DNA of 64,000 bases. Source: Allofranklinella schreckenbergeri. Lineage in GTDB: Bacteria > Pseudomonadota > Gammaproteobacteria > Burkholderiales > Burkholderiaceae_C. The stretch spans positions 1 to 64,000 of the forward strand of contig NZ_RDQM01000013.1 in the NCBI RefSeq assembly GCF_003703475.1, read 5' to 3'. A program made the position numbers and the translations under genes. The notes under the pieces are model-generated. The model was not told the origin of the DNA, made no database searches, and saw only the letters and a list, made by a program, of their open reading frames with translations. Shown here in pieces: positions 1 through 64,000 of this stretch (position 1 is its first letter; each line of letters begins with the position of its first letter).

Positions 1-228
1 CAGAACTGTCTGCTGGTTTGTGCGTAGCGCAAGGGATCAACGCGCCTGTTGGGGCGGGATCGAGCAAGAAATAGCGCGAAAAGAGAAGAAATCACACGTG
101 CGGATGCCGTGATGGCGCGCGCAACTGCGGGTTTCAGCCCTGTTTTGTGAAAAAACGGGGTTGAAAGCAGGTGGAGAAGTGTCGGCGGACATCGGACGGG
201 GCACCACGCGGTGTGCGGAGCGCGCAAA

Positions 229-264
229 GAAAAACGCCCAACCGAGAACGGTTGGGCGTTTGTG
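229..264 (-). terminator. Intrinsic terminator after tRNA-Phe
   Basis: A near-perfect inverted repeat with arms AACGCCCAACCG and CGGTTGGGCGTT is separated by a short AGAA loop. Read on the minus strand it lies just after the tRNA-Phe gene and runs into a T-rich stretch, as expected for a Rho-independent terminator. No gene is seen in positions 1-228. Confidence 0.85.
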
Positions 265-266
265 TT

Positions 267-342
267 TGGTGGCTCGGGGCGGAATCGAACCACCGACACG
301 CGGATTTTCAATCCGCTGCTCTACCAACTGAGCTACCGAGCC
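267..342 (-). tRNA. tRNA-Phe (GAA)
   Basis: The reverse complement folds as a 76-nt cloverleaf. The acceptor arms are GGCTCGG and CCGAGCC, the D-arm reads AGCTCAGTTGGTAGAGC, and the anticodon stem is GCGGA/TCCGC with loop TTGAAAA, giving anticodon GAA. The T-arm contains GGTTCGATTCC, and CCA is encoded in the DNA. A TATAGT-like -10 box lies upstream at about 352-357 (complement), but no good -35 is visible. Confidence 0.97.
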
Positions 343-464
343 AAGAACAGAACTATAACAGGATTTTTAGGGGGATTTGGGAAAGAGGGCGGTTTTTTGC
401 GAAAAATTTAAAAAATTTTTGCTATTCCTGGGGGTAAGCACGCTTTAGCCAGGATGGCTTGGCG

Positions 465-1139
465 TCAACGGCGGCGTTTGCCCAGCTCTACGCCTAATTG
501 GCGCAGTTTACGGTAGAGATGGGTGCGCTCCAGGCCCGTTTTTTCGGCGACGCGGGTCATGGAGCCACCTTCGCGGGCAAGATGGAACTCGAAATAGGCT
601 TTCTCGAAATCGTCGCGTGCTTCGCGCAGCGGGCGATCCAGGTGGAAGGATTGCTGTGGCTCGGGCAAATGCTGCTCAGGCGCAATGGCGCGGATGATGT
701 GGGGGGCGGCTTGGGCGGCTTGTTCTGCCAGGGGTTCAGCGTTTTTGCGCGCAGGCTTTTGGGGCTGCTCGGCTTCGTTTTGCTCTAGCGCCTGGTTGAC
801 GGACTTGAGCAGTTTTTGCAGGGTGATGGGTTTTTCCAAGAAGGAGAAGGCGCCAATGCGGGTGGCCTCGGCGGCTGTTTCCATGGTGGCGTGGCCGCTC
901 ATCATGATGACGGGCATGGCCAGTTGGCCGGTGAGCGACCACTCTTTGAGCAGGCTGACGCCATCGGTGTCGGGCATCCAGATGTCCAGCAGCACGAGGT
1001 CGTATTTGCTGGAGTTGCAGGCGCTGCGCGCCTGGCCTGCGTTTTCGGCCAGGTCCACATGATGTCCCTCGTCATTGAGGATTTCCGAGAGCAGGTCCCT
1101 GATGCCAAGCTCATCGTCCACAACCAGTATGTTTGCCAT
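465..1139 (-). CDS. NtrX-like response regulator without AAA+ domain
   Basis: A 224-residue two-component response regulator. The receiver domain covers residues 1-120 with acidic pair D8/D9, phospho-acceptor D52 (LLDIWMPD), S81 and K103 (LEKP). A proline- and glutamine-rich linker follows, then a Fis-type helix-turn-helix at the C-terminus (about 180-220, RVAEKTGLERTHLYRKLRQLG). It is the presumed partner of the histidine kinase 28 bp upstream. Canonical NtrX is about twice as long and carries a sigma-54-interacting AAA+ ATPase with a GAFTGA loop. That domain is entirely absent, so the protein resembles a RegA/PrrA-type regulator and should not activate sigma-54 promoters. Targets cannot be deduced from sequence. 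Confidence 0.88.
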   Translation of the reverse strand: MANILVVDDELGIRDLLSEILNDEGHHVDLAENAGQARSACNSSKYDLVLLDIWMPDTDGVSLLKEWSLTGQLAMPVIMMSGHATMETAAEATRIGAFSFLEKPITLQKLLKSVNQALEQNEAEQPQKPARKNAEPLAEQAAQAAPHIIRAIAPEQHLPEPQQSFHLDRPLREARDDFEKAYFEFHLAREGGSMTRVAEKTGLERTHLYRKLRQLGVELGKRRR

Positions 1140-1167
1140 TTTTGTTTCGTGTCTGCTTTTTGGTTTT

Positions 1168-3498
1168 CTACGCTATCGCGTCTTGCCCTGAGGGAAGGGC
1201 ACGAAATGATAGCGAGACCTTGGCGCCTGTCACGGCGCCTTCCTCATCTTGTACGTTGACCAGATCGATCACCGCGTGGTGCTCATCGGCGATTTTCTTG
1301 ACTACCGCCAGCCCCAGGCCTGTGCCTTTGGCTTTGGTGGTGACGTAAGGCTCGAACACCCGCTGGAGCATGTTGGCGGCAAAGCCGGTGCCGTTGTCCT
1401 GAACGCTGAGGCGCACGAGGTTGGCATGGGCACTCCAGTGGGTGCTGATGGCGATAGCTGCTGGCGATTCTGCCCGATTCTCTTGCGCTTGCAGGCTTGC
1501 ATCCTGGGCATTCTGTAAAAGATTGTGGATAACCTGACGCAGTTGCATCGCATCACCCAGGATGGGGGGGATGTGCTCGTCCAGCTCGGCGCGGATGGCG
1601 AAGCTGGCGTTTTCGGCGCCGTAGAGTTGCAGCACGTCCAGCACGAGGGCGTTGAGGTCCACCGTTTGCAATTGGGCCGAGGGCAGGCGCGCGTAATCGC
1701 GGAACTCATCTACCAGCCGCTTCATGCCTTCGACTTGATCGACGATGGTTTTGACGGATTTGGCCAGCACGGCTTCTTCTTTTTCGGGTAGCTTGCCGCT
1801 GAGGCGCATTTCCAGCCGCTCGGCCGAGAGCTGGATGGGGGTGAGTGGGTTTTTGATTTCGTGCGCCAGGCGGCGGGCGACTTCGCCCCAAGCTTGGGCG
1901 CGCTGGGCGGAAACGACGTCGGAAATATCGTCAAAGACCAGCAGGCGATTGCCGTCGGGCAGCATGGCGCCGCGCGCGACGATGGTGAGCGAATAGTCTT
2001 GATGCGCTTCGGGCGAGGCGCCTTGGGGTGGAGCGTAGAGTTCGTAAGTGTGCTGCCAGTGGTCGGCGGTGCGGTCGTTGAGGTGATCGCCGAGGTTTTG
2101 CGCGGGGCCTTCGGGCTTGGCGCGACCGGCCAGCAGGGTTTCAAAACGCGGGGCGATTTGGGCGGCGAATTCGGCCAGGTCAGGCACTTCGGCTAGAGGG
2201 CGACCTTGATAGGCCGCCAGGGGCGCGCGCAACACGCGTGTGGCGCCGGGGTTGGTGGAGACGATGCGTTGCTGCCCGTCGAGTACGACGACGCCTGCGG
2301 TGAGGTTGTCCAAAATCGTGCGCAATTGCCCGTGCGAGGCATCCAGTGCGGCCAGGCTTTTTTGCTCGGATTCGCGGGCCAGGGCAAGCTGGTGCGTCAT
2401 CAGCGCAAAGGCGCGGGTCAAGCCGCTGAGTTCGTCGTTGCGCGGCAGGGCGACTTTGGGGTTGAGGTTGCCTGCAGCCACTTCCTTGACGCCTTCGGCC
2501 AGGATGAGGATGGGGCGCAGCAGCCGGTTGCCCAGCACGACGGCGAGCAAGATGGCGCCGAACACGGCCAGAAACAGGCTGAGCGTGAGCGTGCCGATAT
2601 ACATGCGGCGCAGGCCCAGGCGGCTTTGGGCGCGCTCCTGGTATTCCTGGTTGGCGTGCTGGACGATGAAGGATTCCTTGACCAGCGCAGCGGGCACGGG
2701 CACGGTGATTTGCAGAAAGCGTTGCGCATCGGGCGAGAGGCTTAAGTCGCCATCGAGCCCGCGCACCAGCACCAGCGTTTGCACTTGCACGGGGGCGTTG
2801 TGATCGCGCTCGGCGGCATCCAGGCCTTCGAGCGTGGCCCATTCGCGCTGCTCGCGGGCGCTGCGAAAGGCGGCGTTGGCGGGGCGCTCGGGCAGCAGGG
2901 TGCCGCTGGGCAGGCCGGCGCTGAATTCCACTTCGCCATTGGCGCGCCACAGCGCCACTTGGGAGGCATCGAACTGCTCGCGGATTTGCTCCAGCGCGAT
3001 GCCCAATGAGCCTTGGCGCACTTGCTCCAACTGGGTGGCGGAATAGCGCGCGCGCGCGGTGGTGTTGACAACCCAGGCATCCAGCGTGGAGCGGGCCATG
3101 CTCACGCCTGCGGTGAGTGCGCTTTCGACCCGCGCGTCAAACCAGTTTTCGATCGAGCGGGAGACGAATTGGTACGAAATCACATACACCAGCGCCCCCG
3201 GCAAGATGCCCACCACGCAAAACAGCGCGGCCAGCTTGATGAGCAAGCGGCTGCCGAATTTGTTTTGCCGCAGCCGCCGAAACAACCGCCATGACCCCCA
3301 CAGCAACACCAGCAGCAAAAAAATGGCTGTGGCGCTGTTGATGCCCAGCAGCCACGGGTAGTACTGCGCGTACAGCTCGTGGATGTCGGTGGCCAACGCC
3401 AGCAAAAACAGCAGCACCAGCGCAATGGCCAGCGCCACGGCCAGGATGACGCCCAAGGCCCAGTTCAGGCGGCTTCGTTTGATGCGGGAGGGGTTCAT
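1168..3498 (-). CDS. ntrY: NtrY-like sensor histidine kinase
   Basis: A 776-residue inner-membrane sensor kinase. Hydrophobic segments lie at about 13-37, 53-70 and 86-108. A soluble sensor region of roughly 190 residues precedes a further membrane helix near 301-323. HAMP (about 325-380) and PAS (about 385-500) segments follow. The HisKA box ARRLAHEIKNPLTPIQLSAERL has phospho-acceptor H546, and an HATPase domain follows with DNGTGF and GTGLGLAVVKKI ATP-lid motifs. It is immediately upstream of the regulator gene and very probably cotranscribed with it. Family members sense nitrogen or redox status, but the signal here is unknown. The gap to rsmB holds only a repeat element. Confidence 0.88.
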   Translation of the reverse strand: MNPSRIKRSRLNWALGVILAVALAIALVLLFLLALATDIHELYAQYYPWLLGINSATAIFLLLVLLWGSWRLFRRLRQNKFGSRLLIKLAALFCVVGILPGALVYVISYQFVSRSIENWFDARVESALTAGVSMARSTLDAWVVNTTARARYSATQLEQVRQGSLGIALEQIREQFDASQVALWRANGEVEFSAGLPSGTLLPERPANAAFRSAREQREWATLEGLDAAERDHNAPVQVQTLVLVRGLDGDLSLSPDAQRFLQITVPVPAALVKESFIVQHANQEYQERAQSRLGLRRMYIGTLTLSLFLAVFGAILLAVVLGNRLLRPILILAEGVKEVAAGNLNPKVALPRNDELSGLTRAFALMTHQLALARESEQKSLAALDASHGQLRTILDNLTAGVVVLDGQQRIVSTNPGATRVLRAPLAAYQGRPLAEVPDLAEFAAQIAPRFETLLAGRAKPEGPAQNLGDHLNDRTADHWQHTYELYAPPQGASPEAHQDYSLTIVARGAMLPDGNRLLVFDDISDVVSAQRAQAWGEVARRLAHEIKNPLTPIQLSAERLEMRLSGKLPEKEEAVLAKSVKTIVDQVEGMKRLVDEFRDYARLPSAQLQTVDLNALVLDVLQLYGAENASFAIRAELDEHIPPILGDAMQLRQVIHNLLQNAQDASLQAQENRAESPAAIAISTHWSAHANLVRLSVQDNGTGFAANMLQRVFEPYVTTKAKGTGLGLAVVKKIADEHHAVIDLVNVQDEEGAVTGAKVSLSFRALPSGQDAIA

Positions 3499-3562
3499 GG
3501 CAAGCGGGGGATCACAAAAGGGTAAGCGCAGGCCCGGGGATGTGCATTGGCAGGCTTATTTT

Positions 3563-3636
3563 ATAAATCAAAAGGAAAATAAATAACCTTGTTTTGGCAT
3601 GATGGGTATAAAGTGATTTTTATAATTGATTTGTAT
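3563..3636 (+). repeat. Dispersed palindromic repeat, copy 1
   Basis: Arms ATAAATCAAAAGG and TTGATTTGTA flank the core GTTTTGGCATGATGGGTAT (3591-3609). It lies in the rsmB-ntrY gap, about 30 bp past the rsmB stop codon. The direction given follows the core motif. Confidence 0.8.
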
Positions 3637-3665
3637 TTTGCCGGTGCTGGTGGGTGTTGGGTTGG

Positions 3666-5240
3666 TTAGGCCTTTTTCTCCAGCAAGGCATAGAAAAAGC
3701 CATCGTGGTTTTCGCCTGCCGGATCGCCAGCGCTGGGTGCGCCGCTGGTGGGCAGCAGTTGCAGCATGTCGCCCAGCAAGGCGGCATCGGCATGTGTGTG
3801 CAGAAACTGGCGAATTGGCTCGCGCCCCTCGCGATGAAAGACCGAGCAGGTGCAATACAACAGCCGCCCGCCCGGGCGCAGCAGCGGCCACAGCCGCGCC
3901 AGCAACAGCGCCTGGGTGCGCGCGAGGGCATCGATATCTTGCGCGCGGCGCAGCCAGCGGATGTCCGGGTGGCGGCGCACGATGCCGGAGGCGGAGCAGG
4001 GCGCATCCAGCAGCAGCGCATCCAGCAGGCCATGCTCGCCCAGCCAACGCGGGCGCCACGCTTCGGGTTGGGCCGCATCGCCTGTTTGGACGGCCACACG
4101 CAAGGCCGCACGCCAAGTCGTGTCCGAAGTCGTTGAAGTTGGGGGCGCTGCCGCAGCAGGCCGTGCGTCCATTGGCGGCCCTTCCGCGGTGGGGGAATCG
4201 GGCGGCGCAGCGCTGGGTTCGGCGGCTTTTTCAAGCCCCTTCGCACTCGCCTTGCCCGCATCCAGCGCAGCCCCCCAGCCCAGCCGCAGCAGGTTTTGCG
4301 TGATGCGCGCGCAGCGCCCGGCATCCACATCCAGTGCCAGCACATCCAAGGGCAGCCGGTGGCTGGCAGCCCATTCCAGCAAATGCGAGGTTTTGCCGCC
4401 CGGCGCGGCGCAGGCATCGAGCACGCGCAGCATTTGCCCCGGCTGCCCCTGCTGCTCCGGCGTGGCCTGCAAGCCACCGAGCAGCAGGGGCGCGGCCAGT
4501 TGCGCCGCCGCGTCCTGGACGGAAAACGCCCCTTGCGCATAACCGGGCAGCGTGTGCACATCCTGCGGCTTGGCCAGTTCGATTCCGGCCTCCAGCACCG
4601 GCCAGGCCTCAATACCCGCATCGCGCAGGTGCGCCAGATACGCATCGCGCGTGCCCTGGGCCGTGTTCACGCGCAACGTCAGCGGCGCGCGCGCGTTGTT
4701 CGCCGCCAGAATGGCTTGCCAATCGGCGTGGTCGTCTTGCAGGGCTTGCACCCACCAGCGCGGGTGGTTCCAGCGCACGGCCGGATCGGTGTGGATCAGC
4801 GCCAGCAGCCTGTCTTGCTCACGCAAAAAGCGCCGCAGGCAGGCATTGACAAACCCCGCCTGCGCGGCCAGCCGTTTGTGGCTGCGCACCGCCTGCACGG
4901 TTTGATCGACTACGGTGAAGGGCTGATAGCTCGGCAAGGCCGCTGGTGCATCGCTGACCGCCTGGGGCAATAACAAAGCCAAGGCCACGGCCAGCAGGGC
5001 TTGGACTTGCGGATGGGGCTTGCGCTGAGCCAACTGGGCAACCAGCGCCCGCGCCTGACCCCAATGGCGCAGTGTGTGATACAGCAGCGCTTGCGCGCCC
5101 GGCTTGGCGGGCGAGGGCGGCCAGGCCGCGACGATTTCGCGCGCCGATTGGCCTTGCTCCACGCCGCGCAAACCCTGCGCCGCCAGGGCCATTTGCGTAT
5201 GCAGTGGCGTGCGCTCGTTTGGGGAGGGGGAAGAATGCAT
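3666..5240 (-). CDS. rsmB: 16S rRNA (cytosine-967-C5)-methyltransferase RsmB
   Basis: A 524-residue RNA m5C methyltransferase that modifies C967 of 16S rRNA using S-adenosylmethionine. An N-terminal NusB-like RNA-binding domain covers about 10-150. The Rossmann methyltransferase domain contains the SAM-binding DACAAPGGKTSHLLE, then DAPCSASGIVRRHPDIRWLRR with the release cysteine, and YCTCSVFHREG with the catalytic cysteine. An Ala/Pro-rich insertion of about 60 residues (AAEPSAAPPDSPTAEG and following) lies inside the catalytic domain and makes the protein longer than the usual 430-450 residues. The start MHSSPSPNERTPL was chosen over an upstream ATG because the extra 13 residues are not family-like. 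Confidence 0.93.
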   Translation of the reverse strand: MHSSPSPNERTPLHTQMALAAQGLRGVEQGQSAREIVAAWPPSPAKPGAQALLYHTLRHWGQARALVAQLAQRKPHPQVQALLAVALALLLPQAVSDAPAALPSYQPFTVVDQTVQAVRSHKRLAAQAGFVNACLRRFLREQDRLLALIHTDPAVRWNHPRWWVQALQDDHADWQAILAANNARAPLTLRVNTAQGTRDAYLAHLRDAGIEAWPVLEAGIELAKPQDVHTLPGYAQGAFSVQDAAAQLAAPLLLGGLQATPEQQGQPGQMLRVLDACAAPGGKTSHLLEWAASHRLPLDVLALDVDAGRCARITQNLLRLGWGAALDAGKASAKGLEKAAEPSAAPPDSPTAEGPPMDARPAAAAPPTSTTSDTTWRAALRVAVQTGDAAQPEAWRPRWLGEHGLLDALLLDAPCSASGIVRRHPDIRWLRRAQDIDALARTQALLLARLWPLLRPGGRLLYCTCSVFHREGREPIRQFLHTHADAALLGDMLQLLPTSGAPSAGDPAGENHDGFFYALLEKKA

Positions 5241-5390
5241 ATCAGAGTAGAAAAGCCGCCGGGCGCATCCGATCGCCATGGCCGGGGAAAGCAGTGTTTG
5301 TACCCCATTGCTTGCGCATTCAGGGCGCTGTTAGGATGCCTTTTTGAATTGGTTGTCCCCGGGCGAAAGCTCAAACGCAAGGAGGGAGTG

Positions 5391-5672
5391 ATGTATTTCT
5401 GGCGAAATTTGACCCTGGTGCCTTTGGGTTTGCTGATTGCGGTGATTTTTCTGAATATTTTGACGGATGGCGCTTTCCCGAGATTGCTGAACTGGGTGCT
5501 TTTTGTCTTTATCGTGACAGCCGTTTTAGGTGGCTCGCTGGTTGGCTATTACTTCAGATGCAAGGTGTGCGGAAAAAGGCCGTTGATCGTGGACGATGGC
5601 GACCTTTTCGGCAAGAGAAATTATTTTGCTTGCCGCTGCATGAATTGCGGCGCTCCCTTGAAGGGGCAGTAA
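5391..5672 (+). CDS. Small two-helix membrane protein with zinc-ribbon tail (paralog 1)
   Basis: A 93-residue protein that I do not recognise as a named family. Two hydrophobic segments lie near the N-terminus (about 9-25 and 32-55). The cytosolic tail has two Cys pairs, CKVC and CMNC, spaced like a zinc ribbon, and ends in GAPLKGQ. A strong ribosome-binding site (AAGGAGGGAG) lies just before the ATG. The next gene, 33 bp downstream, encodes a protein of identical length and layout, with the tail conserved almost residue for residue (GKRNYFA-RCM-CGAPLKGQ). The pair is a tandem duplication and probably one transcript. The function is unknown; a membrane-anchored metal-binding protein is the most that can be inferred. 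Confidence 0.75.
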   Translation: MYFWRNLTLVPLGLLIAVIFLNILTDGAFPRLLNWVLFVFIVTAVLGGSLVGYYFRCKVCGKRPLIVDDGDLFGKRNYFACRCMNCGAPLKGQ

Positions 5673-5705
5673 TGCTCTGTATGCCAGGCAGCGGCTGGAG
5701 AGAAT

Positions 5706-5987
5706 ATGTATTTTTCAAGAAATGCGACGATTGCTTTTTTCGTTTTGTTGCTTGCACTGGCCTTGCTGGATGTTTGGATATACGGCGAATATTCAAAGTG
5801 GGTGAAATGGCTATTTGCTATGGGCTTTTTCCTGATTCCGGCCAGCGCAGCTTGGGTGAGCCATCGCTGGAAATGCAAAGCGTGCGGGAAAAAGGCTTTG
5901 TCCGTGGATGACGGAACTGTTTTTGGCAAGAGAAATTATTTTGCGCGCCGTTGCATGCATTGCGGCGCGCCGTTGAAGGGGCAGTGA
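5706..5987 (+). CDS. Small two-helix membrane protein with zinc-ribbon tail (paralog 2)
   Basis: A 93-residue paralog of the preceding gene. Two membrane helices (about 8-25 and 33-52) are followed by CKAC...CMHC and the same GAPLKGQ ending. A GGAGAG ribosome-binding site precedes the ATG. The membrane half has diverged far more than the tail, which suggests the Cys-rich tail carries the shared function. No membership in a named family is claimed. Confidence 0.75.
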   Translation: MYFSRNATIAFFVLLLALALLDVWIYGEYSKWVKWLFAMGFFLIPASAAWVSHRWKCKACGKKALSVDDGTVFGKRNYFARRCMHCGAPLKGQ

Positions 5988-6066
5988 AAAGGGCGTTGAG
6001 CGCTGGCGCTGATGGGCGTGGCGTTGCAGGTACGACCGCGCCCCGGATTTGGATGACGGCAGGGGA

Positions 6067-6999
6067 TCAAGCCGTTTGCTTGCCCATCAGCAGGTATTCC
6101 ATCAGCGCTTTTTGCACATGCATGCGGTTTTCGGCCTCATCCCAAACCACCGATTGGGGGCCGTCAATCACATCGGCGTCCACTTCTTCGCCGCGATGGG
6201 CTGGCAGGCAGTGCATGAACAAGGCATCGGGTTGGGCGGCGGCCATCATGGTGGCGTCCACCTTCCAGTCGGCAAAGGCTTGCAGGCGTTTGGCGTTTTC
6301 TTCTTCGTAGCCCATGCTGGTCCACACGTCGGTGGTGACCAGATGCGCGCCCTGGCAGGCTTGCAGGGGGGAGTCGAAAACGCGCAGGTGGCGGGCATCG
6401 GCGCGCTCGCCCAAGGCCAGCATTTCATCGAGTTCGTAGCCTTTGGGCGTGCTGACGTGCAAGGTGAAGCCCAGCAGCTTGGCCGCTTGCAGCCAGGAGT
6501 TGGCCATGTTGTTGCCATCGCCGATCCAGGCGACGGTTTTGCCCTGGATGGGGCCGCGATGCTCGATGAAGGTGAAGATATCGGCCAGGATTTGGCAGGG
6601 GTGGAATTCGTTGGTCAGGCCGTTGATGACGGGCACGCGCGAGTGGCGGGCAAAGGCTTCGATTTTGCTTTGCTCGAAGGTGCGGATCATGACCAGATCC
6701 ACCATGCGGCTGATGACGCGGGCGCTGTCCTCAATGGGTTCGGAGCGGCCGAGCTGGCTGTCGCCCGTGGTCAGGTGTACGACGTAGCCGCCAAGCTGGT
6801 ACATGCCGGTTTCAAAGCTCACGCGCGTGCGGGTGCTGGCTTTTTCAAAAATCATGGCCAGCGTGCGGTCGCTCAAGGTTTGGTGTTTTTCGTAGGCTTT
6901 GAATTTCTGCTTGAGCAGGGCGGCGCGTTGCAGCAGATAGGCGTATTCGTCGGCGCTCAGGTCGGTAAATTGCAGATAGTGTCTGATGGCGGTGCTCAT
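6067..6999 (-). CDS. argF: Ornithine carbamoyltransferase
   Basis: A 310-residue cytosolic enzyme that transfers the carbamoyl group from carbamoyl phosphate to ornithine to give citrulline, step six of arginine synthesis. The carbamoyl-phosphate loop STRTR is at residues 55-59, HPCQ at 133-136, and the ornithine-loop HCLPAHRGEEV near 270. The ATG at 6999 (MSTAIRHYLQF) has a GGAGAC ribosome-binding site. The longer frame adds 11 non-homologous residues. It follows argD by about 33 bp on the same strand, so the two form an argD-argF operon. Confidence 0.96.
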   Translation of the reverse strand: MSTAIRHYLQFTDLSADEYAYLLQRAALLKQKFKAYEKHQTLSDRTLAMIFEKASTRTRVSFETGMYQLGGYVVHLTTGDSQLGRSEPIEDSARVISRMVDLVMIRTFEQSKIEAFARHSRVPVINGLTNEFHPCQILADIFTFIEHRGPIQGKTVAWIGDGNNMANSWLQAAKLLGFTLHVSTPKGYELDEMLALGERADARHLRVFDSPLQACQGAHLVTTDVWTSMGYEEENAKRLQAFADWKVDATMMAAAQPDALFMHCLPAHRGEEVDADVIDGPQSVVWDEAENRMHVQKALMEYLLMGKQTA

Positions 7000-7032
7000 G
7001 CGGGTGTCTCCAGTAGCGGGCGCGTGCTCCAT

Positions 7033-8241
7033 TCAGGCCGCAGGTTTTTGTTGCAGAAATTGCGTGACCACGGGCAGCAGGCGGTCAACCAGCTCATCGG
7101 CCTCGGCTTCGGTCATGATGAGCGCGGGCAGCAGGCGGATGACGTTTTCGGCGGTCACGCTGATGAGCAAGCCGGCCTCGGCGGCCAGAGCGATCAGCGC
7201 GCCGCAAGGGCGATCAAGCTCCACGCCAATCATCATGCCCTGGCCGCGCACTTCGACGAAGCCTTCCAGCTTGCCCAGGGTTTGGCGCAGGCGCTCTTGC
7301 AAATGGGCGCCGACTTTTTCGGCGTTGGCCAGGAGGTTTTCGTCCTCCATGATGGCGATGGTTTCCAGCGCTGCGCGCATGGCCAGCGGGTTACCGCCAA
7401 ACGTGGTGCCGTGGTTGCCGGGCTGGAAGATGTGGGCGGCTTTGGGGCCCGCGACCACAGCGCCCACGGGCACGCCCGAGCCCAGGCCCTTGGCCAGCGC
7501 CATGACGTCGGGGCGGATGTCCGTCCATTGGTGGGCGAACCATTTGCCGGTGCGGCCCATGCCGCATTGCACTTCGTCCACCATCATCAGCCAGTCGCGC
7601 TCGTCGCACAGGGCGCGCACTTGCCGCAGGTATTGCGCGCGCGCGGGGTGGATGCCGCCTTCGCCCTGGATGACTTCGAAGAAGACGGCAACGACTTCTT
7701 CTTCATCCGCAACGGCGTGCTTGAGCCCCTCGATATCGTTGAGCGGCACGCGGATAAAGCCTTCGATCAGCGGGAAAAAGCCCGCGTGGATTTTTGGGTT
7801 GCCGGTGGCCGACAGCGTCGCCAGCGAGCGGCCGTGGAAGGCGTGTTCGCAGACGACGACCTTGGGCTTGGCATAGCCGCGGTCGTTGCCCAGCTTGCGC
7901 GCGAGCTTGAGGGCGGCTTCGTTGGCCTCCAGCCCCGAGTTGCAGAAAAACACATTGCTCAACCCGCTGAGTTCGACCAGCTTGCGTGCGACGGCTTCCT
8001 GGCCGGGCACGTGGTAGTAGTTGGAGCAGTGGATGAGCTTGGCGACCTGGTCTTGCAGCGCAGCCACCAGCCGCGGGTGGTTGTGCCCGAGGGTGTTGAC
8101 GGCGATGCCGCTTAGTCCATCCAGATATTCACGGCCTTGCGTATCCCACACGCGCACCCCTTGGCCGCGCGCGAGGGCGATGGGCACGCGCCCGTAGGTG
8201 TTCATGACATGGGGGGAAGTGGCGGTGGCGTCCTGGCTCAT
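7033..8241 (-). CDS. argD: Acetylornithine aminotransferase
   Basis: A 402-residue PLP-dependent class III aminotransferase. It converts N-acetylglutamate semialdehyde to N-acetylornithine and may also act on the succinyl-diaminopimelate intermediate of lysine synthesis. The Schiff-base lysine lies in DVMALAKGLGSGVPVGA, the cofactor aspartate in MVDEVQCGMGRTGKWFAHQ, and the N-terminal GREYLDGLSGIAVNTLGHNHP is typical. The start MSQDATATSPHVM has a GGAGC ribosome-binding site. A longer reading adds 20 residues unlike the family. It is the first gene of the argD-argF unit. Confidence 0.95.
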   Translation of the reverse strand: MSQDATATSPHVMNTYGRVPIALARGQGVRVWDTQGREYLDGLSGIAVNTLGHNHPRLVAALQDQVAKLIHCSNYYHVPGQEAVARKLVELSGLSNVFFCNSGLEANEAALKLARKLGNDRGYAKPKVVVCEHAFHGRSLATLSATGNPKIHAGFFPLIEGFIRVPLNDIEGLKHAVADEEEVVAVFFEVIQGEGGIHPARAQYLRQVRALCDERDWLMMVDEVQCGMGRTGKWFAHQWTDIRPDVMALAKGLGSGVPVGAVVAGPKAAHIFQPGNHGTTFGGNPLAMRAALETIAIMEDENLLANAEKVGAHLQERLRQTLGKLEGFVEVRGQGMMIGVELDRPCGALIALAAEAGLLISVTAENVIRLLPALIMTEAEADELVDRLLPVVTQFLQQKPAA

Positions 8242-8284
8242 GGCGGCTCCTGATAGCGGCAGCCCTTGTGCGGGCAAAGGGCGC

Positions 8285-8311
8285 ATTCTATGCGCCGCCA
8301 CAGTGCGTCAA
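8285..8311 (-). promoter_or_regulatory. Candidate sigma-70 promoter for argD-argF
   Basis: On the minus strand TTGACG (8306-8311) is followed 15 bp later by TAGAAT (8285-8290), about 40 bp before the argD start. The spacer is shorter than the optimal 17 bp. The rest of 8312-8771 holds no gene I can support; a small palindrome AACCCAGCGTTGGGTT lies near 8470. Confidence 0.45.
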
Positions 8312-8771
8312 ACGGCCATATGCGCTCAGCGCGCGATGAGGCGAGAAAGGGGGGAGGGAAAAGAGAGAGGAGAGGGGTGCCGCCAAGCAAGCGGGCCAAC
8401 AAGGCGGGAGGTGTCTGCTTCAACCCTCTGGACCCGCAGCCTGAACCGGAGGTCAGGTGGGCCAGGTCAACCCAGCGTTGGGTTCATCTGACGCGAGATG
8501 ATCACGCCCGCCGGGGGATGTTCCAAGCCCGAGCTTTGAAAGCATTGGTTCAAGGAAATATAAAGCCCAGTGGGGAAGCAGACGGGGGTGATTCTAAAAC
8601 GTTTGGCCGCTTGCGGCGGCAATACTGGAGATAAATAGGCGGCTGCTGCGCGTTGCGCCGGGCGTGGGCGGGCGCCTTTATAAGATGGAAAGTTGGCTTG
8701 GAGATCGTGCAGATCCTGGCTTGGGCCGTCTGCCTTCGCTGGAGCCCCGCCGGATGTGGCGAGGGCGCGCA

Positions 8772-9590
8772 TCACTGCTTGTAGTACAGCATCTGGTGCG
8801 TGCTGGCGAGCATCAGGCCATCGGTGCGCCACAGCAGGCCGCTTTGATCGGAGAAGTTGTTGCGGTATTCCTGGCCGCGCGCCTGGGCCAGCAGATAGTC
8901 GTCGCCAGCTTGGGCAATGTCTTGCGCGCCGGCGTGGAAGTACATCGTCATGGAGACCGTGCCAGCAGGCACTTGGTGGGCGCGGCGCAGCCAGGTGCGG
9001 GGGTAGAAGATGTCGCAGACGGCGGCCAGGGCGCAGAAGTCCAGCGTGCGTGGCGTGGTTTTGCGCACCCAGAAGCGCGAGAGGCTTTCGGCGTTTTCGC
9101 GCCCGTCCCACTCGCTGGGCATGTCGCCTTCGAGCGGCACCAGGGTGTATTGGCGCAGCCAGGGGGTGAAGTGGGTGATGATGGTGGGGGCTTGATCGGG
9201 GCCGGGGCCGCCCAGCAGGGGCGCGGGGCAATCGGTGGCCGACCAGGTGGGCCGCCGCACGGCGGTGAGCACGGTGGCTGTGGTGGCGATGGCGGGCTGG
9301 CCGTTTTCCTGCACCCATTGCTCCAGCAGCCAGTGCTGGGTGGAGCGGTTGGTGCGCACGGGGCGGGCGAGGATTTCGAACGGCCCATCGGGCACGGGGC
9401 CGGCGAAGTTGACGGTCATGGAGGTCGGCTCGCCCAGGCGATCGGGGTGTTGCATGACGGCGTTGAGCAATACGGCTGCGGTGATGCCGCCAAAGGGGCC
9501 GACCATGTTTTGGTAATCCGCACTGGTGTGGCCGGCAAAGCGGCTCTGGCCCAGCGGCTCCAGGGCAATGGCGCGATCAAAAGGGTGCAT
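8772..9590 (-). CDS. Thioesterase-fold (double hot-dog) family protein
   Basis: A 272-residue protein resembling the acyl-CoA thioesterase/TesB-like double hot-dog family. The N-terminal half has YQNMVGPFGGITAAVLLNAVMQHPDRLGEPTSMTVNFAGPV, the typical central helix and strand. The second half contains TLDFCALAAVCDIFYPRTW and TVSMTMYFHA. It probably hydrolyses acyl-CoA thioesters in the cytosol, but the chain-length preference is unknown. A repeat element lies just upstream. It is probably transcribed alone. Confidence 0.8.
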   Translation of the reverse strand: MHPFDRAIALEPLGQSRFAGHTSADYQNMVGPFGGITAAVLLNAVMQHPDRLGEPTSMTVNFAGPVPDGPFEILARPVRTNRSTQHWLLEQWVQENGQPAIATTATVLTAVRRPTWSATDCPAPLLGGPGPDQAPTIITHFTPWLRQYTLVPLEGDMPSEWDGRENAESLSRFWVRKTTPRTLDFCALAAVCDIFYPRTWLRRAHQVPAGTVSMTMYFHAGAQDIAQAGDDYLLAQARGQEYRNNFSDQSGLLWRTDGLMLASTHQMLYYKQ

Positions 9591-9603
9591 GGTTTGTGTG
9601 TTG

Positions 9604-9675
9604 TTTCTATCAAAAGAAAATTGTTTTCAATACCAAATTGCCAAAATAGGTATGAAATATTTCTTTTGATTGGTA
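9604..9675 (-). repeat. Dispersed palindromic repeat, copy 2
   Basis: Outer arms TATCAAAAGAAA and TTTCTTTTGATTGGTA pair almost perfectly. The minus-strand core reads ATTTTGGCAATTTGGTATT. It lies between the thioesterase start and the terminator of the binding-protein gene. Confidence 0.75.
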
Positions 9676-9680
9676 AATGA

Positions 9681-9710
9681 AAATGGCGCCCTGACAGCAG
9701 GGCGCCACGC
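9681..9710 (-). terminator. Intrinsic terminator of the binding-protein gene
   Basis: Perfect 10-bp stem TGGCGCCCTG / CAGGGCGCCA with a 4-nt loop, followed on the minus strand by TTTTC. It lies downstream of the stop codon at 9777. Confidence 0.8.
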
Positions 9711-9776
9711 GAGGGGGCTTGGCCTGCCGGGCTTTGGGCAGGGCGCCAAGCCTGTGGGTCAGGCCCCGGGCAGGGA

Positions 9777-11027
9777 TTATTTCTTCACCAGCGGGCAGGT
9801 GGATTGTTCCAGCGGCTGGAAGGCGTTGGCGGCGGCGATGGTGTCCACCACTTTGTAGTAATCCCAGGGGGCTTTGGATTCTTGCGGGGTTTTGACCTGG
9901 AAGACGTACATGTCGTGGATGACGCGGCCATCGTCGCGGATGGAGGCGTTGCGCATGACTGCGTCCTCAATGGGCAGCTCGCGCATTTTTTCGGCCACGA
10001 CTTTCCAGTCGTCCGTGCCCGCGGCGGCGACCGATTTGAGGTAGTGCAGCGTGCTCGAATACACGCCCGCTTGCACCATGGTGGGCTTGTTGCCGCGGTG
10101 CAGCTTCTCGAAGCGGCTGGAGAATTCGCGCGTTTTCTCGTCCAGATCCCAGTAAAAGCCTTCGGAGAATTTCAGGCCCTTGGCCGTTTCCAGCCCCATG
10201 GCGTGCACGTCGGAGAGGAACACCAGCAGCGCGGCGATTTGCTGCTTGCCCGAGGCCAGGCCGAATTCCTGCACGCCTTTCATGGCGTTGACCGTGTCCT
10301 GCGCGCCATTGGCCAGCGCGATGGCGTCCGCGCCCGAGGTTTGCGCTTGCAGCAAGAAGGAGGAGAAATCGCTGGCGTTGAGCGGGTGGCGCACCGAGCC
10401 GACGACGCTGCCGCCGTTGGCCTTGAGCACTTCGGTGGCGTCTTTCTCCAGCGAGTGGCCAAAGGCGTAATCGACGGTGACGAAGAACCATTTTTTCGCC
10501 CCGCCCTTGGTCATGGCCGCCACCGGCGCGGCCGAGAGCGAGTAGGTATCGAACATCCAGTGAAAGCCGTTGCGCGCGCAATCGGCGTTGGTCAGGCGCG
10601 TGGTGGCGGGGCCGGAGTACATGGCGATGCCGCCGCGCTCCTTGATGATTTGCTGCACCGCCAGCGCGCCGGCGGAGTTGGTCAAATCCACCAGCGCATC
10701 GACTTGCTGCACATCCAGCCATTCGCGCGCGCGGGAGGCGGCGATGTCGGCCTTGTTCTGGTTATCGGCGCTGACGACCTCGATCTTCATGCCCTTGCAC
10801 TCGGCCTTGAGGCAATCCTCCACCGCCATGCGTGCGGCCACCACCGAGCCTGGCCCGCCCATGCCCGAGTAAGGGCCGGCCATGTCGGTGAGCACGCCGA
10901 TTTTCACCAGGCCATCGGTCAGCTTGGCCTCGGCCGCCTGGGCCGAAGCGGCCAGGCCCAAAGTGCAAGCCAGGGCTGTGGCCGTCAGAGTCAGCGCAGT
11001 GCGCGCGCGCAAAGGGGGGGTTGTCAT
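9777..11027 (-). CDS. Branched-chain amino-acid type ABC substrate-binding protein
   Basis: A 416-residue periplasmic binding protein of the type I (LivK/urea/amide) fold. A signal peptide (about 1-32, hydrophobic TALTLTATALACTLGLAASAQAAEA) precedes the mature start KLTDGLVKIGVLTDMAGPYSGMGGPGSVVAARMAVED. The ATG at 11027 has a clear AGGAGACC ribosome-binding site; the frame extends 93 codons further upstream without family resemblance. No permease or ATPase genes are adjacent, so it is an orphan whose membrane partners must lie elsewhere. The ligand cannot be read from the sequence; an amino acid, amide or aromatic acid is typical. Confidence 0.9.
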   Translation of the reverse strand: MTTPPLRARTALTLTATALACTLGLAASAQAAEAKLTDGLVKIGVLTDMAGPYSGMGGPGSVVAARMAVEDCLKAECKGMKIEVVSADNQNKADIAASRAREWLDVQQVDALVDLTNSAGALAVQQIIKERGGIAMYSGPATTRLTNADCARNGFHWMFDTYSLSAAPVAAMTKGGAKKWFFVTVDYAFGHSLEKDATEVLKANGGSVVGSVRHPLNASDFSSFLLQAQTSGADAIALANGAQDTVNAMKGVQEFGLASGKQQIAALLVFLSDVHAMGLETAKGLKFSEGFYWDLDEKTREFSSRFEKLHRGNKPTMVQAGVYSSTLHYLKSVAAAGTDDWKVVAEKMRELPIEDAVMRNASIRDDGRVIHDMYVFQVKTPQESKAPWDYYKVVDTIAAANAFQPLEQSTCPLVKK

Positions 11028-11270
11028 GTCTCGGTCTCCTTGCTGAGGCAATCGAAAGAGAAAAGGGCCGAAGCCGGCTAGGGTGGCCCACAAAAAAACG
11101 GCCGATCCGCTTTGGCAGCGGCCAGCGCCAGGCAGGATAGGTGCACTGCGCGCGCCTGGACAATCGGGTGAAACCGCAGGTGCTGTACCCGCTGGCGCCA
11201 AAAGGGTTGCAGAAGTTGTCAGCCGCTGGCCTGGATATGCGCCAGAAAGCCCGGATTTCCCCATTTTTTC

Positions 11271-11340
11271 CAAATCATAGGCAAAAAAATATGCCTTTTT
11301 CGACATATTGGTTAATAGGTGAATTTTGCTATGAATTGTA
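11271..11340 (+). repeat. Dispersed palindromic repeat, copy 3
   Basis: A diverged copy. Left arm CAAATCATAGGC, core TTTTCGACATATTGG and right arm GAATTTTGCTATGAATTGTA. It ends directly against the tilS stop codon. Nothing else is recognised in the 313-bp gap 11028-11340. Confidence 0.65.
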
Positions 11341-12318
11341 TTAAGTGGATTGAATGGATTGCAGCCAGATCAGCGCATCGCCCTGGCGCAGCACATAGCC
11401 CTGGCCGACTTTGAGGCGGATGCGGTGCCCGCGCGTGGTGCAGGCGGCAATCTGCTTTTGCAGCTCGCGCAATTGTGCGGCCTGGGCCACCGCGCCCACG
11501 CTGGCGAGCCAGTAGCGCAGCATATTGGCCTGGCGCGCGGGTGAGAGCGCCTGCAAAGCGGCGATGGCGGGGCGCTGGCCTGCGGCCTGCCAGTCTTGCA
11601 GGGCGATTTCTTCCAGCAAGGTTTGGGCTTGCGCGGCGTGGGCGCTGCTGCGCGCAAACGTGCTGCGAAAGGCGGGGAAGGCGCGCTCCAGCGCGGGCAG
11701 CACCTGGTGGCGGATGCGGTTGCGGGTGAAGGCAAGGTCGGCGTTGCTGGGGTCCTCCACCCAATCCTGCCCTTGCGCGCGCAGCCATTGGCGCAGCGCC
11801 GCGCCGGGCACTTGCAGCAGTGGGCGGTGCCAGTGCAGGTGCGGGCAATCGGGGCGTTGCCAGTGGGCAGGCATGGCGGCCAGGCCCGGCAGGCCCGCGC
11901 CACGGCTGAGCGCCAGCAGCAGGGTTTCGACCTGATCGTCGGCGTGCTGGGCCAGGGCGATGCTGGTGATGGGTTGGCCCAGCGTGGCCGCAAGCGCGTG
12001 CGCGCCTTGGGTCAGGGCGGCGTAACGCGCTTGGCGGGCAGCATCCTCCGGGCTTTGCCCGCGTGCTGGGCGGGCGTTGCAATGCACGGTGTGCAGGGCG
12101 ATGCCGCGCTGGGCGCAAAAGCGCTGGCAAAAGGCAGCAAAGTCGTCGGCCGCAGCTTGCAGGCCGTGGTGCACATGAATGGCTGCCACCTGCTGCGGCC
12201 AGCGTTGCCAGCAGGCCAGCAGCAAAGTGGTGGAATCGGCCCCGCCGCTGAACGCCACGGCCAGGGGCAGGGCGGGGCGCCAGCGTTGCAGGGCCTGGTC
12301 GATGGGGCCTGGGGGCAT
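11341..12318 (-). CDS. tilS: tRNA(Ile)-lysidine synthase
   Basis: A 325-residue PP-loop ATPase. It adds lysine to the wobble cytidine of tRNA-Ile(CAU) so that the tRNA reads AUA and is charged with isoleucine. The PP-loop is AFSGGADSTTLLLA at about 22-35. The segments VHHGLQAAADDFAAFC and LAQHADDQVETLLLALSRGAGLPGLA are typical of the N-terminal catalytic domain. A shortened C-terminal region is present. It is the last gene of a cysS-accA-tilS unit, 87 bp after accA, and is likely essential. Confidence 0.93.
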   Translation of the reverse strand: MPPGPIDQALQRWRPALPLAVAFSGGADSTTLLLACWQRWPQQVAAIHVHHGLQAAADDFAAFCQRFCAQRGIALHTVHCNARPARGQSPEDAARQARYAALTQGAHALAATLGQPITSIALAQHADDQVETLLLALSRGAGLPGLAAMPAHWQRPDCPHLHWHRPLLQVPGAALRQWLRAQGQDWVEDPSNADLAFTRNRIRHQVLPALERAFPAFRSTFARSSAHAAQAQTLLEEIALQDWQAAGQRPAIAALQALSPARQANMLRYWLASVGAVAQAAQLRELQKQIAACTTRGHRIRLKVGQGYVLRQGDALIWLQSIQST

Positions 12319-12405
12319 GGTGTCAGCTTGGCAACAGGGCCGGGCGAGCGCACCGTGGCGCCATGACGAGGGGGGGAGCGCTTCTTGAAGAGTTGGAGCA
12401 GGCGC

Positions 12406-13419
12406 TTAGCGCGCATCGGCGCCCAGCGATGCCCAGCTGCTTTGCCGCGCGGCGGGGGTTTCGCTGAATTTGCCGTAGCTGAGCAGGCGCTGGTAGCGGC
12501 GCTCCAGCAGCTCTTGCGTGGGCAGTTCGCGCAGGCGCGAGAGGGTGGCCTCCAGCTCGCGTTTGAGCTGGCGGGCCATTTGTTTGTGGTCTTGATGGGC
12601 GCCGCCCAGGGGTTCGTCCACCACGGTGTCGATCAGGCCCAGGCTTTGCAGGCGCGTGGCGGTGATGCCCAGGGCCTGGGCGGCTTCTTCGGCTTTGTCG
12701 GCGGTTTTCCAGAGGATGGAGGCGCAGCCTTCGGGGCTGATGACGGAGTAAACGGAGTGTTGCAGCATGACGATGGCGTCGGCCACGCTGATGGCCAGCG
12801 CGCCGCCGGAGCCGCCTTCGCCAATGATGGTGCTGATGATGGGGGTTTTGAGCTGGGCCATCTCGAAGATGTTGCGGCCGATGGCTTCGGACTGGTTGCG
12901 CTCCTCGGCGTCGATGCCGGGGTAGGCGCCGGGGGTGTCCACAAAGGTGAAGACGGGGAGCTGGAATTTCTCGGCCATCTGCATCAGGCGCAGGGCTTTG
13001 CGGTAGCCCTCGGGCTTGGTCATGCCGAAGTTGCGGCGCGCGCGCTCTTTGGTGTCGCGGCCTTTCTGGTGGCCGAGCACGACGCAGGGCTGCTCGTCAA
13101 AGCGGGCCAGGCCGCCGACGATGGAGGCGTCTTCCGCGAAGTGGCGGTCGCCGTGCAGCTCGGTGAAGTCGGTGAAGATTTCGCGCACGTAGTCCAGCGT
13201 GTAGGGCCGGTCGGGGTGGCGGGCGACTTTGGTGATTTGCCAGGGGCTGAGGTTTTTGTAAATGTCGCGCGTGAGCTGCTGGCTTTTCTTGCTGAGTTGT
13301 TCGATTTCGCTGCTGAGGTTGACGGATTCGTTGCCCTCGTGCACGGCGCGCAGCTCAATGATGCGCTGCTCCAGGTCGGCGATGGGTTTTTCAAAGTCCA
13401 GATACGTTTTTTTGGCCAT
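12406..13419 (-). CDS. accA: Acetyl-CoA carboxylase carboxyltransferase subunit alpha
   Basis: A 337-residue alpha subunit of carboxyltransferase. With AccD it moves the carboxyl group from biotin to acetyl-CoA to make malonyl-CoA for fatty-acid synthesis. Recognisable segments are [15 protein letters not shown] at the N-terminus, [19 protein letters not shown], the CoA-binding [44 protein letters not shown] and the oxyanion segment [12 protein letters not shown]. It is slightly longer than the usual 317-325 residues because of its C-terminus. It lies 59 bp after cysS and is probably cotranscribed. Confidence 0.96.
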
Positions 13420-13478
13420 AAAGAGTGCTCGGTCTGCCCGGGGAGGGGAAATTTTAGGCGGAGCCTTGGAACAGGTTC

Positions 13479-14891
13479 TTACTGCGCGGCTTCCCAGGTG
13501 GTGCCTTGGGGCGAGTCTTTGAGGACGATGCCCTGGCGCAGCAGTTCGTTGCGGATGGCATCGGCGCGGGCGAAGTCGCGTGCGGCTTTGGCGGCGGCGC
13601 GCTCGGCGATGCGCGCTTCGATGGCGCTGGCATCCAACGCAGCCGCGCTGGCGCCGCTTTGCAGGAAGGTTTGCGGGTCGTTTTGCAAGATGCCCAGCAC
13701 GCCGCCCAGTGCGCGCAGCAGGGCGGCCAGTTGTGCGGTGTGGGCGGCATCCTGGCTGCGGTTGATTTCACCGGCCAGCTCGAACAGCACGGCCACGGCT
13801 TCGGGGGTGCCGAAGTCTTCGTTCATGGCGGCGGCAAAGCGCGCTGCGTGGGGCTGTTGCCAGTCGATGGCGGCCAGCGGTGCGGGCGTGGCCGTGGGAG
13901 GGGTGGAGGCCAGCGCGGTGTACAGGCGCTTGAGCGCGGCGCGCGCGTCCTTCAGGTGCGCGTCGCTGTAATTGAGCGGGCTGCGGTAGTGGCTGCGCAG
14001 GATGAAGAAGCGGATGGTTTCGGCGTCGAAGGCCTTGAGCACGTCACGGATGGTGAAGAAATTGCCCAGGCTTTTGGACATTTTCTCGTTGTCCACATTG
14101 ATGAAGCCGTTGTGCATCCAGACGTTGGCCAGCGGCTTGCCGTGCGCGCCTTCGCTTTGCGCGATTTCGTTTTCGTGGTGGGGGAAGGCCAGATCGGCCC
14201 CGCCGCCGTGGATGTCGAAATGCTCGCCCAGCAGCGCGCAGCCCATGGCCGAGCATTCGATGTGCCAGCCGGGGCGGCCCGGGCCGAAGGGGCTGTCCCA
14301 CTTGGCTTGCTCGGGCTCCTCGGGCTTGGCGCTTTTCCAGAGCACGAAGTCCAGCGGGTCTTGCTTGCCATCGAGCACGGCCACGCGCTCGCCCGCGCGC
14401 AGCTCTTCAATCGATTTGCCCGAGAGCTTGCCGTAGCCGGGGAATTTGCGCACCGAGTAGTTCACATCGCCACTGGCGCTGCGGTAGGCCAGGCCCTTGG
14501 CCTCCAGCGTGCCGATGAGGCTGAGCATTTGCGGCACGTAATCGGTGGCGCGCGGCTCGTGCGTGGGGCGCTCGATGCCCAGGGCGTCGGCGTCCTCATT
14601 GAGCGCGGCGATCATGCGGTCGGTCAGGCTGCGGATGGTTTCGCCATTCTCGGTGGCGCGGCGAATGATTTTGTCGTCGATGTCGGTGATGTTGCGCACG
14701 TAGGTGACGCGATAGCCGCTGGCCTTGAGCCAGCGCTGCACCACGTCAAACGCCACCATGGAGCGCGCGTGGCCCAGGTGGCAATAGTCGTACACCGTCA
14801 TGCCGCAAACGTACATGCGCACATGGCCAGGCTCCAGCGGGGTGAAATCGGTAAGGGTTCGGGTGAGGGTGTTGTAGATGCGGACGGTCAT
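13479..14891 (-). CDS. cysS: Cysteinyl-tRNA synthetase
   Basis: A 470-residue class I aminoacyl-tRNA synthetase that charges tRNA-Cys. The HIGH-type motif HLGH follows CGMTVYDYC near residue 30-40. Zinc ligands are that first cysteine plus residues in GWHIECSAM and [10 protein letters not shown]. The KMSKS loop [16 protein letters not shown] is intact. The ATG at 14891 ([13 protein letters not shown]) was chosen because the upstream 27 residues are proline-rich and not family-like. It heads the cysS-accA-tilS unit. Confidence 0.96.
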
Positions 14892-15090
14892 GGCGGATGC
14901 GGGCGCGCCGGGCGGCGGCCGGTTGCGCAAGGCAGGCCAGCGCGTCGGTGTGTGGACTGCGGTGGCCTGCACGCACAGGGCAGGCGGGCGCGACGGGCAA
15001 GAAAAGACAAGGGCGGGATTATCGGCCTTTCGGCCCTGGCGCGCCGTTTGCGCTGGGCGATGGGGATGCGGGGGATTGTCTATTTTTATA

Positions 15091-15160
15091 TTTCAATGTA
15101 AATTAAATTCAATGACTATATTGCCGAAATATGGGTATTTATTTTCTTTTTGAATTGTAA
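15091..15160 (-). repeat. Dispersed palindromic repeat, copy 4
   Basis: The minus-strand core is ATTTCGGCAATATAG, with arms TTTCAATGTAAATTAAATT and TTTTCTTTTTGAATTGTAA. It lies about 30 bp after the glycosyltransferase stop codon. The rest of the 300-bp gap up to cysS shows no gene. Confidence 0.75.
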
Positions 15161-15192
15161 AATCGCTGCCATGTGGCGTGGCGGGCGGCGTT

Positions 15193-16221
15193 TCAGGCTT
15201 GCAGCAGGGCATCGATGGTGTGGCGCCAGTCGATGCCCAGTTGCTGGTAGCGTGCGCGCCCGGCGCGGCCCATGCGGGCGGCGGCGGCGGGCTGGCTGTG
15301 CAGGCGGTCGATGGCGGCGGCCAGTGCCTGCGGCTCGGGCGGCACGATCAGGCCGGTTTCGCCATCGACGACGAAGGCCAGCGGCCCGCCGGAGTCGGTG
15401 CAAGTGATGACGGGCTTGGCGGCCAGCATGGCTTCGAGCGTGATGTAGCCGTAGTCCTCATCGAACGGGCCGAAGAATACGGCCAGGGCGTGGGCGTAAA
15501 AGGCCAGTTTTTCCGCCTCGCCCAAATGGCCCAGCAGCTTGACGCGCTGCTCCAGACCATGCTGGGCGATCAGGCGCTGTAGCGCATCTTGCTGGCCGCC
15601 GGTGCCAGCGATGAGGATGGCCACAGGCGAGCGCAGATGGCGTGCGGCTTCGATCAGCAGATGCTGGCGCTTGAGGCTCTCCAGCCGACTGGGGAAGAAG
15701 ATGTAGTTTTGCGCCTCGGCGCAGACGAAGCGCTCGGCCAGCGCTGGCGGGTGCGCCAGGGGCTGGGCGGCCAGGCCGTTGTACTGCTGCAAGCGCTCGG
15801 CCACACGCGCGGAGTTGGCAAACAGCCGCCGCGCACGGGGCAGCACGCGCTGGTCGTAGGCGTGTACGTCCGCGCGCAGGGCTTGTAGCTCGGCGCTGGC
15901 GTGGGCGGGGTCGTACAGCTCGTAAACGGCGCGGTGCTGGTGCATGACCCAGACGATGTGGTGCGGGTGGTGCACGCCGTAGCCGGGAAATTGCAGGCTG
16001 ATGAGGCGATCGACGCGCTGGCCGTTGGGGCGGCTCAAGTCCAGCGATTCGCAATGGCGCATCAGGGCCTGGATGCTGGCTTCGGGCTGGAACTGGAAGG
16101 GAAAGCGCACCAGCTCCACGCGGTGGCCGTCGCGTTGCAGGGCGCCTACCAGGCCCTGGATGTGGTTGAACGCGCCGCCGCCGATGAAGGGGGTTTGGGA
16201 GGCTGTGACGATGATGTTCAT
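15193..16221 (-). CDS. Glycosyltransferase family 4 protein
   Basis: A 342-residue GT-B glycosyltransferase. The N-terminal segment MNIIVTASQTPFIGGGAFNHIQGLVGAL is the acceptor-side Rossmann fold. The C-terminal half carries IFFPSRLESLKRQHLLIEA and the nucleotide-sugar E-x7-E region FDEDYGYITLEAMLAAKPVITCTDSGG. It starts 4 bp after the upstream methyltransferase stop, so translation is probably coupled. It is the last gene of the leftward glycan cluster. Donor sugar and linkage cannot be predicted. The start MNIIVTA replaces a longer Pro-rich reading. Confidence 0.88.
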   Translation of the reverse strand: MNIIVTASQTPFIGGGAFNHIQGLVGALQRDGHRVELVRFPFQFQPEASIQALMRHCESLDLSRPNGQRVDRLISLQFPGYGVHHPHHIVWVMHQHRAVYELYDPAHASAELQALRADVHAYDQRVLPRARRLFANSARVAERLQQYNGLAAQPLAHPPALAERFVCAEAQNYIFFPSRLESLKRQHLLIEAARHLRSPVAILIAGTGGQQDALQRLIAQHGLEQRVKLLGHLGEAEKLAFYAHALAVFFGPFDEDYGYITLEAMLAAKPVITCTDSGGPLAFVVDGETGLIVPPEPQALAAAIDRLHSQPAAAARMGRAGRARYQQLGIDWRHTIDALLQA

Positions 16222-16225
16222 GCGG

Positions 16226-17872
16226 TTACGCGGCGGGCATGCCAGCGTCGGCAGCGTCGGTAGCGGTTGGGGCGGGCTTGCGGGCGACGACGCCAAAGTC
16301 CTGCGGGCCGTAGAGGTGGCCGTTGAGGCGGTCGGTCAGGGCGTCAACGACTTGCAGCCGGTCTTGCTCGGGATAGGGGTTCAGGCGCAGCGCCTGCACG
16401 ATCTCCAGCCCCAGGTATTGCAGCAGAAATTGCAGCGCCGAAGGGGTGACGGGGTTGCGGTGGCTGAAGTCGTGATAGAAGGTGTGGCTGCCCACGAGGA
16501 GGTTTTCCGGGTTGGGCGTTTCCAGAATCAGCAGGCCGCCAGGGGCCAGGGCGCGCACGGCTTGTTCGATGAGCTGGAACAGCACTTCAAACGGCACATG
16601 CTCGACGACGTGAAAGGCGGAGATGGCGGCCAGTGCCTGGTCGGGCTGGGCGCGCAGCCAACTCAGCGCATCGGCGTGGATGGCGTCCAACCCGGCTTGC
16701 ACGCAGTGCTCGGCCATGACGGGGTTGAGGTCAATGCCCTTGGCGTGCAGCCCTTGGGCGTTGACGTGGCGCAGCCATTCGCCGCGGCCACAGCCGATGT
16801 CCGCCACGGGCAGGTGGCGCAGGGCCTGGGGCAGCTCTTGCAGATGGCGCAAATACGGATCGAGCTTGCGGGCGATGGCCTCTTCACTGCCACGATGGGC
16901 GGCCTCAAAGGCCATGTAATAGGCGTCGATGCGGTGGGCCAGCGCTGCGGACGCTGCCTGGCCGGGGTGTGCAGGCGAAGCGGCCAAGAGGGGTGGGGCG
17001 CCAGTCTCTGCGTTCGCCCCTGCATTTGCCGCTGAATTTGCCCCTGTGCCGTTGTCCGAAGGGGCAGGTGCTGGCTGCCCTGCGGGGGCGGTCTGGCCCA
17101 GGGCGGCGGCTTGTTGCAATGCCGTCAGGCGCAATTGCAGCATCTCGGTGGCTTGTTGCTGTTGTGCGATGCGCGCTTGCCATTGGCTTGTTTCTTGCGT
17201 CAGATGCTCGACGCTGGCGTCGATGCGGGCCTGAAGGGCCAGGAGGCTTTGCAAAAGCTGTGCTTGCTGCTGCTGTTGGGCCTGCTCTGTTTGCACATAT
17301 TCGCTCACGCGCTGTTGCTGCTCGGAGCGATAGGCTTGCACGGCGATGCGGCGGCGGCGGCGCGTGCCATTGAGGCGGGCCATGGCGCTGCGCCACAGGG
17401 CGTAGAGCTGCTCCAGGCGCTGGGCCAGAAAGCCCAGGCGGGCCTCGCGCAGGCGCTCCAGCGCGTGCCACAGGCGCATGGTGAGGGCGTCGTCGGGCAG
17501 TGCGGCTTGGTCGCCGCGCGCGGCGGCTTCGGGCGAGGAGCGCAGCAGGCCATAGAGGAAAGCGCGGCTGCGGCCCGCCTGGCGCAGTTGCCGCAAGTGC
17601 TGGCGTCCGCTGGCGTCTGCCGGGCGCTGAAACAGACAGGCGTAGGCTTCTTCGATAAAGGCTTCGTCGTCGGTGGCGGCCAGCAACTCGGCCAGGCTGG
17701 AGGGGAGGGGGTAGGCGATGGGTGCAGCGGGTGCGGCAGCGGGGGGCGGTGGCGGGGGCGATTCGAGGACGAGCGGCTCGGGCACAAGCGCTTCTACGTC
17801 ACAAAACGGCGGCTGCGTGGCGGCCTGTTTGATGCGCTCAATCAAGGGTTCCAGGGGAGCAGGGTGTGTCAT
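16226..17872 (-). CDS. DUF4214 / coiled-coil / SAM methyltransferase fusion
   Basis: A 548-residue multidomain protein. A Pro/Ala-rich N-terminus (to about 55) leads to a DUF4214-like helical module (EEAYACLFQRPADASGRQHLRQL...AFLYGLLRSSPEA, about 70-120). A long Gln-rich coiled coil (about 180-265, with QAQQQQQAQLLQ) and a low-complexity Ala/Gly linker (about 268-310) follow. The C-terminal class I methyltransferase has VADIGCGRGEWLRHV, GIDLNPVMAEHC, FHVVEHVPFEVL and a GGLLILETPNPENLLVGSH loop. With Wzm/Wzt neighbours it may cap or modify the growing glycan, by analogy with WbdD, where a coiled coil measures chain length. That role is inference. A TTG at 17881 is an alternative start. Confidence 0.82.
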   Translation of the reverse strand: MTHPAPLEPLIERIKQAATQPPFCDVEALVPEPLVLESPPPPPPAAAPAAPIAYPLPSSLAELLAATDDEAFIEEAYACLFQRPADASGRQHLRQLRQAGRSRAFLYGLLRSSPEAAARGDQAALPDDALTMRLWHALERLREARLGFLAQRLEQLYALWRSAMARLNGTRRRRRIAVQAYRSEQQQRVSEYVQTEQAQQQQQAQLLQSLLALQARIDASVEHLTQETSQWQARIAQQQQATEMLQLRLTALQQAAALGQTAPAGQPAPAPSDNGTGANSAANAGANAETGAPPLLAASPAHPGQAASAALAHRIDAYYMAFEAAHRGSEEAIARKLDPYLRHLQELPQALRHLPVADIGCGRGEWLRHVNAQGLHAKGIDLNPVMAEHCVQAGLDAIHADALSWLRAQPDQALAAISAFHVVEHVPFEVLFQLIEQAVRALAPGGLLILETPNPENLLVGSHTFYHDFSHRNPVTPSALQFLLQYLGLEIVQALRLNPYPEQDRLQVVDALTDRLNGHLYGPQDFGVVARKPAPTATDAADAGMPAA

Positions 17873-17894
17873 GACAGGCAATTCTTCGTGATCC

Positions 17895-19067
17895 TCAGGA
17901 GAGGGGCAAGTCTGCCAGAGGGGCGCTGGTGGCTGGTGCGGCTGTGGCGGTGGGGCGCGTGGCGTCGCTCAAGGGCAGCAGGGCAGCGTGCAGTTGGCGG
18001 GCCACGTCCTCCCAGCGCCGCTGTGGGGCGGCGCCTGGTGGTGATTGAGGGGGCCAGGTCTGTAGCGCATGCTCCAGCGCTGTGGTGCTGGCGGGATCGA
18101 GGTACACCGGCCAGTTCTGGCCGGTTTCGCGCAGCACGGGGATGTCGGAGGCGATGACGGGGCAGCCGAGCATGGCCGCTTCCAGCACGGGTAGGCCAAA
18201 GCCTTCATCGCGCGAGAGGTAAATCAGGCTTTGCGCGTGGGTGTAGCAATAGGCCAGCTCGGGGTCGCTGAGGTTTTCCAGGTGGTGCAGTTTTTGCCCT
18301 AGTTGGGGGTGCTGGCGCAGCCGCTCTTGCAAGGCGTCGATCTTCCAGCCCAGCGCGCCGATAAAGACCAGCGAGGCGGGAAAGCCGCGCTGCCAGAGGC
18401 GCTCGAAGGCATCCAGAATGCGGCCATGTTGCTTGCGTGGCTCCAGTGTGGAGACGACCAGGTGGTAGGGCGTTGCAGGCAAGGCTTTGGGGCGGGGCAA
18501 TGCAGGCGGGCGCGCCGGGCCGTTGCACAGCAGGAAATCCCCGCCGTGGGGCAGCACCTGAATGCGCGGGCAGGGGGCAGCGCCCGCGCCGCCCAGGTGC
18601 CGCGCCAGCCCCCGCGCCACTGTGGCGGAGGGGACGAACCATGCGTGCGCGCGCTCGGCCATGCAGGCCAGGTGGTGTGTGAACAAGGGTTGCAACTGGG
18701 GGCGAAACCACTGGGGCTGCTGCACGGGCAGCAAGTCGTGCACCATCGCCGCCAGGCGTGCGCCGCGGGCGAGGGCGGCATCCACGGCGGGCCAGGGATC
18801 GAGGTACCAGGAGGCATCGAACATCAACAGCGCATCGCCCGGCCCCGGGGCGATGGGGTGCGGGGGCAGGGCAGGCTGCGGCGCCAGGCCTTGCAATGGG
18901 TGGGGTGCCAGGCGCGGGTGGGCCAGCCATTGCGCGCCGTCAAACGATACGGCCAGTGCGGGCAGGCCCGCAGCGTCGCAGCCTGCCAGCAGGCTGCGCA
19001 GCACGCGCTGGATGCCGGTGTGCAAGCCCGATTGCAGCAGCCGGGTGACGTCGAAAAGCATGCGCAT
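17895..19067 (-). CDS. Glycosyltransferase, GIQRV-type GT-B
   Basis: A 390-residue glycosyltransferase. The N-terminal signature MLFDVTRLLQSGLHTGIQRVLRSLL resembles that of the other large glycosyltransferase in this cluster. The donor domain has LVVSTLEPRKQHGRILDAFERLW, FIGALGWK and the E-x7-E region YLSRDEGFGLPVLEAAMLGCPVIASDIPVLRE. The start lies 7 bp after the ABC ATPase stop, and a second ATG two codons in is equally possible. A longer reading overlapping the ATPase gene is Pro/Thr-rich and rejected. It probably acts on the cytosolic face before export. The sugar is unknown. Confidence 0.86.
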   Translation of the reverse strand: MRMLFDVTRLLQSGLHTGIQRVLRSLLAGCDAAGLPALAVSFDGAQWLAHPRLAPHPLQGLAPQPALPPHPIAPGPGDALLMFDASWYLDPWPAVDAALARGARLAAMVHDLLPVQQPQWFRPQLQPLFTHHLACMAERAHAWFVPSATVARGLARHLGGAGAAPCPRIQVLPHGGDFLLCNGPARPPALPRPKALPATPYHLVVSTLEPRKQHGRILDAFERLWQRGFPASLVFIGALGWKIDALQERLRQHPQLGQKLHHLENLSDPELAYCYTHAQSLIYLSRDEGFGLPVLEAAMLGCPVIASDIPVLRETGQNWPVYLDPASTTALEHALQTWPPQSPPGAAPQRRWEDVARQLHAALLPLSDATRPTATAAPATSAPLADLPLS

Positions 19068-19074
19068 GGGAGGT

Positions 19075-20328
19075 TCAGGCGTGGCCGTCTGTGTAGGGAG
19101 GGGGGAGGGGAGCTGCAGGGGCCGTGGGGTCTGCGGGGGCAACGCTGAGTTGGGCATGCAGGCGGCAAATGCCGGAGAACAACGTGCCGCGCACGCCTGC
19201 GACTTCGAAGGTGGCGGCAGAGTCCCGCCAGTGGTAGCAGGCTTGCAGGTGGTTGACGTCTGAATGCAGGGCGGCGGTGATGGTGTATTTGCCGGGGGCG
19301 ATGTCCAGATCGAAGTCAAAGCGCGCCTGCCAGCGCCCTGGCGCGGTGGGCAGGGTGACGCCGAGCAGGTGGGAGTTGGTGCCGAAAATGTCTTGCCCGA
19401 AGCGGTCGCGCAGCAAGATGCCCAGGGTCAGCTCGGGCAATGCTTCGGCCAGGGCGTAGTCCACGGTGATGGTGACGCGCTCGCCGCTGGAGACGGTGCT
19501 GGCGCGCGAGTCGTGGCCGGTGAGTGCGACTTCCAGCAGGCGCGCCTGGCCCGTGCCGTAATCGGCCTGACTGCCGCCTTCGGTTTGCACCATGGCGGCA
19601 TTGCCTTCGCCCATGCGGGCCACGAGGTAGTTGTAGGCGTTGACCACGGGTTCAGGCTCGCCGATGTCCACCACGCGGCCGTGGTCCAGCAGCATGACCT
19701 GGTCGCACAGCATCTTGATGGCGTTGAGGTCGTGGCTGACCAGCACGATGCTGCCGCCCGCTTCACGGAACTGGCGGATGTGGCGAAAGCATTTTTGCTG
19801 GAAGTGGGCATCGCCCACGGCCAGCGCCTCATCGACCAGAAACGTGTCGGGCTGGGCGTGGATGGCGATGGCAAAGGCCAGCCGCATGACCATGCCCGAG
19901 GAGTAGGTCTTGAGCGGCTCGTGGATGAAAGGCCCCAGCTCGGAGAAGTCGATGATGGCCTGGCGGCGCTGGGCGATTTCGTCTGGCGACATGCCCAGCA
20001 GCAAGCCGTTGTTGTCGATGTTTTGATCGCCCGTGAGCTCGGCGTTGAAACCCGTGCCCAGCTCCAGCAAGCCGGTGATGCGGCCGCCGCGCTCGATCTG
20101 GCCCGTGTCGGTCAGCAGCACGCCGTTGAGGATTTTCAGCAGGGTGGATTTGCCCGCGCCGTTGTGGCCGATGATGCCCAGCGTTTTGCCGGCGGGCACT
20201 TCAAAGCTGACATCGTCCAGCGCCTGATGCACGTGGTGCATGGGGCGGCGCAGCAGGGCTTCGAGCAGGCGATCAGCCGGGCGGCGGTAGAGCCGAAAGC
20301 GTTTGCTGACGTGTTGCACGCGGATCAT
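19075..20328 (-). CDS. wzt: Polysaccharide ABC exporter ATPase, Wzt-like
   Basis: A 417-residue ATPase of an O-antigen/teichoic-acid type exporter. The nucleotide-binding domain (1-240) has Walker A IIGHNGAGKSTLL, the signature region KTYSSGMVMRLAFA, Walker B DTFLVDEALAVGD and switch VSHDLNAI. Residues about 265-395 form a beta-rich C-terminal extension (RVTITVDYALAEALPELTLGILLRDRFGQDIFGTNSH) matching the Wzt carbohydrate-binding domain. In family members this domain recognises a terminal modification of the finished glycan. The neighbouring methyltransferase is the obvious candidate to install such a mark. It pairs with the Wzm-like permease upstream. Confidence 0.92.
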   Translation of the reverse strand: MIRVQHVSKRFRLYRRPADRLLEALLRRPMHHVHQALDDVSFEVPAGKTLGIIGHNGAGKSTLLKILNGVLLTDTGQIERGGRITGLLELGTGFNAELTGDQNIDNNGLLLGMSPDEIAQRRQAIIDFSELGPFIHEPLKTYSSGMVMRLAFAIAIHAQPDTFLVDEALAVGDAHFQQKCFRHIRQFREAGGSIVLVSHDLNAIKMLCDQVMLLDHGRVVDIGEPEPVVNAYNYLVARMGEGNAAMVQTEGGSQADYGTGQARLLEVALTGHDSRASTVSSGERVTITVDYALAEALPELTLGILLRDRFGQDIFGTNSHLLGVTLPTAPGRWQARFDFDLDIAPGKYTITAALHSDVNHLQACYHWRDSAATFEVAGVRGTLFSGICRLHAQLSVAPADPTAPAAPLPPPYTDGHA

Positions 20329-20341
20329 GCGCCAGCCCCTT

Positions 20342-20512
20342 TCATGGCAAGAAGGCCCGCGCGCTTTGCAGCGTCAGCACAGTGGCGAGGGTGATGCCCA
20401 GCAGCCACCACAGGCCAGGCATGGGCCAGCGCGCCAGGCGATGGCGTGCCAGCGCCAGGGCGGCCAGGGCGGCGGCGTTGATCAGCAAGGCGCTGAGCAA
20501 AAAAGCGATCAT
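20342..20512 (-). CDS. Small two-helix membrane ORF between wzm and wzt
   Basis: A 56-residue reading frame on the operon strand, beginning MIAFLLSALLINAAALAALALA and ending LTLQSARAFLP. Two hydrophobic helices are separated by a basic RHRLARWP turn. The stop codon lies 13 bp before the wzt start. The ATG is preceded by GGAAAA at a loose spacing. The predicted hydrophobicity and operon position favour a real gene. It belongs to no family I recognise. It could equally be a non-coding spacer that happens to stay open. Confidence 0.5.
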   Translation of the reverse strand: MIAFLLSALLINAAALAALALARHRLARWPMPGLWWLLGITLATVLTLQSARAFLP

Positions 20513-20551
20513 GGCAGGGGTTTTCCGTGTGCAAGGGGAGTAGGGGATAAT

Positions 20552-20628
20552 TTTTACAAATCAATAGGAATAAAAACCATGCTGTTTCGGCATGGTGTGT
20601 ATGAAATGGTTTTTACTTTGGTTGGTTT
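20552..20628 (+). repeat. Dispersed palindromic repeat, copy 5
   Basis: Core GTTTCGGCATGGTGTGTAT, with CATGC and GCATG forming a small inner hairpin. Outer arms are ACAAATCAATAGGAATAAAAACCA and TGGTTTTTACTTTGGTTGGT. It lies about 45 bp after the permease stop codon, inside the glycan operon. Confidence 0.8.
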
Positions 20629-20672
20629 TTTGCTTGCTCTACCGAGGCGTGCCGGGGTGGCGCGGAGGGGGC

Positions 20673-21446
20673 TCACAGAAAATCGCGCACATCCTTTTCC
20701 ATGCGTTTGACAAACACGTAGCCCAGCGCCAGTACGCCGCCAGCCAGCAAGGCTGTGATAGTCAAGGCGTTGTAGTCGGGCGTCAGGCCGGGCACGAACA
20801 TGGCGTGGTAGGCGCTGATCAGCGGCGCCACCGGGTTGATGGCCAGCAGCAGCTTGTACAGCGCTGGCGGCAGGGCCTGGGGCGTCCAGACGATGGGGGT
20901 CAGCCAGAACCACAGTTGCACCAGGATGGCGGTGAACTCGCGCACGTCGCGCAAGAAAACATGGAGCACGGCCAGTATCAGCCCCAGGCCCAGCGCCAGC
21001 ATTTGCTGGATCAGAAACACCCAGGGCAGCAGCAGCAATGCGGGCTTGACGGGTTGCTGGCTCACCAGCAAGAAGGCCAGGAACAAGCCCAGCGAAATCA
21101 GGAAGGTGATGCTTTCGGCCAGCACGATGAAAACGGGCAGCGTGGGCAGCGAGAGACCGCCGATTTTGCTGAGCACGCCTTTTTTGTCCTGAAAGACCGT
21201 GGCCGTGCGCGAGAGCGTGTTGGCAAAAGCCAGCCAAGGCAACATGCCCGCAATCAGATAGATGCTGTAGCCGTAAGCGTTGGTGTGCCCCGGCAGGCGC
21301 GCGCCCATGATCTGGCCAAAGATGACCACGAAGATGAACAGGGTGACGATGGGCTGCACGAATGCCCAGGCAAACCCCAGGGCCGAGCCTGCGTAGCGAT
21401 CTACGATTTCCTGGCGGGCAAAATTCCAAAGCAGGGCGGGGTTCAT
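20673..21446 (-). CDS. wzm: Polysaccharide ABC exporter permease, Wzm-like
   Basis: A 257-residue ABC-2 type integral membrane permease. It begins MNPALLWNFARQEIVDRYAGSALGFAWAFVQPIVTLFIFVVIFGQIM, the amphipathic gate helix and first membrane helix typical of O-antigen and capsule exporters. About six hydrophobic segments follow, including YSIYLIAGMLPWLAFANTL, LISLGLFLAFLLV and VFLIQQMLALGLGLILAVLHVF. With the downstream Wzt-like ATPase it would flip a lipid-linked glycan to the periplasm. The ATG overlaps the stop of the upstream glycosyltransferase by 4 bp, so translation is coupled. Confidence 0.92.
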   Translation of the reverse strand: MNPALLWNFARQEIVDRYAGSALGFAWAFVQPIVTLFIFVVIFGQIMGARLPGHTNAYGYSIYLIAGMLPWLAFANTLSRTATVFQDKKGVLSKIGGLSLPTLPVFIVLAESITFLISLGLFLAFLLVSQQPVKPALLLLPWVFLIQQMLALGLGLILAVLHVFLRDVREFTAILVQLWFWLTPIVWTPQALPPALYKLLLAINPVAPLISAYHAMFVPGLTPDYNALTITALLAGGVLALGYVFVKRMEKDVRDFL

Positions 21447-22894
21447 GACTGGGCGCTCTCCGCGGCGGGCCGGGGCGATGCAGGCACAGCGGGCGCGCGG
21501 GCAGTGGGCGCGACTTCTTCCTTCAGCGCCGTCATGCCACGCAGGCATTCGTAGAGCATCTGGCTGCTTTGCTGCCAATCGATCCAGTGGTAGTCGGGAT
21601 CGACCTTCAGGTGCGCAGGGATGCCACTGCGGTGGATGTCGCGCAGTTGCCGCGCCAGATCGTCCGGATTGGCCAGATCAAAGTAGCCAATGCGCTGGGC
21701 GCCGATCTCCCGGTGGATGGGGGTGTCACTCGCGAGCACGGGCAGGCCCTTGGCCAGACTTTCCACAATCGGCAGGCCAAAGCCCTCGGCCTGCGAGGGA
21801 AACAGCAGCATGTGCGCATGCCGGTAGCAGTAATCGAGCTCGTCGTCGCCCAGGTTGCTCCACAGGTGCAGGCGCTGGCGGCGCTGCGGATGGCTGTTGA
21901 TGCGCGAGAGCAGGGCTTCGACCTTCCAGCCGATGCGCCCCACGATGACCAGGCCGACGTCCAGCCCTTCATCCCAAAGCCGGTCGAAAACATTGAGCAA
22001 ATAGGCGTGGTTTTTGCGTGGCTCAATGGTGGAAACGATCAGGTAGTTGGGGCGCTCGCTCAGCGCTTGCATCAGCTCCGGGCGGATGGGGGTGGCCGGC
22101 GGCGTTTGCGTGGGGTCTTGCCCCTGGCGGGCGAAATCGGCGCCCAGCAGGAAGTGGCCGAAGCGTTTTTCTTGCGTACGCTCGCCAAACTGCTCGTTGA
22201 TAAAACGCATCAGGTCGTCCTGCACGGTGCGGGAAATGCCGATGTAGCCGTCAATGTGGTCAAACGAATCGAAGAACCACTGCTTGAAAGCCACCACCAG
22301 GCCATCGTCGCAAAACTGGCTATGGGTGATGGGGATCAGGTCGTAGATGACGGCAATGACTTCGCCGCCGCGCTGGCGGAAGGCTTTGGCCGTGGGCCAG
22401 ATGTCGCACGTCCACGTCGAATCCAGCAGCAACAGCACATCGCCAGGCCCGACGTTGTCCAGGGGCAGCGGCATGCTGGCAGGGGCTTGGACCTGGGGGC
22501 TGAACCAGGAGCGCACCCGGCGCACGGGATTGACGAGCGTGCGCATCACCAGGTAATTGAGGCCAAACTGGTGCAAGGGCGCATGCATGAACTGGCGCAG
22601 GCGCGGATGGTCGGCGCCCAGGGCGCAAACCAAATCCACCCCGGCGGCATAGACCCGTAACGCATAGCGGTAGAGGCGCTCACCCCAGCTCTGCTGCACG
22701 GGCGCGGCGGGTGTGGCCGGGTAGAGCGCTTGCGGGTCGATGCGCTCGAAACGCTTGCCGTCAATGCGCACGGCCATGGCGATTTCCGGATCATGGCCTT
22801 GGGCCAGGTTTTCGGCGACTTTTCGCACCACGCGCTGTATGCCGGTATTGAGGTGGGCGTTATCGGCAAGAAAAGAGCAGTCGATATAAAGCAT
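21443..22894 (-). CDS. Glycosyltransferase, GIQRV-type GT-B (first gene of glycan cluster)
   Basis: A 483-residue glycosyltransferase. The N-terminal MLYIDCSFLADNAHLNTGIQRVVRKVAENLA matches the other GIQRV enzyme of this cluster. The C-terminal donor domain has YLIVSTIEPRKNHAYLLNVFDRLWDE, GLVIVGRIGWKVEALL and LLFPSQAEGFGLPIVESLAKGLPVLASDTP. It heads the leftward operon and overlaps the permease gene by 4 bp. The ATG at 22894 replaces a 48-codon upstream extension rich in Arg/Ser/Pro. Ribosome-binding site is weak. Confidence 0.87.
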   Translation of the reverse strand: MLYIDCSFLADNAHLNTGIQRVVRKVAENLAQGHDPEIAMAVRIDGKRFERIDPQALYPATPAAPVQQSWGERLYRYALRVYAAGVDLVCALGADHPRLRQFMHAPLHQFGLNYLVMRTLVNPVRRVRSWFSPQVQAPASMPLPLDNVGPGDVLLLLDSTWTCDIWPTAKAFRQRGGEVIAVIYDLIPITHSQFCDDGLVVAFKQWFFDSFDHIDGYIGISRTVQDDLMRFINEQFGERTQEKRFGHFLLGADFARQGQDPTQTPPATPIRPELMQALSERPNYLIVSTIEPRKNHAYLLNVFDRLWDEGLDVGLVIVGRIGWKVEALLSRINSHPQRRQRLHLWSNLGDDELDYCYRHAHMLLFPSQAEGFGLPIVESLAKGLPVLASDTPIHREIGAQRIGYFDLANPDDLARQLRDIHRSGIPAHLKVDPDYHWIDWQQSSQMLYECLRGMTALKEEVAPTARAPAVPASPRPAAESAQS

Positions 22895-23120
22895 GGTCCA
22901 AGATGCCTGAGAAGGGCGAGGCGGCCCGGATATGGACAAAAGCGAGCCGTTTGAGGTGCGGGAAATGCGTGGCCGCCAGCGAATGCATGGCAATGGGAGG
23001 GCGAAGGTGTTGAAGCATCGTGCTTGCTGCCACAACAAGCGCCAAAAAGGGCGCGAGCTTACCAGAGGAATTCGGGCTGCATGGCCCCTGTATGGCCCGC
23101 CAGGGGCGCGCGGCGAACCT

Positions 23121-23129
23121 TGCTAGAAT
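23121..23129 (+). promoter_or_regulatory. Extended -10 promoter candidate for the type I secretion operon
   Basis: TGCTAGAAT is an extended -10 box about 28 bp before the ATG of the ABC transporter gene. No good -35 is seen, which is acceptable for this class. The rest of the 262-bp divergent gap shows no gene. Confidence 0.4.
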
Positions 23130-23156
23130 CGCTCCCCCATCTCATTGGGCCAACGA

Positions 23157-24890
23157 ATGACAGCACCTTCTTCTTCGACCCGCAGCGAACTGGCGCAAGC
23201 CATCTCGGGTCTCAAGCGATTCTTCTTCACGGCCGGCGTATTCAGCTTCTTCATCAATTTGTTGATGCTGGTGCCGGCCATCTACATGCTCCAGGTGTAC
23301 GACCGCGTGCTGGCCAGCCGCAGCGAAACCACCTTGACCATGCTCACCATCATCATGCTGGGCTTGTTTGCCTTGATGGCGGTGTTGGAGTGGTTGCGCT
23401 CCCAACTGCTGGTGCAAGCGGGGCTGCGCATGGATGCAGACCTCAATCAGCGCGTGCTTTCGGCCAGTTTCCAGCAAAACCTGCGCCATAGCGGCTCCAA
23501 CGCCGGGCAGGCCATGGCGGATTTGGTCTCCGTGCGCCAGTTTCTGACGGGCAATGGCCTTTTTGCTTTTTTCGATGCGCCGTGGACGCCGATTTTCATC
23601 TTCGTCATCTTCATGCTGCATCCCTTGCTGGGGGCGGTGTCGGTGGTGGCAGGGCTGATGCTGGTGGCGCTGACGTTTTTGACCGAGCGCATGACCCAGC
23701 GCCCGCTGGCAGAGGCTAACAGCGCCAACGTGGCGGCCAACCTGTATATCACCAACAGCTTGCGCAATGCGGAGGTGATCGAGGCGATGGGCATGTTCCC
23801 GGCGCTGCGCGCGCGCTGGTACGCCATGCACCGCAGAATGCTGGGGCTGCAAACTTTGGCCAGCGATCGCGCGGGCGGCATTTCGGCATTGACGCGTTTT
23901 GTGCGCATTTCTTTCCAATCGCTGATTCTGGGCGCTGGCGCTTTGCTGGTGATTGAAGATAAGAGCACGCCAGGCACGATGATTGCCGCCTCCATCTTGA
24001 TGGGGCGCGCGTTGGCGCCCGTGGAGCTGCTGATTGGCAACTGGAAAAACTTTGTCGGCGCACGCGCTTCCTACCGCCGGCTGGAAAAGATGCTCAAAGC
24101 CTTTCCTGCCGCGCCCGAACGCATGAGCTTGCCTGCGCCCAAAGGCCATTACGCGCTTGAGAATGTGGTGGCGGGCGCTCCCGGCAGCACGACGCCGATT
24201 CTGCGTGGTATCAACATCACCATCCCCGCCGGTTCCGTTGTGGGCGTGATCGGCCCATCGGGATCGGGCAAATCGACGCTGGCGCGCCTGCTGGTAGGCG
24301 TATGGGCCGCTGGCGCAGGCGTGGTGCGCCTGGATGGGGCGGATATTTTTGCCTGGGACAAGACAGAGCTGGGCCCCCACATGGGCTATTTGCCGCAAGA
24401 CGTGGAACTGTTTGACGGCACCGTGGCGGAAAACATTTCTCGCTTTGGCGAAGTGGATGCGCAAGCCGTGGTGCGCGCGGCCCAGCGCGCTGGCGTACAC
24501 GAAATGATCTTGCGCTTGCCCCAGGGCTATGACACGCCTATCGGCGCAGGCGGCAGTGTGCTGTCTGGCGGGCAGCGGCAGCGCATTGGCCTGGCGCGCG
24601 CCATTTACGGCGACCCCTCCGTGGTTGTGCTTGATGAGCCAAACTCCAACCTGGATGACGTTGGCGAGGCCGCATTGGTCAACGCGATCACTCAGCTCAA
24701 GCGCGAAGGCAAAACGGTGATTGTGATCACCCATCGCACCAGCGTGCTTTCGGCTGTGGATTTGCTGCTGGTGATGCGCGAAGGCATGGTGCAGCTTTTC
24801 GGGCCGCGCAATGAGGTATTGGCCGCCTTGGCCAGCGCCAACCAGCAAGGGGCGGGGCAACAGCCCGCACGCCAGGCAACGCCAGCCTGA
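23157..24890 (+). CDS. Type I secretion ABC transporter (PrtD/RsaD-like)
   Basis: A 577-residue inner-membrane ATPase/permease for Sec-independent export. The transmembrane domain (about 20-310) begins RFFFTAGVFSFFINLLMLVPAIYMLQVYDRVLASRSE, the usual PrtD-family start. The ATPase domain has Walker A VIGPSGSGKSTLARL, the Q-loop YLPQDVELFDGTVAENI, signature VLSGGQRQRIGLARAI and Walker B VVVLDEPNSNLDD. It lacks the N-terminal peptidase-like domain of HlyB. It heads a three-gene operon with the membrane-fusion and outer-membrane proteins. The ATG at 23157 is preferred over a TTG 12 bp upstream. No RTX substrate is encoded in the window. Confidence 0.92.
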   Translation: MTAPSSSTRSELAQAISGLKRFFFTAGVFSFFINLLMLVPAIYMLQVYDRVLASRSETTLTMLTIIMLGLFALMAVLEWLRSQLLVQAGLRMDADLNQRVLSASFQQNLRHSGSNAGQAMADLVSVRQFLTGNGLFAFFDAPWTPIFIFVIFMLHPLLGAVSVVAGLMLVALTFLTERMTQRPLAEANSANVAANLYITNSLRNAEVIEAMGMFPALRARWYAMHRRMLGLQTLASDRAGGISALTRFVRISFQSLILGAGALLVIEDKSTPGTMIAASILMGRALAPVELLIGNWKNFVGARASYRRLEKMLKAFPAAPERMSLPAPKGHYALENVVAGAPGSTTPILRGINITIPAGSVVGVIGPSGSGKSTLARLLVGVWAAGAGVVRLDGADIFAWDKTELGPHMGYLPQDVELFDGTVAENISRFGEVDAQAVVRAAQRAGVHEMILRLPQGYDTPIGAGGSVLSGGQRQRIGLARAIYGDPSVVVLDEPNSNLDDVGEAALVNAITQLKREGKTVIVITHRTSVLSAVDLLLVMREGMVQLFGPRNEVLAALASANQQGAGQQPARQATPA

Positions 24891-24955
24891 GCGCGTTCGC
24901 CTTTCTCATCTTCCCTTCGGACATCTGCGCCCGCAGGCGCCAGGACAGGCTTTTC

Positions 24956-26368
24956 ATGCAAAAAACCACCGAATCCGAAATCGGCTCCGCCACGGAGCTG
25001 AGCGGGAGCGCCCCTGCTCCCGCCGCTGCAACCACCCGGCAGGAAAAAAAACTGGAGCAGGCGCTCGCCAAGACGGACCTTTCTGGCAACCCTTCGCGCC
25101 CGCTGCGGCGCGGTTTGCTGCTGTTGCTGCTGGGCTTGGGCGGCTTTTTGCTTTGGGCGGCGATGGCGCCCATGGATGAGGGCGTGCCCGCGCCGGGCAC
25201 GATTGTGATCGAGTCGCAACGCAAACCCATTCAGCACTTGAGCGGGGGTATTGTCAGCAGCGTTCACGTGCATGAGGCCCAGCGCGTCAAGCAAGGCGAT
25301 GTGCTGCTGGAAATCGACGACACCACCCTGCAGGCCGAACTCAGCGGCGTGCGCGCCCAGTACTACCAGGCGCTGGCTTTGAGCGCGCGTTTGCGGGCCG
25401 AGCGCGATCGCCTGCCCGATATCGTCTTCCCCCAGGAGCTCAAGGACGCCGCGCAGCAAGACCCCGAAGCGCAGCAGCACATGGATTTGCAGCGCCGCCT
25501 GCGCGCCAGCCGCAGCGCCGCCTTGCAATCCGAGCTGCGCTCTATCGATGAAGGCATTGCCTCGCTGAACTCCCAGCGCAATGGTTTGCAGGCCAGGCTA
25601 AAAGGGCGTCTGGCGCAGCAAAAGCTGCTGCAAGAACAGCTCCAGGGCAGTAAAGACCTGACGCAGGAAGGCTATTTGCCGCGCAATCGCTTGTTGCAAG
25701 AGCAGCGTGAGGCGGCCGACATCGCCTCTCAAATTGCCGACCTGGAGGCCAGCATTGCCGCCAACCAAAGCTCGGTGGCTGAACTGCGCTTTCGCCGCAA
25801 GGCCCGGGAACAAGACGATTTGCAGCGCATTGATGCCCAACTGGCGGAAGTGGGGCGGGAGCTGCCCGTATTGCTGGAGCGCCTGAACGCGCTCAAGACC
25901 CACCTTGGGCGTGCGCGCATCCTCTCGCCGGTGGATGGCAACGTCGTGGGCCTGCAAGTGCAGTCCGTGGGCGCCGTCATTGCGCCCGGCGCCAAGATCA
26001 TGGACATCGTGCCCGACAACGAAAAGCTGGTGCTGGATGTCCATATCCAGCCGCATTTGGTGGACCGCGTGCACCCGGGCATGCTGGCCGATGTGCGCTT
26101 TCACGCCTTTCAGGACATGCCGCAATACACCGTGCAGGGGCGGCTCATCTCCATCTCCGCCGACAGGCTGACCGATCCCATGACGGCAATGCCCTATTTC
26201 CTGGGCCGCCTGGAGCTTTTGCCTGAAACCATGAGCCACCTCAAAACCAAGGAGCTGGTGCCGGGCATGTCGGCCGAAGCCGTCATCAAAACGGGCGAGC
26301 GCAGCTTGCTGGAATACCTGGTGCAGCCGCTGATGCGCCGCATGTTCACGGCCATGACGGAGCATTGA
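24956..26368 (+). CDS. Type I secretion membrane-fusion protein (HlyD family)
   Basis: A 470-residue periplasmic adaptor that links the ABC transporter to the outer-membrane channel. A short cytosolic N-terminus (about 1-45) leads to one membrane anchor (RRGLLLLLLGLGGFLLWAAMAP, about 44-65). A lipoyl half-motif IQHLSGGIVSSVHVHEAQRVKQGDVLLEID, a long coiled-coil hairpin (about 130-320) and the returning half LSPVDGNVVGLQVQSVGAVIAPGAKIMDIVP follow. The C-terminal segment LVPGMSAEAVIKTGERSLLEYLVQPL is typical of this family. It starts 66 bp after the ABC gene. Confidence 0.93.
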   Translation: MQKTTESEIGSATELSGSAPAPAAATTRQEKKLEQALAKTDLSGNPSRPLRRGLLLLLLGLGGFLLWAAMAPMDEGVPAPGTIVIESQRKPIQHLSGGIVSSVHVHEAQRVKQGDVLLEIDDTTLQAELSGVRAQYYQALALSARLRAERDRLPDIVFPQELKDAAQQDPEAQQHMDLQRRLRASRSAALQSELRSIDEGIASLNSQRNGLQARLKGRLAQQKLLQEQLQGSKDLTQEGYLPRNRLLQEQREAADIASQIADLEASIAANQSSVAELRFRRKAREQDDLQRIDAQLAEVGRELPVLLERLNALKTHLGRARILSPVDGNVVGLQVQSVGAVIAPGAKIMDIVPDNEKLVLDVHIQPHLVDRVHPGMLADVRFHAFQDMPQYTVQGRLISISADRLTDPMTAMPYFLGRLELLPETMSHLKTKELVPGMSAEAVIKTGERSLLEYLVQPLMRRMFTAMTEH

Positions 26369-26372
26369 AATC

Positions 26373-27947
26373 ATGAGTCGATTGCATTTTTCTCCCGCAT
26401 TGAGGCGCAAGGCGTTGGCCGCCGTGGCCATTCAAACCTGTTTGCTGGCAGGCGCACAGGCGCAACACTGGGGCTTTGGCGATGAGCCGCAATGGGATGT
26501 ACCCGCCGCCGCGCCTGAGCAAATGCCCGCGCCCGCATCCGCATCCTCATCCGCACAACCTGCAACAGAGCTTGCGCGCGCCCTGCGCTGGCCGGTGATG
26601 CTCGGCGGCAAGCCCGTGCAGCCCCCTGCACCCCAGGCGCCTGCGCAACTGCCTGAAGTATTGGGCTTTCGGCAAGCGCTTGAGCGCGCCTTGATCGCCG
26701 AAAGCGGCTACCGCGCCCAGCAAGCCGAACATGCGGCCACGCGCGAGGAGATTCCCCGCGCGCGCGCAGCCTTGCTGCCCAACGTATCGGCCTCGGGCAT
26801 ACGCTACGACAACAACGCCTACGTCACCCAAACAGTGGCGCGCGAGAACGACTACATCAGCAAAAACTACACCCTGACCTTGCGCCAGCCACTGCTCAAC
26901 CAATCGCGCTGGGTGCAGTACCGCCAGGCCCAGGTGCGTGTGGACCACTCCGGCAAGCGGCTGGAGGCAGAACGTCAGAGGCTGATTTTGCAAATCGCTC
27001 AGGCCTATCTGAACTGCCTGTATGCCGACGCCGTAGCCCAATTCGCCCAGGCTGAAGTCACGGCGCTGGAGGGGATGCTGGCGTCCGTCAAGCGTGGCCA
27101 CGAAGCGGGCGAAACCACCTTGACCGACATCTACGATGCCGAAGCGCGGCTGGACGACGCCAAAGTCAAGCAGATAGAGGCGGGCAACAGCCTGGATGCC
27201 GCACGCAGAGTGCTGGAAACGGCGCTGGGCCATCCCGTCAAAGCCATTCAAGGCATCGCCCAGGACAGCCTGACCCTGGCGCCCTTCGAATCGCAGATCG
27301 CGCAATGGCAGCAAGAGGCGGTCGAAGCCAATGCGGAAGTCGCCGCCGCGCGCCTGGCCTTGAGCCTGGCCGGCAAAGAAGTGCAGTTGCAGCGTGCGGG
27401 CCACCTGCCGACGCTGGACTTGATTGCCCAGCGCCAGCTTTCGCAAAGCGACACCATCAGCACCCTTGGCACCCGCACGCGCAACACCATGTGGGGCGTG
27501 CAGTTGAATGTGCCTCTCTACAGCGGCGGCTATGTCAACGCCTCGACGCGCCAGGCCGCTTCGCGCCTGACGGCGGCACAGGCCAAGCTCGATGCCGCAG
27601 CCGAACAAGTGCGCTTGCACAGCAGCAGCGCGGCGGAAAAGGTGCATGCCAGCATGGATCGCATCCGCGCCCTCGAGCGCGCCGAGCACTCCGCCGCCGC
27701 CTCGTTGAATGGCACTGAAAAAGGGCTGAAGGCGGGCACGCGCAGCTTCATCGACATCCTCAACGCGCGCAAGCAATTGTTTGAAGTGCGCTTGCGCCGC
27801 GCGCAGGCCAATACCGACTTTGTGCTGAGCCTGATCGATTTGATGGCCGTGTCGGGCCAGTTGGATGGCCACAACCTGCAAGCCATCGACGGCTTTTTCT
27901 CGCCCGCCGACGTTCTCGAGCTGGGCGCGCACCGGCCAGCTTCCTGA
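26373..27947 (+). CDS. TolC-family outer-membrane channel protein
   Basis: A 524-residue outer-membrane efflux protein. A signal peptide (about 1-31, ending AGAQAQ) is followed by a Pro/Ala-rich stretch. Two TolC repeats follow, the first starting FRQALERALIAESGYRAQQAEHAATREEIPRARAALLPNVSASGIRYDNN. The second half has MWGVQLNVPLYSGGYVNASTRQA and GLKAGTRSFIDILNARKQLFEVRLRRAQANTDFVLSLIDL, a family hallmark. It starts 4 bp after the HlyD-type gene. A terminator lies about 130 bp beyond the stop. Confidence 0.94.
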   Translation: MSRLHFSPALRRKALAAVAIQTCLLAGAQAQHWGFGDEPQWDVPAAAPEQMPAPASASSSAQPATELARALRWPVMLGGKPVQPPAPQAPAQLPEVLGFRQALERALIAESGYRAQQAEHAATREEIPRARAALLPNVSASGIRYDNNAYVTQTVARENDYISKNYTLTLRQPLLNQSRWVQYRQAQVRVDHSGKRLEAERQRLILQIAQAYLNCLYADAVAQFAQAEVTALEGMLASVKRGHEAGETTLTDIYDAEARLDDAKVKQIEAGNSLDAARRVLETALGHPVKAIQGIAQDSLTLAPFESQIAQWQQEAVEANAEVAAARLALSLAGKEVQLQRAGHLPTLDLIAQRQLSQSDTISTLGTRTRNTMWGVQLNVPLYSGGYVNASTRQAASRLTAAQAKLDAAAEQVRLHSSSAAEKVHASMDRIRALERAEHSAAASLNGTEKGLKAGTRSFIDILNARKQLFEVRLRRAQANTDFVLSLIDLMAVSGQLDGHNLQAIDGFFSPADVLELGAHRPAS

Positions 27948-27962
27948 TCGGTCTTGTTTTTG

Positions 27963-28033
27963 CATATCAAAAAGAAATAAAAACCAGTTGTTTCGGCTTG
28001 ATGGGTATGGATTTGATTTTCTTTTGATTTGAA
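27963..28033 (+). repeat. Dispersed palindromic repeat, copy 6
   Basis: Core GTTTCGGCTTGATGGGTAT (27989-28007). Arms ATATCAAAAAGAAATAAAA and GATTTTCTTTTGATTTG. It begins about 15 bp after the TolC-family stop codon. Confidence 0.85.
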
Positions 28034-28080
28034 TTTCAGGCATAGCTTGCATGCAGTAAGCCAAAAGGCAAAAAAGCGAC

Positions 28081-28120
28081 AAGGGCAAAGAGCGGCTGCC
28101 AGCTCTTTGCCCTTTTCTTT
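28081..28120 (+). terminator. Strong intrinsic terminator of the type I secretion operon
   Basis: Perfect 13-bp stem AAGGGCAAAGAGC / GCTCTTTGCCCTT with an 8-nt loop, then TTTCTTTTC. It lies between two repeat copies of opposite orientation. An A-run before the stem suggests it may also work for the gene arriving from the other strand. Confidence 0.85.
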
Positions 28121-28128
28121 TCATATTT

Positions 28129-28198
28129 TTCTATCAAAGGAAAACAAGGATTTTGACCATCATGCCGAAACATGGAGTTTTTGTTTCTGTTTGACTGG
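28129..28198 (-). repeat. Dispersed palindromic repeat, copy 7
   Basis: The minus-strand core is GTTTCGGCATGATGGTCAA. Arms TCTATCAAAGGAAAACAA and TTGTTTCTGTTTGACTGGA. It lies about 90 bp after the transporter stop codon, in inverted orientation to copy 6. Confidence 0.8.
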
Positions 28199-28286
28199 AT
28201 ATATGGGCGTTGAGGCTGTAGCAGACCCATAACATCACGCGTGTGCTGGGGGGTGCCAGCAGCGCTGTGCTGGCACGTATGGCCTG

Positions 28287-29744
28287 TCACCAATACCCCA
28301 GCACCTTCCACCAGGCGCTGCCGACGACGACCCAGACGATGACGAGCACCACGCTCATCACAAAGCCGGCTTTCCACCACTCGCCCAGCGTGGTGTAGCC
28401 CGAGCCGAAGATCACGGGCGAGGTGCCGGTGGCGTAGTGTGTGAGGGTCATCATGATGTTGGAGGCGGCGGCCATCATCAGCGCGAAGGGCAGGGCGGGC
28501 GCGCCCAGGGCCAGGCCGGCACCGTAGAAGGCGGCGAACATGGCGGTGATGTGCGCCGTGGTGCTGGCGAACATGTAGTGCGCGTACAGATACACCAGCA
28601 TCAGCAGCGCGCTGGCGCTCACCCAGCCCAGGCCCAGGTGGCCGATGCCGCTTTCCATGGTTTTGGCGAACCAGCCGATCAGGCCCAGCTTGTTCAAAAA
28701 GCTGGCCATCATCACCAGCGCGCCGAACCAGACGATGGTGTCCCAGGCGCTTTTTTCCTTGATCACGTCGTCCCAGGTGAGCACGCCGGTGATCAGGCAC
28801 AGCGACAGGCCGATGAAGGCGGTGGTGGTGGCGTTCACGGCGGCGGCCTTGCCGAAGATCATGGCGGGCACGCCGGCCCACAGCAGCAGCAGCACGCCGA
28901 ACACGCCCAGCATGATCCATTCGCCCCGGCTGATGGGGCCCATTTCCTTCAGGCGCTCGCTGGCGAACTGCGCGGCGTTGGGCGTGCTCTTGATCTCGGG
29001 CGGGTACAGCCAGTAGAGCACCAGTGGCATCAGCGCCAGCGCCACCAGGCCCGGCAGCAGCATGGCCAGCGCCCAGGTGCCCCAGGAGAGCGAAATCTGC
29101 GCGCCCGTGGCCTTGGCGATCAAATCCACCACCAGCGGGTTGGGCGCGGTGGCGGTGATGAACATGGCGGAGGTGATGGGGTTGGCGTGGTAGTTGGTCA
29201 GCGCCAGATAGCGGCCCATGCGGCCTTGCGTGCCTTTTTCGGGGTCGGAGTCGTAGCTGCCCGCAATCGCGCGCATGATGGGGTGGATGATGCCGCCGCC
29301 GCGCGCGGTGTTGCTGGGGGTGACGGGCGCCAGGATCAGTTCCGACAGCGCCAGCGAGTAGGCGATGCCAATCGTCTTCTTGCCCCACACGGCGATGAAC
29401 AAATAGCCGATGCGCGCGCCCAGCCCGGTTTTGATGATGCCGCGCGAGATCATGATGGAGATGCCGATGAGCCAGATCAGCGGGTTGGAGAAGCTGCTGA
29501 GCGCATCGGCAATGGCGCCGCCGGGCTTGTCGTTGGTGACGCCGGTCACGGCCACCAGCGCCACGGCGATGATGGACAGCGCGCCAATGGGCATGGCCTT
29601 GCCGATGATGGCGGCGATGGCGCCCACGAACAGGGCCAGCAGGTGCCAGGCGTTGGGCGTGACACCCTCGGGCACAGGAATGCCGAACCAGATGAGTAAG
29701 CCCAGCGCCAGGGCAATGGCAGCGGGTATTGGTTTAAAGCCCAT
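28287..29744 (-). CDS. DASS/SLC13-family dicarboxylate or citrate transporter
   Basis: A 485-residue inner-membrane transporter of the divalent anion:sodium symporter / CitT-TtdT-YbhI family, with 11-13 hydrophobic segments. Typical features are the start FKPIPAAIALALGLLIWFGIPVPEGVTPNAWHLLALFVGAIAAII, the first SNT-type hairpin motif LAPVTPSNTARGG, and the second TLTHYATGTSPVIFGSGY. The ATG at 29744 has an AAGGAGAG ribosome-binding site; an upstream 87-residue extension is rejected. The substrate is probably a C4-dicarboxylate, tartrate or citrate, and exchange against succinate is common in the family. It is a single gene with repeats on both sides. Confidence 0.9.
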   Translation of the reverse strand: MGFKPIPAAIALALGLLIWFGIPVPEGVTPNAWHLLALFVGAIAAIIGKAMPIGALSIIAVALVAVTGVTNDKPGGAIADALSSFSNPLIWLIGISIMISRGIIKTGLGARIGYLFIAVWGKKTIGIAYSLALSELILAPVTPSNTARGGGIIHPIMRAIAGSYDSDPEKGTQGRMGRYLALTNYHANPITSAMFITATAPNPLVVDLIAKATGAQISLSWGTWALAMLLPGLVALALMPLVLYWLYPPEIKSTPNAAQFASERLKEMGPISRGEWIMLGVFGVLLLLWAGVPAMIFGKAAAVNATTTAFIGLSLCLITGVLTWDDVIKEKSAWDTIVWFGALVMMASFLNKLGLIGWFAKTMESGIGHLGLGWVSASALLMLVYLYAHYMFASTTAHITAMFAAFYGAGLALGAPALPFALMMAAASNIMMTLTHYATGTSPVIFGSGYTTLGEWWKAGFVMSVVLVIVWVVVGSAWWKVLGYW

Positions 29745-29994
29745 GTTCTCTCCTTTCGCAAACGGGACCAATCCGCGCTCATGGTGCCGCAGGCCCTGCG
29801 CTGATGTGTTGACATAGCGCAAAAGCCGTGGCGCTATTGGTTGCAGGATTGGTCGCAGGGTTGGAGAGAGTGCGCGCCGCTGCCCTGGAGAGCGCTTACC
29901 CCACTGTCCCAACCTTTGCCAACTTTCTTGCGCAAGCGGGAGAGGGGCTGGCGAAGTGTTATGGCCGCCAAAGGCGCAGATGCGGCATGTTTTT

Positions 29995-30070
29995 TTATCA
30001 ATCAATGAGCAAAAAAATATGCCATTTATGGTATGTTATATATGGTTTTGATTTTACTTTGATTGATAAA
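29995..30070. repeat. Dispersed palindromic repeat, copy 8 (diverged)
   Basis: Outer arms TTTATCAATCAATGAG and ACTTTGATTGATAAA are conserved. The core is weak (TGGCATAT on the minus strand), so orientation is uncertain. It lies 75 bp after the cyanophycin-synthetase stop codon. No other feature is seen in 29745-30145. Confidence 0.65.
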
Positions 30071-30145
30071 TTGGGTGATCTGCGTGCCTGCTGCCCTCCG
30101 CCCTTGCGCAACGGGGGGGCGGAGGGTGCATCGCAGGCTCTCACG

Positions 30146-32509
30146 CTATGACGGGCGGTGTGCGCTGGGCAGGCGGGGATCGAAGGTGCGGATGCCTGCG
30201 CCGATGAGTTCCGGGGCGATGCCCATCGTCCAGGCGATGGCGGCGGCGGCCAGCAGTTGGGCCGGTTGCAAGCCCAGGGTGGCGGCGTGGTCGCGCAGGG
30301 CTTGCCAGCCTTCGATGCGTTGGCAGCCTGCGTCGCAGTGCAGCTCGATGGCGTCGTGGCGGGGGAGCACCCAGCGCGCCGCCATGGGTTCTGTGTGGGC
30401 GTCAGCGCCTTCGCCCTCGTCTGCGGCGTTGGCAGCGTGTTCGGTTTGTGCAGCTTGTTGGGCGAGCTGGGCCTGCTCGGCTTTCCAGCGGTTGTAGGTG
30501 GCTTCGTCGCTGGCGTAGAACACCACGCCGCCGTCGCTGAGGGGGGCCAGTGCTGCGACTTGCGGATCGTCGGCGTTGAGAATGGCCTGGCCGCTGGGCA
30601 GCACAACGTCCACCTGGGTGCGCAGCACGCGCGTCATCTGGGCTTTTTCCTGGATGTCGTAATCGCCCAATTCATCATGGCCTTGCATGTCGCAGACGAC
30701 GCCGATGTGGCATCGGTCGTAGGAAAGGCCTTCGACCAGGATGCTGCGGGGGCTGTTTTCGATGACGGCGACCTGGATTTGCTGGTTCATCAGCAGGCGG
30801 TTGCCCGCCTCCCAGTGGTCGCTGGGGCGGCGGTCCACCCATCGTTTGTCCAGAAAAATGCCTTGGCGGCAGGCTACGCCGGTGTGCTTGCCGCTGAGGT
30901 GCAGCATCCAGGCGGTCAGGCGGGCAATGCCGGTCGTGCCGTGCCGCCCGGAGATGCCGATGATGGGGATGCGCCCGCAAAGGTCTGGCCCTTCCTGCAC
31001 GGAGGGGGTGGGGAACAGGTGCTCCACAATGGCCTGGCCGACGGGCTGGGGGGAGCCGAATGCGGGTTTGAGGTGCATGAGCAGGCCGGGGCCAGCGTTG
31101 ACTTCAATGACGGCGCCGCCTTGTTCGGCCAGGGGGCGGGAAATGTCTTGCGCCATCACATCCACGCCCGCGATATCCAGCCCGACGATCTTGGCTGCCA
31201 GTGCGGCGGCTTGGGCGGTTTCAGGGTGAACGTGATCGGTGCAATCGACAACGACGGTGCTGCTGCGCTGGACCATGACGAGCTTGCCGCTGGCGGGCAC
31301 GCTGTCGGGGCTGAGGTCTTGCGCCTTGAGTTCGTGCAGGATGTCGGGCTGTTGCACGTCCAAAGGTTGCAGGCGAAAGCCCGCATGGGCCACTTCTTCC
31401 ACTGAACCGGTGGGGGCGGCGGAGGTGGCGCGTGGCTGGGCGCTGGCCTTGGCGTCGCTTGGGTTCTGGCGGCGTGGGTCGCTATTGATTTGGCGCTGCA
31501 CCAGCTCTGCGACGGTGGAGGAGCCATCGCCGGTGATGCGCAGCGATTCGCTACGGGCAGCGGCGACGACTTGGCCGCCCACTACCAGCAGCCGATGCTC
31601 GTTGCCCGGCACCATGCGCTCGACCATGACTTCGTATCCATGCGGCTGGGCGGCTTGCCAGGCCATGCGCACGTCTTCTTCGGTGTTGAGGTTGACGAAA
31701 ACACCACGGTTGCGTGAAGCATCGGTGGGTTTGACGACGACGGGCATGCCAATGTCCTGCGCGGCTTGCCAGGCCTCATCGGGGGTGTCGGCGATTTGCC
31801 ATTCGGGCACGGGCACGCCGCAGATCTGGATCAGCGTCTTGGTCATGTCCTTGTCGTTGGCGATGCCTTCGGCAATGGCGCTGGTGTTGCTGGTTTCGGT
31901 CGTCCAGATGCGTTTTTGGGCGCAGCCATAGCCCAGTTGCACGAGGTTGCCGTCGTTGAGGCGGAAGGCCGGAATGCGGCGCTCGAAGGCGGCATCGACG
32001 ATGGCGGCGGTGCTGGGGCCAAGGTAGCGCTCCTCAATCACGCTGCGGATGGCAGCCACGGCGGCGGCCACCTCAAAAGGCTGGTCGTTGATGGCGGCCA
32101 TGATGAGGCGGTGCCCTTCACGCAGCGCAGCGCGGGCGACTTGCTCATCCTTGGCGCGAAATACCATGCGGTACACCCCGGTTTGGGAAGTGCTGCGCGT
32201 TTGGCCGAAGGCTGTGGGCATGCCGGCGAGGTTGAGCAGCTCGATGATGATGTGCTCCAGGATATGGCCGGGCCAGGTGCCTTCGTCCAGGCGCATGAGA
32301 AAGCCGCCGCGCTCGCCCACGCCGCAATGGTGCTCAATCAGGCCGGGCAGCCAGGCTTTGAGGCGATCGCCAAAGCCCGGGATTTTGTTGGAGGGGTAAT
32401 CCTCCAGCTCCCCCAAATCCAGCCAGACCTCCAGCACTTCACGATAGGTCCAGATGCTGGGCCCGCGCAGGTAATTGATGCGCAGCAGGGCGATATCTTT
32501 GAATGGCAT
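30146..32509 (-). CDS. cphA: Cyanophycin synthetase-like protein with degenerate Mur-ligase P-loop
   Basis: A 787-residue homologue of cyanophycin synthetase, which makes the Asp-Arg storage polymer. The N-terminal domain begins MPFKDIALLRINYLRGPSIWTYREVLEVWLDLG. The ATP-grasp domain (about 220-500) has MPVVVKPTDASRNRGVFVNL, YEVMVERMVPGNEHRLLVVGG and AVIEVNAGPGLLMHLKP. The Mur-ligase-like domain (about 530 to the end) still has LNADDPQV. Its Walker A reads GISGRHGTTGIARL where active enzymes have GTNGKTT, so the P-loop lysine is missing. Canonical CphA1 is 870-900 residues. A CphA2-like or second-paralog role is likelier. No cyanophycinase or second cphA is nearby. Confidence 0.85.
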   Translation of the reverse strand: MPFKDIALLRINYLRGPSIWTYREVLEVWLDLGELEDYPSNKIPGFGDRLKAWLPGLIEHHCGVGERGGFLMRLDEGTWPGHILEHIIIELLNLAGMPTAFGQTRSTSQTGVYRMVFRAKDEQVARAALREGHRLIMAAINDQPFEVAAAVAAIRSVIEERYLGPSTAAIVDAAFERRIPAFRLNDGNLVQLGYGCAQKRIWTTETSNTSAIAEGIANDKDMTKTLIQICGVPVPEWQIADTPDEAWQAAQDIGMPVVVKPTDASRNRGVFVNLNTEEDVRMAWQAAQPHGYEVMVERMVPGNEHRLLVVGGQVVAAARSESLRITGDGSSTVAELVQRQINSDPRRQNPSDAKASAQPRATSAAPTGSVEEVAHAGFRLQPLDVQQPDILHELKAQDLSPDSVPASGKLVMVQRSSTVVVDCTDHVHPETAQAAALAAKIVGLDIAGVDVMAQDISRPLAEQGGAVIEVNAGPGLLMHLKPAFGSPQPVGQAIVEHLFPTPSVQEGPDLCGRIPIIGISGRHGTTGIARLTAWMLHLSGKHTGVACRQGIFLDKRWVDRRPSDHWEAGNRLLMNQQIQVAVIENSPRSILVEGLSYDRCHIGVVCDMQGHDELGDYDIQEKAQMTRVLRTQVDVVLPSGQAILNADDPQVAALAPLSDGGVVFYASDEATYNRWKAEQAQLAQQAAQTEHAANAADEGEGADAHTEPMAARWVLPRHDAIELHCDAGCQRIEGWQALRDHAATLGLQPAQLLAAAAIAWTMGIAPELIGAGIRTFDPRLPSAHRPS

Positions 32510-32655
32510 GGCAAGAAAGATGGAATGGCTTGGTGGGATGAAAAGGCTTGCGCGCAGCGCAAATGCCCGCTTTGAGGGCTGACGCCGCAGGGCTTGTCGA
32601 GAAAAACCTGCGCCCGCCCATCAACGGGTGTGCGCGGCAATGGGCTGACGTGTGC

Positions 32656-33579
32656 TTATTCGATGTTTTGCACTTGCTCGCGCATTTGCTCAATCAGCAC
32701 TTTCATGTCCATGCTGATGCGGCTGAGCTGCAACAAGGCTGATTTGCTGCCCAAAGTATTGGCTTCGCGATGCAGTTCCTGGATCAAGAAATCCAGCCGC
32801 TTGCCGATGGGATAGGGGGCTTGGGCCGGGGCGCTTTTTTGCAGCAGTTGGTCGATTTCATCCAAATGCGCGTTCAGCCTGGCCAGCTCTTCGGCAATAT
32901 CGATGCGGATGGCAAAGGCGGTGGCTTCGGCAATGGCTTTGGGCTCAAGATCTTTGGGGTCGATGGGCGTGCCGGGCGTGGCCGTTTGCGCTGCTTGCAG
33001 GGCTTCTTGCCAGCGCTCCAGAAATTTGCAGCGTTGTTGCTCGACCAGTTCCGGAATGAGCGGCCCCGCTTTTTGCGCCAGCGCTTTGATTTGCTCGATT
33101 TTTTCGCGCAGGACGAGCACCAGGCGTTGGCCTTCGCTTTGGCGTGCGCTTTTCAAGGCGGCTATGGCTTGCAGCAAGGCTTGCTCCATGGCTGGCGTCC
33201 ACTCCAGCGCTTCGTCGCCTCGGCGGGTTTGCTGCAATTGCAAGACTTCGGCGACGGAGAGTGCGCGCGCATCGGGAAACCAGGTCTTGATCAAGTCCTG
33301 GCTCGCAGCCAGTTTTTGCAAGGCTGCGGCGTTGAGGCTGTGCGCCGAATCGTTGGCGTCGCGCTCAATGGTCAGGCGCACTTCGACTTTGCCGCGGCCC
33401 AATTGTTCGGTGAAGATTTGGCGCAGACGGGCTTCATGGGGCTTGAAGCTGTCGGGCACTTTGAAAATCAAATCCAGAAAACGGCTGTTGACCGAGCGCA
33501 GCTCCACGCCCAGCACCAGCGCGCAATCGGCGATATGGCTTTGCACGCTGGCATAACCTGTCATGCTGTAAACTGCCAT
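32656..33579 (-). CDS. YicC family endoribonuclease
   Basis: A 307-residue member of the YicC family, several of whose members cleave RNA. The N-terminal MAVYSMTGYASVQ and VELRSVNSRFLDLIFKVPDSFKPHEARLRQIFTEQLGRGKVEVRLTIER are diagnostic. So is the C-terminal PIGKRLDFLIQELHREANTLGSKSALLQLSRISMDMKVLIEQMREQVQNIE. The ATG at 33579 removes a 44-residue unrelated extension. It is divergent from the kinase gene, leaving about 90 bp for both promoters. Confidence 0.93.
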   Translation of the reverse strand: MAVYSMTGYASVQSHIADCALVLGVELRSVNSRFLDLIFKVPDSFKPHEARLRQIFTEQLGRGKVEVRLTIERDANDSAHSLNAAALQKLAASQDLIKTWFPDARALSVAEVLQLQQTRRGDEALEWTPAMEQALLQAIAALKSARQSEGQRLVLVLREKIEQIKALAQKAGPLIPELVEQQRCKFLERWQEALQAAQTATPGTPIDPKDLEPKAIAEATAFAIRIDIAEELARLNAHLDEIDQLLQKSAPAQAPYPIGKRLDFLIQELHREANTLGSKSALLQLSRISMDMKVLIEQMREQVQNIE

Positions 33580-33670
33580 GGCAATCTGTATCTTTCTCTT
33601 TTGTCGTATTTCACTTGTTGTCACTTGCGGCCTTGAGAGGCGCAAGTAACTATTATCTCTGGCATCCCGG

Positions 33671-34675
33671 ATGTCCAATTCAGCTAACGCAGCGAATGCG
33701 CCCAAACCCAAACCAGCACCGCTGCCGACGAATACGGTGGTGGGCGGTTATCGCTTGGTGCATCGGATTTCTTCCGGGGGGTTTGGCGTGGTCTATCTGG
33801 CGCTTGACCCAAACGGCCATGCGGTTGCAGTGAAGGAGTATCTGCCAAGCTCCCTGGTGACGCGCGAGCCTGGTCAGTTGGTGCCCCAGATTGCGCCTGA
33901 AAAGCTCTCGCTTTACCGCCTTGGGCTGAAAAGCTTTTTCGAGGAAGGGCGCTCGCTGGCGCAGATTTCACACGACTCGGTCGTGAGCGTGCTGAATTTC
34001 TTTCGCGAGAATGAAACGGTTTACATGGTGATGAACCACCTGGAAGGCTCAACCTTGCAGGAGTTCATTGTGACGGCGCGAAACCCCGACAGCCGCAAGG
34101 TGTTCCGCGAATCGACCATCCGCTCCTTGTTTGATGAAATCCTGCGCGGCCTGCGCATCGTGCACCAGCACAAGATGCTGCATCTGGATATCAAGCCGGC
34201 CAATATTTTCATTACGGACGACGACAAGGCCGTGCTGATTGATTTTGGCGCCGCCCGCGAAGTGCTCTCCAAAGAGGGGAACTTTGTGCGCCCCATGTAT
34301 ACCCCCGGCTTTGCCGCGCCGGAGATGTACAAGCGCGATGGCTCGCTGGGGCCGTGGACGGACATTTATGCCATCGGCGCCTGTATTTACGCCTGCATGC
34401 TTGGGGTACCGCCTAACGATGTGCCCCAGCGCAATGAGAAAGATCGCTTGGCGCTGTCGCTCAAGCGGGTGCGCAATATTTACTCCGATAATCTGATTCA
34501 GGTGGTTGAGTGGTGCATGGCTCTGGATCCGCTGGCGCGCCCCCAATCGGTGTTTGCTTTGCAAAAAGAGTTAGCTCGCGAAGCCGAGTTGCGCTACAGC
34601 AAAATGAGCATGGCAGAAAAAATGCGTATGCAGATCAGCTCGCTGGTCGCAGGGAATAAGAAAGAAGCTGGCTAA
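33671..34675 (+). CDS. Serine/threonine protein kinase
   Basis: A 334-residue Hanks-type kinase. The Gly-rich loop ISSGGFGVVYLA is at about 33-44, the ATP lysine at K55 (VAVKEYLP), the catalytic loop HLDIKPANIF with D173, and the metal loop DFGAAR with D191. The activation segment runs into PMYTPGFAAPEMY. The catalytic loop lacks the arginine before Asp (HLD, not HRD), so it is a non-RD kinase. No membrane helix or sensor domain follows, so it is probably cytosolic. A PP2C phosphatase gene follows at once, forming a reversible phosphorylation pair. Substrates are unknown. Confidence 0.93.
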   Translation: MSNSANAANAPKPKPAPLPTNTVVGGYRLVHRISSGGFGVVYLALDPNGHAVAVKEYLPSSLVTREPGQLVPQIAPEKLSLYRLGLKSFFEEGRSLAQISHDSVVSVLNFFRENETVYMVMNHLEGSTLQEFIVTARNPDSRKVFRESTIRSLFDEILRGLRIVHQHKMLHLDIKPANIFITDDDKAVLIDFGAAREVLSKEGNFVRPMYTPGFAAPEMYKRDGSLGPWTDIYAIGACIYACMLGVPPNDVPQRNEKDRLALSLKRVRNIYSDNLIQVVEWCMALDPLARPQSVFALQKELAREAELRYSKMSMAEKMRMQISSLVAGNKKEAG

Positions 34676-34717
34676 CGCCCGGGGGTAGGGCGATGCCGAC
34701 CCATCCATCCATTGACA

Positions 34718-35590
34718 ATGAAATTTTCCGTATTCCAAACCAGCCACCAGGGCGGTCGCGCCAAAAACGAAGACCGCATGGGCTATTGCCATACCCCAGA
34801 AGCCGCCTTGTTCGTGTTGGCCGATGGGATGGGCGGGCATCCTGAAGGGGAGACGGCTGCGCAAATTGCCTTGCAAACCATGGCGGCGCTGTTCAAGAAG
34901 CAGGCACTGCCGGTTCTGGATGATGTGGGGCACTTCCTCGAATCGGGCTTGCTGATGGCCCATCGCCAGATTCTGCGCTATGCCATCGACAAAGGCATGC
35001 CTGATTCGCCACGCACCACGTTGGTTGCAGCGGTGGTGCAAAACGGGGAAATCCAATGGATTCACTGCGGGGATTCGCGCCTGTATCTGACCCGCAACAT
35101 GGCACTTTTGACGCGCACGCGCGACCATTCCTATGCCGAGCTGCGCGAATCGGTGCTGACCAAGGTTGGCGAGCTCAACCGCAACGTGTTGTTCACCTGC
35201 CTGGGCTCGCCCGCGCGGCCCATCTATGACCTCAGCAGCCCTGAAACCCTGAACATGGGGGATCGGATTTTGTTGTGCTCGGATGGTCTATGGGGGCCGC
35301 TGCGCGATGAGGATATCGTCGAGCGCCTCACCCAAGGTGAGGTTGAGAGTGTTGGGCCCGCGTTGGTGGAGTACGCCTATAAAAAAGCGGGCAAAGGCAG
35401 CGACAACATCACCGCCATCATGGTCGATTGGCAGGAAGAAGCCTTTGCCAAGACGGAGCGCGCCCCCTTGAGCGACGATTTTGCCGACTCGGAAGACTTC
35501 ACCACCACCATTTCCGGTGACTTGCTCAACGATGACGATATTGAGCGTAGCCTGGACGCCATCAACAAGGCCTTGCGCAGAGAGCAGTAG
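34718..35590 (+). CDS. PP2C-family protein serine/threonine phosphatase
   Basis: A 290-residue metal-dependent phosphatase. Metal-binding motifs are KNEDRMGY (D19), VLADGMGGHPEGE (D36), IHCGDSRLYL, LCSDGLWG and GSDNITAIMVDW. It lies 42 bp after the kinase gene and presumably reverses its action. The ATG at 34718 is chosen over an overlapping TTG two codons earlier. An acidic tail (ADSEDF...LLNDDDIERSLDAINKALRREQ) extends beyond the catalytic domain and might be regulatory. Confidence 0.93.
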   Translation: MKFSVFQTSHQGGRAKNEDRMGYCHTPEAALFVLADGMGGHPEGETAAQIALQTMAALFKKQALPVLDDVGHFLESGLLMAHRQILRYAIDKGMPDSPRTTLVAAVVQNGEIQWIHCGDSRLYLTRNMALLTRTRDHSYAELRESVLTKVGELNRNVLFTCLGSPARPIYDLSSPETLNMGDRILLCSDGLWGPLRDEDIVERLTQGEVESVGPALVEYAYKKAGKGSDNITAIMVDWQEEAFAKTERAPLSDDFADSEDFTTTISGDLLNDDDIERSLDAINKALRREQ

Positions 35591-35677
35591 TTGCGCTAAA
35601 GGCTTTCGTTCGCCGTGATGGCCGCGCAGGCGTGCAGCAGCCAACGGCTTGAGAGACAGGTTGGGTATTTTTGGCAT

Positions 35678-36694
35678 ATGGTTGTCCTAGCTCTTTTCAC
35701 CGCGTTGGCGTTGGATCAATTCAGGCCCTTGCGTGCGCACCACCGTTTTTATGGCCTGCTGCGCGCAGCGGCGCATCGCATCCGCCGCTTGTTCGATGCC
35801 GATGTGCCCTCGCAGGCCTGGTTGGTTTGGGTGCTGACGGTTGCGGCCCCTGCGCTGCTGTCTTGGGGGGTGTTTGCGTTGCTGGATGCGTGGCTGGGCG
35901 GCTTCTGGGCTTTCCTTTGGATGGTGCTGTTGCTGTATGCCGCGATCGACTTCCGCGCCTTTGGCCTGCACTTCACCCAAGTGCGCAACGCCTTTGGCAC
36001 AGGCGATGTGCAGCGCGCCCAAGCCGCGCTGCAACGGTGGTCGGCAGAGTTTGGCGACGCTTGCGAATGCCATCTCAGCGCCAGCTCGCCAGTGCAGCGC
36101 TCGCCGCTGCAACTGCAAGCCTGTGCCGTGCGCCTGTCCGTGTTGCATATGCACCGCTGCGTCTTCGGGGTATTCACCGCTTTTTTGCTGCTCGCCTTTC
36201 TGGGCTTTGGCCCCTTGGGCGCGGTGCTGTTCAGGCTCAGCGGCTACGTGCAGCGCTGGCATGAAGATGCCGCGCGCCAGGCGCTGTCGCAACGGGCCAG
36301 CCCTGCACTGGCGGCCGCGGCCCAACAGGCGTGGCAGGTGGTGAACTGGTTGCCTGCCAGGGTGACGATGCTGATGTTTGCTGCCGTAGGCCGCTTTGAT
36401 GAGGCGGTGAGTGCATGGCGCGCTGTCGCCGCACAGGGAGGCGACAGCGATGCGCTGGTGATGGCCACCGCAGTGGCCGCCATGGGCCAATCGCCTGCCA
36501 TGCCGCCCGCCATGCGAGCGGCCACGCTGCAAGGCGGGCCACACCAGTTGCTGGATGCGCAGCCACCCTTCCATGAGGAAGACAGCGAGCATGCCGCCGC
36601 CGCACTGCACGCGCTGGCGGGCATGATTTGGCGCACGCTGGTGCTGTGGGCGTTGCTGTGGCTGGTCATTGGCCTCATTGGCGCAGTGTCCTGA
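35678..36694 (+). CDS. CobD/CbiB (AmpE-like) family membrane protein
   Basis: A 338-residue integral membrane protein. The start MVVLALFTALALDQFRPL and the downstream FYGLLRAAAHRIRRLFDA match the CobD/CbiB-like proteins common in Burkholderiales. Hydrophobic segments lie near 1-12, 48-65, 70-90, 180-200 and at the C-terminus (ALLWLVIGLIGAVS). True CbiB makes adenosylcobinamide phosphate, but no other cobalamin genes cluster here. A murein-signalling (AmpE-like) or unknown role is equally possible. It ends about 50 bp before hisC. Confidence 0.78.
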   Translation: MVVLALFTALALDQFRPLRAHHRFYGLLRAAAHRIRRLFDADVPSQAWLVWVLTVAAPALLSWGVFALLDAWLGGFWAFLWMVLLLYAAIDFRAFGLHFTQVRNAFGTGDVQRAQAALQRWSAEFGDACECHLSASSPVQRSPLQLQACAVRLSVLHMHRCVFGVFTAFLLLAFLGFGPLGAVLFRLSGYVQRWHEDAARQALSQRASPALAAAAQQAWQVVNWLPARVTMLMFAAVGRFDEAVSAWRAVAAQGGDSDALVMATAVAAMGQSPAMPPAMRAATLQGGPHQLLDAQPPFHEEDSEHAAAALHALAGMIWRTLVLWALLWLVIGLIGAVS

Positions 36695-36743
36695 TCCTGT
36701 GCCCAGCGGTTTTTTTCTACCCTTTTCCCTTTCGAGCAAAAGC

Positions 36744-37829
36744 ATGCATTACTGGAGTGATGGCCTGGAGCAGTTAGAGCCTTACGTGCCGGGCGAGCAG
36801 CCCCGTGTGGCGGGCCTCATCAAACTCAACACCAACGAAAACCCCTATGGCCCGGCCCCTGAGGCGGTGCAGGCCATGGCGCAGGTGGCCCAGCAGGGCT
36901 TGCAGCTTTACCCTGACCCTGCTTCGCAGGCGTTGTGCGAGGCCGTTGCGCGCCACCATGCGAAGCAGGGCATTGACAGTGCGCAAGTGTTTGCGGGCAA
37001 TGGCTCGGACGAAGTGCTGGCCCATGCCTTCCGCGCCTTCTTCGTGCGCGCTGGCCGTTCCCTGCTCATGCCCGACATCAGCTACAGCTTTTACGAGGTC
37101 TATGCCCGCCTGTTTGGCATCCCCGCCCGGCAGGTGCCGCTGCGCGCAGACTGGCGCATTGGCGTGGAGGATTACCTGGCCGTCGATCCCGCCCAATGTG
37201 CGGGCGTGGTCATCGCCAACCCCAACGCGCCCACGGGCATGGCGCTGTCGCTGGCGGACATCGAGCGCTTGCTGGAGCACTTCACGCAGCAAGTGGTGCT
37301 GATCGACGAAGCCTATGTGGATTTCGGCGCCGAATCGGCCCTGGCGCTGGTGCAGCGCTATCCCCAGCTTCTGGTGGTGCACACCCTCTCCAAATCCCGC
37401 GCGCTGGCAGGCCTGCGCGTGGGGCTGGCGTTTGGGCAAGCCGGGCTGATCGACGGCTTGCGCCGCGTCAAGGACAGTTTCAACTCCTACCCCCTGGGCC
37501 GTCTGGCGCAAGCCGGGGCGCAGGCTGCCTACGAGCACCACGCCTATTACGAGCGCACCATCGGCCAAGTCGTGGCCAGCCGCGAGGCGCTGGCGCAAGC
37601 GCTGCAACAGCGGGGGTTTGAGGTGCTGCCCTCCAAAGCCAACTTCCTGTTCGTGCGCCATCCGCAGCATGCCGGGGCCGACTTGCACGCCCAATTGCGC
37701 GAGCGCCGCGTGCTGGTGCGCCACTTTCGCAAGCCGCGCCTGCAAGACTTTTTGCGCATCACCATTGGCACGCCGCAACAGTGCCAGGCCCTGCTGCATG
37801 CGCTGGACGCCTGCTTGCAGCAGAGCTGA
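36744..37829 (+). CDS. hisC: Histidinol-phosphate aminotransferase
   Basis: A 361-residue PLP enzyme of aminotransferase fold type I. It converts imidazole-acetol phosphate to histidinol phosphate in histidine synthesis. Features are IKLNTNENPYGPAPEAVQAM at the N-terminus, the phosphate-binding FAGNGSDEVLAHAFRAF, VVIANPNAPTGMAL, IDEAYVDFGAESAL, and the Schiff-base lysine in VVHTLSKSRALAGLRVGLAFG. Aromatic amino-acid transamination is a known side activity of the family. No other his genes are nearby. It is chosen from the internal ATG MHYWSDG. Confidence 0.92.
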   Translation: MHYWSDGLEQLEPYVPGEQPRVAGLIKLNTNENPYGPAPEAVQAMAQVAQQGLQLYPDPASQALCEAVARHHAKQGIDSAQVFAGNGSDEVLAHAFRAFFVRAGRSLLMPDISYSFYEVYARLFGIPARQVPLRADWRIGVEDYLAVDPAQCAGVVIANPNAPTGMALSLADIERLLEHFTQQVVLIDEAYVDFGAESALALVQRYPQLLVVHTLSKSRALAGLRVGLAFGQAGLIDGLRRVKDSFNSYPLGRLAQAGAQAAYEHHAYYERTIGQVVASREALAQALQQRGFEVLPSKANFLFVRHPQHAGADLHAQLRERRVLVRHFRKPRLQDFLRITIGTPQQCQALLHALDACLQQS

Positions 37830-37924
37830 GCCAGTAGCGCGGCTTGGAAATGGAATTAATCTCACGCGCAACCAAACCGCATCTGTGGGGGCTTGCGCGC
37901 CAGCGCTTGGGTTTGAGGGGCGAG

Positions 37925-37955
37925 CTGGCCGACAATGGCGGCCGTTTCTTTTTCG
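37925..37955 (+). terminator. Candidate terminator after hisC
   Basis: A short GC stem GGCCG / CGGCC with a 7-nt loop is followed by GTTTCTTTTT. It lies about 100 bp after the hisC stop and just before a repeat element. The stem is short, so strength is uncertain. Confidence 0.45.
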
Positions 37956-37968
37956 GGGCTGTAAAATT

Positions 37969-38042
37969 TTACCAATCAAAGGAAATGAAACAATGCTGTT
38001 TCGGCATGATGTGATTGATGTATATTTTCCTTTGATTGGTTG
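37969..38042 (+). repeat. Dispersed palindromic repeat, copy 9 (best terminal repeats)
   Basis: Perfect 15-bp inverted termini ACCAATCAAAGGAAA (37971-37985) and TTTCCTTTGATTGGT (38026-38040) flank the core GTTTCGGCATGATGTGATT. It ends about 45 bp before the bacterioferritin start. Confidence 0.9.
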
Positions 38043-38086
38043 ATTTGCTTGATGTTTTGCCGCCCCATGACCAATGCGAGAACCCC

Positions 38087-38575
38087 ATGAACGCTGAACC
38101 CCAAGTCATGCACCATTTGCAGGCCCCGCTCAAACTCCTGCTGACCCACATCAACCAGACCTTTGTGCATTACCGCATGCTCAAGCATTGGGGGCTGGAT
38201 GTGCTGGGCAAGGCCGAATACAAAGCCTCCATCAAGGCGATGAAGGAGTGCGACGATTTGATGGAGCGGATTTTTCTCCTCGATGGCCTGCCCAATTTGC
38301 AAGATCTGGGCAAGCTGCGCATTGGCGAGGATGTGCCGGAAATTCTCGAATGCGATTTGGCCCTGGAGCAAGAGCTGCAAACCACGCTCAAGGCGGGCGT
38401 GGCGCATTGCGAGAGCGTGCACGATTTCGTCTCGCGCGAGCTGCTCGAGGGTTTGCTCGATGAGGCCGAGGAGCGCATCGATTTTCTGGAAACCCAATTG
38501 GGCTTGATCGAGCAAATGGGCCTGCAAAACTACCAGCAGGCGCAAATGAGCGAAATGGGCGAATCAGGCCATTGA
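38087..38575 (+). CDS. bfr: Bacterioferritin lacking most ferroxidase ligands
   Basis: A 162-residue bacterioferritin that aligns without gaps to E. coli Bfr numbering (GLPNLQDLGKLRIGEDV, ESVHDFVSREL, FLETQLGLIEQMGLQNY). The haem ligand M52 is kept. Of the six di-iron ligands, five are lost: E18 is L, E51 is A, H54 is E, E127 is A, H130 is R; only E94 remains. Y25 is T, and the inner-site residues E47 and D50 are A and K. It should bind haem at the subunit interface but not oxidise iron by itself. It may co-assemble with a normal Bfr encoded elsewhere. Inverted repeats flank it. Confidence 0.93.
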   Translation: MNAEPQVMHHLQAPLKLLLTHINQTFVHYRMLKHWGLDVLGKAEYKASIKAMKECDDLMERIFLLDGLPNLQDLGKLRIGEDVPEILECDLALEQELQTTLKAGVAHCESVHDFVSRELLEGLLDEAEERIDFLETQLGLIEQMGLQNYQQAQMSEMGESGH

Positions 38576-38670
38576 CTTGGGCCATTGATTTGGGGCATTG
38601 ATAGCCCACGCCATGCGGCCAGGCCAGCCAGGCGCGGCGGTTTGCGCAGCCCGCGCGCCTGGTTTTCATT

Positions 38671-38745
38671 TTCCACATAAGGAAAATTTGCTTTATGCAT
38701 GTCATGCCGAAAAATGGCATTTTTATTGCCTATTGAATGGTAAAA
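38671..38745 (-). repeat. Dispersed palindromic repeat, copy 10
   Basis: The minus-strand core is TTTTCGGCATGACATGCAT. Arms TTTCCACATAAGGAAAA and TTGCCTATTGAATGGTAAAA are diverged. It lies about 95 bp after bfr, opposite in orientation to copy 9. Confidence 0.75.
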
Positions 38746-38815
38746 AAGGGGCGATCCAGCGCTCTGGGGTTACACTCTCGCCCTTTTTGCTGTCCAGCCC
38801 TGCGCTTGCCCCGCC

Positions 38816-41458
38816 ATGATCGACTCTGCCGCCGCCCCTACGCCGCTGCCCGCCTTGCCTGCTTTGCGCGCGCATTACCAGCAGCAGAAAAAAGCCATCG
38901 TCGATAGCCTGCTCCAACCCGGGCGCCCGCGCAGGCGCATCCAGTCACTGCTGCGCCTGCTGGCCGAGCACACCGACAAACTGCTGCGCCAGCTCTGGCA
39001 GCAGGCCGATTTGCCGGGCGATTTGGCGCTGCTGGCGGTGGGCGGTTATGGGCGCAATGGCTTGTTCCCCGCTTCGGATGTGGACGTGATGCTGTTGCTG
39101 CCAGCCGGGCACCGCATCGATGAAGGCAGCGTGCTGCAAGCGCAGATTGAGCAGTTCGTCAGCAGTTGCTGGGATGTGGGGCTGGAGATCGGCTTCAGCG
39201 TGCGCACGCAGCCTGAGGCGCTGGCGATGGCGCAAAGCGACATCACGGTGCAAACCACCATGCTGGAATCGCGCTGGGTCGCTGGCGACAAGGCGTTGGC
39301 CGAGTCGTTTGCCGGGCACTTTCGCCGCAGCCTGGATGGGCTGGCCTTCTTCCGCGCCAAGATGCTGGAGATGCGCCAGCGCCACGCCAAATACGAGCAC
39401 ACGCCCTATGCGCTGGAGCCTAACTGCAAAGAATCGCCCGGTGGCCTGCGCGATTTGCACATCATCATGTGGATGGCGCGCGCGGCGGGGCTGGGCAGCA
39501 GTTGGGATGCGCTGGCCGCTAGCGGCGTGGCCACGGCGCTGGAGGCGCGCCGACTGGCCGCGTGCGAGGCCGAGCTAAGCCTGATCCGCGCGCGCTTGCA
39601 TGCCGTCTCGGGCCGCCATGAGGACCGGCTCATCTTTGATTTGCAAACGGCGGTGGCCCAGCTGTTTGGCTTTCAGACGGGCAAAGGCATGCGCGCCAGC
39701 GAGCGACTGATGCGCCAGTACTACTGGTGCGCCAAGGCGGTGACGCAGCTCAATCAGATTTTGCTGCTCAATATCGAGGAGCGCCTGGACCCGCACGCCG
39801 GGCAGATGCGGCCCATCAATGCGCGGTTTTTCGACAAGGGCGGAATGATCGAAGTGGCGCAGGACGATTTGTACGAGCGCCAGCCCCATGCGATTTTGGA
39901 AACCTTCTTGCTCTACCAAAGCCAGCCCAGCCTGAAGGATCTCTCCGCGCGCACCCTGCGCGCGCTCTACAACTCACGCCATGTGATGGACAGCGCTTTT
40001 CGCCACGACAGCGCCAATCGCCGCATGTTCATGCAAATTCTCCAGCAGCCCGAGGGCATCACCCACGCGCTGCGGCTGATGAACCGCACCTCCGTGCTGG
40101 GGCGGTATTTGTGGGATTTCCGGCGCATCGTGGGGCAGATGCAGCACGACTTGTTCCACGTTTACACCGTCGATCAGCACATCCTCATGGTGGTGCGCAA
40201 CATGCGGCGCTTCTTCATCGCCGAGCACGCGCACGAATACCCCTACTGCTCCACATTGGCGGCAGGCTGGGACAAGCCCTGGATCCTGTACCTGGCCGCC
40301 TTGCTGCACGACATCGGCAAAGGGCGCGGGGGCGATCACTCCGAAATCGGTGCGCGCATTGCCAAGCGCTTTTGCCAATCCCACGGCGTGGCCCGCGCCG
40401 ATGCCGATTTGGTGATCTTTCTGGTGCGCCAGCATTTGCTCATGAGCCAAGTGGCGCAAAAGCAGGATTTGAGCGATCCGGATGTGATCGCCGCCTTTGC
40501 GCAAAAAGTGGGCAGCGAGCGCTATCTCACCGCGCTGTACCTGCTCACCGTGGCCGACATCCGTGGCACCAGCCCCAAAGTCTGGAATGCCTGGAAAGGC
40601 AAGCTGCTCGAAGACCTGTACCGCGCCACTGCACGTTTGCTCGGTGGCAGCCAGCCCGATCCGCAAGCGCAGACGGAAATGCACAAAAGTCAGGCCCGCG
40701 CCCTGCTGCAACACGACGCCGCGTGCGAAGGCCAGCCTTGGCAGGCCTGCCTGCAAGCCTTCTGGCAACGGCTGAATTCGGGCTACTTCATGCGTCACAG
40801 CGCCGATGAGCTGGCCTGGCATGCGCGCCATCTGGCGGCGCTGCCCCCGCCCAGTGCGCAGGCGCCGCACCCGCCCATTGTGCTGGCGCGCCAATCGGCG
40901 CTGGGCGAGGGGTTGCAAGTGGCGATTTACGCCTCCGACCGTGCCGACCTGTTTGCCCGCATCGTCAGCTATTTCGATCAGGCCGAATACGAAATTCTGG
41001 ATGCGCGCATTCACACCACCAGCGATGGCTACGCGCTGGATACCTTCCAGGTGGCGCTGCAATACACCGACGATGCACAGGCACAGGCCCGATCTGTGGA
41101 GCGCGACTTGGCGCAGGCCTTGCAAGGCCCGGCGTTGTGCCAGCCGCTGCCCCAACCGCGCGCGCGCCGGGTTTCGCGTCGGGCGCGGCATTTCCCCGTG
41201 CCCGTGCGCATTCGGCTGGAGCCAGACGACAAGGCCGAGCACTGGCTGCTGTCGGTGTCGGCGGCCGATCGCCTGGGCCTGCTGTACGACATCGCCTGGA
41301 CTTTGGCCCAGCACCGGCTCAGCGTGCATCTGGCCAAAATCGCCACGCTGGGCGAGCGCGCGGAAGACAGCTTTCTGATCCAGGGCGAGCTGCTGCGCAG
41401 CCTGAATGGCCAGCGCTTGCTGGAGCAGCAATTGAGCCAGCGCTGCCAGGCGGCTTGA
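38816..41458 (+). CDS. glnD: [Protein-PII] uridylyltransferase / uridylyl-removing enzyme
   Basis: An 880-residue bifunctional nitrogen sensor. It uridylylates PII when nitrogen is scarce and deuridylylates it when glutamine is high. The nucleotidyltransferase motif LLAVGGYGRNGLFPASDVDVMLLLP is at about 72-97. The family usually has GRGEL here, so the RGE to RNG change is slightly unusual. The HD hydrolase domain contains AALLHDIGKGRGGDHSEIGA. Two C-terminal ACT domains start near VAIYASDRADLFARIVSYFDQ and LSVSAADRLGLLYDIAWTLAQH and bind glutamine. It is transcribed alone. No PII gene is nearby. Confidence 0.96.
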   Translation: MIDSAAAPTPLPALPALRAHYQQQKKAIVDSLLQPGRPRRRIQSLLRLLAEHTDKLLRQLWQQADLPGDLALLAVGGYGRNGLFPASDVDVMLLLPAGHRIDEGSVLQAQIEQFVSSCWDVGLEIGFSVRTQPEALAMAQSDITVQTTMLESRWVAGDKALAESFAGHFRRSLDGLAFFRAKMLEMRQRHAKYEHTPYALEPNCKESPGGLRDLHIIMWMARAAGLGSSWDALAASGVATALEARRLAACEAELSLIRARLHAVSGRHEDRLIFDLQTAVAQLFGFQTGKGMRASERLMRQYYWCAKAVTQLNQILLLNIEERLDPHAGQMRPINARFFDKGGMIEVAQDDLYERQPHAILETFLLYQSQPSLKDLSARTLRALYNSRHVMDSAFRHDSANRRMFMQILQQPEGITHALRLMNRTSVLGRYLWDFRRIVGQMQHDLFHVYTVDQHILMVVRNMRRFFIAEHAHEYPYCSTLAAGWDKPWILYLAALLHDIGKGRGGDHSEIGARIAKRFCQSHGVARADADLVIFLVRQHLLMSQVAQKQDLSDPDVIAAFAQKVGSERYLTALYLLTVADIRGTSPKVWNAWKGKLLEDLYRATARLLGGSQPDPQAQTEMHKSQARALLQHDAACEGQPWQACLQAFWQRLNSGYFMRHSADELAWHARHLAALPPPSAQAPHPPIVLARQSALGEGLQVAIYASDRADLFARIVSYFDQAEYEILDARIHTTSDGYALDTFQVALQYTDDAQAQARSVERDLAQALQGPALCQPLPQPRARRVSRRARHFPVPVRIRLEPDDKAEHWLLSVSAADRLGLLYDIAWTLAQHRLSVHLAKIATLGERAEDSFLIQGELLRSLNGQRLLEQQLSQRCQAA

Positions 41459-41470
41459 CCTGGCCTGGCA

Positions 41471-41506
41471 CCGCTGGCAGGCCTGTTCCAACCTGCCTGC
41501 CAGCGG
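41471..41506 (+). terminator. GC hairpin after glnD
   Basis: Perfect 12-bp stem CCGCTGGCAGGC / GCCTGCCAGCGG with a 12-nt loop, 12 bp after the glnD stop. No T-run follows, so it could be a weak terminator or an RNA-stabilising 3' hairpin. Confidence 0.45.
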
Positions 41507-41578
41507 GCAGGGCAGACAAGCGAAAGAAATGTAACATTTATTTAAATCAATGAGTTGGCCGTTATTTTTCGAGCGGAA

Positions 41579-41607
41579 AGTGGCGAGAATCCGCCCCTGT
41601 TACAAAC
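41579..41607 (+). promoter_or_regulatory. Candidate OmpR-type site upstream of ompR
   Basis: GTGGCGAGAATC followed by CTGTTACAAAC recurs in similar form before the kinase gene at 42453-42480. GTTACA-like words are typical of OmpR half-sites, and TGTAACATTT lies 50 bp upstream. Autoregulation is inferred only. Confidence 0.35.
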
Positions 41608-41620
41608 GCCGGAGCCAGCC

Positions 41621-42430
41621 ATGAGCAGCGAAGCCAAAACCGCCAACACCGTCCCAGCCGCCAATGCGCAAGAGAACGTGCTGATCAAAGACTCGGAGGA
41701 AACCACGACCGCTGGCCGTGGCGACAAGATTCTGGTGGTCGATGACGATGCCCGCATCCGCGACTTGCTGCGCCGCTACCTCACGCAGGAAGGCTTCGAG
41801 GTCATGGTGGCCGAAGATGGCAAATCGCTCAATCGCGTGATGCTGCGCGAAACCTTTGATTTGATCGTGCTGGATTTGATGTTGCCGGGCGAGGATGGCC
41901 TCTCCATCTGCCGCCGCCTGCGCGGCAACAACGACCGCACGCCCATCATCATGCTGACGGCCAAGAGTGAGGATGTGGACCGCATCGTTGGCCTGGAAGT
42001 GGGCGCCGACGATTACGTGGGCAAGCCCTTTAATCCGCGCGAGCTGCTGGCGCGCATCCACGCCGTGTTGCGCCGCCGCCCCACGATGGAGGCGCCCGGC
42101 GCGCCCGCTGGCGACAACGCCGTCGTGGCCTTTGGCTCGTTCGTGTTCGACATGGGAGCGCGCACGCTGCATAAAAACGGGCAGGAACTGCCGCTGACGA
42201 CGGGCGAATTCGCCATGCTCAAAGCCCTGGTGCGCCACCCGCGCCAGCCGCTGTCGCGCGAGAAACTGGCGTTGCTGGCGCGCGGGCGCGAGTTCGAGCC
42301 GTTTGATCGCAGCCTGGATGTGCAAGTCTCCAGGCTGCGCAAGCTGGTGGAGGAAGATGCCACTTCCCCGCGCTACATCCAGACCGTTTGGGGCGTGGGC
42401 TATGTGTTTGTGCCCGATGGCAATAATTGA
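41621..42430 (+). CDS. ompR: OmpR-family response regulator (OmpR/RisA-like)
   Basis: A 269-residue response regulator. A 34-residue N-terminal extension precedes the receiver domain, which starts KILVVDDDARIRDLLRRYL. The phospho-Asp lies in LIVLDLMLPGEDGL and the conserved Lys in VGKPFNPREL. A winged-helix OmpR/PhoB DNA-binding domain follows, with LTTGEFAMLKALVRHPRQPLSREKLALLARGREFEPFDRSLDVQVSRLRKLVEEDATSPRYIQTVWGVGYVFVPDG, close to OmpR itself. The partner kinase follows about 130 bp downstream. The ATG at 41621 has a GGAG box. Confidence 0.92.
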   Translation: MSSEAKTANTVPAANAQENVLIKDSEETTTAGRGDKILVVDDDARIRDLLRRYLTQEGFEVMVAEDGKSLNRVMLRETFDLIVLDLMLPGEDGLSICRRLRGNNDRTPIIMLTAKSEDVDRIVGLEVGADDYVGKPFNPRELLARIHAVLRRRPTMEAPGAPAGDNAVVAFGSFVFDMGARTLHKNGQELPLTTGEFAMLKALVRHPRQPLSREKLALLARGREFEPFDRSLDVQVSRLRKLVEEDATSPRYIQTVWGVGYVFVPDGNN

Positions 42431-42452
42431 ACGGTAGCTGGGGGCAGGGCGA

Positions 42453-42480
42453 GGTGGCGAGCATCGCTCTGTTACGAAAC
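42453..42480 (+). promoter_or_regulatory. Second copy of the GTGGCGAG...CTGTTAC motif
   Basis: GTGGCGAGCATC followed by CTGTTACGAAAC matches the block before ompR in 20 or more positions. It lies in the ompR-envZ gap. Either it is a shared regulator site or a small duplication. Confidence 0.35.
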
Positions 42481-42560
42481 CCTCTAATTTGTACCAAAAT
42501 CTTTCAATACCCAGGCAGCCCGGCTATGATCGCGAGCTGCCTTTTTCATGGGCAAAAGGC

Positions 42561-44060
42561 ATGGGCAGACGAGAAAAGCACCGATACGACATGGACGATT
42601 ACGACGCACACGATGCCGAGAGCCATCGCTCGCGCCACAGGCGCATTCGCGTCAGTCTGTTTTGGCGCACGTTCATCTTGCTGACGCTGTTGCTATTGCT
42701 CTCCAGCCTGGTGTGGCTGCAATCGTTTCGTGCGCTGGAGTTTGAGCCGCGCACGCTGTACACGGCGCAGCAAATTGCCACCATGGTCAACCTCAGCCGC
42801 GCGGGCTTGACCCACTCGGATGCCATTGCCCGCGTCTCACTGCTCAAAACGCTCTCCGAGCAAGAGGGCATGCGCATCCAGCCGCACGAGCCGGCAGACA
42901 CCTATGTGCTGATGACGGATACGGCGCTGGGCAACAAATTGACCGAAACGCTGCGCAGCCGCCTGGGTACGGAGACTTTGGTCGCCAAATCCGTCAATGG
43001 CGTGCCGGGGCTGTGGGTGAGTTTTCGCCTGGGTGATGACTACACCTGGTTGCTCATGGACAGCTCCCGCATGGCGCCCCTGGGCCGTCGCACCATGCTG
43101 CTGTGGCTGGCCATGGGCGTGGTGATCTCGCTGGCGGGCGCGGCCATCATCACGCGCTTGCTCAATAAACCCATCGAAGCGCTGCGCAACGCCACCTACC
43201 GCCTGCAATACGAGGGCGATTTCAACAACAGCCAGCTCAACGAGGAGGTGGCCACCAGCGAAATCCGCCAGCTCAACATTGGCTTTAACCGCATGGCCGA
43301 GCAGCTCTCCAAGGTTGAGCAGGACAGGGCCGTGATGCTGGCGGGCATTTCGCACGACTTGCGCACGCCGCTGGCGCGCCTGCGGTTGGAGACGGAAATG
43401 AGCGTGGCCGATGAAATCGCGCGCGAGCACATGGTGGCCGACATCGTGCAGTTGGATGCCATCATCGACAAATTCATGGATTACGCGCGCCCTGTCTCGG
43501 GCGTGCGCAGCAGCGTCAACCTGCAAGCCATCGTTGCCAACTGCGTGTTTTCCATTCTGGAGTTTGGCGAGATGGAGGTGCAAAGCCAGGTGCCGGCGGA
43601 TTTGTACGTGTACGCCGATGAGATCGAGCTCTCGCGCGTCATCACCAACTTGCTGGAGAACGCGCGCCGCTACGGCAAAACGCCGGGCGAGGACTTCATC
43701 CGCGTGGAAATCACCGCCACCGTCTTGCCCGAAAAAGACCACAAATTCGTGCTGCTGCGCATCCGCGACTATGGCCCGGGCGTTTCGCAGACGGAGCTGA
43801 ACAATCTGCTCAAACCCTTTTTCCGCGGCGACAGCGCACGCACCTCGGCCGCGGGGGCCGGGCTGGGGCTGTCCATTGTGGACAAGACCATCCAGCGCAT
43901 GGGCGGGCGGTTTGCCATCACCAATGCGACGGGAGGCGGCACGGGCCTGGTGGCGCATATCCGGCTCGACCGCGCCCCCAGCAACAAGCAGTGGCAGGAA
44001 GAACAGCGCTTGCAACGGCCCAAGGTCAAGCGCACCTCGTTCACACCGACGACTTACTGA
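42561..44060 (+). CDS. envZ: EnvZ-like sensor histidine kinase (RisS-like)
   Basis: A 499-residue osmosensor-type kinase. A charged N-terminal segment precedes the first membrane helix (about 38-60, TFILLTLLLLLSSLVWL). A periplasmic loop of about 110 residues and a second helix (MLLWLAMGVVISLAGAAIITRLL) follow, then HAMP. The phospho-acceptor box is MLAGISHDLRTPLARLRLETEMS. The ATPase domain has NLLENARRYGK, IRDYGPGV and AGLGLSIVDKTIQRMGG. The N-terminus is uncertain: ATGs at 42561 and 42591 and a TTG at 42489 are all possible, none with a good ribosome-binding site. Confidence 0.88.
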   Translation: MGRREKHRYDMDDYDAHDAESHRSRHRRIRVSLFWRTFILLTLLLLLSSLVWLQSFRALEFEPRTLYTAQQIATMVNLSRAGLTHSDAIARVSLLKTLSEQEGMRIQPHEPADTYVLMTDTALGNKLTETLRSRLGTETLVAKSVNGVPGLWVSFRLGDDYTWLLMDSSRMAPLGRRTMLLWLAMGVVISLAGAAIITRLLNKPIEALRNATYRLQYEGDFNNSQLNEEVATSEIRQLNIGFNRMAEQLSKVEQDRAVMLAGISHDLRTPLARLRLETEMSVADEIAREHMVADIVQLDAIIDKFMDYARPVSGVRSSVNLQAIVANCVFSILEFGEMEVQSQVPADLYVYADEIELSRVITNLLENARRYGKTPGEDFIRVEITATVLPEKDHKFVLLRIRDYGPGVSQTELNNLLKPFFRGDSARTSAAGAGLGLSIVDKTIQRMGGRFAITNATGGGTGLVAHIRLDRAPSNKQWQEEQRLQRPKVKRTSFTPTTY

Positions 44061-44062
44061 TT

Positions 44063-44140
44063 TTTTACAAATCAAAAGTAAAAAATATCATCATATTTCG
44101 GCATGTTGGTATTGAAGTCATTTTTCTTGTTATGTAAAAA
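44063..44140 (+). repeat. Dispersed palindromic repeat, copy 11
   Basis: Core ATTTCGGCATGTTGGTATT. Arms TTACAAATCAAAAGTAAAAAA and TTTTTCTTGTTATGTAAAAA. It begins directly after the envZ stop codon. Confidence 0.8.
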
Positions 44141-44199
44141 ATGTGTGATCGGCCAGGCGGGCATGCGCTGCCCACTACAATGACGCCCCCTTTGACCAG

Positions 44200-44225
44200 C
44201 CCCCTCGCTTGACGAGGGGGTTTTG
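44200..44225 (+). terminator. Intrinsic terminator between envZ and rlmD
   Basis: Perfect stem CCCCCTCG / CGAGGGGG with a 5-nt loop, then TTTTG. A TACAAT -10-like box lies at 44176-44181, so this could end the ompR-envZ message or act as an attenuator in the rlmD leader. Confidence 0.7.
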
Positions 44226-44244
44226 CCTTTGCCCCACAAATACC

Positions 44245-45753
44245 ATGTCCACACCCGCCATCCCCCCCGCGAGCGAGCCGCAATGGCCCGCCCACGCCTT
44301 GCATATCGACTCTTTGGACATGGAGGCGCAGGGCGTGGCGCACCGCGATGGCAAAGTCGTCTTTGTGGAAGGGGCGCTGGCCGGTGAAGTCGTCACCGCC
44401 AGCACCGTGCGCCGCAAAAACAACTGGGAAAAGGCCACGCTCGATGGGGTGCTGCGCGAATCCTCCCAGCGGGTGCGGCCGCATTGCCCGCATTTCGGCC
44501 TGCACCAGGGCGCGTGCGGCGGCTGCAAGATGCAGCACCTCACGCCCAGCGCGCAACTGGCCGTCAAGCAGCGCGTGCTGGAAGACAACCTCTGGCACCT
44601 GGGCAAAGTGCGGGCCGAGCGCATCCTGCGCCCCATCCAGGGGCCGGACTGGGGCTACCGCTGGCGCGCGCGCCTGTCGGTGCGCTATGTGCCCAAAAAA
44701 GGCGTGGTGCTGGTGGGCTTTCACGAGCGCAAAAGCCGCTACATCGCCGACATGGGCACATGCCCCATCCTGCCGCCTGCCGTGGATGCCCTGCTGATGC
44801 CGCTGCGCGCGCTCATCGCCAGCCTGGATGCGCGTGACACCTGCCCGCAAATCGAGCTGGCGTGTGGCGATGCCGTCACCGCGCTGGTGCTGCGCCACCT
44901 GGAGCCGCTGGGCGAAGCCGATCTGCAGCGCCTGCGCGACTTCGCCGCGCGCCACCCCTTCATCCAATGGTGGTTGCAACCCAAAGGGCCGGATACCGTG
45001 CATCTGCTCGACGCCCAACCGCCCGAGCGCGGCCTAGCCTATGCCCTGCCGGAATTTGGCATCCGCATGCCCTTTCGGCCCACCGACTTCACCCAGGTCA
45101 ACCCCCACATCAACCGCGTACTGGTGGCGCGGGCCTTGCAATTGCTGGCCGTGCAGCGCCACGAGCGCGTGATCGACTGGTTTTGCGGCCTGGGCAATTT
45201 CAGCCTGCCCTTGGCCACGCAAGCGGCCCAGGTGCTGGGCATTGAAGGCAGCGATGCGCTGGTGGCGCGCGCGCAGGCCAATTGGCAGGCCAACCAGCAA
45301 ACGCGCGCCAGCCAGGGCCTGCGTGCGCTGGCGCCCGCCCAATTCGTGGCGCGCAATTTGTTCAACATGACCCCGGAGCTGCTGCAAACCGATGGCGTGG
45401 CCGACCGCTGGCTGGTCGATCCACCGCGCGAAGGCGCTTTTGCGCTGGCCAAAGCCCTGGCCGACATCCACCAGCAGCGCAGCGGCCAGGCAGGGCAGGG
45501 CGGCGCGGCACAGGCCCAAGCCCAAGCCCAAGCCCAAGGGGAGGAGGGCACAGCCGCGCAAGCGTTTGACGACAACCCCGCCTGGCAACCGCCTGCGCGC
45601 ATCGTGTACGTCAGTTGCAACCCCGCCACGCTGGCCCGCGATGCGGGCTTGCTGGTGCACCAGGCTGGCTACCGCTGCTCGGCCGCTGGCGTGGTCAACA
45701 TGTTCCCGCACACGGCGCATGTGGAAAGCATCGCGGTGTTCGACCGCGTTTGA
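44245..45753 (+). CDS. rlmD: 23S rRNA (uracil-1939-C5)-methyltransferase RlmD
   Basis: A 502-residue iron-sulfur RNA methyltransferase that makes m5U1939 in 23S rRNA. An N-terminal TRAM-like domain (about 15-75) precedes the Fe-S cysteines in [19 protein letters not shown] and TCPILP. The methyltransferase core has [29 protein letters not shown], the [11 protein letters not shown] motif and the catalytic [17 protein letters not shown]. An insertion near residue 425 contains an Ala-Gln dipeptide run. The internal [15 protein letters not shown] is chosen over a Cys-rich upstream extension. It lies about 30 bp before cobA. Confidence 0.93.
45514..45537 (+). repeat. In-frame GCCCAA hexamer repeat in rlmD
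   Basis: Four perfect tandem copies of GCCCAA, coding for alternating Ala-Gln. A copy change would add or remove two residues without a frameshift. Confidence 0.8.
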
Positions 45754-45783
45754 CAATCGCCGACCGTCCCTGTATTTCGCCCC

Positions 45784-46644
45784 ATGACTGCTCAGAACTG
45801 CGCCCCTTCATTGGAAGAAAGTCCAGCAAGCGCCGATGCCCTGCATGCCACGCTGCGCGCCCGGTTGCGGGAGCAGGGCGCCTGCACCCCGGCGGCACAA
45901 GCGCAGGGCGGGGAATGCGTGCTGGTGGGCGCCGGGCCGGGCGATCCGGACTTGCTCAACCTCAAGGCCATCAAAGCCATTGCCCGGGCGACGGTATTGC
46001 TGGTGGACGATTTGGTGGGCGATGCCGTGCTGGAATGGGCCTCGACCGCCGCGCGCGTCATCCACGTGGGCAAGCGAGGCGGGCGGCAAAGCACCCCGCA
46101 AGAGCACATTGAGGCGCTGATGGTGCAGCACGCGCGTGCAGGGGAAGTGGTGGTGCGGCTCAAAGGCGGCGATCCCCTGATCTTCGGTCGCAGCGGCGAG
46201 GAGTTGCAACGCCTGCGCGCAGCGGGCGTGCGCGCCAGCGTGGTCAATGGCATCACCTCAGGCCTGGCGGCAGCCAATGCGTTGCAGGCGCCGCTGACGC
46301 ACCGCGACCATGCCCACGGCGTATTGCTCATCACCGGCCAAACGGCGCCGGGCGAAGCGCTGGATTGGCCCGCGCTGGCCCGCACGGCCCATGCGGCGCG
46401 CTTGACGCTGGTGATTTACATGGGGGTGCGCGGCGCGGCGCAAATCCAGGCAGGGCTGCTCCAGGGCCTGCCTGGCGATACGCCGGTGGCGCTGGTGCAA
46501 TCGGCCTCGCTGCCGCAGGAGAAAACCGTGCGCACCACACTGGCCGAGTTGACCGAGAGCATGCAGCGCCACGGCATGGGCAGCCCCGCCATCATCATGG
46601 TGGGCGAGGTGTTGCAAGCGGCGGCTGGGCCGCTTGGCGTTTAA
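45784..46644 (+). CDS. cobA: Uroporphyrinogen-III C-methyltransferase (SUMT)
   Basis: A 286-residue SAM-dependent enzyme. It methylates uroporphyrinogen III at C2 and C7 to give precorrin-2, the entry to sirohaem and cobalamin. Features are CVLVGAGPGDPDLLNLKAIKAIARATVLLVDDLV near residue 40, VGKRGGRQSTPQEHIEALMVQHARAGEVVVRLKGGDPLIFGRSGEE, VVNGITSGLAAANALQAPLTHRDHAHGVLLITG and SPAIIMVGEVLQ. It lacks the CysG oxidase/chelatase module, so precorrin-2 must be processed by another protein. It is convergent with yqeY. Confidence 0.93.
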   Translation: MTAQNCAPSLEESPASADALHATLRARLREQGACTPAAQAQGGECVLVGAGPGDPDLLNLKAIKAIARATVLLVDDLVGDAVLEWASTAARVIHVGKRGGRQSTPQEHIEALMVQHARAGEVVVRLKGGDPLIFGRSGEELQRLRAAGVRASVVNGITSGLAAANALQAPLTHRDHAHGVLLITGQTAPGEALDWPALARTAHAARLTLVIYMGVRGAAQIQAGLLQGLPGDTPVALVQSASLPQEKTVRTTLAELTESMQRHGMGSPAIIMVGEVLQAAAGPLGV

Positions 46645-46710
46645 ACCCCTCCCACGGCAAGGGGGGCAAGCTGTGCCGAATGGTTCAAGGTGCCATTTTC
46701 TTGCCCTATT

Positions 46711-46785
46711 TGCAAATCAATAAGCAAAAAAATTCACTTGTTTCGGCATGTTGATGTTGAATCTGTTTTTTCTTTGAATTGAAAG
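46711..46785 (+). repeat. Dispersed palindromic repeat, copy 12
   Basis: Core GTTTCGGCATGTTGATGTT. Arms GCAAATCAATAAGCAAAAAAA and GTTTTTTCTTTGAATTGAAA. It lies between convergent cobA and yqeY and abuts the yqeY stop codon. Confidence 0.85.
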
Positions 46786-47238
46786 TCATGGGCGTTGGGC
46801 CAGCGCCGCCTTCACCGCAGCAGAAACGGCCCCCATATCCGCCTTGCCAGCCAGCTCTTTCTTCGCCTGGCCCATGACCTTGCCCATATCGCCCGGGCCA
46901 GATGCGCCCAGATCGGCCACGATTTTTTCTACGGCGGCTTGCACCTCTTGCGCGCTCAGGCGTGCGGGCAGATAGGCTTGCAGCACGTCGATCTCGCTTT
47001 GCTCTTGCTCGACCAAATCTTGTCGGCTCGCTTGCTCGAAGGCGGTGATGGAGTCGCGGCGCTGCTTGATGAGCTTGTCCACAATCGCCACGATGGCAGC
47101 ATCGTCAAGGGTGACCCGCTCGTCCACCTCGCGCTGCTTGATGGCCGCTTGCAGCATGCGAATCGTGCCCAAACGCTGGGTTTGCTTGGCGCGCATGGCG
47201 CTTTTCATGTCTTCGGTGATTTGGTCTTTCAGGCTCAT
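46786..47238 (-). CDS. GatB/YqeY domain-containing protein
   Basis: A 150-residue YqeY-family protein. Its helical domain resembles the tRNA-binding tail of GatB. It starts MSLKDQITEDMKSAMRAKQTQRLGTIRMLQAAIKQREVDERVTLDD and contains QRRDSITAFEQASRQDLVEQEQSEIDVLQAYLPARLSAQE and GPGDMGKVMGQAKKELAGKADMGAVSAAVKAAL. All are hallmarks. It follows rpsU across a hairpin. The function is unproven; in many proteobacteria the gene lies between rpsU and dnaG, but dnaG is not here. Confidence 0.93.
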   Translation of the reverse strand: MSLKDQITEDMKSAMRAKQTQRLGTIRMLQAAIKQREVDERVTLDDAAIVAIVDKLIKQRRDSITAFEQASRQDLVEQEQSEIDVLQAYLPARLSAQEVQAAVEKIVADLGASGPGDMGKVMGQAKKELAGKADMGAVSAAVKAALAQRP

Positions 47239-47269
47239 GGCTGACCTCCAGAAAAGGGAGAAAGCAACA

Positions 47270-47308
47270 ACAAAAAGCCGCGCGAGGCGTCCCTGGCGCG
47301 GCTTTCGT
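47270..47308 (-). terminator. Terminator or attenuator between rpsU and yqeY
   Basis: Stem AAAGCCGCGC / GCGCGGCTTT with a 12-nt loop. On the minus strand the right arm is followed by TTTTTG, just after the rpsU stop. Partial read-through would lower yqeY relative to rpsU. Confidence 0.7.
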
Positions 47309-47345
47309 CAATGAAACGACGGGCGTTTCCGACGCAGATGCACGA

Positions 47346-47558
47346 TTAGTACATCTTCTTGGGCAATTGCATGCTGCGCACGCGTTTGTAATGGCGTTTG
47401 ACGGCAGCAGCTTTTTTGCGCTTGCGCTCGGTCGTGGGCTTTTCGTAGAACTCGCGGGCGCGCAATTCATTGAGCAGGCCCAGCTTTTCGATGGTGCGCT
47501 TGAAGCGGCGCAGTGCGACTTCGTACGGTTCGTTTTCTTTGACGCGGATGGTAGTCAT
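47346..47558 (-). CDS. rpsU: 30S ribosomal protein S21
   Basis: A 70-residue basic ribosomal protein. [70 protein letters not shown] is full length and closely family-like. It helps base-pairing at the 3' end of 16S rRNA during initiation. It is the first gene of the rpsU-yqeY unit. Confidence 0.97.
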
Positions 47559-47681
47559 TCGATGAAAAAAAGAGTGCCAGCGCCAAGGCGGGGGAGATCA
47601 GGCCCTGCTTCCAGGCTCCAGCGGTTTCGCCCCATTTGTTAACTAGTATGGCCAATGGGGCATGTGCCAGCAAAACGCGCG

Positions 47682-47687
47682 ATTATA
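47682..47687 (-). promoter_or_regulatory. -10 box candidate for rpsU
   Basis: A perfect TATAAT on the minus strand lies about 125 bp before the rpsU start. TTGGCA occurs upstream but at a 20-bp spacing, so the -35 is uncertain. Confidence 0.4.
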
Positions 47688-47767
47688 AAAGAGTTTCTGG
47701 GGATTTTTGCCAAGAAATGGCCGAATGTGGGCTTGCAGGCAAACAAGCCATAAGCCGATGACTGCAT

Positions 47768-48499
47768 TCAGGTCGATGGGGTGGCTTGATCGGCTTGGGC
47801 TTCAGTCTGCCCGGCAGGGGCGCCGGGGTCGTCAAACTCCCAATAACGCTGGGCGGCCAAAACGGCATTGGGGTAGGTGGCGCGTCCGCGGCTGCCGTTG
47901 TAGCGGCCCAGGGCCATGAATAAATCGCCTTTTTCAATATCGAGGTAGTGCCGCAGGATCACATTGCCAAAGCGCAAATTGGTCTGCATGTGAAAGAGCT
48001 TGGAGGCATCGCCATCACCAATGACGCGGGTCCAAAACGGCATGATTTGCATGTAACCGCGTGCACCTGCGTGGGAGATGACGTGCTTTCTGAAGCCGCT
48101 TTCGACCTGGATCAACCCCAGCACCATGGCAACGTCCAGCCCAGCGCGTTTGCTTTCGTACCAGACGGTTTGCAAGAACTCATGCCGCAGAGTCACATTG
48201 GGCATGCGACGGGCCAGCTTTTCACTGGTGGCCGTGAGCCAGCGCAGGTAGGCCAGGCGGCTGGCGGTGTCCACAAAGACAGGCTCTGGCGGCGTTGCAT
48301 TGCTGATGGCCGCTTGCAAGGCCGAGCGCACGGAATCGACCAAAGGCTCTTCCAATTGATGGCCCGCATGGGTGGGCAGGGCGCAAAGCGACGCAGACAG
48401 GAGCGCAGCGCTGGCCCCAAACCGCTTCAGGCCGCGCAGCCAAAGGCGCGGCCATCGATACGCCGGAAATGGATCAAATGGGGCAGTGGGCTGTTTCAT
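47768..48499 (-). CDS. Lytic transglycosylase, SLT domain
   Basis: A 243-residue exported peptidoglycan lyase that cleaves the MurNAc-GlcNAc bond to give anhydro ends. A long basic N-terminus is followed by a hydrophobic signal segment (about 22-46, GASAALLSASLCALPTHAGH). The SLT domain has catalytic Glu in VLGLIQVESGFRKHVISHAGARGYMQIMPFW. NLRFGNVILRHYL and ALGRYNGSRGRATYPNAVLAA match family motifs. The ATG at 48499 follows proS on the same strand by 68 bp. Confidence 0.9.
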   Translation of the reverse strand: MKQPTAPFDPFPAYRWPRLWLRGLKRFGASAALLSASLCALPTHAGHQLEEPLVDSVRSALQAAISNATPPEPVFVDTASRLAYLRWLTATSEKLARRMPNVTLRHEFLQTVWYESKRAGLDVAMVLGLIQVESGFRKHVISHAGARGYMQIMPFWTRVIGDGDASKLFHMQTNLRFGNVILRHYLDIEKGDLFMALGRYNGSRGRATYPNAVLAAQRYWEFDDPGAPAGQTEAQADQATPST

Positions 48500-48566
48500 C
48501 GGGTGTGGGGGCGTGTCGCATGGGCGGTATGAGGCGCCCAATCGAGCACGGAACCCGCCTTGCGCC

Positions 48567-50318
48567 TCAGCCTTTCAGGGCAACGCCCTGTTCTTTCAAA
48601 AACGAAATGACGTTACCCAATGTTACCTTCTGGGCTTCGGTTTGACGACGGTGCTGGTACTCCAGTTGACCTTCTTTCAAATTCCGTTCTGAAATGACGA
48701 CACGGTGCGGCACGCCAATCAACTCCCAATCGGCAAACATGGCGCCGGGGCGCTCGCCGCGGTCGTCCAGCAGCACGTCCACGCCAGCGGCTTGCAATTG
48801 GTCGTGGAGCTGCTCGGCCGCCTCGCGTACGGCGTCGCTGCGATCCATGCCAATGGGGCAAATCACCAGAGTGAAAGGGGCGATGGCATCGGGCCAGATG
48901 ATGCCGCGCTCGTCGTGGTTTTGCTCGATGGCCGCAGCGGGCAGACGCGAAACGCCGATGCCGTAGCAGCCCATCTCAAAGGGTGTGGGCTTGCCGTTTT
49001 CGTCCAGGAAGGTGGCGCCCATGGCGCTGCTGTATTTGGTGCCCAGGTAAAAAACGTGGCCGACTTCGATGCCGCGTTCGATTGCCAGGCGTCCTTGGCC
49101 GTCGGGTGAGAGGTCCCCCTCGACGACGTTGCGCAAGTCGGCCACGAGATCAGGCTCGGGCAGGTCGCGTCCCCAGTTGACGCCGGTGTAGTGGAAGTCG
49201 ACTTCGTTGGCGCCGCAAATCCAGTCGGCCATGACGGCCACCTCGCGATCGGCCACGACCTTGACGGGTTTGAGTGTCTGAATGGGCCCCAGGTAGCCCG
49301 GCTTGGCGCCGAAATGCGCAACGATTTCGGCCTCGCTGGCAAAGCGAAAACCTGCCAGACCCGGTACTTTGGCGACTTTGACCTCATTCATGTCGTGGTC
49401 GCCACGCAGCAGCAGCAGCCAGATCTGCGTGCTCGTGATTTGGCCTTGCTCATCCAGCTTGTCGGTTGCCAGTACCAGCGATTTGACGGTGGTGTGCAGC
49501 GGCACTTGCAGTTGTGCAGCCACTTGCGCGCAGGTGCTGTTGCCGGGCGTAGGGGTTTTGCTCAAAGGGGCTGATGCAGAGGGGCGGGGCTGCTGTGGCG
49601 CCAGGGCTTCGGCTTTTTCGATGTTGGCGGCGTAGTCGCTTTCCGGAGCGTAAATGATGGCATCTTCCCCGGTGGCGGCGATGACTTGGAATTCTTCGCT
49701 CAGGTCGCCGCCAATGGCACCGCTATCGGCGGCCACGGCGCGGTAGCGCAGGCCGAAGCGGTCGAAAATGCGGCGATACGCTTGGCGCATGGCTTCGTAG
49801 CTGGTTTGAGCGCCCGCTTTGTCTTTGTCAAAGCTGTAGGCGTCTTTCATGATGAATTCACGCCCGCGCATCAGGCCAAACCGGGGACGGCGCTCGTCGC
49901 GGAATTTGGTCTGAATTTGGTAGAAGTTCACCGGCAGTTGTTTGTAGCTGCGCAGCTCAGCGCGGGCGATATCGGTGACGGCTTCTTCACTGGTGGGCTG
50001 GATGACGAAGTCGCGCTCGTGGCGATCCTTGACGCGCAGCAGCTCTGGCCCCATCTTGTCGAAACGCCCGGTTTCCTGCCACAGCTCGCCGGGCTGCACG
50101 ACTGGCATGCACAGCTCCACCGCGCCAGCGCGGTTCATTTCCTCCCGCACGATGGCTTGGACTTTGCCCAGCACGCGCAGGCCCATGGGCATATAGGTGT
50201 AAATGCCCGCGCTGACGCGACGGATCATGCCTGCGCGCATCATCAATTGGTGGCTGATGATTTCCGCGTCAGCGGGGGCTTCCTTGTACGTGGAGACGAA
50301 GAATTGGGAGGCTTTCAT
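48567..50318 (-). CDS. proS: Prolyl-tRNA synthetase
   Basis: A 583-residue class II synthetase with the bacterial editing insertion. Motif 1 region [39 protein letters not shown], motif 2 [25 protein letters not shown] and motif 3 [26 protein letters not shown] are intact. The INS editing domain (about 225-400, with [16 protein letters not shown]) removes Ala-tRNA-Pro. A C-terminal anticodon-binding domain follows. The [18 protein letters not shown] removes a 172-codon spurious extension that runs through the divergent rppH promoter. Confidence 0.96.
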
Positions 50319-50480
50319 AGCAAAAGCGCCGCGGCGACCAAGTGGTCGGCGGCGAACAGGTAAGGGCTGAGGTGATGAAGTTATGCGCCCATGGGTCAGG
50401 AGGCACTCTCGGGCATAATGGGCGCAGACAAGGGAGAGTCTGCTTTGTGGGCTTTTCCGATTGGAAATAAAGGTGCAATT

Positions 50481-51206
50481 ATGCTTGACAGGGAAGGCTT
50501 TAGACCGAATGTCGGCATCATACTGCTCAACCAGAAAAATCAGGTTTTCTGGGGCAAACGCATCCGTACGCACAGTTGGCAATTTCCTCAAGGTGGTATT
50601 GATCGGGGGGAAAAACCCGAGCAGGCCATGTATCGAGAATTGCACGAGGAAGTGGGCTTGCACCCGCATCACGTCCGGATCATTGCCCGCACCAGGGACT
50701 GGTTGCGCTACGAGGTGCCCGACCGTTTTATCCGCCGGGATGCGCGCGGTCATTACAAGGGGCAGAAACAGATTTGGTATTTGCTCCAATTGCTGGGCAA
50801 CGACTGGGATTTGAATCTGCGCGCGACAGACCACCCCGAATTTGATGCTTGGCGCTGGAACGATTATTGGGTTCCATTGGATGTGGTAGTGGAATTCAAG
50901 CGTGGCGTTTACGAGATGGCGTTAACAGAGCTTTCACGCTTTGTGCCGCGCACGGAGGCCCGTAACCGTTTCTTGCGCGGTGGCGTGCGTGGCCATAAAG
51001 GGGGGCACGCGAACAATGCCGGGCAAGAAAATGCCCAGGTGCCTGTGCGTCAGAGTCAGCGCAGTGCGATGCCCAGGGTGAATTCGTTGCTGGTTGGGGC
51101 GCATGTGGAGTTGCCGCCGGGAGCGAGCTTCGATCCTGATCCGTCCGCTGGAAGTGGGTTGGTGAAAGAGGGGACTTTCGCGATCGCGAAAAAAACCAGT
51201 GATTGA
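50481..51206 (+). CDS. rppH: RNA pyrophosphohydrolase RppH
   Basis: A 241-residue Nudix hydrolase that removes pyrophosphate from 5'-triphosphate RNA and so triggers decay. [60 protein letters not shown] includes the full Nudix box. The C-terminal half beyond about residue 165 ([19 protein letters not shown]...) is low complexity and probably disordered; the E. coli enzyme is 176 residues. It diverges from proS, a common beta-proteobacterial arrangement. Confidence 0.94.
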
Positions 51207-51277
51207 ATTGCCCCAGTCATTCAGAGATTTTTACGGCAGGGCCAGTGGCCCTGCCGTCTTCATTTGAAAGGCCCGTT

Positions 51278-52769
<1,492 letters not shown>

Positions 52770-53006
52770 AGCGGCGCATTGTGCCCGCTTCAAACAGCCC
52801 TGGCGCGGGTAGTGGCTCATCCATGGGAGGCGTATTCCCGGTCCATTGAGTGAGGGGGGCAAGCTGTGTGTGGAGACACGATCGTGTTTGGCACAGCCCC
52901 GTTACTGCTGTAGGCGGAGCGAAGAAGGCAGTGACTCCAAGGCGCAACGCTCCGACAGGGGGCAATTGCGGCGGAGTTCACGCGCAGTCAGCCATGGCAT
53001 AAATTA

Positions 53007-53081
53007 TTTACAGATCAAAAGAAATAAAATTCCCTTGTTTTGGCAATTTCCATATAGGCTGAGTTTTCTTTTGATTTGTAT
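53007..53081 (+). repeat. Dispersed palindromic repeat, copy 13
   Basis: Core GTTTTGGCAATTTCCATAT. Nearly perfect arms ACAGATCAAAAGAAA and TTTCTTTTGATTTGT. It lies next to copy 14 in the gap between the DUF2946-type gene and ypfJ. Confidence 0.85.
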
Positions 53082-53100
53082 TCTTTGGATTTTTTGATTT

Positions 53101-53170
53101 CCAGATCAAAGTAAAAAAAGCTCTTTGACTATCCTGCCAGAAAAGGGGTATTTTTTTGCTTCTTTTGGAG
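53101..53170 (-). repeat. Dispersed palindromic repeat, copy 14
   Basis: The minus-strand core is TTTTCTGGCAGGATAGTCA, with arms CCAGATCAAAGTAAAAAAAG and TTTTTTTGCTTCTTTTGG. It is in inverted orientation to copy 13, 20 bp away. Confidence 0.7.
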
Positions 53171-53202
53171 GCTTTCTCCGGGAAAGAGCGTTTCGGAGGG
53201 GG

Positions 53203-53227
53203 CAAAAGGCGATGGGATCGCCTTTGC
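53203..53227 (-). terminator. Intrinsic terminator of ypfJ-like gene
   Basis: Stem AAAGGCGAT / ATCGCCTTT with a GGG loop. On the minus strand it is followed by TTTTGC, a few bases after the stop codon at 53242. Confidence 0.75.
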
Positions 53228-53241
53228 GCCACAAACCCAAG

Positions 53242-54093
53242 TTACAGCGATGCTGCATTGAAGGTGTCGCAGGCCCTTGGATCACCGGATTGCAGCCCCT
53301 TGTAAAACCAGCGTTGACGTTGCGCACTGGAGCCATGGGTAAAACTCTCTGGCCTCACGACGCGCCCAGCGGAGCGCTGCAAGGCGTCATCGCCAATTTT
53401 GGCTGCTGCATTCATGGCGGCTTCAATATCGCCTTTTTCCAGAATCTGGCGTTGGCGATGTGCGTGATGCCCCCATACGCCGGCATAACAATCGGCTTGT
53501 AGCTCTAAGCGCACATTCAGTTGATTGAATTCGGTTTGGCTGACTTTGCCTTGCAATCGATGGATTTTCTGCAATGTGCCTTGCAGGTTCTGGACATGGT
53601 GTCCGACCTCATGCGCTATCACATACGCTTGGGCAAACTCGCCAGGTGCGCCCAGGCGATTTTTCAGCTCATTGAAAAAATCCAAGTCAATATAGACCGT
53701 GCTGTCCGAGGGGCAGTAGAAAGGCCCCATGGCCGCTTGTCCGACGCCACAGGCTGTGCGAGTGGCTGTGCGATAAAGCACCATGCGCGGTTCCTGATAG
53801 TTTTGGAAAAGCTGGTTCCAGACATCTTCGGTATCCGCTAAAACCACAGAGGCAAATTGACCTGCCTTATCCGGGATGGCCGCTGTTTCATTCGAATTGA
53901 CAGGCGCTTGCTGAGTGACCGCTGGGCCAACGCCCTGCATGATGCCTAGAACGGTCAAAGGATTGATCCCGAAAACCCAACCCAAGACGACTGCGATAAC
54001 GATGGAGCCGATGCCTAGACTGCGGCCGCCCATAGCGCTTCCCGAGCGCCGATCTTCTACATTGCGAGACTGACGGTGGCCTTGCCAACGCAT
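53242..54093 (-). CDS. YpfJ-family neutral zinc metallopeptidase
   Basis: A 283-residue membrane-anchored putative metallopeptidase. The start MRWQGHRQSRNVEDRRSG is the standard YpfJ N-terminus. One membrane helix follows (about 25-53, GIGSIVIAVVLGWVFGINPLTVLGIM). The zinc site is AYVIAHEVGHHVQNLQG with a downstream Glu/Asp in VRLELQADCYAGVWGHHA. CPSDSTVYIDLDFF is also typical. Proteolysis by the family is predicted rather than well shown. It is probably a single gene with its own terminator. Confidence 0.92.
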   Translation of the reverse strand: MRWQGHRQSRNVEDRRSGSAMGGRSLGIGSIVIAVVLGWVFGINPLTVLGIMQGVGPAVTQQAPVNSNETAAIPDKAGQFASVVLADTEDVWNQLFQNYQEPRMVLYRTATRTACGVGQAAMGPFYCPSDSTVYIDLDFFNELKNRLGAPGEFAQAYVIAHEVGHHVQNLQGTLQKIHRLQGKVSQTEFNQLNVRLELQADCYAGVWGHHAHRQRQILEKGDIEAAMNAAAKIGDDALQRSAGRVVRPESFTHGSSAQRQRWFYKGLQSGDPRACDTFNAASL

Positions 54094-54151
54094 GAATAGA
54101 CTCCTTTGTGTTTATGTTTGAATAGTGTGTGACGGATGTCGTTCAACTATC

Positions 54152-54160
54152 TGCTATAAT
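54152..54160 (+). promoter_or_regulatory. Extended -10 promoter for tRNA-Ser
   Basis: TGCTATAAT is a perfect extended -10 box about 39 bp before the tRNA. No clear -35 is present, as allowed for this promoter type. Confidence 0.6.
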
Positions 54161-54198
54161 GCCAGAATTTGCAGCGACACGAAGCTGCAAAAAAAACA

Positions 54199-54288
<90 letters not shown>

Positions 54289-54557
54289 AATGCCAGAATC
54301 GCTAGTGATCCTAAACGCTGTCAAACCTTGTTTTGGCGGCGTTTTTTCTTTTGCGGCGGATATTGTGGTGCCCAAGGCATGTCCTTTCATGCATGGAACA
54401 TAGGCAAATTCTGTAAGGCATCGCATCCTTGCTTGAGCGATCAAGTTATGGGAGAATGCCGGGCTTCGCTTTTTGCGAGGTTGCTGCTTTTTATGGCGTA
54501 TGTGTGTAAGGAGCAGCGGATCATCACGTTTTGAAACACGTTTAGGAACTTAAATCA

Positions 54558-54935
54558 ATGCCAACTATTAACCAGCTGGTCCGTCGCGGACGTACTGTTG
54601 AGACGGTTAAGTCCAAAAGTCCTGCGATGGAAGAGTGTCCACAGCGCCGTGGTGTTTGCACGCGCGTGTACACCACAACTCCCAAGAAGCCAAACTCCGC
54701 TTTGCGTAAGGTTGCCAAGGTGCGTCTGACCAATGGCTTCGAGGTCATTTCCTACATTGGCGGTGAGGGCCACAACCTGCAAGAGCACAGTGTGGTGCTG
54801 GTGCGCGGTGGTCGTGTCAAGGACTTGCCGGGTGTGCGTTACCACATCGTGCGCGGTTCGCTTGACCTGCAAGGTGTGAAAGATCGCAAGCAGGCGCGCT
54901 CCAAATATGGTGCAAAGCGTCCTAAGAAGGCTTGA
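54558..54935 (+). CDS. rpsL: 30S ribosomal protein S12
   Basis: A 125-residue protein of the decoding centre. [63 protein letters not shown] carries the universal [13 protein letters not shown] loop. K43 and K88-region lysines ([10 protein letters not shown]) are wild-type, so classical streptomycin-resistance changes are absent. First gene of the str operon; codons favour CGT/GGT as in highly expressed genes. Confidence 0.98.
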
Positions 54936-54988
54936 GGTCGAGTCCTTCATTTTTGTTTTTTATTTGGTTTTTCTTTTTGTTTTACGGT

Positions 54989-55016
54989 GCCTGTTTCCGC
55001 TTGACGAGCGGCAGGC
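54989..55016 (+). promoter_or_regulatory. Hairpin in the rpsL-rpsG spacer
   Basis: A bulged stem GCCTG-TTT-CCGCT / AGCGG-CAGGC with a 5-nt loop follows a U-rich stretch in the 198-nt spacer. In E. coli, S7 represses its own operon by binding this spacer. An equivalent role here is inferred. Confidence 0.45.
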
Positions 55017-55133
55017 GTAGTGGCCTGGGATTCCTTTTTCCAAGGGTGAGAGGGCGTCTTGGTCGAGTAAGTGCAGTCCCCGATGGTCTGCATGGCGCGT
55101 AGTGCCAACTGAAGCAAGTTTTTGAGGTGAAAA

Positions 55134-55607
55134 ATGCCACGTCGTCGCGAAGTTCCTAAACGTGAAATTCTGCCGGATCCCAAATTCGGCAATGTAGAGT
55201 TGTCCAAATTCATGAACGTGATCATGGAGGGGGGTAAAAAAGCGGTCGCTGAGCGCATCATTTATGGTGCGCTGGATATTATTGGTCAGAAGCAAAAAGA
55301 TAAGGATCCGCTTGAGGTCTTTACTACTGCGATCAATAACGTCAAGCCTGTTGTCGAGGTGAAGTCTCGTCGTGTGGGGGGGGCTAACTACCAAGTGCCT
55401 GTGGAGGTGCGTCCCGTGCGTCGTCTGGCCTTGTCTATGCGTTGGATTAAAGATGCGGCTCGCAAGCGTAGTGAGAAGTCCATGGCGCAACGCCTGGCTA
55501 ATGAGTTGCTTGAGGCTACTGAGGGTCGTGGTGGCGCTATGCGTAAGCGCGATGAGGTGCATCGCATGGCTGAGGCCAATAAGGCGTTTAGCCACTTCCG
55601 TTTCTGA
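55134..55607 (+). CDS. rpsG: 30S ribosomal protein S7
   Basis: A 157-residue protein that starts assembly of the 30S head. [50 protein letters not shown] and [68 protein letters not shown] are full length. A GAGGTG box precedes the ATG. Second gene of the str operon. Confidence 0.98.
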
Positions 55608-55630
55608 TTGACTTGATTTTTTGTGGCTTT

Positions 55631-55665
55631 AAGCCCGACCTGCTCTGTGCTGCGCAGGCGGGCTT
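55631..55665 (+). promoter_or_regulatory. Intercistronic hairpin between rpsG and fusA
   Basis: Two nested stems, AAGCCCG / CGGGCTT and CCTGC / GCAGG, give a long GC-rich hairpin 24 bp after rpsG. TTTGG rather than a full T-run follows, so it is more likely a processing or attenuation hairpin than a full terminator. Confidence 0.5.
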
Positions 55666-55688
55666 TGGCCGTTATGGAGTATTAAGCT

Positions 55689-57797
55689 ATGGCTCGCAAA
55701 ACCCCCATTGAGCGTTACCGCAATATTGGTATTTCGGCGCACATTGATGCCGGCAAGACTACTACGTCCGAGCGTATTCTTTTCTATACAGGTGTGACCC
55801 ATAAATTGGGTGAAGTGCATGACGGTGCGGCTACGACCGACTGGATGGAGCAAGAGCAGGAGCGTGGTATTACCATCACTTCCTCGGCTGTGACGGCCTT
55901 CTGGAAAGGGATGGATTTGAGCCGTCCTGAGCACCGTATCAACATCATTGACACTCCGGGTCACGTGGATTTCACGATTGAAGTTGAGCGTTCGATGCGT
56001 GTGCTTGATGGTGCATGCATGGTGTATTGCGCCGTGGGTGGAGTGCAGCCGCAGTCGGAAACTGTGTGGCGTCAAGCAAATAAGCACAAAGTGCCTCGGT
56101 TGGCGTTTGTGAATAAGATGGACCGCACCGGCGCCAATTTCTTTAAGGTCCATGATCAGATGAAGTTGCGTCTTAATGCCAATCCGGTGCCTGTGGTGAT
56201 CCCTATTGGAGCAGAAGACAACTTCAAGGGTGTGGTTGATCTGATCAAGATGAAAGCCATCATCTGGGATGAGGCTTCCCAGGGCATGAAGTTTGAATAT
56301 CAGGATATTCCTGCTGACTTGGCTGAGACCGCCAAGGAGTGGCGTGAAAAAATGGTCGAAGCCGCTGCCGAGTCGTCTGAAGAGCTGATGAATAAATACC
56401 TGGAAGAAGGTGATTTGTCTGAGAAGGAAATCATCGCGGGTTTGCGTCAGCGTACCATTGCGACCGAGATTCAGCCCATGTTGTGTGGCTCGGCTTTCAA
56501 AAACAAAGGTGTTCAGCGCATGCTGGATGCGGTGTTGGATTTCTTGCCTTCGCCTGTGGATATTCCCGATGTGGCTGGCACCGATCCGGATGACGAAGAG
56601 AAGCGCCTTAGTCGCAAGGCTGATGATGAAGAGAAATTCTCTGCCTTGGCCTTTAAGCTGATGACTGACCCATTTGTGGGGCAGCTCACCTTCGTACGTG
56701 TGTATTCTGGTGTGCTCTCTAAGGGTGATACCGTGTTCAATGCGACGAAGGGCAAAAAGGAGCGCATTGGTCGTATCGTGCAGATGCGTGCCAATGAGCG
56801 TCAGGAGATTGAGGAAATCCGCGCGGGTGATATTGCTGCTTGCGTGGGTTTGAAAGAAGTGACCACGGGTGATACTTTGTGCGATATGGCTGCTCCCATT
56901 GTGCTTGAGCGCATGGTATTCCCTGAGCCTGTGATCGCTCAGGCTGTTGAGCCCAAGTCCAAAGCGGATCAGGAGAAAATGGGCATTGCTCTTTCTCGTC
57001 TGGCTTCCGAAGATCCTTCCTTCCGTGTGCGCACCGATGAAGAGTCTGGTCAGACCATCATTGCTGGGATGGGGGAGTTGCACCTGGAGATCATCGTTGA
57101 CCGTATGAAGCGCGAATTTGGTGTGGAAACCAACGTTGGCAAGCCGCAGGTAGCCTATCGTGAAACCGTGCGCAAGTCGGTGGCCGATGTCGAAGGCAAG
57201 TTCGTGCGTCAGTCCGGTGGTAAGGGTCAGTACGGTCACGTGGTGTTCACGCTCGAACCTATGGAGCCCGGCAAGGGTTTCGAGTTCGTCGACGAGATCA
57301 AGGGTGGCGTGGTGCCGCGCGAGTACATTCCTGCCGTACAAAAGGGCGTGGAAGAGGCGCTCACCAGCGGTGTGCTGGCTGGTTACCCGGTCGTCGATGT
57401 GCGCGTGCGTCTGACTTTCGGTTCCTACCACGATGTGGACTCGTCCGAACAGGCTTTCAAGATGGCTGCCATCTTTGGCTTTAAAGAGGCTGCTCGCAAA
57501 GCAAATCCCGTAATTCTGGAGCCTATGATGGCCGTCGAGGTAGAGACGCCAGACGACTACGCGGGTACTGTGATGGGGGATCTGTCTTCCCGCCGCGGTA
57601 TGGTGCAAGGTATGGAGGCCATCGTTGGCGGCGGTCAAAGTATCAAGGCTGAAGTGCCGCTGTCTGAAATGTTCGGTTACGCTACGCAGTTGCGTTCGAT
57701 GACGCAGGGCCGTGCCACTTACACCATGGAGTTCAAGCACTACGCTGAAGCACCCAAGAATGTGGCAGACGCCATCGTGGCGGCCCGTGCAAAGTAA
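55689..57797 (+). CDS. fusA: Translation elongation factor G
   Basis: A 702-residue GTPase that drives ribosomal translocation and, with RRF, recycling. The G-domain has [15 protein letters not shown] (G1), [10 protein letters not shown] (G2), [11 protein letters not shown] (G3) and [10 protein letters not shown] (G4), with the G' insertion. Domains II-V follow, with domain [18 protein letters not shown]. The first two-thirds use T-ending codons heavily (CGT, GGT, GCT), and the last part shifts to C-ending codons. Confidence 0.98.
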
Positions 57798-57942
57798 ACT
57801 GCTTGTCTCTTTCCCGATCCGCAAGAAGGGTTGGTCTGCGATGCCGCGCTCCTGTTTCGCCCGTGGGCAGGAAGTTAGCAGTGGCATGCAGACCTAAAAC
57901 CAAAATCACGGGCGTGTTCTTTTCTCTCAAGGAAATTTCAAA

Positions 57943-59133
<1,191 letters not shown>

Positions 59134-59159
59134 CTCTCAGGTGAGAAGGAAGTCACACC

Positions 59160-59471
59160 GTGAGCAAGCAAAAGATCCGTATCCGCCTCAAGGCCTTCGA
59201 TTACAAGCTGATCGACCAGTCGGCTGCTGAGATCGTTGACACCGCCAAGCGCACTGGTGCCATCGTCAAGGGGCCCGTTCCTCTGCCTACGCGATTCAAG
59301 CGTTTCGACATTCTGCGTTCGCCGCACGTCAACAAAACCAGTCGCGACCAGTTGGAAATTCGCACGCATCAGCGTTTGATGGACATTGTCGATCCCACAG
59401 ATAAGACCGTGGATGCGCTGATGAAGTTAGATCTGCCTGCAGGGGTGGACGTCGAAATCAAATTGCAATAA
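59160..59471 (+). CDS. rpsJ: 30S ribosomal protein S10
   Basis: A 103-residue protein that also forms NusE in antitermination complexes. [76 protein letters not shown] is full length. It starts with GTG and has a GAAGGA box. It is the last gene of the operon: a terminator follows, and rplC and the rest of the S10 operon are not in the window. Confidence 0.97.
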
Positions 59472-59507
59472 TCAAAAGTTGGCCGCCACAGCCGGCTTTT
59501 GAGAGCA

Positions 59508-59541
59508 AACAGGCTTGCCTTACCGCAAGCCTGTTTTTTTA
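59508..59541 (+). terminator. Intrinsic terminator of the str operon
   Basis: Perfect stem AACAGGCTTGC / GCAAGCCTGTT with a 6-nt loop, then TTTTTT, about 40 bp after rpsJ. Confidence 0.9.
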
Positions 59542-59710
59542 TTGATCTAAAAACTAACGAATTGAAAACTGAGCAATCCTAAAAAATAGAATCCATCAAT
59601 GTTTGTTTCAGATCAATAAGTGCATTGCTGTGAATGCCAGATTGAATGTATCAAAAATAAAAAGATTGTGGTTGGTCATATTCGATGAAATTTTTGGCAT
59701 GTTAAGTTAA

Positions 59711-59740
59711 AAAAAGTCCGCTTATTCAAGCGGACTTTTG
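59711..59740 (-). terminator. Intrinsic terminator of bcp
   Basis: Perfect 12-bp stem AAAAGTCCGCTT / AAGCGGACTTTT with an ATTC loop. On the minus strand it follows bcp and runs into TTTTTTT. The region 59542-59710 is AT-rich and shows no gene. Confidence 0.88.
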
Positions 59741-59766
59741 AAAGATATTATTCTTATGGGAGGCTT

Positions 59767-60258
59767 TTAAGCCGTCTGCTTCTCGAGCGTATTTTTCAAA
59801 GCCTTAACAGCTTTGAGTACCTCGTCCACATGGCCAGGCACTTTCAGACCGCGCCACTCTTGTGCTAACGTGCCGTCTGGGGCGATAAGAAAGGTGCTGC
59901 GCTCAATGCCTTTAACTTTTTTGCCATACATGATTTTGTTTTTTACGACTCCAAACATGTGGCACATTTTTTCTTCGGTGTCCGCAATCAATTCAAACGG
60001 AAGTTCCAGCTTCTCTTTGAAGCCGTCGTGCGACTTCATATTGTCACGGGATACACCAAAAACAACAGCTCCCAGCTTTACGAACTTTTCGTATTTATCC
60101 CTAAACTGTAGGGCTTCGGTCGTGCAGCCGGGGGTATTGTCTTTTGGGTAAAAGTAAAGGATGAGGATTTGCCCGTTGTGTGAAGTGTTGCTTACCGTCA
60201 CACCACCGGTTGCGCTGGCTTCGAACTCGGGAAGGAGCTTGTTGACAACGATCGCCAT
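59767..60258 (-). CDS. bcp: Thioredoxin-dependent peroxiredoxin (Bcp/PrxQ)
   Basis: A 163-residue thiol peroxidase. MAIVVNKLLPEFEASATGG leads to the active-site YFYPKDNTPGCTTEALQFRD, with the peroxidatic Cys in TPGCTTE. The usual nearby resolving Cys, five residues on in E. coli Bcp, is absent. The only other cysteine is in TEEKMCHMFG, the position used by some members, otherwise the enzyme is 1-Cys. Substrates are H2O2 and organic peroxides. The ATG at 60258 removes a 28-residue extension. Confidence 0.93.
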   Translation of the reverse strand: MAIVVNKLLPEFEASATGGVTVSNTSHNGQILILYFYPKDNTPGCTTEALQFRDKYEKFVKLGAVVFGVSRDNMKSHDGFKEKLELPFELIADTEEKMCHMFGVVKNKIMYGKKVKGIERSTFLIAPDGTLAQEWRGLKVPGHVDEVLKAVKALKNTLEKQTA

Positions 60259-60344
60259 GGTTAATGGAGTCTCTCTGTCTGTTGAGTCGTTGAAGAAATG
60301 CCGACCAGGCATATAAGCCGAAGGACTCGTACTGACTATCAATG

Positions 60345-60430
60345 CAATAAGCCACGCATCCGCAAGGATGCGCGCCTGATTTTCAAATCAGCCATCGGCT
60401 ACAGGTTCGGCGAACCCGCGATTGTACCGC
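60345..60430. other. Structured intergenic segment
   Basis: Three close hairpins: CGCATCC-GCAA-GGATGCG, CTGATTTTCAAATCAG and GGTTCGGCGAACC. It lies between the starts and ends of bcp and the NYN gene (both leftward), so it could be the bcp leader or a small RNA. It does not fold as a tRNA. Confidence 0.4.
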
Positions 60431-60509
60431 ACTCAAGCAAGGTCTTGTCGACTCACCTGGAGATCAGGGGCTGGCGGGTATGAGCTGTGTGCGCTAATAC
60501 GCCCACAAA

Positions 60510-61151
60510 TTATCGAAATACCTCTTCCAGGAGGTTTTCGTATTCATCATCCACTACGCCATCAATCAAATCCGATAGAGGTAAGGAGTAAGTAGCCTCT
60601 TCTAACAAGCGTTGGGAGGTCTTGGCGTAATGGGGGAGATCAAATGTAGGAACCATGACACGGCAACCTACGCCTTGGAGCTTCCGTACCAATGGGGAAA
60701 AATCGGCCGCGCCCGTGAAAAGCACAACCAAGTCGAAATGACGGTGAATTGCAAGATCGTAAGTTTCTAATGCCAAGCTGATATCCACGCCTTTTTCTTC
60801 GGGCGGGTTGGTTGCTTCGTTCATTGGTTGGTAATGCGCTATGACGCCAGCCCACATCAAAACCTGATCTTGAAAGCGATCGGTTTCAAGCTGTTTAAGA
60901 GGGTCACGCGTGGCTTGCACGGCTTTAAGCGAAAAACGGCCGCGAAAAAAATGAGCCTCAGTGATTTGGCACAAAGCGGCCACGCCATCTCTTTCCAGGG
61001 CGCTGATATGGTGGCGAAGATAGTTGTGCAGGGCGCTGATGTTGAGGTGGCTTTGGCGCTCGTGCGTGAAGCGGTAGTAGTTGCTGATGCGCCAGAAGAA
61101 GCTACCGTCATAAATTACGGCGATTTTGAGTAGGCTGGGATCGTATTTCAT
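60510..61151 (-). CDS. NYN-domain (LabA/DUF88-like) protein
   Basis: A 213-residue PIN-like fold protein. The acidic residues typical of the metal site lie in IAVIYDGSFFW, EEKGVDISLALETYDLA and LVVLFTGAADFSPLVRKLQ, followed by VMVPTFDLPHYAKTSQRLLEEATYSLPLSDLI. Family members are predicted single-strand RNA nucleases or RNA-binding proteins. The target is unknown. It is alone on its transcript, with an unusually neutral acidic-patch C-terminus (DDEYENLLEEVFR). Confidence 0.85.
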   Translation of the reverse strand: MKYDPSLLKIAVIYDGSFFWRISNYYRFTHERQSHLNISALHNYLRHHISALERDGVAALCQITEAHFFRGRFSLKAVQATRDPLKQLETDRFQDQVLMWAGVIAHYQPMNEATNPPEEKGVDISLALETYDLAIHRHFDLVVLFTGAADFSPLVRKLQGVGCRVMVPTFDLPHYAKTSQRLLEEATYSLPLSDLIDGVVDDEYENLLEEVFR

Positions 61152-61558
61152 TGAAAAGATGGTTGGTTACTTGAGAGATGTGCGTAATCTGGAAGCAAAT
61201 TTTTTTGAGAATGTACGCAGCTTGGTAAGCCGAAAGGATTGTAAATAAAAAGTCAACCGACGGAAGGTGTTTGAAAAGTCTTGCAAGACTGGGAGATCGT
61301 ATCGAGGCCTCCTCGCTGTTTCTCTCATTGAGACAACATCGCGCAGCGGGGGCGTGCCATCAAAATCCTTGCGCCGCGCTCATCCCCAGGATTGGGCGTT
61401 TTGCACGGCGACTTTGATGACGTGCACGGGTGTAGTGTGCAGTTGTTACACTGCGCGCCCTTTCGGGCCTTTGAGGCATCTGTGCTGCCAGGCCTGTATT
61501 GCTGGATTCAGCGTCGCTGCGGCGCGGGCTGTTGTTTTGCATTTTTTCGAGGAGCTTC
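61152..61558. other. Intergenic region before the peptide-type ABC importer
   Basis: This 407-bp gap shows no gene. It contains a small inverted repeat GCAGT-TGTTAC-ACTGC near 61440 and a short GCCC-TTTC-GGGC hairpin just after, which could be operator or leader structure for the ABC operon. Confidence 0.3.
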
Positions 61559-62527
61559 ATGCAAGCCTATCTTGCTCGGCGATTGGCCACTTTGCTGCTA
61601 TCGCTGCTGGGCGCTTCCGTGTTGGTCATGTTGGTGCTGGAGGTGTTGCCTGGTAATGCGGCGGAGGTGATGTTGGGGCCAGACGCGCCGCCAGAAGCTG
61701 TGCAAGCCTTGTATGAACAGTTGGGCTTGCACAACCCGCTGTGGCAACGGTACAGCCAGTGGATTTGGGGTTTGCTGCATGGGGATATGGGGGAGAGCTA
61801 TGCCTACGGTATTCCCGCTAGTGAGCTGATTTTGCAAAGCTTGCAAGTGACCTTGCCCCTGGCAGGTATGGCGATTGCCTTGACGCTGGCACTTGCGTTG
61901 GCTGCCGGCGTCTTTGCGGCCGCGCACCACAATCGCATGGGTGACTTCTTTACGATGGGCTTGGCCCAGCTAGGCATGGCTGTGCCTAATTTCTGGTTTG
62001 CCATCTTGCTGGTGTTGGTGTTCGCCGTGCATTTTGGGTGGTTTTCGGCGGGAGGTTTCCCCGGCTGGAGCGCACAACATGGCGGTGGAGTTTGGCCTGC
62101 GTTGCGCGCTTTGCTGCTCCCGGCGCTCTCGCTGGCCATGGTGCAATCGGCCATTTTGGCGCGCATCACGCGCTCGGCGATCTTGGAGGTGATGCGAGAG
62201 GACTTCGTACGCACCGCGCGTGCCAAGGGGTTATCGCGGCACGAAGCGCTGCTGCGCCATGCGCTTCGCAATGCCTTGATTCCCGTGGTGACGGTCGCAG
62301 GCCTGCAATTGGCCAGCTTGATTGCCAGCGCCGTTGTGGTGGAGACGGTATTCCAACTCCCCGGTCTGGGGCGCTTGATTCTGAGCGCCATCGACAACCG
62401 CGATCTGGTTGTGGTGCGCAACTGTGTGGTGCTGCTGGCCGGCATGGTCATTGTGGTGAATTTCGTTGTGGATGTGCTTTATGCCTGGATTGATCCGCGC
62501 GTGCAGACGGCAGGGAGGGGCGTGTGA
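61559..62527 (+). CDS. Peptide/nickel-type ABC transporter permease (DppB-like)
   Basis: A 322-residue permease of the oligopeptide/dipeptide/nickel import group. MQAYLARRLATLLLSLLGASVLVMLVLEVLPGNAAEVMLGPDAPPEAVQALYEQLGLHNPLWQRYSQWIWGLLHGDMGESY is the standard DppB-type start. Six membrane helices are expected. The ATPase-contact EAA loop is EDFVRTARAKGLSRHEALLRHALRNALIPVV. A GAGGAG box precedes the ATG at 61559. It overlaps the next permease by 4 bp. No binding-protein gene precedes it. Confidence 0.92.
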   Translation: MQAYLARRLATLLLSLLGASVLVMLVLEVLPGNAAEVMLGPDAPPEAVQALYEQLGLHNPLWQRYSQWIWGLLHGDMGESYAYGIPASELILQSLQVTLPLAGMAIALTLALALAAGVFAAAHHNRMGDFFTMGLAQLGMAVPNFWFAILLVLVFAVHFGWFSAGGFPGWSAQHGGGVWPALRALLLPALSLAMVQSAILARITRSAILEVMREDFVRTARAKGLSRHEALLRHALRNALIPVVTVAGLQLASLIASAVVVETVFQLPGLGRLILSAIDNRDLVVVRNCVVLLAGMVIVVNFVVDVLYAWIDPRVQTAGRGV

Positions 62528-63423
62528 GCGAAAAATCCCTCAATGCTGATGGTGGTCAGCGTGCCATCAACGACGTTGCCATCACAGCGCCTAATGAGGC
62601 AGCGGCTGTGGTGCGCAGCAGCCCTTCTTTTTGGGTTGGGGCAATGTTGACGGCGTTGTTGGCGAGCATGGCGCTGATCTCGCTGGTTTGGACTCCGCAC
62701 CCCCCCGCTGAGCAATATCCTCACCACTTGGCCGCACCCAGCGCGCAGCACTGGCTAGGCACCGATATCTATGGCCATGACGTGGCCTCGCAACTGATGA
62801 CGGGGGCGCAAAGCTCGGTTTTGGTCGGCATCGTGGCTGTTGGCATAGGCCTGTTGTGTGGCACGGCGCTGGGGCTGCTGGCAGCAGCACGGCGCGGCTG
62901 GGTGGAGGAAGCCATCATGCGCCTGGCCGACTTGACCTTTGCTTTCCCGGCCATTCTCACCGCCATCATGCTGCGCGCAGCCTATGGCACGGGGGTGGTG
63001 ATTTCAATTCTGGCCATAGGCATTGCCAGCATCCCCGTTTTCGTGCGTTTGACGCGCTCCTGGGCAGGGGTGTTGTGGCAACGCGATTTCGTACAAGCGG
63101 CGCGCGCCTGTGGCAAAGGCCGTTGGGCGATCACATGGGAGCACATCGTGCCCAACTTGGCGCCCATTCTCATCGTGCAAGCCAGTATCCAGTTTGCCAT
63201 TGCGATCCTGGCCGAAGCGGCGCTGTCTTACCTGGGCTTGGGCACGCAATACCCCATCCCCTCTTGGGGTCGCATGCTTGCTGACGCGCAAAGCCTGTTT
63301 CTGGATGCCCCCATGCTCGCAGTGTACCCAGGCGCCGCGATAGCGTTGGCCGTGTTGGGCTTGAATCTGCTGGGAGATGGATTGCGCGATTGGTTGGATC
63401 CCAAACTCTCGGATACAAGGTGA
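62524..63423 (+). CDS. Peptide/nickel-type ABC transporter permease (DppC-like)
   Basis: A 299-residue second permease. It begins at a GTG overlapping the previous stop. The N-terminal domain has one helix (SFWVGAMLTALLASMALISLVW), then HLAAPSAQHWLGTDIYGHDVASQLMTGAQSSVLVGIVAVGIGLLCGTALGLLAA, diagnostic for DppC-type proteins. The EAA loop is RDFVQAARACGKGRWAITWEHIVPNLAPILIVQ, and SYLGLGTQYPIPSWGRMLADAQ is typical. It forms a heterodimer with the upstream permease. Confidence 0.92.
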   Translation: MSEKSLNADGGQRAINDVAITAPNEAAAVVRSSPSFWVGAMLTALLASMALISLVWTPHPPAEQYPHHLAAPSAQHWLGTDIYGHDVASQLMTGAQSSVLVGIVAVGIGLLCGTALGLLAAARRGWVEEAIMRLADLTFAFPAILTAIMLRAAYGTGVVISILAIGIASIPVFVRLTRSWAGVLWQRDFVQAARACGKGRWAITWEHIVPNLAPILIVQASIQFAIAILAEAALSYLGLGTQYPIPSWGRMLADAQSLFLDAPMLAVYPGAAIALAVLGLNLLGDGLRDWLDPKLSDTR

Positions 63424-63429
63424 TTGCCC

Positions 63430-64000
63430 ATGGACGATAAACCCGCTTTATTGGAGATGCGCGATCTGCGCGTGGGGCTGGGCCGATCTGGCTCTGCCGC
63501 CCGCCGCGAAGTGCTGCACGGCATCGATTTGCAGGTGCATGCGGGCCGCACCCTGGGCATTGTGGGCGAGTCGGGTTCAGGCAAGTCCATGACGGCCTTG
63601 GCCATCATGGGCTTGCTGCCCGATGGCGCGGACATGCGCGGCAGCATCCGATTGGAGGGCCGTGAACTGGTCGGCCTGCCTAATGCCCAATTGCGCGCCT
63701 TGCGCGGGGATCGCATGGCCATGGTGTTTCAGGAGCCCATGACGGCGCTCAACCCTTTGCACACCATTGGCGATCAAGTGGCCGAGCCGCTGCGTCTGCA
63801 CCGGCGCATGGGCAAACGCCAGGCGTTGGAGTGCGCGGCAGCGCTTCTGGAGCGGGTGGGCATTGCCCAGGCTCGCGCGCGGCTGGGGGCGTACCCGCAC
63901 CAATTCTCGGGCGGGCAGCGCCAGCGCATCACGATTGCGATGGCCTTGGCGTGCGGGCCAGGTTTGTTGATTGCCGATGAGCCTACGACAGCGCTGGATG
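63430..64000 (+). CDS. Peptide-type ABC transporter ATPase (partial, runs off the window)
   Basis: An open frame of 190 codons without a stop at the window edge. It begins MDDKPALLEMRDLRVGLGRSG. Walker A is VGESGSGKSMTALAIMGLLPDG, the Q-loop MVFQEPMTALNPLHTIGDQVAEPL, the signature HQFSGGQRQRITIAMALA and Walker B LLIADEPTTALD. This matches DppD/OppD ATPases, often fused to the second ATPase in this family. It starts 7 bp after the permease stop. Confidence 0.92.
   Translation, partial: MDDKPALLEMRDLRVGLGRSGSAARREVLHGIDLQVHAGRTLGIVGESGSGKSMTALAIMGLLPDGADMRGSIRLEGRELVGLPNAQLRALRGDRMAMVFQEPMTALNPLHTIGDQVAEPLRLHRRMGKRQALECAAALLERVGIAQARARLGAYPHQFSGGQRQRITIAMALACGPGLLIADEPTTALD

Follow-up and report, generated by a model that had tools for sequence, protein, structure and literature searches.

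What remains for a bacterioferritin to do when it has lost nearly all of the residues of its ferroxidase site, and has kept the methionine that holds the heme? The question is raised by a gene on a contig of Allofranklinella schreckenbergeri, of which we analysed a stretch of 64,000 nucleotides, here called the window. The answer we favour, and to which we give a probability of roughly nine in ten, is that the product (beta, of the BfrB type) belongs to a heteropolymeric 24-mer bacterioferritin as its heme subunit, without catalytic activity of its own, and would assemble there together with an FtnA-like subunit (alpha) as in published relatives. Genomes are referred to by working numbers where they have to be told apart, and the window's own genome is G000. 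The gene and its neighbours are the following.

36744-37829, plus strand: hisC-like aminotransferase, directly upstream of bfr (PF00155)
38087-38575, plus strand: bfr, putative heme-binding bacterioferritin subunit (beta / BfrB type), 162 aa (translation, alignment to E. coli Bfr, TIGR00754, PF00210, AlphaFold2)
38816-41458, plus strand: glnD, the next gene downstream of bfr (PF08335, 143.1 bits)

The reading frame of bfr starts with an ATG at 38087 and stops with a TGA at 38573-38575. An upstream TTG start at 38036, which would give 179 aa, was discarded because the aligned homologues of the genus start at the position of the ATG. In the alignment to E. coli Bfr, whose numbering is used here, beta has L18, T25, K46, A47, K50, A51, M52, E54, E94, A127 and R130. 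The changes are thus E18L, Y25T, E47A, D50K, E51A, H54E, E127A and H130R, together with the replacement of H46 by Lys, and M52 and E94 are retained. The intrasubunit di-iron site consists of E18, E51, H54, E94, E127 and H130, and as E94 is the only one of these six that remains, we have not filed beta as a catalytic Bfr. It nevertheless passes the NCBIfam profile TIGR00754 ('bfr') with 200.4 bits, the curated cut-off being 125.55, and matches PF00210 in Pfam. Judged from its residues, the product is a bacterioferritin without a ferroxidase site of its own, in which Met52 is retained. An earlier sequence-only reading had claimed that five of the six ferroxidase ligands are replaced, and that the haem ligand is conserved in a sequence that otherwise is that of a bacterioferritin; the alignment reproduces its list of substitutions exactly, and M52 and the profile score agree with the rest. 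The AlphaFold2 model, for which the input was 28 aligned window and locus sequences, has the five-helix Bfr fold with a mean pLDDT of 91.9, and its TM-scores by query length are 0.90-0.94 against the 50 chains listed, among them 9bts_A, 9iig_M and 9h1u_A. The best solved relative by sequence is the Achromobacter Bfr 5zur, which is 58-59% identical in the fold search and has Thr at position 127 in the printed alignment.

A protein of this kind calls for a partner, and the same reading had predicted that beta serves electron transfer and teams up with a second, normal ferritin, for which the genome should be searched. A PF00210 profile search of G000 (30 contigs, completeness 99.34%) gave three matches, which are bfr itself, a Dps-like protein (L002) and a subunit without Met52 on contig C26, which lends support to the predicted teaming.

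Contig C26, 204387-204851: alpha, FtnA-like subunit without Met52 (L001/L065), with a full di-iron site

Alpha has E18, Y25, E51, T52, H54, E94, E127 and H130, and hence all six di-iron ligands. Its best matches in the PDB are 9bxp and 3r2h (219 bits), and then 9bts_a (192 bits), which is labelled Ferritin (Ftn); 3r2h is FtnA of P. aeruginosa (PMC12120770), and 9bts is the A. baumannii complex. A homo-bacterioferritin, that is a self-sufficient cage with its own ferroxidase, does not describe beta, whose site residues are gone and whose genome also holds a second subunit with an intact di-iron site and no Met52. The genus survey found alpha in 10 of 10 genomes and beta in 9 of 10, the genome without beta being only 80% complete; some matches bear the names Vandammella animalimorsus, Lampropedia and Corticibacter, and by their positions they coincide with genomes of this same-genus group. 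The genes for alpha and beta are unlinked in the window's genome, where they lie on different contigs, and 4.5 kb apart in G006, a genome of the same genus. Read by eye, the open reading frames of G006 show the same kind of aminotransferase in front of beta, and no iron-related clue among the genes between alpha and beta.

The genome also has a Bfd-like ferredoxin, which adjoins a tonB on contig C2 (PF04324, 34.1 bits). The two subunits differ at the positions for heme and for Bfd docking: position 52 is Met in all nine genus beta sequences and Thr in 29 of 29 alpha, and position 68 is Leu in all nine beta and Lys or Arg in 22 of 29 alpha. We take positions 71, 77 and 85 to be docking sites as well, and L68, L71, L77, E81 and E85 are invariant in 9/9 genus beta. 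E85 is retained in 18 of the 29 alpha sequences, so that, counted by residue, alpha has lost the docking site only in part. Published work names L68 and E81 as Bfd-docking residues (PMC12261321, PMC13136788), and the BfrB variants E85A and L68A/E81A appear as PDB titles in the fold search. The heme subunit with its docking residues and the gene for Bfd are hence found in the same genome.

Whether a heme subunit with a damaged site is always accompanied by an intact partner was surveyed in two sets of genomes. A heme subunit counted as eroded when at least one of E18, E51, H54, E94 and H130 was changed, and a partner as absent when the searches of these genomes gave no match. The family and genus set comprised 107 genomes, G099 with its two partial hits being left out, and 105 of these have a heme subunit with Met52 (G005 and G057 are without one). 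A Met52-less subunit is present in 12/12 eroded genomes versus 18/93 of the others (n=105), and the Fisher p of 4e-8, for which kinship is ignored, overstates the case because erosion has few origins. The class-wide draw consisted of 204 genomes, 96 of them with a match, and 77 were classified when fragments, weak Dps-like hits and G000 and G138, whose sequences were already in use, had been excluded; G152 is one of these 77 and is counted in the family set too. In all 15 eroded genomes of the class set there is a second subunit that is intact at E18, E51, H54, E94 and H130, in 13 cases without Met52 and in 2 with it, and a Met52-less subunit occurs in 10 of the 62 non-eroded genomes. Alpha was sought in 50 of 80 named loci. 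Pseudacidovorax, eroded by E51A and H130Q, has six records, five with a full-length alpha and the sixth with a match of 46 aa. An eroded heme subunit without a site-intact partner was not found among the classified genomes of either survey.

The trees, which were built with the site columns masked, show how few events this pattern stands for. Erosion requires three changes on the family tree and four on the class tree, and many forks are poorly resolved. A single clade of the class tree (SH-aLRT 95) contains 18 of the 23 eroded rows, including all 15 cases of the class survey, and the window's genus, G104 and Pseudacidovorax sit outside it. The independent-pairs test, which corrects for phylogeny, was not significant on the family and class trees, where the events are too few; its family-tree version omitted six rows of the same order for which the partner state was not established. 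The rule that an eroded subunit needs a partner holds without exception in these surveys, yet only about four origins are behind it. Near neighbours in which alpha is present and beta is still intact are G013, G144 and G166 (supports 90-93, below the tool's star).

Some of the pairs have features of their own. In the tandem pairs of G262 (L365) and G388 (L348), Met52 is also present in the alpha-like subunit with the intact ferroxidase site, in contrast to the heme-free alpha of other pairs. The heme subunits of G236 (L333) and G280 (L395), in tandem with an intact-site partner, have all six di-iron ligands replaced, and their erosion is more complete than that of the window's beta. G040 (L085, L162, L165) seemingly has two hetero-Bfr systems, one a dispersed intact heme subunit with an alpha and the other a tandem pair whose heme subunit is eroded.

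The proposed arrangement is already known, since a division of labour has been published for heteropolymeric bacterioferritins (PMC6529640, PMC12120770, PMC13136788). The A. baumannii complex (PDB 9BTS) combines a full-site Ftn with a Bfr that binds heme, docks Bfd and most likely is without a working site; this Bfr is credited with binding Bfd and mobilising iron, and keeps three of the six ligands, compared to one of six in the window's beta (PMC13136788). Ferroxidase activity in M. gryphiswaldense is located in Bfr1 and heme binding goes via Bfr2, and cells are protected only by the Bfr1/Bfr2 hetero-oligomer, but there the bfr genes form one putative operon, whereas they are dispersed in the window's genome, and for Bfr2 the paper mentions E18Q, H54A and H131M among the ligands (PMC6529640). 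SoBfr12 of S. oneidensis (PDB 9IIG) is described as a 24-mer of 12 + 12 subunits, with heme-free ferroxidase homodimers and heme homodimers, in which M52L slows iron release, and oxidation too (PMC12120770). Its heme subunit SoBfr2 differs from beta in that most ligands are kept, the named changes being V94 and D51, along with K46, and its genes are in tandem and not dispersed, although the same paper recognises a class with dispersed genes (PMC12120770). P. aeruginosa offers a likeness to both subunits, with PaFtnA (3r2h) matched by alpha as given above and BfrB chains 52-54% identical to beta in the fold search, but BfrB retains all six ligands (PMC13136788). The comparison with human L-chain ferritin, drawn in two of these papers (PMC6529640, PMC12120770), concerns a mixed cage with functionally divided chains and is an analogy only, as no heme is involved. 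The ligand loss in the window's beta, with one of six left, appears to exceed what is named for the characterised systems compared here, and by title and abstract we recognised no work on site-less heme subunits of Comamonadaceae among the open-licence papers searched.

It is also conceivable that beta forms a heme-rich homo-24-mer of its own, or dimers, for heme storage or electron transfer, and that alpha forms a separate homo-24-mer. The unlinked genes in the window's genome would suit such a separation, and in M. gryphiswaldense the greater part of Bfr2, the dead subunit there, was found to form an oligomer by itself (PMC6529640). However, erosion was in both surveys observed only alongside an intact-site partner, the known subunits with an impaired site are found in mixed cages (9bts, 9iig), and in a Shewanella double mutant either gene alone gave no iron-stained band whereas co-expression gave one (PMC12120770), so separate cages strike us as improbable.

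How much the missing ligands say about the chemistry of beta depends on what is normal in the family. Position 127 is Thr in all 77 heme-subunit entries from family genomes without a detected partner, and nearly all of these have Gly (53) or Glu (22) at position 50; of 219 distinct intact heme sequences, 155 have Thr at position 127 and 64 have Glu there. The departures from E127 and D50 alone are no proof of a lost site, because the family usually differs from E. coli there, and from the uniform T127 it follows that, of the five ligand losses, four are specific to the window's lineage. E127 was probably lost before that lineage arose, and the losses that the alignments assign to the lineage itself are E18, E51, H54 and H130, plus Y25 and E47. 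A working di-iron site may, given the Thr in 77 of 77 entries, manage without the bridging Glu127. If so, the full ligand set of E. coli may be dispensable, and one could imagine that the site of beta binds metal in another way, e.g. by E54, E94 and E128/E129, for some oxidation or as a structural metal, with the retained E94 and the new E54 in its favour. R130 and K50, however, put positive charge in or beside the site, Y25 and E47 are lost as well, and position 54 is Gln rather than Glu in 6 of the 9 genus genomes, and we think it quite improbable that a metal is held there.

The substitutions recur in relatives, where the sequence-only reading had suggested that one should look. Of the nine genus genomes with beta, eight share L18, T25, K46, A47, K50, A51 and R130. 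The remaining genome, G003, is intermediate, as it combines E18, Y25 and T127 with A47, H50, A51, Y54 and R130. The dN/dS of beta among the three closest genomes (G006, G008 and G009), computed with a Nei-Gojobori script, is 0.025, 0.029 and 0.114, and beta is therefore under strong purifying selection. A pseudogene or sequencing noise is ruled out by these low values and by the replacements common to 8/9 genomes. The dimer interface has drifted at two positions, with E60 changed to Ala in 6/9 and K33 to Gln in 7/9 genus beta, and the dimer-face residues R30 and D56 are unchanged in all nine. That beta is a decaying paralogue, in which the ferroxidase residues drifted once selection had ceased, could be argued from the stepwise loss seen in G003 and from the drift at positions 33 and 60, but is barely credible in view of the dN/dS values, the seven identical replacements in eight genomes and the constancy of M52 and of the five docking residues.

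In the mixed 24-mer that we prefer, alpha, with its intact di-iron site, would oxidise Fe2+ there and supply the mineral, and homodimers of beta would hold heme between two Met52 residues. Bfd would dock on the outer face of beta, and electrons would pass from Bfd via the heme of beta to the Fe3+ core, which leads to iron release. The mixed 24-mer, its homodimer building blocks, the heme occupancy and the flow of electrons are all inferred from the published relatives. Opposite charges, most plausibly the pair E94-R130 together with E54 and K50, would fill the emptied site of beta. Human L-ferritin reportedly has a salt bridge of this kind, and a similar bridge is plausible here from the pairing of residues.

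The bfr gene is flanked on both sides, in opposite orientation, by copies of an inverted repeat of about 75-80 bp, with arms ACCAATCAAAGGAAA and a conserved core near TGTTTCGGCATGAT.

37966-38045, no strand: copy of the inverted-repeat element, ends 41 bp before the bfr start codon (genome-wide repeat)
38679-38760, no strand: second copy, reversed, downstream of bfr (nhmmer E 2.3e-13)

Besides these two there are 12 more copies in the window (14 in all), and at least 40 matches in the genome; the arm has 85 matches at no more than one mismatch, versus 0 for the reversed control. The copy at bfr folds well as RNA (z -4.28), but an Rfam scan of 37700-38900 gave no match above the gathering score, and a match of the repeat to mir-7552, with 28 bits versus a gathering score of 59, was taken as chance. 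We set aside a regulatory role of the copy upstream of bfr because the element is scattered throughout the genome. The repeat is present in the close relative G005 and was not found in the other same-genus loci examined, about 106 kb without overlaps, and it looks like a lineage-specific REP/MITE-like family.

Positions 46 and 50 belong to an inner-surface iron site in E. coli Bfr (PMC4691338), and of positions 50 and 51 only the latter enters into our definition of erosion. Of the 34 eroded heme sequences, 18 have Lys or Arg at position 50, as against none of the 219 intact ones, and 30 have Ala at position 51. Eight of the 18 are from the window's genus and 10 from the tandem-gene clade, which the tree sets apart, and the 18 thus amount to about two origins. 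The pattern is possibly new; a literature search on K/R50 in heterooligomeric Bfr found nothing relevant, and prior publication is still possible. A rather doubtful idea is that the dead iron site has not been left drifting but has been rebuilt into a basic patch, with K/R50, often K46, and A51. Against it, E94 is often lost in the tandem clade, 14 of the 219 intact sequences have K46 as well, and E50 is present in G104 and Pseudacidovorax in spite of their erosion. If true, such a patch might keep phosphate or mineral close to the heme, and beta would be a dedicated reduction port facing the core.

A match to TIGR00754 can thus be non-catalytic although it is annotated as bacterioferritin, which is a warning for annotation. 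If beta is the heme half of a mixed cage, the split between storage and release of iron would have been taken nearly to its end point in a lineage of Comamonadaceae with dispersed genes, and on the trees this erosion arose apart from that of the tandem-gene type. The intermediate G003 and the neighbours G013, G144 and G166 with an intact beta form a set in which it may be asked what a heme subunit needs once oxidation has been delegated.
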